Under the pieces are notes generated by a model, which made no database searches, was not told the DNA's origin, and was given only the letters and a program-made list of their open reading frames with translations. The position numbers were made by a program, and so were the translations under genes. Positions 1 through 23,348 of a DNA stretch of 23,348 bases are shown here, piece by piece; positions within the stretch are counted from its first letter, which is position 1, and every line of letters starts with the position of its first letter. Origin of the DNA: a virus; the IMG/VR virus record IMGVR_UViG_3300009432_000039, positions 1-23,348 of that record; one strand, 5' to 3'.

Positions 1-2
1 AT

Positions 3-1049
3 ATGTTTGAAGGACTGCCCTTAGAGCCTGATGATGACGATGATGGTTGTCGTAATATTCGGCAAATGATGTATTTACTGTGCAACAAAGATGACGAAGT
101 GTGGAGTTGGTTGGCAAGGTGGTTGGCGTTTCCGTTGCAACATGTGGGCGCTAAAATGCATACAGCAGTATTGATGCATTCTGATGTGCAAGGATCGGGT
201 AAGTCATTATTGTTTGACGGGGTGATGCGGCCAATATTTGGTGAGTATGGTGCTACGCTTGGCCAGACCCAAATGGAAAGCCAATATACGGATTGGTCCA
301 GTAATTTGCTTTATGGTTTGTTTGAAGAAATTTTCAGTCGTGATCAAAAGTATTCCCACATGGGGACCATTAAACAAATGATCACCGGCGAAAAGCAGCG
401 CATTGAAAAGAAGTTTATGAGTGGTTGGGAAGAATCAAATCACATGAACTGTATTTTTTTATCAAATGAGTTGTTGCCGTTTCCAATTGAGCAGTCAGAT
501 CGTCGTTTTTTAGTGATTTGGCCAAACTGGAAGCTTGACCCAGAATTGCAAGCAAATGTAGGCCGAGAAATAAAAAATGGTGGTGCAGCAAAGTTTTTAA
601 ATTGGTTGCTAAAAGTAGATACATCTAACTTTGAAGAACGCACTAAACCGCCCATGACTGAAGCCAAAGAATGGCTGATTGATTTTGGCAGGCCCACTTG
701 GGATTCGTTTTATGTGCAGTGGCAAAAAGATTTATTAGAGGTGCCTTATTGCAGTTGTCTAACGTCGGACTTGTGGGAAGTGTATCGTCATTGGTGCAAG
801 CTAAATGGCATTGGTAAGGTGATGGATAACCAAAAGTTTCCAAAGCTGATAGAGCGCCGTGTATTTGCACGACAGGCCAAACAAAACTATATGAATGGTT
901 CAGATCAGAAGCAAGGTACGGTATATTTAACTGAGTCTGTTCCCAGTTTAAATGAAGACGGTAGTAAGGTTATCAAAAAGGTATGGCTTGGTGCGCAAGT
1001 GATGAAGTTTAAGCTTGCTATGTCGTCATACATTGTTGAATCTGAATGA
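3..1049 (+). CDS. P4-type phage replication primase/helicase, C-terminal part (5' partial)
   Basis: The visible 348 residues are a superfamily 3/P4-like helicase ATPase of the kind found behind a primase domain in phage and satellite replication proteins (DUF5906-like). Walker A is QGSGKS at residues 63-68, Walker B is probably LFEEI at 106-110, a sensor-like IFLSNE lies at 151-156 and an arginine-finger-like DRRF at 166-169. The frame is open to the left edge of the window and the first ATG falls just before the helicase domain. The true start and the N-terminal primase or zinc-binding part are therefore most likely outside the window. The protein would melt DNA and prime phage replication. 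The repeat-rich non-coding region directly downstream is a plausible target. The family assignment comes from motifs read by eye; the helicase class is firmer than the exact family. Confidence 0.8.
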   Translation: MFEGLPLEPDDDDDGCRNIRQMMYLLCNKDDEVWSWLARWLAFPLQHVGAKMHTAVLMHSDVQGSGKSLLFDGVMRPIFGEYGATLGQTQMESQYTDWSSNLLYGLFEEIFSRDQKYSHMGTIKQMITGEKQRIEKKFMSGWEESNHMNCIFLSNELLPFPIEQSDRRFLVIWPNWKLDPELQANVGREIKNGGAAKFLNWLLKVDTSNFEERTKPPMTEAKEWLIDFGRPTWDSFYVQWQKDLLEVPYCSCLTSDLWEVYRHWCKLNGIGKVMDNQKFPKLIERRVFARQAKQNYMNGSDQKQGTVYLTESVPSLNEDGSKVIKKVWLGAQVMKFKLAMSSYIVESE

Positions 1050-1050
1050 T

Positions 1051-1358
1051 TGTCGTAGGGCTCGTAGGGTTGAATGTATAGGTTATTGCATACCCCTACG
1101 ATACGAAAAGCCCCGTGCTTAAAGGCATGTATGGGTTTGTCGTAGGGGTTGCATAGGTTTGCGCGCACGCACGGGTGCGTAAATTTATATTTTACCAGTA
1201 GGCTTATTTTCTTCTTACGCGAACTTAAAACCTACACGACCTATACGACCCCTACGACAAATCAAATAAACCATTGATATAACTGATTAAAAGCATCGTA
1301 TAGGTTTAAACAAACTCCTACGATGCGGTACGACAGACAAAAAAGGGAACTACGACAT
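1051..1358. repeat. Array of TACGA/TCGTA (CCCTACGAC-like) repeats; candidate replication origin
   Basis: This stretch between the replication gene and the Q-like gene has no convincing gene. It carries about a dozen copies of a core TACGA or its complement TCGTA, most within a longer CCTACGAC/GTCGTAGG. Copies start near 1051, 1061, 1096, 1102, 1138, 1231, 1241, 1251, 1295, 1315, 1327 and 1349. The 1231-1260 cluster is a tandem run of three with about 10-bp spacing. CCCCTACGA at 1093-1101 and TCGTAGGGG at 1140-1148 form an inverted pair. GCATCGTA at 1293-1300 and TACGATGC at 1319-1326 form another. An AT-rich stretch at about 1181-1230 sits between the clusters. The layout fits an iteron origin next to its initiator/helicase gene, as in satellite P4. 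A regulatory array for the downstream gene is the alternative. Confidence 0.6.
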
Positions 1359-1695
1359 GAATGAAGTGATTCATCAAAGACTTTTAAACTGGTCTGAGGC
1401 CGTAAAAGGCGGTTTAACTATGTCAGGGTATTGCTCGGTACTGGGAAACCTTGCCAGCGAATCAGGCGGCCAGTCTGCCCACGATTACAGAATACCTTTC
1501 AGCATTACCATCGAAGAAACAGAAAAGGCCGTACAGACTCTGCCAGACGCTTTAAAGAATATTGTTTTAGAGTTTTATATGAACGATGCCAGCACCTTAG
1601 ATCAAAAGCTTAAAGCGCTGGAAATATCCAAGCGCACTTTGTATCGTCGCTTGGATATGGCTCATGGGTTGATTTTAATTACTGTGAGGTCCTAA
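1357..1695 (+). CDS. Q-like late antitermination / late-gene regulator
   Basis: A 112-residue protein whose C-terminal half (about 50-108) looks like the sigma-region-4-type helix-turn-helix seen in lambdoid antiterminator Q-like and similar late regulators. The features are a leucine-rich helix (LPDALKNIVLEFY), then KALEISKRTLYRRLDMAHGLI, the putative recognition helix. The N-terminus (INR/LLNWSEAV...GG...GYCS) also has the feel of lambda-group Q proteins. It sits after the replication module and upstream of the late genes, the usual Q position. Several intrinsic terminators inside the late operon support an antitermination system. The start ATG overlaps the last TACGAC repeat, so the array may also control it. 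Its stop overlaps the convergent DUF6161-like gene by 17 bp. The family assignment is inferred from motif and position. Confidence 0.6.
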   Translation: MNEVIHQRLLNWSEAVKGGLTMSGYCSVLGNLASESGGQSAHDYRIPFSITIEETEKAVQTLPDALKNIVLEFYMNDASTLDQKLKALEISKRTLYRRLDMAHGLILITVRS

Positions 1696-2896
1696 ACGAC
1701 CTTGTTAAATCGTTTATAGGTAGTGTGGGGCCGTTTTCATTGTGAAGTAGGCCAGACTCGCTTCTACTAAATAGAGAGGTTAAAACAAGCTCGCGATCCT
1801 TTTCCTTTAGTTCGGTTTCATTGCATAGCGCGAGATAGAAGTGGGTTAGCTGTTCCCTTTCTCTTGCGTCTTGGGCTAGGTGGAGTGAGCTAAAGATAAA
1901 TTTGGATAATGCTTTGAGTGTAAATCCTAATATGGCAACAATGGTTGCAAATATAAAGGCTCCTTTTAAGCTTCCTAGGTCTAACTCATGCTGCTCACCG
2001 CTGAGCCATGTAATAAAGAATGTACTTAAAAATATTAATGTTATTGCGATGATAATGCCGGAGATAATAGCGCTATAGAGAGCTTTTAAATTATGTTCTT
2101 TGGCGAGGTTTTTCCAGTACTCTGCTGGGGCCTTAAGTCGTAGGTCTTCTTTGTATAGAGCTTCAAGGCGGTCTTTCTCTTTTGACCACTCCTGCAATTG
2201 ACCTGTAAATATTTCATCGTGCTGTCTGATCTGGTTCTTAAGTAATGTATCAGCGCAGTTTTGTGTGGCGGTGAATTTTTCAGTTATTGAATTTAACTCG
2301 TTTTCTGTGTCAGCTCTTAAAGTCTCTGTTTGGTCATTGGTTGCTGTAACTAGTTCATCTGTTTTTTCAATGATGTCATCTATCGACTCTTCTTCGCTTT
2401 GTCTTCTTTTGGTTATGTCTGATTTTTGAAAGCGGAACTCATATGCTAATAAATTACCTAGAAATGACTCTGCATTGAATGTCTGTGGTTTGAAATAATC
2501 ATTTCTAGAGGATGACCAGAAATGAAATGCTGTTGCAAGGTCGTGGTCTTTTGTTATTTGGAGGATCTTTTTTGCTAAAGGTGTTGATCGGCTAATGAAA
2601 TACAATCGCGTGAAATTAATTAGATTAGTAGTGTCGCGTCGTACGATTTGATCAAAGAATCGTTTGTTGAATTCTTCAGGATCATCTTTATTGCTTGCTA
2701 TTAGACGCGAAATATAACTCAGGGCGGTGCTTAGGATTGAATATGCTTGAAATGGCGACCCCGGATAAGTCTCAGCAGTGTTAATCTCTTTCCAGAAAGT
2801 GGTTTCTCGTATTAGAAATTTTTCAAGAGAATCAGCTGTCTTGAAGGTATGGCTGTGTGTGAGCTGAAGGGGTTGGTCGAATTTCATTTTATCCAC
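1679..2896 (-). CDS. DUF6161-like coiled-coil membrane protein (probable prophage moron)
   Basis: A 405-residue protein on the strand opposite to all surrounding phage genes. It has a mostly helical soluble N-terminal part (1-160), a long charged coiled-coil region (about 165-255), the motif APAEYWKNLAKEH (256-268), two membrane segments (about 273-297 and 309-332), and a cytoplasmic-looking tail with LFSRSESGLL (375-384). This pattern resembles DUF6161 proteins, which as far as I know have no established function. The annotated start is a GTG; an ATG three codons later (at 2887) is an alternative. It lies between the Q-like gene and the late leader and has an inverted repeat just upstream. 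It is therefore probably expressed in the lysogen, independently of the lytic program. A role in phage exclusion or host fitness is plausible but unproven. Confidence 0.7.
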   Translation of the reverse strand: MDKMKFDQPLQLTHSHTFKTADSLEKFLIRETTFWKEINTAETYPGSPFQAYSILSTALSYISRLIASNKDDPEEFNKRFFDQIVRRDTTNLINFTRLYFISRSTPLAKKILQITKDHDLATAFHFWSSSRNDYFKPQTFNAESFLGNLLAYEFRFQKSDITKRRQSEEESIDDIIEKTDELVTATNDQTETLRADTENELNSITEKFTATQNCADTLLKNQIRQHDEIFTGQLQEWSKEKDRLEALYKEDLRLKAPAEYWKNLAKEHNLKALYSAIISGIIIAITLIFLSTFFITWLSGEQHELDLGSLKGAFIFATIVAILGFTLKALSKFIFSSLHLAQDAREREQLTHFYLALCNETELKEKDRELVLTSLFSRSESGLLHNENGPTLPINDLTRSFRTSQ

Positions 2897-2907
2897 AATT
2901 TATAGTT

Positions 2908-2935
2908 TGTAGTGCTTTTTCTTGTTATCACTACA
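2908..2935 (-). promoter_or_regulatory. Inverted repeat upstream of the DUF6161-like gene (candidate operator)
   Basis: TGTAGTG at 2908-2914 and CACTACA at 2929-2935 form a perfect 7-bp inverted repeat with a 14-bp spacer. It lies 12 to 40 bp upstream of the minus-strand start. A TATAAA-like hexamer lies close by on the minus strand between the repeat and the start. The dyad could be a dimeric repressor site, but it could also be chance in an AT-rich stretch. Confidence 0.35.
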
Positions 2936-3124
2936 TCGCAAACCTTTACAGTATACGGGTTTCGTGAGTTTTCCACAGGATAACAAAGTGCGGGTTCAAA
3001 AAGAAGCGTGGCACAGGGTGCTATAGTCCACGTCAACATCTCATAGTTGTGTTTAAGGCACTTACTTGGTGTTGTCTCGGAGTGGTTCCCGACTGGCCTC
3101 TAGGTTTTCCTAGGGGCCTTTTTT
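2936..3124 (+). promoter_or_regulatory. Candidate late promoter / antiterminated leader region
   Basis: This 189-bp non-coding stretch follows the Q-like gene and the inserted moron, and ends in a strong intrinsic terminator immediately before the lysis genes. That is the arrangement of the lambda pR'-leader-tR' region, where Q loads on a paused polymerase. A TATAGT hexamer at 3022-3027 is a possible -10 element, but I see no good -35 at the right distance, so the promoter itself is not established. The call rests mainly on position and on the terminator. Confidence 0.35.
3095..3124 (+). terminator. Intrinsic terminator upstream of the lysis cassette (tR'-like)
   Basis: GGCCTCTAGG at 3095-3104 pairs with CCTAGGGGCC at 3109-3118 (one T-G wobble) around a TTTT loop. 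Six Ts follow. It ends only a few bases before the first lysis gene, so transcripts from upstream must read through it to express the late genes. Confidence 0.85.
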
Positions 3125-3128
3125 ATGG

Positions 3129-3557
3129 ATGCGGAAAATGAATAGTGCAGTGCTGGTTCGTGATATTGGAAATGACCAAGGCACATTAGGCGCGCTGTAC
3201 ATTGATTATAAAAAGTTTTGTTATTCCATTGAATTGCCGGATCGCAATAATCAGGCGAACTATTCAAGAGTTCCTGCTGGCACGTATAAATGTGTTTGGC
3301 ATAAGAGCCCGCGCTTTGGCTTTTGCTACTTAATAACGGGTGTGGCTAGACGCTCGTTTATATTGATTCATGCGGCTAATTGGGCGGGTGACTCTAAACA
3401 AGGTTATCGCTGCAACTTACATGGTTGCATTGGCTTAGGTATGCGCAAAGGGCGCTTAGCTGGGCAAAAGGCGGTGCTGGCCAGTCGATTGGCAATCAAT
3501 AAGTTTAATCGTGTGATGGGCAAACAGCCTTTCATGCTAACCATAGTGGGTGAGTAA
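3129..3557 (+). CDS. DUF5675-like phage protein, candidate lysis/cell-wall enzyme
   Basis: A 142-residue soluble protein that opens the lysis cassette. The N-terminal half (GTLGALYIDYKKFCYSIELP, then RVPAGTYKC and SPRFG) matches the DUF5675 pattern known from phages and bacteria. Residues 80-104 carry IHAANW and then NLHGCIGLG, so His81, His98 and Cys100 are arranged much like the H...HGC active site of YkuD-type L,D-transpeptidases. That resemblance is my inference. An ATG three codons in (3138) is an alternative start. The stop overlaps the next start (TAATG), so it is translationally coupled to the holin-like gene. No recognisable lysozyme, amidase or transglycosylase is present in the window, so this is the best endolysin candidate here. 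Confidence 0.65.
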   Translation: MRKMNSAVLVRDIGNDQGTLGALYIDYKKFCYSIELPDRNNQANYSRVPAGTYKCVWHKSPRFGFCYLITGVARRSFILIHAANWAGDSKQGYRCNLHGCIGLGMRKGRLAGQKAVLASRLAINKFNRVMGKQPFMLTIVGE

Positions 3558-4060
3558 TGTTAGAAGCGCTTTTAAGTGGTGGTTTAACGGGTATTGCTGG
3601 CTCACTGGTATCAAACGTCACTGGCTACTTCAAAGCCAAACAGGATCATGCTCAGGCAATGGATGTAGCTAAGGTCACACTTAAGCAATCTGAGTTAGAT
3701 CATAAGTACGTGATGCAGCAAATAGCCGCTGAGGCTAAGTATAAGAATGATCAATTAAGTATTGAAGCTGATCGTGATACGGGTGTGGCCGAGTATGCAG
3801 CGTTAAGTGAATCATACAAAAGCCAAGGCTCATACACAGGTGACAATAAGCTGCTGGTGATCGCTGAGTTCCTTAATAAGATTACCCGTCCCACGCTTAC
3901 CTTTGCCCTGGTGTTCTTAACCACGGGCATCTACTTCCATTCTGTTGATGATGTGCAAAGTTTAATTGCTCGTGCAGTAGTGGCTATGACGGCCACTGTT
4001 ATTAGTTGGTGGTTCTGTGATCGTCAAATATCTAAAACAATAAGTAAGAAGATCTTATGA
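3557..4060 (+). CDS. Holin-like membrane protein (GTA_holin_3TM type)
   Basis: A 167-residue protein with an N-terminal hydrophobic/amphipathic helix (1-25), a charged helical middle (about 26-90) and two membrane helices near the C-terminus (about 112-128 and 136-153). It ends with WWFCDRQISK and a lysine-rich tail. The arrangement, including the NKITRPTLTF segment before the first clear membrane helix and the W-F-x-DR motif after the last one, resembles the three-TM holins linked to phage and gene-transfer-agent release. It would form the inner-membrane lesion that ends the infection. It overlaps the upstream gene by 1 nt and the downstream one by 4 nt (ATGA), so the lysis genes are co-translated. 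Confidence 0.65.
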   Translation: MLEALLSGGLTGIAGSLVSNVTGYFKAKQDHAQAMDVAKVTLKQSELDHKYVMQQIAAEAKYKNDQLSIEADRDTGVAEYAALSESYKSQGSYTGDNKLLVIAEFLNKITRPTLTFALVFLTTGIYFHSVDDVQSLIARAVVAMTATVISWWFCDRQISKTISKKIL

Positions 4061-4344
4061 GCGGAACAGTTGAAGCGAGAATGGATCGTCTTGATCATAC
4101 GCTAAGCAGTATCGAGAATAAGTTAGATCGCATTCTTGTAATTGAAGAGCGTCAACGTAATCAAACAGAAGAAACCAAGCGTGCGTTCAATCGTTTGTCT
4201 GGGCTTGAAGATCGGGTGCGAGTAATTGAAATAGAATTTGGTAAGACTGATTCTAAAACTAAATCGAATAGTAATGTTCTATGGGCAGGCTTCACTTTTG
4301 TATTGGCCGTGGCAAGTTCCATTGTCAGCTACAACCTACGCTAG
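4057..4344 (+). CDS. Small coiled-coil protein with one C-terminal membrane helix (lysis accessory)
   Basis: A 95-residue protein. Residues 5-62 form a strong heptad-like coiled coil (MDRLDHTLSSIENKLDRI..., LSGLEDRVRVIEIE). A short linker is followed by one membrane helix (about 74-92) and a tiny basic tail. This build resembles XhlA-type holin partners and other small lysis accessory proteins. It is the last gene before cos and overlaps the holin-like gene by 4 nt, so a role in lysis as holin partner, antiholin or spanin-like protein is likely. The exact function cannot be assigned. Confidence 0.6.
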   Translation: MSGTVEARMDRLDHTLSSIENKLDRILVIEERQRNQTEETKRAFNRLSGLEDRVRVIEIEFGKTDSKTKSNSNVLWAGFTFVLAVASSIVSYNLR

Positions 4345-4352
4345 AATTTTAC

Positions 4353-4420
4353 GGGTCCTTCTGGGGGTTCGTAGTATACGCGGACGGAAGGCGCGGGTTT
4401 TGGCCACAGATTGTTTCCTA
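4353..4420 (+). other. Lambda-type cos site (cosQ, cosN region, candidate cosB R site)
   Basis: GGGTCCTT at 4353-4360 is identical to the lambda cosQ element. Thirty-two bases further, GCGGGTTTT at 4393-4401 matches the sequence just right of the lambda nicking site, where the corresponding distance is about 35 bases from memory. The GC-rich 4380-4392 segment between them is the likely cosN. GTTTCCT at 4413-4419 matches the core of the lambda gpNu1 binding (R) sequence. The site lies directly between the lysis cassette and the small terminase gene, as in lambda. The exact cohesive end cannot be read from sequence alone. Confidence 0.7.
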
Positions 4421-4466
4421 TAGGGGGTTGTAGTGGTCTTTGTTTTATTAGCTTTTGAGGTTTGCT

Positions 4467-4970
4467 ATGTCTGATTTTGTTTTGACAGATCAGGCGACTC
4501 AAACCGGCTTTGCTGAGTTGTTGGATGTGAGTCAGCAAACCATCAGTAAACAGTATAAAAAAGGGGTGCTGCATTCAGGCGGCACTTATCACGATTGGTT
4601 GATTCAATACACCAAACATTTACGTGAAGAAGCCGCAGGTCGCGGTGGTGATTCACAGCAAGTTTTAACCCGTGCTCGAATCGAAGAGACATTGGAAAAC
4701 ACAGCTGCTAAACGCCAGCAGCGTTTGAAGGATGCCGGTACGCTTTTAGATAAAGATGATACCGCTATGCTGGCCAGTGAGATGGCAGGCCAAATTCGTG
4801 GCCATGTTATGACGGCAGGTGATGAAATCATTGAAGAGTTAATCAGCCTGCACAAATTAGAGTTGGAAGATGACCTTATCCTTAAACCATTACGAACTGC
4901 CCTCGGACACTGTGCAACAGATGTGCGTGAATTTGCAGAACGTATCGGAGCTGATAGCGTCGAATCTTGA
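4467..4970 (+). CDS. Terminase small subunit, Nu1-like
   Basis: A 167-residue protein beginning MSDFVLTD. Residues 10-50 form a winged-HTH-like DNA-binding segment (GFAELLDVSQQTISKQYKKG, then a glycine-rich wing). A charged helical dimerisation/terminase-binding region follows, with LTRARIEETLEN and AAKRQQRLKDAG resembling the gpNu1/P-type small subunits. It would bind cosB just upstream and bring the large subunit to the cos site. The ATG at 4467 is chosen because GAGG lies 7 nt upstream. The extra upstream codons would have to start at a TTG inside that ribosome binding site. Its 3' end overlaps the large subunit gene. Confidence 0.8.
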   Translation: MSDFVLTDQATQTGFAELLDVSQQTISKQYKKGVLHSGGTYHDWLIQYTKHLREEAAGRGGDSQQVLTRARIEETLENTAAKRQQRLKDAGTLLDKDDTAMLASEMAGQIRGHVMTAGDEIIEELISLHKLELEDDLILKPLRTALGHCATDVREFAERIGADSVES

Positions 4971-6936
4971 GCCTCAGTCGCCTGAGCCTATTGCTGATTG
5001 GGCACAAACCCATTTTAGATTACCCGCTGAAGGTGCCGATAAGCCTGGTCCTTATGATCTGCAATATGCCCCATATTTATTTGGCATATTTGCCGCGTTT
5101 GATGATCCAAATGTTGGTGAGATTTATACCATGAAGGCCGCCCAAGTGGGTTGGACTTTTGGCCTTGTGGCACTGCTTGGTAAAAAAATAGACACAGAGC
5201 CTTGCGCCATGGTGGTGATGTTTCCTAAAGAGGATGCAGCGCGAGAATTTAACGATGAAAAGTTTGAGCCAAGCATACGATCCACGCCGCGCTTAAGCCG
5301 TTTAATAGATGTTTCAAAGACGCGCAGCAAAGATAACCGCGCATTGTTTAAAAAATTCCCCAGTGGCTTTTTAAAACTGGTGGGCTCTAAGTCCATAAGC
5401 TCGGTTAAATCGACCCCTGCCAAGCTGGTAATTGTAGAGGAGCCAGACGATGCCACCAGTAACCTGAAAGATCAGGGTAACAGTATTGCGCTTTTGTGGG
5501 AGCGTACCAAACGAATTAGAAATTCAAAGCGTGTTTTAGGTGGTACGCCTTCAGTTAAAGGACTGTCAAAAGTTGAAGAGCACATACTTAAATCCGATCA
5601 GCGAGTGTTACCAATTCATTGCCATGATTGTGGTGATGTTCATGTTCTGGATTGGGACAACGTTAGTTGGTTGCAGTCCGATCAGGTTGAGCATGAAATC
5701 TATGGTTTCTCGCTACCCGATACCGCCGTTTATGTTTGTCCTCATTGTGGTTCTGGTTGGGATGATTATCAGCGTAAAAAAAATATACGTGACACCGTAA
5801 ATCAAGCCATTGAAGCGGGCGATCCTAATTGTGGTTGGGTGGCTACGGCTGAATTTCACGGTGCCGCAGGCTTTAAAGAATTAAGTGAGCTGTACAGCTG
5901 TTTGCCTGGTGCCGGTGTTGTTGAATTAGTACGCGATTATTTAGCGGCTGAGCACAAAGCTGGCAGCGGTGATGAAACCGATAAGGTTGTATTTGTAAAT
6001 TCAAAGCTTGGCCGTCCGTATGAATACCAAGACGACAACGCCAGTGCTGAAGAACTCAAAGAAAAAGCCTTAGACTATCAAGAATTGATCGTACCAAAAG
6101 CAGGTTTGCTGCTCACGGTAGGCGTTGATATTCAACATGATCGACTGGCCATTATCATTCGCGCCCATGGGCGAGGTGAAGAAAGCTGGCTAGTGCTTTG
6201 GAAAGAAATCAGCGCAAGCGTGGGTTGCTCAGATAAGAGTGATCCCGTTTGGAGTGAATTAGAAAGCATTGTTTACGGTGCCATCAAACATGAGTCAGGT
6301 AATGACGTATACGCTTCGGCGGTCAGCATTGATACCTCTGATGGTAATACCAATGATGCGGCCTATCACTTTGTAAGGCGCATGAGTAAAAAATACCCTC
6401 GGGTATTAACCATGGCCATTAAAGGTTCCAGCGCGCAAACCGATCCTGAAATATTTGTCACGCCAAAAGCTAAAGGCGTGGACCACGTAAACCCTAAAAA
6501 ACAATCCAAAGCGGATAAACACGGTTTAAAGGTTTTCATTGTTGGCACCAATAAAGCCAAAGACTTAATTGCATCACGTTTAAAATTGCAGGGCATAGGC
6601 TCAGGGCGCTTTCATTATTATAAAGATGTGCGCCTAGACTATTACGATCAAATGACGGGTGAAGTAAAAGCCCCTCATAGGTCAATCAAAGGCCGTAAGG
6701 TTTGGCAGCAAAAAGCAGGGCGAGCCATTGAGGCGTGGGATTGTGAGGTGTATGCACTTCATGCTTCCAGAGCAAGGCGCATTCATTTAATGACCCCGCG
6801 CCAATGGGATGCCTTAGAAGAAAAAATAAATCAAACCGATTTGTTCGCCGTTTCTGGAAACGTTTCAGAAGAAACGGATCAGCCCAAGAAAAAACTAAAA
6901 CGTTCTGGTGGTAAGTCTCGCCGGAAAAAACATTGA
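4921..6936 (+). CDS. Terminase large subunit, lambda gpA family
   Basis: ATP-driven DNA packaging motor and cos endonuclease. From the chosen start, EPQS...IADWAQTHFRLPAE (17-37) aligns with the lambda gpA N-terminus. KAAQVGWTFG (72-81) is the deviant Walker A, LVIVEEPDD (169-177) is Walker B, and paired cysteines CHDC (234-237) and CPHC (273-276) form the zinc site typical of the family. GVDIQHDR (401-408) starts the nuclease domain. The C-terminus is a lysine/arginine-rich tail that probably contacts DNA or the portal. The ATG at 4921 overlaps the small subunit by 50 nt. An in-frame ATG at 4870 would give 17 more residues but a 101-nt overlap, and lambda alignment does not need them. Confidence 0.92.
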   Translation: MCVNLQNVSELIASNLEPQSPEPIADWAQTHFRLPAEGADKPGPYDLQYAPYLFGIFAAFDDPNVGEIYTMKAAQVGWTFGLVALLGKKIDTEPCAMVVMFPKEDAAREFNDEKFEPSIRSTPRLSRLIDVSKTRSKDNRALFKKFPSGFLKLVGSKSISSVKSTPAKLVIVEEPDDATSNLKDQGNSIALLWERTKRIRNSKRVLGGTPSVKGLSKVEEHILKSDQRVLPIHCHDCGDVHVLDWDNVSWLQSDQVEHEIYGFSLPDTAVYVCPHCGSGWDDYQRKKNIRDTVNQAIEAGDPNCGWVATAEFHGAAGFKELSELYSCLPGAGVVELVRDYLAAEHKAGSGDETDKVVFVNSKLGRPYEYQDDNASAEELKEKALDYQELIVPKAGLLLTVGVDIQHDRLAIIIRAHGRGEESWLVLWKEISASVGCSDKSDPVWSELESIVYGAIKHESGNDVYASAVSIDTSDGNTNDAAYHFVRRMSKKYPRVLTMAIKGSSAQTDPEIFVTPKAKGVDHVNPKKQSKADKHGLKVFIVGTNKAKDLIASRLKLQGIGSGRFHYYKDVRLDYYDQMTGEVKAPHRSIKGRKVWQQKAGRAIEAWDCEVYALHASRARRIHLMTPRQWDALEEKINQTDLFAVSGNVSEETDQPKKKLKRSGGKSRRKKH

Positions 6937-6946
6937 GTATTAATAA

Positions 6947-7471
6947 ATGTCTGAGCCAAAAAAGTTTACCGCAGGCACGCTGCAAGAGTGGACCCGTGAA
7001 GACGAATACGCTTTTGGCTTATGGACGTTTAAATATGTATTGATTGGCCCAGCCAATAAAGAGATTCCATGCACGGCTGATGCGGGTTTGTTATCTGTCA
7101 TCTTGTCCAGTGTTGATTGCGCTGATTGGCAAGCAGGCAAGTACGCTTGGATGCTGATGCGTGAGCAAAGTGCTGAGCGTGTATTGGTTGATCGTGGCTA
7201 TGTCTACATTGAAGAAAACCCGCTGGACATTGACGGGCCAGTGGATCAGTTAAGTCATGCTGAAAAAGTATTGGCGGCCATTGAAAAGCGCATGGAAAGC
7301 CGTGTGTTATCCGATCATGAAAACTACTCCATTGATGGCCGTGCGTTAACCCGTATCCCCATCATGGACCTAAACAAACTGCGCAAACAATACGCATGGA
7401 AAGTTCACGAAGAAAAAGCCGGTCGCGGTGAGGTGAAACGTTTCACAGGTAAAAAGGTGCGTCTTAAATGA
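6947..7471 (+). CDS. Head-joining protein in the gpW position (two-domain)
   Basis: A 174-residue protein between large terminase and portal, exactly where lambda has gpW. The first half (1-95) looks like a compact beta domain (FTAGTLQEWTREDEYAF, WTFKYVLIGP, DWQAGKYAWMLMRE, VDRGYVYIEENP). The second half (about 100-165) is a helical module ending SDHENYSIDGRALTRIPIMDLNKLRKQY, of a kind found in gpW-like and similar head-completion proteins. Probable role: a beta adaptor fused to a small head-completion helix pair that seals the portal after packaging. Its stop overlaps the portal start (ATGA), so the two are coupled. The family is inferred from context and pattern, not from a close named homologue. 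Confidence 0.6.
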   Translation: MSEPKKFTAGTLQEWTREDEYAFGLWTFKYVLIGPANKEIPCTADAGLLSVILSSVDCADWQAGKYAWMLMREQSAERVLVDRGYVYIEENPLDIDGPVDQLSHAEKVLAAIEKRMESRVLSDHENYSIDGRALTRIPIMDLNKLRKQYAWKVHEEKAGRGEVKRFTGKKVRLK

Positions 7472-8970
7472 AATTTAGCAATCCGTTTAAGCGTAACGTT
7501 TCAGGTGAAACGAAAGCAGAAACAAAACAAAGGCGCCATCGTAATCATCGTGATCATGTACGTTATGCTGCTGCACAAAAAAACGATGTGGCTTCAACCT
7601 TGTTTGATGGCGGAACATTGTCACCAGATGAATCATTGCGCCGTGACCTAGAAGGCTTGCGGGCCGCCAGTCGTAAGGCCGGTGAAGATAACGGTTATAT
7701 GAAACGTTATCTGGGCCAAGTGCAAACTCATATCGTGGGTGAAACGGGGTTTAAATTTCAAAGCCGCGTTAAGTTTGCTGATGGTTCGTTTGATAAAAAA
7801 ACAAACAAGATTATCGAAGCGGCATATAAAGAATGGAGCAAAAAAGGCAGTTGTGAAATCAGCGGTAAGCTAAGCCGCGCAGCCCTTGAAGAGTTGATTG
7901 TCAAAACGGTTTCGCAAGATGGCGATGTAATTATTCGGCATATCTACGATTCAAATAATAAGTATGGCTATTCGGTTCAAATCATTGAATCAGATTATCT
8001 TGATACCACACTCAATACCGTTTTAAAAAATGGTAACCAAATAAAAATGAGCGTGGAGCAAGATGGCTTTGGGCGGCCCATCGCGTATCACTTGTTAACC
8101 AGTCACCCTGGTGATTCGGTGTGGTCTTACAATGGCCGTAAATATATGCGAATCCCTGCGGATGAAATCACCTTGGCATTCCCAGTTTGGCGCCCTGGTC
8201 AAACCCGTGGTGTGCCATGGGCTCATGCGGCTTTGTTGGATTTGCATCATATTAATGAGTATCGCGGATCGGCTCAGGTGCAAGCTCGGCGGGCATCTGA
8301 AAACATGCTTATTTATGAGCGTGACCCTGAGCAAGAAGTTAGTGAAGACTATGAAGACGAGGGTGAAGTATTAGAAGAGCGTGAAGGGTTTTCTAGTGTG
8401 GCCCCGCAAGGTTACAAAGTACGAGAAACCAATTTCAGTACTTCAAATACCGCATTGCCTGAATTTCAAAAAGCCAATTTACGATCAGCCAGTTCGGCCA
8501 TGGATGTGAATTATAATGTGCTGGGTAACGATGCTGAAGGGGTAAGTTTTTCTACTTTACGCCAAGGTGTGCTTGAAGATCGAGATCACTGGAAACGTAA
8601 GCAGCGCTGGACGATTGAAGAGGTCTGTGAAGATATTTATTCACGTTGGCTTTCCATTGCTTTATTGAAAGGGGCGATCAAGGGTTTAAGTGCATCTGAT
8701 AAAACCCACTTATGTCAGCCTTATTTTCAGGGTCGTCGTTGGCAATGGGTTGATCCATTAAAAGACGAGCAGGCAGCAGGCGAGGCCAAAAAGAATTTTA
8801 ATGGTGACCCCATACAAATGCTTAATGATAAGGGTTTGGATTTAGACGAAACCGTTGAAAGCTGGACCCGCTACTTGGATGCCATGGAGCCCATCATGGA
8901 GCGGGCCAATAAATTAAACGGGTTGACCGATACGCCCCCGACAACAACAGATAAAGAAGCCGCTCAATAG
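7468..8970 (+). CDS. Portal protein, lambda gpB family
   Basis: A 500-residue lambda-family portal that would form the dodecameric vertex ring for DNA passage. Recognisable segments include LRRDLEGLRAASRKAGEDNG with YMKRYLGQVQTHIVGETGF near the N-terminus, the stem/wing core with IIESDYLD, EQDGFGRPIAYHLL, and the signature WRPGQTRGVPWAHAALLDLH followed by RGSAQVQARRASENML. An acidic loop (about 285-305) and a DVNYNVLGND.GVSFSTLRQG segment follow. The start is a 4-nt overlap with the upstream gene. The stop codon lies within the loop-to-stem of an intrinsic terminator at 8957-8981, so expression of the next gene depends on read-through. Confidence 0.9.
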   Translation: MKFSNPFKRNVSGETKAETKQRRHRNHRDHVRYAAAQKNDVASTLFDGGTLSPDESLRRDLEGLRAASRKAGEDNGYMKRYLGQVQTHIVGETGFKFQSRVKFADGSFDKKTNKIIEAAYKEWSKKGSCEISGKLSRAALEELIVKTVSQDGDVIIRHIYDSNNKYGYSVQIIESDYLDTTLNTVLKNGNQIKMSVEQDGFGRPIAYHLLTSHPGDSVWSYNGRKYMRIPADEITLAFPVWRPGQTRGVPWAHAALLDLHHINEYRGSAQVQARRASENMLIYERDPEQEVSEDYEDEGEVLEEREGFSSVAPQGYKVRETNFSTSNTALPEFQKANLRSASSAMDVNYNVLGNDAEGVSFSTLRQGVLEDRDHWKRKQRWTIEEVCEDIYSRWLSIALLKGAIKGLSASDKTHLCQPYFQGRRWQWVDPLKDEQAAGEAKKNFNGDPIQMLNDKGLDLDETVESWTRYLDAMEPIMERANKLNGLTDTPPTTTDKEAAQ

Positions 8971-8981
8971 CGGCTTTTTTT
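8957..8981 (+). terminator. Intrinsic terminator overlapping the portal stop codon
   Basis: AAGCCGC (8957-8963) pairs perfectly with GCGGCTT (8970-8976) across a 6-nt loop, and the T-tract runs to 8981. The portal stop codon is inside the hairpin. It lies in the middle of the late operon, 20 nt before the protease-capsid gene. Confidence 0.8.
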
Positions 8982-9000
8982 ATGCCTAAAGGAAAGTTAA

Positions 9001-10857
9001 ATGCCTAAAAATATTTTAGAGCAAATACAGCGTGACGGCCTTGATGTTCAGCAGCGCGAGGCCACGGTCAATGTTGAGTCTGTCAACGTTGAAGATCGTA
9101 CTGCTGAGTTTTCATTCTCTTCAGAATATGAAGTATCACGCTGGTATGGCGTAGAAGTGTTAGGTCATAAAGCCGATGAAGTGGATTTAACCCGTCTAAA
9201 TAACGGCGGTGCATTTTTGAATATGCACAACCCATACGATCAGCGCGGTGCGGTTGTTAAAGCATGGCTGGGTTCTGATTCGCGCTGTTATTGCATTGTT
9301 AAATTCAGTCGCAGTGAGCTAGGTGAAGAGCTGCTACAAGATTTTGCGGATGGTATTCGCACACAAGTTTCTGTTGGTTACCGGATTCATGAAATGGTTC
9401 TGGAACGTCAGGAAGGTGATACGGAATATTACCGTGCTACCAAGTGGGAGCCGACAGAAGTCAGCTCTGTATCCATTGCAGCGGACCCCTCAGTTGGGTC
9501 TGGGCGCTCAGCTGAGCATCAGTCCCAAGAAGCTGCACCCAATAAAACCCTTAACCCTGTCATTATTAAACGAGGAATGTCCGCTATGGATACCAATGAA
9601 GAAACAAACGAGCTACCAGTAGAAGGCCAGCGTGCTGCTGAAAAAGCACCAGCAGCTAAACCAGCGCCACACGTACAAGTTGTATCTGAAGCGCGTTCAG
9701 ACGCAGCTGAAATTGCAAAAACCGCTGCTGAATACGGTGCTGCTGAACTGGGCAATGAATACATAGCATTAGAGCGCTCACATGAAGAATTCAAAGGCGC
9801 ATTGCTAAAGCAGCTACAAACAAAACGCTCAGCCGGTAAAGACAACAAAGATATGTCCACGGCATTGCACCTTGATCTGCCTGAAAAAGAATTGCGCGAT
9901 TATTCATTAATGAATGTGGTGCGCGGTTTATCAAATGGCAATCTTAAAAAGTACGCGCCACTTGAATATGAAATTTCAAACGCCATGGCCGAACGTGCAG
10001 ACAAAGATGCTCACGGTATCTTTGTTCCCCATGAAGTACTGGGCCACGGTATGCGTTCCATGAATACCGGTGTTGCAGGCAAAGGCCAAGAAATGGTGCC
10101 CACTGATTTAATGGGCGGTGAGTTCATTGAAGCCTTACGTCAAAACGCTGTGTTAGGTGGTATGGGCGCGCGATTCTTAACGGGCTTGCAAGGCAATGTG
10201 GATATCCCTAAGCAAACAGGATCGGCCACGTTCTATTGGTTAAACGAAGACGAAGACGTAACTGATAGTGATTTGGCGCTGGCCACAGTGCAAATGACAC
10301 CTCGCACGGTAGCGGGTTCGGTTGCGATCACTCGCCGCATGATGATGCAAACCGGCGGTGGCATTGAAAGCCTGGTACGTGGTGATCTGTTAACCGGCTT
10401 GGCTTCAGCCATGGATGCTGAAGGTTTAGCCACCATTCTGGCAGCCGCTGGTGTAGGCGCGGTTGATATGACAGGTGGCATTGATTGGGCCAAGGTTGTT
10501 GAATTTGAATCTGATGTAGGTGAGTCAAATTACACAGGCGAAATGCTGCATTATTTAGCGCGTGCCTCAATGATCGGCAAAATGAAAACCACGGTCAAAG
10601 CAGCAGGCACCGCTGAATTCTTAGCAGAAAACGGCCAGTGCAATGGTTATCCAATCACCCGTCATAACGGTGTGCCAGCAAACGATTTATTGTTTGGTGA
10701 CTTCAGTAACCTTATGTATGGCCTATGGGGTACGGTTGATTTAAGCATTGATAAATCAACCAAGGCGGCTTCTGGTGGCACGGTGTTGCGTGTATTCCAA
10801 GATGCCGATACAGCCATTCGCCATGAGGCTGCGTTTAGCTATGGCAATACCCCTTAA
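9001..10857 (+). CDS. Fused prohead protease - major capsid protein (HK97 type)
   Basis: One 618-residue frame carries two head functions. Residues 1-175 are an HK97-type prohead serine protease: LNMHNP (His76), SRCYCIVKFSRS, QVSVGY (Ser124) and EPTEVSSVSIAADP (Glu153 region) give the expected His/Ser/Glu set. Residues about 195-285 are a charged, Ala/Glu/Lys-rich helical segment resembling a scaffold or delta domain. From about 290 to the end is an HK97-fold major capsid protein (FVPHEVLG, VDIPKQTGSATFYWLNEDEDV, AGSVAITRRMMMQT, GYPITRHNGVP, FGDFSNLMYGLWG). A strong internal ribosome binding site lies between the domains. SD AAGGA precedes the annotated start. The fusion itself is directly visible; how it is matured is inference. 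Confidence 0.88.
   Translation: MPKNILEQIQRDGLDVQQREATVNVESVNVEDRTAEFSFSSEYEVSRWYGVEVLGHKADEVDLTRLNNGGAFLNMHNPYDQRGAVVKAWLGSDSRCYCIVKFSRSELGEELLQDFADGIRTQVSVGYRIHEMVLERQEGDTEYYRATKWEPTEVSSVSIAADPSVGSGRSAEHQSQEAAPNKTLNPVIIKRGMSAMDTNEETNELPVEGQRAAEKAPAAKPAPHVQVVSEARSDAAEIAKTAAEYGAAELGNEYIALERSHEEFKGALLKQLQTKRSAGKDNKDMSTALHLDLPEKELRDYSLMNVVRGLSNGNLKKYAPLEYEISNAMAERADKDAHGIFVPHEVLGHGMRSMNTGVAGKGQEMVPTDLMGGEFIEALRQNAVLGGMGARFLTGLQGNVDIPKQTGSATFYWLNEDEDVTDSDLALATVQMTPRTVAGSVAITRRMMMQTGGGIESLVRGDLLTGLASAMDAEGLATILAAAGVGAVDMTGGIDWAKVVEFESDVGESNYTGEMLHYLARASMIGKMKTTVKAAGTAEFLAENGQCNGYPITRHNGVPANDLLFGDFSNLMYGLWGTVDLSIDKSTKAASGGTVLRVFQDADTAIRHEAAFSYGNTP
9572..9588 (+). promoter_or_regulatory. Internal ribosome binding site and in-frame ATG for separate capsid synthesis
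   Basis: GAGGA at 9572-9576 lies 9 nt before an in-frame ATG at 9586 (protein starting MDTNEETN), exactly at the boundary between the protease and the scaffold/capsid part. Initiation here would yield a 423-residue scaffold-capsid precursor from the same frame, comparable in logic to the nested lambda C/Nu3 pair. An ATG at 9577 is too close to the SD to use it. Confidence 0.6.
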
Positions 10858-10878
10858 TTGATTGATTAAGGTTTAACA

Positions 10879-10904
10879 AAGCAGGCCATGCGCCTGCTTT
10901 TTTT
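10879..10904 (+). terminator. Intrinsic terminator downstream of the capsid gene
   Basis: AAGCAGG (10879-10885) pairs with CCTGCTT (10893-10899) across a 7-nt loop, and a T-tract runs to 10904. It sits 22 nt after the capsid stop codon and upstream of the FI-slot gene, inside the late operon. Confidence 0.8.
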
Positions 10905-10938
10905 GTGTCTAAATATTTTAAATGTGAGGAATTAGCCC

Positions 10939-11190
10939 ATGGCTAAGGAACATGTAGTTGTAAAAATTACCCGTGGTTTTCGCTATAACGGCAAGCCAGT
11001 GCTGCCAGCTAAAGCGGATGAAAAAGGCAAGGTGGAAGATAAAGTGATCAAGCTGGAAAAGCGCTTTGCTTTGCAGCTTGAAGCGGCGTCCAAGGTTGAA
11101 ATTTGCCTTGATCAAAAAACCAAAACAAACACTGAGCTGCCAAAGCGTGACGGTGTGGATGAAGAAATGGAAAAGCTAGCTAAAGGCTAG
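10939..11190 (+). CDS. Small phage protein in the FI position (DUF7210-like, tentative)
   Basis: An 83-residue charged protein with a beta-rich start (VVVKITRGFRYNGKPVLP) and a helical, lysine/glutamate-rich remainder ending DGVDEEMEKLAKG. The opening resembles small head-region proteins that share the pattern V-x-I-x-RG-x-x-YNG (DUF7210-like). I would not claim more than that. GAGGA at 10926-10930 gives a good ribosome binding site for the ATG. It follows the capsid terminator and precedes the FII-like gene, the place of lambda FI, so a role in packaging or head completion is likely by position only. Confidence 0.55.
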   Translation: MAKEHVVVKITRGFRYNGKPVLPAKADEKGKVEDKVIKLEKRFALQLEAASKVEICLDQKTKTNTELPKRDGVDEEMEKLAKG

Positions 11191-11206
11191 GCTTTGGAGA
11201 AATTAA

Positions 11207-11482
11207 ATGTCCTTCCAAGATGATCTGGCTAACGATCTAGCCGCTGTGTTTTATGACGATTTTAAAACTCAAGCCTTAATAATGGGCCAGACCGTGGAGG
11301 GGCATTTAAGCCATTCGGATTCGGGCTTTGGTGTGGATGCCAAAGTGTATGTGTTTGATGGTAGAGCCATTGATTTAAAAGATGTGCGCCGTGGTGATCA
11401 GGTAACCATAGCCGCTGAAATTTATACTGTTGTTCGCCCTGATTATTTTGGTGAGCGTATTCACTTAACACTGGATAAATAA
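11207..11482 (+). CDS. Head-tail joining protein, FII-like
   Basis: A 91-residue protein. The C-terminal half (VRRGDQVTIAAEIYTVVRP...GERIHLTLDK) follows the lambda gpFII pattern (LRRGDTLTIGEENFWVDRV...), and the N-terminal helix FQDDLANDLAAVFYDDF matches the start of these connectors. It would attach to the completed head and form the docking surface for the tail. GGAG lies upstream of the ATG. It is shorter than lambda FII (117 residues), mostly at the C-terminal end. Confidence 0.65.
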   Translation: MSFQDDLANDLAAVFYDDFKTQALIMGQTVEGHLSHSDSGFGVDAKVYVFDGRAIDLKDVRRGDQVTIAAEIYTVVRPDYFGERIHLTLDK

Positions 11483-11496
11483 AACAGGGGTTCATC

Positions 11497-12093
11497 ATGC
11501 TTGGCATTGATAAACGCCATTTAAAACTAGAAATAGCAAAGCAGCGTAAATATTTAAACGCGCTAGGTGGTGTGGATGTTAAACGCGCGCAAAGTGCGGC
11601 GCTTAATAAAACCGCCAAAAAAGTGAAGTCTGGCACAGCAAAGGCCACAGCGTCTAAAACCCAATTGCCGCAAAAGCACTTCAGAAAGAAAATGAAAATC
11701 AAGAATGCCAATGCCAAGACCCAACTGGCAAATATTAAGATAAGTACAACTGGCATTCCATTGTCTCAGTTAAATCCGAAGGTGGTGCCTGGTGGTGTGC
11801 AAGCGGGCAAGTATTTAGTGCCTGATGGTTTTATTGCTACGACAACACGCAGCCCAAAGGGCAGTGTTCGTGGTCGCCAGAACCCTGGTATTGGTTTAAT
11901 TGGTAAAACCCATGTGTTCAAGCGTAAGACACAAAAGCGTTACAAGTTAAAAATGCAAGAGGTGAATATTCGCCCAGACATTACACGGCAAGTTAAGCGC
12001 GAAGCCAGTCACGCCATGAGCCGCTACGCAGCCGATTATTTATTGCACGAATATAAATGGCGCATAGAAAAGAAATTACAACGGATTAAATAA
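11497..12093 (+). CDS. Minor tail protein Z-like
   Basis: A very basic 198-residue protein (many Lys/Arg) with an N-terminal helical region (AQSAALNKTAKKVKSGTAKATASKTQLPQKHFRKKMKI, quoted in fragments: residues 32-66) followed by short beta stretches and a HVFKRKTQKRYKLKMQEVNI-type barrel motif. The pattern of an Ala/Ser/Lys helix, a basic region and a C-terminal SHAMSRYAADYLLHEYKWR helix corresponds to lambda gpZ, a tail-completion connector protein. Its position between FII and U agrees. SD AGGGG precedes the ATG. The stop TAA overlaps the start of the next gene (TAATG). Confidence 0.75.
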   Translation: MLGIDKRHLKLEIAKQRKYLNALGGVDVKRAQSAALNKTAKKVKSGTAKATASKTQLPQKHFRKKMKIKNANAKTQLANIKISTTGIPLSQLNPKVVPGGVQAGKYLVPDGFIATTTRSPKGSVRGRQNPGIGLIGKTHVFKRKTQKRYKLKMQEVNIRPDITRQVKREASHAMSRYAADYLLHEYKWRIEKKLQRIK

Positions 12094-12488
12094 TGGCCAC
12101 ACGCAAGCAAATACGAGAGGCCGCCGTTGCTGCCATAAGCGCAATATTTACCCGTTGCGAACCGTACAATTTAGCCAGTGTAGATGAACGTGATTTTCCA
12201 CTGGCCATGGCCTACATCGAAGCGGGTGAAACCACGGGTGATCATGATGCGGGTTATGAAAGTGAGTCCCTGCTGATTATTGAGTGCTGGGATAAAGATT
12301 CACAAAACATAGATTCAAAACTGGATTTGCTTGCGAACCAAGTGAATGCAGAACTAGAAAAAGATGAAACCTTGGGTGGTCTGTTAGATGGCTTAACCCG
12401 CAACGGATTTTCAATTGAGCGCGACCCAGAAAGTTTTACTGGCTCAATCGCGTTAACTTTTATTATTCATTATCAAGATGAGGATTAA
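12093..12488 (+). CDS. Tail terminator protein, gpU-like
   Basis: A 131-residue protein matching the lambda gpU pattern: an N-terminal helix (TRKQIREAAVAAISAIF), DERDFPLAMAYIEAGETTGD, a central strand LLIIECWDKD, a helix LDLLANQVNAELEKDETLGGLLDGL, and a final strand pair RDPESFTGSIALTFIIHYQ. In lambda, gpU forms the hexameric ring that stops tail tube growth and joins the head connector. It overlaps Z by one base and is followed within 4 nt by the tail tube gene, so the three are probably translationally coupled. Confidence 0.75.
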   Translation: MATRKQIREAAVAAISAIFTRCEPYNLASVDERDFPLAMAYIEAGETTGDHDAGYESESLLIIECWDKDSQNIDSKLDLLANQVNAELEKDETLGGLLDGLTRNGFSIERDPESFTGSIALTFIIHYQDED

Positions 12489-12491
12489 ATA

Positions 12492-12920
12492 ATGAGCCTA
12501 GGTCGTCATGTAGGGTTGCAGCGTTTTGACACAAATAGTGCAGAGCCAGACAAATTTGAAGAGGTATCGGATGCTGTTGAGCTTTCTGGTACAGAAATGT
12601 CGGCTGATACCGTGGAAGATACACCATACGGTACAGCAGAATCGGATTTCCGTACTTATGATTATGGTTTGAAAGACGCTGGTGAAACCACGATTACTGC
12701 TACTTATAAAAGCGGTAATGCTCAGGTTGATGCATTGGTTGATGCATTCCATAACAGCACAATAGAAAAACTGCGTTTTGTGTTTCCTTCTGACATTGGT
12801 GTCAATTGGGCGTGTGATGCGTTGATCACATCAGTTGGTGTACCTATGGGTAAGGGTGAAAAGCTTCGCCGTACAATTACGGTTAAATGGAGCGGTGAGC
12901 CAGTAGAGAGTGCTTCTTAA
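12492..12920 (+). CDS. Major tail tube protein, gpV-like
   Basis: A 142-residue all-beta protein. Features typical of siphophage tail tube proteins are EEVSDAVELSGTEMSADTVEDT near the N-terminus, a central FRTYDYGLKDAGETTITATYKSG hairpin (residues 53-75), then LVDAFHNSTIEKLRFVFP and DALITSVGVPMGKGEKLRRTITVKWSGEP at the end. Hexameric rings of it would stack into the tail. GAGGA precedes the ATG. Lambda V carries an extra Ig-like C-terminal domain; this protein ends without one. An intrinsic terminator starts 26 nt after its stop codon. Confidence 0.78.
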   Translation: MSLGRHVGLQRFDTNSAEPDKFEEVSDAVELSGTEMSADTVEDTPYGTAESDFRTYDYGLKDAGETTITATYKSGNAQVDALVDAFHNSTIEKLRFVFPSDIGVNWACDALITSVGVPMGKGEKLRRTITVKWSGEPVESAS

Positions 12921-13376
12921 ATGAAATTCTTTTTTAGTAAATGTAAGGCGCTCTTGTTAGCGCCTTTTTTGTGTCTGATCGGTGTCACGCTCAATGGTCG
13001 TGCATCGTTTTATAGCTTTGCTAAAAGCAAGCAAATTGGTCCTTGGCTGTTGCTTGAATTAAGCGCAGCGGATCGTGAAAAGCTGCGTGAGCTAGCCGTT
13101 GAGGTATCGGCCATTGTGGATGATACGGATCGTGCACGGCGTTGGGCATATATGAAAATGCTGGTCATTGCATCGTGCGCCGTAAATAAGCGCGGATGGT
13201 ATTTATATGACCCATTAAATAAACACCATTTAAATACCGTGGCCGATATGCCGGACCGCTTAATTGAGCAAGCACTTGAAGCTATTGACGAGCTTAGCGC
13301 CATGCCGTGGCTGCGCCCACCAAGGCCAGAAATCCAACACGAAGATGAAACAGGTGGGGCAAACACAAACCCCTAG
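12921..13376 (+). CDS. Tail assembly chaperone, gpG-like (first frame of a frameshift pair)
   Basis: A 151-residue frame in the lambda G position between tail tube and tape measure. The conserved-looking part begins at TLNGRASFYSFAKSKQIGPWLLLELSAADREKLRELA and continues as a helical domain rich in charged residues (about 24-125), ending in a Pro/Glu-rich tail. The start is doubtful. The ATG directly abuts the V stop, but its first 17 codons run across an intrinsic terminator and give an odd hydrophobic stretch. A TTG at 12969 would skip it. The frame ends TAG directly after a candidate slippery heptamer. G-type chaperones coat the tape measure during tail assembly and must be absent from the mature tail. 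Confidence 0.7.
   Translation: MKFFFSKCKALLLAPFLCLIGVTLNGRASFYSFAKSKQIGPWLLLELSAADREKLRELAVEVSAIVDDTDRARRWAYMKMLVIASCAVNKRGWYLYDPLNKHHLNTVADMPDRLIEQALEAIDELSAMPWLRPPRPEIQHEDETGGANTNP
12946..12970 (+). terminator. Intrinsic terminator after the tail tube gene, inside the gpG-like frame
   Basis: AGGCGCT (12946-12952) pairs with AGCGCCT (12959-12965) around a 6-nt loop, and Ts continue to 12970. It lies just downstream of the tail tube stop and inside the beginning of the G frame. The T-tract is followed by GTGTCT, as is the terminator after the capsid gene. Confidence 0.78.
13367..13373 (+). other. Candidate -1 ribosomal slippery site A AAC CCC
   Basis: In the G frame the codons read A AAC CCC TAG, a perfect X XXY YYZ heptamer placed immediately before the stop codon. 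The -1 frame is open from 13349 through the slip and continues to 13687, where it encodes the T-like domain. Lambda G/GT uses the same strategy with a different heptamer (GGGAAAG). A GC-rich stretch at about 13376-13415 could form a stimulatory structure. Confidence 0.6.
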
Positions 13377-13687
13377 CAGGCCAGCACGCGCGGCGCTTTG
13401 CCTTTCGATTGGCGGCCATGACAGGCACATGGGATGTGGATGCCATGTTGGCTGATATGCCCGCCAAACTATATGCGCAATGGGAACAATTTTTTCAACT
13501 TGAGCCCTGGGGGGCCATGGTTGAAGAGCTGCGCATAGGGCAACAATGCGCGTTGCTGGCCAATATCAATTCAACAAAGTCTCGCTTCAAACCTGAAGAC
13601 TTTTTGACCACGGTTGAATACAACAAACCTCAGCAATCTCCAGAAGAAATGCTGGCTGTGTTGCGCGGTGTGACGAGTAAAAAATAA
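13373..13687 (+). CDS. Tail assembly chaperone T-like domain, made by -1 frameshift (GT fusion)
   Basis: The -1 frame continues from the slippery site as LAGQHARRFAFRLAAMTG and then TWDVDAMLADMPAKLYAQWEQFFQLEPWG, a DUF4035/gpT-like pattern (RLA...G...M....F.EW..F..LEPWG). The rest is helical and ends LAVLRGVTSKK. It has no good independent start: the best in-frame codons are TTG 13409 and ATG 13418, without a clear ribosome binding site, and the conserved residues begin upstream of both. That argues for production only as a G-T fusion of about 255 residues that links the tape measure to tail tube subunits. The stop TAA overlaps the tape measure start. Confidence 0.7.
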   Translation, partial: LAGQHARRFAFRLAAMTGTWDVDAMLADMPAKLYAQWEQFFQLEPWGAMVEELRIGQQCALLANINSTKSRFKPEDFLTTVEYNKPQQSPEEMLAVLRGVTSKK

Positions 13688-15792
13688 TGGGTCGATCCAC
13701 TGAATTAAACGTGCGCCTTAAGGGTGACAGTGCCAGCTATACCAATGCCGTATTTAAGGGTAAGGCAGCCAATGATGCGTTTAATCGCAGTGTGGGTGGG
13801 GTTAGTAAGGGTTTAACCGCCATTAATGGCCCGCTTAATGGGGTCTCGGGTCGGTTTTCAGCCCTTAACAGTTTGGTGAATTCCAGCGCTGGCAAGATGG
13901 CCTTGTTTGGCGCAGCCATGGCAGGCAGCGCCTTGGCTGTAGCCAGCTCGGTTAAAGAGTTCGACAACTACGAACGTCAGCAATTAAAGGTCCAGCAGCT
14001 ACTTGAGACCACAGGTTACGCAGCGGGATTGTCTTCAAAAGCATTAGAAGACAATGCCAATGCAGTGGCTCTTGCTACCTTGGCAAGTGTCGAAGAAATC
14101 AACGATGCGCAAGGTGTGCTGCTTTCGTTTAAAGCCGTGCAAGGTGAAACCTTTACCGATGCCATCATGCTGGCCCAAGACATGGCCGCCGTATTTGGTG
14201 GCACGGCCAAAGAAAAAGCCCTGCAATTAGGTAAAGCATTAGAAAGCCCAGTTGAAGGTTTAACGGCGCTCAAGCGTTCGGGTGTGTCATTCACCCAATC
14301 AGAAAAAGATATGATCCGGCAAATGGATGCCACAGGTCAGCGTGCAGAAGCCCAGCGTTTTATTTTAGAAAAGCTGGCAGATCAAGTGGGTGGCAGTGGC
14401 CGTGCGCAAGCGGGCGGCTTGTCTGGCTCGGTTGATACCCTTGGTCAGCGTTGGGATGAATTGCAGCGCAAGTGGGCAGCCAGCTCAGGCTCGGCAAAAA
14501 CCGTTCAGGGTTGGATTGATTCTTTGGCCGCCAGTTTAAATTCACTGGGTGAATCCATAGAACCAAGCGTGGATGGTTTAAGCAATAAGTTGGCAGAGCT
14601 AGAAACCCGTTTAACCGGAGTGCGTGGCCGTGGTGCTCAAGGCAAGCGCAATTACATTGCTAATCAAATTGCACAGGTACGTGAAGAATTATTATTGGCC
14701 CGTGCACAAAGCGGGGATATGGATGCGCTGAATCAATCTATAGAGCGCACAAAAAATAATATTGATGCGTTGGGTGAAAAAGGCGCAGGCAGTAAGGGCC
14801 GTATGAAGCGCAACGGTAATGCTGAACTTAAAGAGCAAAAAGGCTTGCTGGCTCAGTTAATCACACTGCGCAGCGAGCTAAACCGCCAAGAGCAAGTAAG
14901 CAAAGAAACCCAAGCCCAAACCAATGGTCATGAGTTTGCAGGCATAGGTATCACAGCCCAGCAAGCTCAAGCGGGTTTGGATTCTGTTCGCCAAGCATTG
15001 GCAACCCGAGCCGAAATTGAATTGGCAGCGACACAAAGCCGCCAAGAAATGATTGATAACGCCTTTATGACCGGCCTAATCAATGCTGATTTGCAATACC
15101 AGTTAACCGAAAACCTATGGCAAGCCCATCAGGCAAAGTTAACAAAAATCCAAACAGATCAAGCCAAAAAACGCGCACAGGCAGAAAAGGCCAGTCAGCG
15201 TGATGTGCTCAGTGCATACAGTCAAACATCTGGTGAATTCCTACTTTTAATGGAAGAAGGCGGTGCCAAGCAAAGCGCTATTTATAAGGCTTTGTTTGCC
15301 ACTCAAAAAGCCGCGCAAGTGGTTATGACCATTGCCAATGCAGAAACAGCAGCCGCAGCAGTCACCGCAAGGGAAGCCCCTGTAATGGGTGTTGGTGCTA
15401 TTGCAGCGGGTAACGTAGTGCGCGGTCTAGGTTATGCCAGTGCGGGCATTATTGCAGGCCAAGCCATTGCCGGTGCATTCGAGCAAGGCGGCATTGTGCC
15501 TGGTGCAAGTTACACAGGCGATAACGTTTTGGCCGCTGTGAACAGTGGCGAAATGATCCTAAACCAGTCCCAGCAAAAAGCCCTTTTTGATGTGGCCAAT
15601 GGCGCAAATAAAAGCGGTGCGGGAGTGGTTGTGAATCTCATTGAAGACAATAGCCGCGCAGGCCAAGTGGCCGAATCCCAAGGCGCAAACGGTGAGCAAA
15701 TGATTGATGTATTTGTGGCAAACATTCGTGAGGGTGGCGCTGCTTCTCAGCAGTTAGAAAACACTTATGGATTGCAAAGGCAGGGCAGATAA
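13687..15792 (+). CDS. Tail tape measure protein, gpH-like
   Basis: A 701-residue protein, Ala/Gln/Lys-rich and mostly helical. The N-terminal section has a hydrophobic segment (about 75-90, MALFGAAMAGSALAVASS) followed by FDNYERQQLKVQQLLETTG. The middle carries long coiled coils (about 300-500). The C-terminal part has AQVVMTIANAETAAAAV, hydrophobic stretches around 550-600 and the typical ending FEQGGIVPGASYTGDNVLAAVNSGEMILN, seen in fragments across 600-640. Tape measure proteins set tail length; at roughly 0.15 nm per residue this one would give a tail of about 100 nm. The start overlaps the upstream stop (TAATG). Confidence 0.85.
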   Translation: MGRSTELNVRLKGDSASYTNAVFKGKAANDAFNRSVGGVSKGLTAINGPLNGVSGRFSALNSLVNSSAGKMALFGAAMAGSALAVASSVKEFDNYERQQLKVQQLLETTGYAAGLSSKALEDNANAVALATLASVEEINDAQGVLLSFKAVQGETFTDAIMLAQDMAAVFGGTAKEKALQLGKALESPVEGLTALKRSGVSFTQSEKDMIRQMDATGQRAEAQRFILEKLADQVGGSGRAQAGGLSGSVDTLGQRWDELQRKWAASSGSAKTVQGWIDSLAASLNSLGESIEPSVDGLSNKLAELETRLTGVRGRGAQGKRNYIANQIAQVREELLLARAQSGDMDALNQSIERTKNNIDALGEKGAGSKGRMKRNGNAELKEQKGLLAQLITLRSELNRQEQVSKETQAQTNGHEFAGIGITAQQAQAGLDSVRQALATRAEIELAATQSRQEMIDNAFMTGLINADLQYQLTENLWQAHQAKLTKIQTDQAKKRAQAEKASQRDVLSAYSQTSGEFLLLMEEGGAKQSAIYKALFATQKAAQVVMTIANAETAAAAVTAREAPVMGVGAIAAGNVVRGLGYASAGIIAGQAIAGAFEQGGIVPGASYTGDNVLAAVNSGEMILNQSQQKALFDVANGANKSGAGVVVNLIEDNSRAGQVAESQGANGEQMIDVFVANIREGGAASQQLENTYGLQRQGR

Positions 15793-16251
15793 ATGGCTTC
15801 TTATGTTCGCTGGCCTGCCAATTTAGGTTTGCCATTACTGAAAGGCTACAACTACACGCCAGCTGAAAACCTGTTAACCACCAAAATGGATAGCGGTCAA
15901 AAGCGTTCGCGCCGTCGATTCAAAAAAGCACATGGTAAAGCCACGGTGAGTTTTTTGTTTAACGCAGAGCAGGGCGCTTTGTTTGAGGGTTGGTTTCATC
16001 ATGTGATTAATGATGGTGCTGATTATTTTATTTTCCCATTAAAGGTTTCTAACGGGGTTATGGATCATGTTGTGAAATTCACGCCACCGCATAAACCAAT
16101 GAAACCTGTAGGCCAAAAACTTTGGTCCACCAGTTTATTGCTAGAAGTAAAAGAGCGTTATGTGATCGATGGTGAAAATACCGCGTTCTTAACCGATTAC
16201 CAATTATCAGATGTAGAGCTGGCAGCCTTGTTAGCAGAAGAGGAATTATAA
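15793..16251 (+). CDS. Minor tail protein in the gpM position
   Basis: A 152-residue protein directly after the tape measure (start abuts the previous stop). Its beta-rich sequence has YVRWPANLGLPLLKGYNYTP, GQKRSRRRFKKAHGKATVSF, EQGALFEGWFHHVINDGADYF with FPL, and LWSTSLLLEVKERYVI, a pattern I associate with distal-tail/minor tail proteins of lambda-like phages. Its location between H and the K-I-J genes suggests it is part of the tail tip ring onto which the L, I and J proteins assemble. The acidic C-terminus (DVELAALLAEEEL) is close to the start of the tailspike gene and could be where the spike docks. I cannot name a family with certainty. Confidence 0.6.
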   Translation: MASYVRWPANLGLPLLKGYNYTPAENLLTTKMDSGQKRSRRRFKKAHGKATVSFLFNAEQGALFEGWFHHVINDGADYFIFPLKVSNGVMDHVVKFTPPHKPMKPVGQKLWSTSLLLEVKERYVIDGENTAFLTDYQLSDVELAALLAEEEL

Positions 16252-16252
16252 A

Positions 16253-18508
16253 ATGCCAACAATTAGTGAGCGAGTTGCAACGGCGGTTGATGCTATTGAT
16301 GATAGCGCGAATGTTTCCCAGCAGTTTATTGATCCGTCTAATACGTCTGAAATTGTACGTGAGAAAGGTAACTTAAAGCCTCTTGGTTTGATTCAGCAAG
16401 AGGCTGAGGCGGCCATTGATCGCATTGCACATTTTAAAGAAGAAGCGTGGGTGGCAGGTCAAGAATATACCGAAAAGAAAATCTATTTTATTCATAACGG
16501 TATTGCGTATAACCCAGTGGTGATTCCGTACACGGCTAGCCTTATTGATATTCAAGTGGATATTGATGCGGGCTTGTTTACGGTTTTGCAGGGGTTAACG
16601 GATGCTGATATTGCGGAGGGTGCTTATAGATCTGTGGGAAGGAAAGGTGCTGAGCTGCCGTCATCTAGAGATACTGTGGTGACGGTTGACTCGGTAATGC
16701 CTGTTTCTATGGGAGGGCAAATTAACAATGCGGTCGAACTGGATTTAGAGCTGGGCCAGAAGGTGGCGGCGGGTGGTCACTACCAAAAGTCTGATGGTGG
16801 CAATGGCGAATATTTGGTGGTTACAGGGGAGGTGAGTGGCTTTGGGAGTGTCATTGATATGGATAACGGCTTGCAGTTAAAACTATTACCAGGTGCATCA
16901 TTGAATCTGAGACAGTTTGGTATTCTAGATGGTATGGATGCCACGAAAAGACTAATTGAGGCGTTTCGTTATTCAGAAGTGATGGGTTTGCCGTTGTTTG
17001 GTCATGTTGGGGAGTCTTATACTTGCACCGAATTAATAACCTCATTATCAGAGTTTTATGGGCGAGGCTGTTCTTTTTTTGCCCCAACCGGATTAATTAG
17101 GTTGGATAGGCCATCTTTATTTGTTGAGGTTACACAAGATATATTGGCTGGGGATTTGATTCTAAATGTTACGCCAGATTCAGTCGCGTTTATGGAAAGT
17201 GGTGGGGTGATTTCAATACGCTCAACCGATCTTTTTAATGATGAGCGCAGTTATTATTACAAGGGTATAAATACAAAAATCAATATTCTTAATACCTCTC
17301 AGTTAACACTCCAAGACGTAATACCGTTTGATTTACTAAAAACCACGCTTGGAGATTTGACGGCTACGGGTGTGTATTACTACTCGCCAAAAAGCGTTGT
17401 ACTGAAAGATTTTAGCGTAATGGGTGTAAAGCAGTCGGGCATTGATCTTATTTATCTTGAGGGTTGCTCAGATGTAAGTATTCAAAGGGTGAATGTCGCT
17501 TCTGCAGAGGAGGGTTTATCAATTCAGCGCTGTGTGGATGTTGATTTAACCTCAATCAGAACAAGAGACTGTATAAATTACGGCTGTGTTTTAAGGAGTA
17601 CCACAGGTGTTCGTGTGCGTGGTGGTGCTTACGAGGGTGATATTGTGGCGTTTGATACTGGTGGCAATGAGCCTTGTTATCGTACTTCGTTGCGTAATGT
17701 TTCGTGCGTTTCTGCAAACGGGTCTTATGGGTTTTCACAGCATGCGAATAGCTGGGATTCGGACTTAACAGGCTGCCATATTAAAGGTATTAAATTGGCA
17801 GGGCGGGTGACGGTGCGAGGAGGCAGTATATCGTCTAATAATGATCAGGGAACTGATTATAGTTATCTGCATGTGAGTCCAGACCCAAAGGCTTATAAGT
17901 ATTCGTTTCAAGACGTTACTTTTGAGCGTGATGTGAAAATTCGTTATGCAGGGAATTATCAAGTTGTGCCGGTTGATAGGGTATATGTCGATAGTATTAT
18001 TTTTAAAGACTGCATTGGGCATGCGACACTTTATTTGGATTTAGATTTAACCTCTCAACTGGGAGAGCCCTCGAAAACTCGATTGATTGGTGTTGAAAAT
18101 AGTGATATTCGCATGATGTTAGCGGATGAAATTGAGCGAATAGATTACTCCGGTGTTAATACATCGATTTACCGAAGCATCGAGCAAATTGAAGATGGTG
18201 TGGGTGTAGCAAGAGGGAAGATCAATAATCTTTATATACATGATTTGGTTGTCCCTGTTGGCAATGAAACCTTTCAAATTAGATCATTTGACAGGTGTGT
18301 GATGGAAAGAGTTGAGCTTTACTCAGGAACCTCGGTGCGATTTGAAAGTACAGGGGCAAGCATGACAATGAGGGATTGTGATTTGGGTAGTAATAGTGTG
18401 TTTAGAACGGATGCTCTGGCCCGTTTGCTTACAGATAATACCAAGGTGGTAATTAATGCTGCTTATGCGGCAAATATTGCTGAGTATATACAGAGAGATG
18501 AGTACTAA
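16253..18508 (+). CDS. Tailspike with parallel beta-helix (receptor binding, possible depolymerase)
   Basis: A 751-residue protein with a modular plan. Residues 1-120 are a helical/beta anchoring module. Residues about 150-220 carry the head-binding pattern of tailspikes (LELGQKVAAGGHYQKSDGG...YLVV, then ASLNLRQFGI). About 225-720 is a repeated-turn beta-helix (VLKDFSVMGV, VSIQRVNVASAEEGLSIQRC, TGVRVRGGAYEG, SLRNVSCVSANGSYGF, FQDVTFERDVKIRYAG), the pectin-lyase fold used to bind or cut surface polysaccharide. No catalytic residues can be identified by eye. Unlike lambda, it is inserted between the M-slot and L-slot genes. From about residue 123 on, roughly half the arginines use AGA/AGG, unlike the anchor and neighbouring genes, so the spike was probably exchanged by transfer. 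Confidence 0.75.
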   Translation: MPTISERVATAVDAIDDSANVSQQFIDPSNTSEIVREKGNLKPLGLIQQEAEAAIDRIAHFKEEAWVAGQEYTEKKIYFIHNGIAYNPVVIPYTASLIDIQVDIDAGLFTVLQGLTDADIAEGAYRSVGRKGAELPSSRDTVVTVDSVMPVSMGGQINNAVELDLELGQKVAAGGHYQKSDGGNGEYLVVTGEVSGFGSVIDMDNGLQLKLLPGASLNLRQFGILDGMDATKRLIEAFRYSEVMGLPLFGHVGESYTCTELITSLSEFYGRGCSFFAPTGLIRLDRPSLFVEVTQDILAGDLILNVTPDSVAFMESGGVISIRSTDLFNDERSYYYKGINTKINILNTSQLTLQDVIPFDLLKTTLGDLTATGVYYYSPKSVVLKDFSVMGVKQSGIDLIYLEGCSDVSIQRVNVASAEEGLSIQRCVDVDLTSIRTRDCINYGCVLRSTTGVRVRGGAYEGDIVAFDTGGNEPCYRTSLRNVSCVSANGSYGFSQHANSWDSDLTGCHIKGIKLAGRVTVRGGSISSNNDQGTDYSYLHVSPDPKAYKYSFQDVTFERDVKIRYAGNYQVVPVDRVYVDSIIFKDCIGHATLYLDLDLTSQLGEPSKTRLIGVENSDIRMMLADEIERIDYSGVNTSIYRSIEQIEDGVGVARGKINNLYIHDLVVPVGNETFQIRSFDRCVMERVELYSGTSVRFESTGASMTMRDCDLGSNSVFRTDALARLLTDNTKVVINAAYAANIAEYIQRDEY

Positions 18509-18517
18509 GGTTTTTTT

Positions 18518-19015
18518 ATGTCTAGCGTACTGCAAACCGTCTACGCCTCAGCCCCGTCCGATCAAATCATTCACCACACCTTAGTATTAAGAGCGCCTTC
18601 ACTACCGAACGGCGCTTTTTTTTGGGTGCAAGGTTTTGAAAATGAAACACTGGGTTTAGAAAATAATGGCGGCGATATTGAATTCACCGCCATGGCGTTT
18701 GATGTGTCCCTGCCTAAAAAATCCATCCGCGGCAATCAAGACATCCAGTTTCAATTGGATAACGTCACCGGCGAAGCCATGATGTATTTGAATGTCGCAC
18801 TGGATGCGGGGGATAAAATCAGTGTGGAATATCGCCCGTATTTAGACAGTGATAAATCATCACCAGCTGAATCACCGGTAATTATGACTGCAACAAGTAT
18901 GAGCGCCGATTATAAAAGCGTGCAGATTGTGGCGGACTTTCATGACTTTCTAAACCGAGCGTGGCCCAAGCTGCGCTATACCACTGAGCTGGCCCCTGGT
19001 CTTAAATATCTTTAA
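18518..19015 (+). CDS. DUF1833 tail protein (gpL position)
   Basis: A 165-residue protein beginning SSVLQTVYASAPSDQIIHHTLVLRAP, which is the N-terminal signature of the DUF1833 phage family. It continues as alternating beta strands (LENNGGDIEFTAMAFDVSLP, IQFQLDNVTGEAMMYLN, VEYRPYLDSD) and ends with HDFLNRAWPKLRYT. DUF1833 proteins sit just before the NlpC/P60 tail assembly gene in many siphophages, as here, and take the place of lambda L. It is therefore probably a tail-tip baseplate component. A hairpin with a T-tract lies inside the first third of the gene. Confidence 0.75.
   Translation: MSSVLQTVYASAPSDQIIHHTLVLRAPSLPNGAFFWVQGFENETLGLENNGGDIEFTAMAFDVSLPKKSIRGNQDIQFQLDNVTGEAMMYLNVALDAGDKISVEYRPYLDSDKSSPAESPVIMTATSMSADYKSVQIVADFHDFLNRAWPKLRYTTELAPGLKYL
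18592..18623 (+). terminator. Terminator-like hairpin inside the DUF1833 gene
   Basis: AGCGCC (18592-18597) pairs with GGCGCT (18611-18616) across a 13-nt loop and is followed by a run of eight Ts ending at 18623. It lies within codons 25-36 of the DUF1833 gene, so it must be read through, or tolerated, for tail-tip genes downstream to be expressed. The long loop makes it weaker than the other terminators here. Confidence 0.5.
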
Positions 19016-19046
19016 GCCATTCTTTTAATCCTGCCAAAGTAAACTT

Positions 19047-19451
19047 ATGAAATTAGAACAGTTTCTTACTGTGCCATACATCGATGGCGGCAGGGATATT
19101 TCTGTGGGCCTTGATTGCTGGGGCTTGGTGCGTCATGTGCTGCATGACGTGTTTAAAGCCCCATTGCTTGAGTGCTTTGCCGGTATTGATCGCCATACAC
19201 AAAGCTTAATAACGCAGGGCTATGAAAAATCTGTGGTGCAGTTTAAGCGGTGCCAGCCAAAAGCCGGAGCGGTGGCCTGTTGCTTTCATAGTACGGGTGC
19301 CATGCATCATGTGGGTGTGTGTATTAATGATCATCAAGTGCTGCACACCAGCAGTAAAAAAGGCGTGTGCATTTTAAAGCTGCGTGTATTTAAGCGCTTG
19401 GCAAACCGTGTTGAATTTTTTGAATTAATAAATGAAGTGGGTAATAAATAA
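19047..19451 (+). CDS. NlpC/P60 tail assembly peptidase, gpK-like
   Basis: A 134-residue NlpC/P60 domain. GLDCWGLVRHV holds the catalytic Cys24. MHHVGVCI supplies the histidine (His88). HQVLHTSSKKGVCI is the following strand with the third polar position (His100). This corresponds to lambda gpK, which acts in tail-tip assembly and is thought to cut peptidoglycan during DNA entry. It lacks the N-terminal JAB/Mov34 domain of full-length K, so it is a minimal version. Its stop codon overlaps the start of the I-J gene (TAATG). Confidence 0.85.
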   Translation: MKLEQFLTVPYIDGGRDISVGLDCWGLVRHVLHDVFKAPLLECFAGIDRHTQSLITQGYEKSVVQFKRCQPKAGAVACCFHSTGAMHHVGVCINDHQVLHTSSKKGVCILKLRVFKRLANRVEFFELINEVGNK

Positions 19452-21940
19452 TGGCCGTTAATATTCGTGTTTACCCAAACAAAATAGACCCCGAAGTATT
19501 TGAGGATAACAAGTGCGAAGCGGGTTTAACCATTACGCAATGGCTAGAAGAATCCGTGCCAGCGTATTACGAGCGTGATGTGCCTTTGATGAGTATGTTG
19601 CTAGATGGTTTAGAAGTTGAGCCTGAGCATTGGCCAATAGTGGTATTAAAAGAGGGTAATACTCTTGAGGTATTCGTAGAGCCAAAAGAGCCGGTAACCA
19701 TTGTGATGGTGACAATAGCGGTGCTCAGTGCGGCGGCGGCTATTTATTATGCTAACCAAGCCATGCCAGATACGTATAACAGCACTGTGCCTCAGGGTTC
19801 GCCTATTTATTCGGTTAATGCGCAGGGGAATCAGCCACGCTTGATGGGTGTTGTGCCTCAGTTGTTTGGCCGCCATAAAATGTTCCCTGATTATTTAAAT
19901 GCCCCGCATAAATTATTTGAAGATAATGAAGAATACTTTTATGCCTTCATGGCGGTGTCACTGGGGCAGGTGTCGTTAAGTGTTGATGATATTTATATTG
20001 GCAATACTAAAGTGGCTGATTTTGGTGATGACGTAGAGGTTGAAATATTTGAGCCTGGTGCTGATGTGTCTGGTAATCGCGCTTCAGAGAATATTTATAC
20101 CAGCCCAGAGGTGAAGGATTTTGAGTTAAAGGGTGGGGCGGTTTTTGATTATTCTACCACTACGTGGAGGGCTCGCCGTGCGTTAGCCGCGAATGCTTTC
20201 TCAAAGTGGGAGGTGGCCAAGTCTTGGGGGCAGTGGCCTGATATGAATAGTTCAATCACTCAGGCTATGGAAATAGTAGATGGGCCTGCGGGGATATTGG
20301 GTTTTTACAAGCTGGTGCGTCATTACGTAGATAGTAGTGATGGTGGTACTTCACATGGTGCTTCTGAGTTTGTAGCGGTTGATCGCTATATGAACCCTAT
20401 TGATAAGCCAAGCCCGTTCGCTTCGCTTGCGGCTCATGAAATTTTTGATATGAAAATGCGCCGCATTGAATTAGATGCGCATGGTGATGTTGTTGGTCCT
20501 TATGCTATTGCCCCGCAATCAGTGCCAACCGATAAGGTGTTCCTGAATTTTTCTTTTCCTACGGGCCTTGCCATTGTGAATGCGGATAGTTCACGCAGTC
20601 CGTATACCGTGCAAATTAATGTGGTGTTGTTGTTCGATGATGGTTCTGAACAAATTATTGAATATAACTTTTCTGGTCAGACGGTAGATGCTGTTGCGTT
20701 CACACGAGAAATCGCCATCGATAGAAATAATATTCCTAGAATTAGTTTCTATCGCTACACATATGGCTGGAATGATTTGACGTACCGTGATGAATGCCGG
20801 TTAACGTCCATGAGTGCGGTGATTGATGGAAAAACTTCCTATGCTGACATAACAACATTGGCCATAAAAATTCGTGGTAACAATGCATTGAGCAGCGCCA
20901 GTGAAAATAAAATAAACTGCGTTCCTGAGCGTAAATTGCGGCACTTTAATGATGCGGGTCAGCTGGTGTTTGGGCCTACTAAGGATATAGCCGCAGCGGC
21001 TCTAGAGTGTTGGACCAGTGCGGGAAATGATGAAAGCACCATAGATATGGATGAGCTATGGCGTTTGCATCAAATATGGAAATCCCGTGGTGATGAGTTT
21101 AATGCAGTGTTTGATAATGCCACCACAGTATGGGACGCCCAGAAGCGTATTTTTGCCGTGGGCTTTGCTGAGCCTACTTTGGACTTTGGCCAGTTAATCC
21201 CTGTACGTGATGAGCAGCGTTCAAATATCGAATACATGTACACGCCACAAAACACACTGCCCAATAGTTGGAAAATGAGCGCAAGCTTTTTTGATGCTAG
21301 CGAGCCGGACGGTGTTGAAGTGGAATACATGGACGGCAGCGGCGGCACTTGGAAATCGGACACCATACTGTGCACATTACCTGGTGAAACAGGTGAGAAC
21401 CCAGAAAAGGTAAGGGCGTTTGGTATAACGGATCGCACAAAAGCTTATCAGTTTGGCATGCGCAAGCGTTCCACCATGCGTTACCGCCGCAAGCAACATA
21501 AATTCAGCACAGAAATGGACGGCCTAAATTCAAATTATTTGAGTTATGACGGGCTAGGCATTGAAGCGCCATCGTATAGCCAGACGGGTGAGCTATTAGG
21601 TTTTAGTGGCCGCAATCTTACATTAAGTGAGGATGTAGAGTTTGCCGTGGGTACGCATTATATAACCCTGCGCAAACCCGATGGCAAAGCCAGTGGCCCT
21701 TATGTTTGCACACAAGGCCAGGAAAGCAATGAAGTGGTGCTGGGTAGTGACTTGGACTTTGCACCGGTAATCAATGGCAGACAAGAGCCCCCGTTTTATA
21801 TGTTTGGCACCGCTGATGAATGGTGCGAAAAAATATTAATAACGGACATAGTGCCAAGCGGAACGGATCGCGTGAATATCACGGCCATTAATGATGATGA
21901 TCGTGTGTATTTGTATGATGATGCGGTTGCGCCCAGTTGA
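19451..21940 (+). CDS. Tail tip protein, fused gpI-like and gpJ-like domains
   Basis: An 829-residue protein. Residues 1-80 resemble the ubiquitin-like N-terminal part of lambda gpI (ITQWLEESVPAYYERDVPLM, KEGNTLEVFVEP). Residues 81-105 form a hydrophobic segment, and SPIYSVNAQGNQPRLMGVVPQLFG (117-140) matches the I-protein C-terminal linker. From about 140 on it follows the J/TipJ central hub (DDIYIGNTKVADFG, SWGQWPDMN, DELWRLHQIWKSRGDEF, VWDAQKRIFAVGFAEP, RYRRKQHKFSTEMDGL). Lambda J has 1132 residues. This one ends after the hub and lacks the C-terminal fibronectin/receptor region. It would close the tail tip and hold the spike. A terminator overlaps its stop codon. Confidence 0.82.
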   Translation: MAVNIRVYPNKIDPEVFEDNKCEAGLTITQWLEESVPAYYERDVPLMSMLLDGLEVEPEHWPIVVLKEGNTLEVFVEPKEPVTIVMVTIAVLSAAAAIYYANQAMPDTYNSTVPQGSPIYSVNAQGNQPRLMGVVPQLFGRHKMFPDYLNAPHKLFEDNEEYFYAFMAVSLGQVSLSVDDIYIGNTKVADFGDDVEVEIFEPGADVSGNRASENIYTSPEVKDFELKGGAVFDYSTTTWRARRALAANAFSKWEVAKSWGQWPDMNSSITQAMEIVDGPAGILGFYKLVRHYVDSSDGGTSHGASEFVAVDRYMNPIDKPSPFASLAAHEIFDMKMRRIELDAHGDVVGPYAIAPQSVPTDKVFLNFSFPTGLAIVNADSSRSPYTVQINVVLLFDDGSEQIIEYNFSGQTVDAVAFTREIAIDRNNIPRISFYRYTYGWNDLTYRDECRLTSMSAVIDGKTSYADITTLAIKIRGNNALSSASENKINCVPERKLRHFNDAGQLVFGPTKDIAAAALECWTSAGNDESTIDMDELWRLHQIWKSRGDEFNAVFDNATTVWDAQKRIFAVGFAEPTLDFGQLIPVRDEQRSNIEYMYTPQNTLPNSWKMSASFFDASEPDGVEVEYMDGSGGTWKSDTILCTLPGETGENPEKVRAFGITDRTKAYQFGMRKRSTMRYRRKQHKFSTEMDGLNSNYLSYDGLGIEAPSYSQTGELLGFSGRNLTLSEDVEFAVGTHYITLRKPDGKASGPYVCTQGQESNEVVLGSDLDFAPVINGRQEPPFYMFGTADEWCEKILITDIVPSGTDRVNITAINDDDRVYLYDDAVAPS

Positions 21941-21960
21941 TGGGCGCGGGGTGTTTTTTT
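21929..21960 (+). terminator. Intrinsic terminator at the end of the tail operon
   Basis: GCGCCC (21929-21934) pairs with GGGCGC (21942-21947), and a T-run ends at 21960 after a short GGGGTG spacer, so it is somewhat imperfect. It encloses the stop codon of the I-J gene and separates the late operon from the opposite-strand cargo gene. Confidence 0.6.
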
Positions 21961-22228
21961 ATTTTAGCCATTTAGCTAAGGTGTCGTAGTTGCCTGTAAC
22001 AGGTACTGCGCATCTAAGCTTTACGTTTTCGGGCTTGCCACCAAGGGAGTAAAATTCCCCTTTATACTCGCACGACTTTCTTAGGTCTCGGCAGTGATTA
22101 TTTTTATCCAGTGCAAAGAATTCCAAATCTTTTGTTTGGGTTGCGCATTTTGCTGTTTCAAGCCCGCTGGCTTGGCCTGTAGAGATGAAGGCAACAGATA
22201 GAAATAGCGGTGTTAGATATTTTTTCAT
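21959..22228 (-). CDS. Small secreted protein with four cysteines, unknown function
   Basis: An 89-residue protein with a clear Sec signal peptide (MKKYLTPLFLSVAFISTGQA, likely cut after residue 20). The mature part is about 69 residues with Cys28, Cys46, Cys53 and Cys73, enough for two disulfides in the periplasm. I do not recognise a family. AGGA lies 7 nt upstream of the ATG. It is convergent with the tail operon and lies outside the morphogenesis genes, in the region after J where lambda-group phages often carry lysogenic conversion genes. Independent expression in the lysogen is therefore plausible. A host or phage function at the cell surface is a guess. Confidence 0.65.
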   Translation of the reverse strand: MKKYLTPLFLSVAFISTGQASGLETAKCATQTKDLEFFALDKNNHCRDLRKSCEYKGEFYSLGGKPENVKLRCAVPVTGNYDTLAKWLK

Positions 22229-22351
22229 TTTACTTTCCTTGATGTTGAAGAAGGAGATTACAAAAAATAAATATAAAGTTCTACGTTAAAGTGGCCTATC
22301 AGTACCTAAGTGCTTGGTCAATATGTTTTTAGGGTGGGATTAGTCACCCTG

Positions 22352-22379
22352 TTTACACATTGGTAAATGTGCTTATCAT
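22352..22379 (+). promoter_or_regulatory. Sigma70-like promoter with embedded inverted repeat
   Basis: TTTACA (22352-22357) and TATCAT (22374-22379) are spaced by 16 bp. The spacer carries the inverted repeat CACATT...AATGTG (22356-22371), which is well placed for a repressor. A second dyad, AGGGTG...CACCCT (22331-22350), lies just upstream. It would drive the 70-residue gene and perhaps the lipoprotein. Confidence 0.4.
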
Positions 22380-22406
22380 TCCTAGTCATCTTTTTTGGAG
22401 GTGGCT

Positions 22407-22619
22407 ATGCCTAAAATTCTACAAATCAAATCCTTATCTAAAACAGTAGTTCTTCAGCATATGAGTGAAGAGATAGAAGAGGTGCCATTTAATCAGTTGC
22501 CCTGTGATTACCCCGAATATCTAACGCCGCCCGTACTGTTATCTGAATTAAGTTATGCCATTGCACTGGATGCTGAGCGTGCACGGCTACAAACTTATTT
22601 GACTAATCAAGCCAGTTAG
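22407..22619 (+). CDS. Hypothetical 70-residue cargo protein
   Basis: A 70-residue protein starting MPKILQIKSLSKTVVLQHMS, with an acidic middle (EEIEEVPFNQLPCDYPEYLTPP) and a C-terminal helix (ELSYAIALDAERARLQTYL). It has no signal peptide or membrane segment and I recognise no family. The ATG at 22407 is preferred because GGAGGTGG lies just upstream; an ATG at 22395 would overlap that site. A candidate promoter with inverted repeats lies upstream, and the lipoprotein gene follows within 40 nt, so the two may form a small operon expressed separately from the late genes. Confidence 0.55.
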   Translation: MPKILQIKSLSKTVVLQHMSEEIEEVPFNQLPCDYPEYLTPPVLLSELSYAIALDAERARLQTYLTNQAS

Positions 22620-22658
22620 AATTTCATGTGGGTCAATAACAGAACAAAGGATTGTTAC

Positions 22659-23144
22659 ATGAACGTTTTAGTATTGTTTTTAACCGTTTTTGCATTAGCG
22701 GGTTGCGCTAATTTAGATGAAACACCAGTGGCTGAAAGTCAGCAGGTCCTGAGTGCAGTGATTGATGTGCCTGGTGTAGATAAACAAGTAATGTTTGCTA
22801 GGGCTCAAGAGTGGATGGCCATTAGTTACAATAACGCCAATGCAGTGGTCCAGTCATCAAATATCAAAACAGGCCGAATTATTGGGAAAGGCTCTACTAC
22901 AGCTCAGTTTGATTTGGGCGGTACCACACCAGCTTTCTGGGATTATGGTCACTCAGTTGTGATTGATACCAAGGATAATAAAGCGCGCATAACCTTCTCA
23001 AAATTTATCAGTCACAAGTCTGGCTACCGCCCACGCTATGCCTACCTATACAACCCAGTTAAGGCCAGCATAGAGCCATTATTGGCCGACTTTCAGCGGT
23101 TTATGCAAACGGGTGGTGCTCAATCTGTTGATTCTGACTGGTAG
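22659..23144 (+). CDS. DUF4468-like lipoprotein (TBP-like fold)
   Basis: A 161-residue lipoprotein. The signal is MNVLVLFLTVFALAGC, with lipobox LAGC and acylated Cys16. Residue +2 is Ala, which favours outer-membrane sorting. The body reads VIDVPGVDKQVMFARAQEWMAISYNNANAVVQSSN and KTGRIIGKGSTTAQF, then VVIDTKDNKARITFS, the pattern of DUF4468 proteins with a TBP-like fold. The ATG at 22659 has AAAGGA 7 nt upstream. An upstream ATG at 22626 would add residues that spoil the lipoprotein signal. As the last gene before the attachment site it is in the position of conversion genes. A surface lipoprotein blocking related phages is one possibility. Confidence 0.72.
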   Translation: MNVLVLFLTVFALAGCANLDETPVAESQQVLSAVIDVPGVDKQVMFARAQEWMAISYNNANAVVQSSNIKTGRIIGKGSTTAQFDLGGTTPAFWDYGHSVVIDTKDNKARITFSKFISHKSGYRPRYAYLYNPVKASIEPLLADFQRFMQTGGAQSVDSDW

Positions 23145-23226
23145 TTGGGTGTGACAGGGAGGTGACAGGCCTTTCTTGTTAAAAGCTAAGTTATTGTTTT
23201 AATTGGTTTTTTTATTCTATCTAGAA
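23145..23226. other. Non-coding right end of the prophage
   Basis: No gene is visible. Two direct repeats, GTGACAGG at 23151-23158 and 23162-23169, and a short dyad TTCTAT/CTAGAA-type palindrome (TTCTATCTAGAA, 23215-23226) lie near the junction with host DNA. They could be integrase arm or core binding sites, but the evidence is weak. A T-rich run at 23205-23212 has no convincing stem, so I do not call a terminator. Confidence 0.35.
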
Positions 23227-23289
23227 CCAGTCCATCATAGGGGCGGTAGAGAAACGGCGAGGGCTGATTGGATGGTTGGCGTCTGGCAT
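23221..23289 (-). pseudogene. dusA: Displaced 5' end of host dusA (tRNA-dihydrouridine synthase A)
   Basis: On the minus strand, an ATG at 23289 opens a frame reading MPDANHPISPRRFSTAPMMDW and then F and a stop. RRFSxAPMMDW is the conserved N-terminus of DusA, where TDRHCR should follow. Homology breaks exactly after ATGATGGACTGG. This is what is expected if the phage integrated into the 5' end of dusA, leaving the original promoter and first 21 codons here while the rest of the gene lies beyond the other prophage end. A perfect TATAAT (minus strand, 23320-23325) upstream is probably the original dusA -10 box. Confidence 0.8.
23227..23244. other. Prophage attachment site (right junction), approximate
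   Basis: The segment where dusA-like sequence ends and phage sequence begins, CCAGTCCATCATAGGGGC on the plus strand, encodes APMMDW of dusA on the minus strand. The 5' end of dusA is an established integration site for tyrosine-integrase islands and prophages. The true core length cannot be fixed without the left junction. Confidence 0.6.
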
Positions 23290-23319
23290 GGCTACATTCA
23301 GGTATTTTAAAGTGGGCGC

Positions 23320-23325
23320 ATTATA
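23320..23325 (-). promoter_or_regulatory. Candidate -10 box of the original host dusA promoter
   Basis: The minus strand reads TATAAT, 31 nt upstream of the dusA ATG. The corresponding -35 would lie at the window edge (TAGTGC at 17-bp spacing), which is a weak match. After integration this promoter drives only the 22-codon stub. Confidence 0.4.
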
Positions 23326-23348
23326 GCTAGGGGGTTAGGGGAGCACTA

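Follow-up and report, generated by a model that had tools for sequence, protein, structure and literature searches.

A very probable iteron replication origin 3′ of a phage DUF5906 helicase gene, kept in place while its repeated word changes among relatives

The window analysed here, a stretch of viral DNA of 23,348 nucleotides, carries directly 3′ of a helicase gene some 300 bp of short repeated words, which very likely form an iteron replication origin read by the C-terminal winged helix of the adjacent initiator. As a similarly laid-out array has been found at the same place in relatives that use different words, copying of the phage DNA very probably begins in this region. The first-pass annotation had proposed a candidate iteron origin beside a P4-like initiator, and this proposal has gained support, since an array is present at the corresponding position in 93 of 97 non-redundant relatives and the parts of the relatives' initiator, the winged helix being predicted, follow the order known from P4 alpha. 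The features of the window are the following, with L1 to L6 and R1 to R6 denoting sites to the left and right of the central gap:

3–1049, plus strand: 3′ part of the initiator gene, coding for a DUF5906 (SF3-like) helicase and then a winged helix (PF19263, E 5.6e-17); the 5′ end is cut by the window
642–1046, plus strand: C-terminal winged-helix domain, residues 214–348, the proposed word reader (AlphaFold); it differs most between close relatives with other words
1050–1356, no strand: proposed replication origin, two inverted half-arrays and a central gap (word counts, arrays of relatives, layout fit)
1052–1059, minus strand: site L1, CCTACGAC, exact word
1061–1068, minus strand: site L2, CCTACGAG, one mismatch
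1076–1082, minus strand: weak site L3, CCTATAC, a position occupied in relatives and a near-miss in the layout fit
1095–1102, plus strand: site L4, CCTACGAT, one mismatch, reversed as in L009, L074 and the Pseudomonas relatives
1139–1146, minus strand: site L5, CCTACGAC, exact word
1151–1157, minus strand: weak site L6, CCTATGC (sequence; layouts of relatives)
1161–1180, no strand: central GC-alternating element GCGCGCACGCACGGGTGCGT; GCGCGC or CGCGCG lies in the same interval of relatives
1181–1230, no strand: AT-rich centre, including TTCTTACGCGAAC (1212–1224), which is related to the TTCTC..GCGAG element of relatives
1231–1240, plus strand: site R1, CCTACACGAC, +2 variant, CCTAYRCGAY match
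1240–1249, plus strand: site R2, CCTATACGAC, +2 variant, CCTAYRCGAY match
1251–1258, plus strand: site R3, CCTACGAC, exact word
1295–1304, minus strand: site R4, CCTATACGAT, +2 variant, CCTAYRCGAY match
1317–1324, plus strand: site R5, CCTACGAT, one mismatch
1327–1334, plus strand: weak site R6, GGTACGAC (layout fit)
1349–1356, plus strand: extra site ACTACGAC, one mismatch, abutting the next start codon
1357–1695, plus strand: Q-like gene, antitermination-type with helix-turn-helix, a neighbour outside the proposed mechanism

Within the 23-kb window, CCTACGAC has been counted four times as an exact copy against 0.25 expected, a number reached by none of 100 shuffles; three of the four copies (L1, L5 and R3) fall within the array, and a single outlier lies at 2137–2144. 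Four further array sites (L2, L4, R5 and the extra site) deviate from this word by one mismatch, and CCTAYRCGAY, a CCTACGAC-type form with two added central bases, occurs three times in the window, every time inside the array (R1, R2 and R4; 0.2 expected). Together with the weaker fits L3, L6 and R6, the array holds about 12–13 sites, in agreement with the dozen copies in 300 bp and in both orientations that had been noticed initially. The other structural observations made at that stage have been borne out as well: a tandem run of three sites spans 1231–1258 with steps of about 9–10 bp, two long-range inverted pairs join 1136–1158 to 1239–1261 (23 nt, 91%) and 1050–1066 to 1244–1260 (17 nt, 94%), and the AT-rich gap has a GC content of 0.35 at 1170–1229, though the GC-poorest stretch of the array is found at 1260–1319 (0.27). 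A de novo word score of 20.5 places the array at the top of 209 overlapping 440-bp stretches, the best score elsewhere in the window being 17.0, so that by word score alone the array stands modestly above background. The agreement of its site positions with those of relatives using other words is the stronger sign. A scan of IMG/VR for tandem CCCTACGAC has yielded 13 stretches, none comparable to the array, and thus no second element with the word of the window has been found; an Rfam search has assigned no RNA family to the array region. The +2 sites at 1231–1304 read CCTA-YR-CGAY, and a like variant, CCTATAGGAC, seems to be present at locus L005, a hint that the site may consist of two parts joined by a flexible middle.

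When the window word was counted beside the helicase in 76 relatives, no enrichment was observed. The first impression that the array is refuted by its unconserved word has been reversed by a de novo word search at each locus, in which nearly all relatives have proven to possess an over-represented word of their own. Further relatives, added from annotated phages, viral contigs and bacterial genomes, have brought the set to 340 usable loci, which were reduced to 97 non-redundant ones with downstream DNA less than 88% identical. In 93 of these 97, the first 400 bp past the helicase gene hold a dense array of the locus's own word scoring above 17.7, the maximum of in-gene controls, while shuffled sequence reaches at most 11.3; the four loci below the control maximum are L078, L086, L232 and L236. 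An array lacking conservation beside this helicase family, named at first reading as a refutation, has been checked for and did not occur, the word alone being unconserved. The words range from CCCTACGAC in the window over CCCTAGGAC (L005), CCCTAGGC (L009), CACGGCA (L011), CCTCCGGCC (L012), TACGGGAT (L015), CCCTAGACA (L074) and TTCCGACA (L223) to CCCAACACA in Pseudomonas, CTGTCTGA in Halomonas, CCCTGCACA in Moraxella, CCCGCACA in Stenotrophomonas and TACACTTT in phage NrS-1, and conservative clustering of selected loci has resolved 9–14 word groups depending on the cut. Whole phage records hold the words almost exclusively at a single locus, with 5 of 5 copies at the array in PG1, 10 of 11 in Turba, 11 of 12 in NrS-1, 12 of 12 in the phage of L009 and 8 of 9 in that of L015. 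The word is unlike the P4 iteron, and the suggestion of an undescribed initiator specificity has turned out to be understated, since many sub-lineages use different words of their own. Among eight more distant phages, array-like repeats have been seen in phiAxp-2, in Silvanus and weakly in JS26, and none in the other five; the repeated words 3′ of the primase gene at the corresponding loci (L386, L387 and L391) are TTGCAGGT, CTGTAACC and CTACGCAA, that of JS26 being weak. The NrS-1 helicase, used as a query against viral contigs, has retrieved no relatives.

Calling sites by a weight matrix built for each locus, with a threshold chosen by us, has uncovered a layout common to loci with different words, in which two half-arrays of opposite orientation surround a central gap. 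Examples, with arrowheads for orientation, are the Pseudomonas layout (13<, 22<, 33<, 55>, 99<, 108<, gap, 200>, 209>, 218>, 263<, 274<, 294<), that of L009 (0<, 9<, 20<, 40>, 87<, 95<, gap, 184>, 193>, 201>, 238<, 257>, 267>) and that of L012 (-2<, 9<, 20<, 64<, 72<, 81<, gap, 175>, 184>, 192>, 236>, 248>, 259>). The commonest steps between sites are 9, 11, 12 and 8 bp, followed by 20 and 43–45 bp. There are roughly six sites per side, but the totals mostly range from 10 to 17, 13 being the commonest, so that six plus six is to be taken as an idealised and approximate count; several layout variants exist, and the orientation of the right outer sites differs between lineages. When site positions of other loci were transferred to the window and scored with its own word, none of 300 randomised layouts equalled the fit of those from L009, while 1 of 300 and 6 of 300 did so for the less sharply fitting Pseudomonas and L012 layouts. 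The centre is likewise shared irrespective of the word, as GCGCGC or CGCGCG lies between the half-arrays at 63 of the 97 loci (5.2 expected) and a CGCGAG/TGCGAG element at 29 of 97 (4.6 expected). The GC-alternating tract and the TTCTC..GCGAG element, situated at +101 to +205 past the stop codon, are kept while words change, and together they are a possible melting or priming element.

The inverted halves might also be thought to form a large stem-loop that is itself the functional element, with the words as by-products, as has been proposed for plasmid pRN1 and BPP-1. Window positions 1050–1356 indeed fold strongly as single-stranded DNA (z -5.6), and pRN1 needs a stem-loop 3′ of its replication gene (PMC4234260). 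Many sites are, however, direct repeats outside the inverted arms, and the 8–12 bp steps are kept whatever the word. In a related Bordetella phage, iterons have been sought without any origin-like ones being recognised, and a stem-loop has been proposed instead (PMC4234260); our own inspection of BPP-1 3′ of the primase-helicase gene has likewise detected no word array, which indicates a different arrangement there and shows that the array trait has its limits. We thus regard a purely structural role of the stem-loop as very improbable. The pRN1 protein ORF904 and the BPP-1/BIP-1 proteins do resemble the initiator considered here in combining primase, helicase and winged helix and in a proposed origin 3′ of the gene (PMC4234260), the difference being the stem-loop proposed there and the word array found here.

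Regarding the protein that may read an iteron origin of this kind, the initiator of the relatives consists of PriCT_2-Toprim followed by the DUF5906 helicase, in one or two reading frames; Toprim, PriCT_2 and DUF5906 have been found as such in relatives, the window begins after the N-terminal part of the gene, and the winged helix is a prediction. AlphaFold models the C-terminal 135 residues as a winged helix (pLDDT 90) with helices at 41–54 and 65–71 and a hairpin at 76–96 in domain numbering, and the recognition helix and wing correspond to about residues 273–316 of the window protein. The top ranks of a Foldseek search include RTP, RFX and the P4 origin-binding domain, none of them significant (best E 0.4); a structure search of the winged helix in a viral library has given one match below 0.001, a predicted phage helicase, and a profile search of this region against PDB sequences nothing significant. 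The single PDB sequence match of the initiator protein is the ring-forming NrS-1 helicase. Across pairs of loci, word distance shows a partial rank correlation of 0.28 with winged-helix distance and of 0.19 with helicase distance, the winged helix has the highest mean association with the word per alignment column (1.44, versus 0.24 in the helicase), and a nearest-neighbour test agrees weakly (14 against 9 in favour of the winged helix, with 30 ties). The association of winged helix and word is modest. Hand-picked pairs with different words, which serve as illustration and not as a blind test, have helicases 79–98% identical and recognition helix plus wing only 43–81% identical: 98% and 58% for L316/L297, 93% and 61% for L015/L092, 93% and 54% for L021/L068, and 90% and 60% for the window and L005. 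Differences within such close pairs sit mostly in the recognition helix, the wing and the tail. Among same-word pairs, the recognition helix and wing are 77–100% identical in five of six, and 63% identical in L020/L025. We propose that the C-terminal winged helix is the reader of the array word.

Whereas the upstream initiator is a constant neighbour of the array, the downstream genes vary, being Q-like in the largest group, the terminase small subunit in Stenotrophomonas S1 and NrS-1, and others in Moraxella. This bears on two further explanations. The array could consist of operator sites through which a transcription factor, for instance the downstream Q-like protein, controls late genes, and its position directly upstream of the Q-like gene, with the last copy abutting the ATG at 1357, would suit this function; like arrays nevertheless precede the terminase small subunit genes of S1 and NrS-1 and other unrelated genes, the words, unlike operators, are without repeats elsewhere in the genomes, and a search of the array region has found no sigma-70 promoter-like site, all of which makes an operator highly improbable. 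A packaging site (cos or pac) recognised by terminase is to be considered in view of the terminase genes just past the array in S1 and NrS-1, and appears exceedingly improbable, as other genes separate array and terminase in the window and in Pseudomonas and Halomonas phages and it is the initiator that constantly adjoins the array. The contact of the last copy (1349–1356) with the Q-like start codon, pointed out at first reading, does exist in the window, but looks incidental, since in the relatives inspected the arrays stop short of the next gene. A coupling of replication and late transcription through the Q-like gene, also suggested there, is not supported, given the varying downstream genes, with terminase or unrelated genes beside other arrays, and the array region without a sigma-70-like site. 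Just past the Q-like gene, a DUF6161 gene (1679–2896, minus strand) has a PADLOC match to AbiZ, an abortive-infection protein (E 4.9e-22), and is possibly a defence gene carried by the phage.

An origin of this design would work like those of SaPI/PICI Rep and of P4 alpha. SaPI Rep uses its C-terminal domain to bind iterons that immediately follow its own gene, and seems to do so as two hexamers (PMC7581432). According to PMC6092414, an AT-rich region lies between two sets of iterons 3′ of rep in every PICI identified in that study, an organisation shared with no other known bacterial replicon. The window and its relatives have in common with these the placement of the iterons directly behind the initiator gene and the two sets around an AT-rich segment (GC 0.35 at 1170–1229 in the window), as well as, by prediction, a self-loading helicase whose C-terminal domain acts as the reader and here tracks the word. 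They differ in that the window carries terminase and structural-type genes and the relatives are complete phages, not small satellites, and in that a DUF5906 helicase with PriCT2-Toprim occurs with many words on a recurrent layout. SCCmec Cch2, which forms hexamers and dodecamers, attaches by its C-terminal domain to short direct repeats that come right after its gene (PMC7581432), again resembling the repeat position and the predicted reader found here, with only three iterons and a different helicase family. P4 alpha combines a Toprim primase, an SF3 helicase and a C-terminal winged-helix origin binder with repeated words (domain order, PMC4234260; structure 1KA8), parts to which the Toprim and DUF5906 domains of the relatives, the predicted winged helix and the array would correspond. 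Its array differs from the one described here, which is a single array directly 3′ of the gene, and so does its word. The P4 iteron word, GGTGAACAG, has no match in the array with up to one mismatch, in line with the first-pass remark that the motif differs from the P4 iteron.

The closest biochemical model is NrS-1, which shares with the window a DUF5906 helicase, ring-shaped in NrS-1 (PMC8718748, PMC7102993), and differs in its archaeo-eukaryotic primase with HBD, head and tail domains, in place of which the window's relatives carry PriCT_2 and Toprim. The published recognition word of NrS-1, TTTGGTTA, has two copies per genome (PMC7102993); in the window it occurs three times, at chance level, with no copy in the array. 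Directly 3′ of the NrS-1 polymerase gene we have found 11 exact copies of TACACTTT. The two TTTGGTTA sites are thereby joined by another candidate origin in NrS-1, whose enzyme serves as the model for the DUF5906 group. The annotated NRS1_29 (L090:4943–5344) spans this array, has no Pfam match and is probably not a gene.

By analogy with SaPI Rep and the ring-shaped NrS-1 helicase, the initiator, a PriCT2-Toprim primase with a DUF5906/SF3-type helicase, would bind the short repeats via its C-terminal winged helix, so that one helicase ring could be loaded on each inverted half-array of about six sites, with the rings facing each other. The centre between them, composed of the GC-alternating and the AT-rich segment, would then be melted and would give rise to bidirectional replication. 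Cumulative GC skew in seven records has no turn at the array, which counts against an origin, and this absent turn probably reflects transcription. A further and rather doubtful extension of the iteron origin is that each site serves one hexamer subunit (six plus six) in a head-to-head double ring and that the reader can be exchanged as a module and is subject to diversifying selection, in which case about a dozen sites would have to be rewritten together whenever the reader changes.

Searches of the open-access literature have turned up no previous account of iterons in PriCT-2 phages. The same arrangement as in PICIs now appears in tailed phages including NrS-1, which bears on the PICI-exclusive statement of PMC6092414. 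If the exchangeable reader were true, it might offer, for example, an escape from co-infecting phages or satellites relying on the same origin. For the large group of tailed phages sharing this helicase, which comprises phages of Pseudomonas, Stenotrophomonas, Halomonas, Moraxella and other gammaproteobacteria, the array provides a predicted origin and a matched pair of initiator and word, and natural pairs with a near-identical helicase and a different word make the origin specificity of a self-loading helicase testable by domain swaps.
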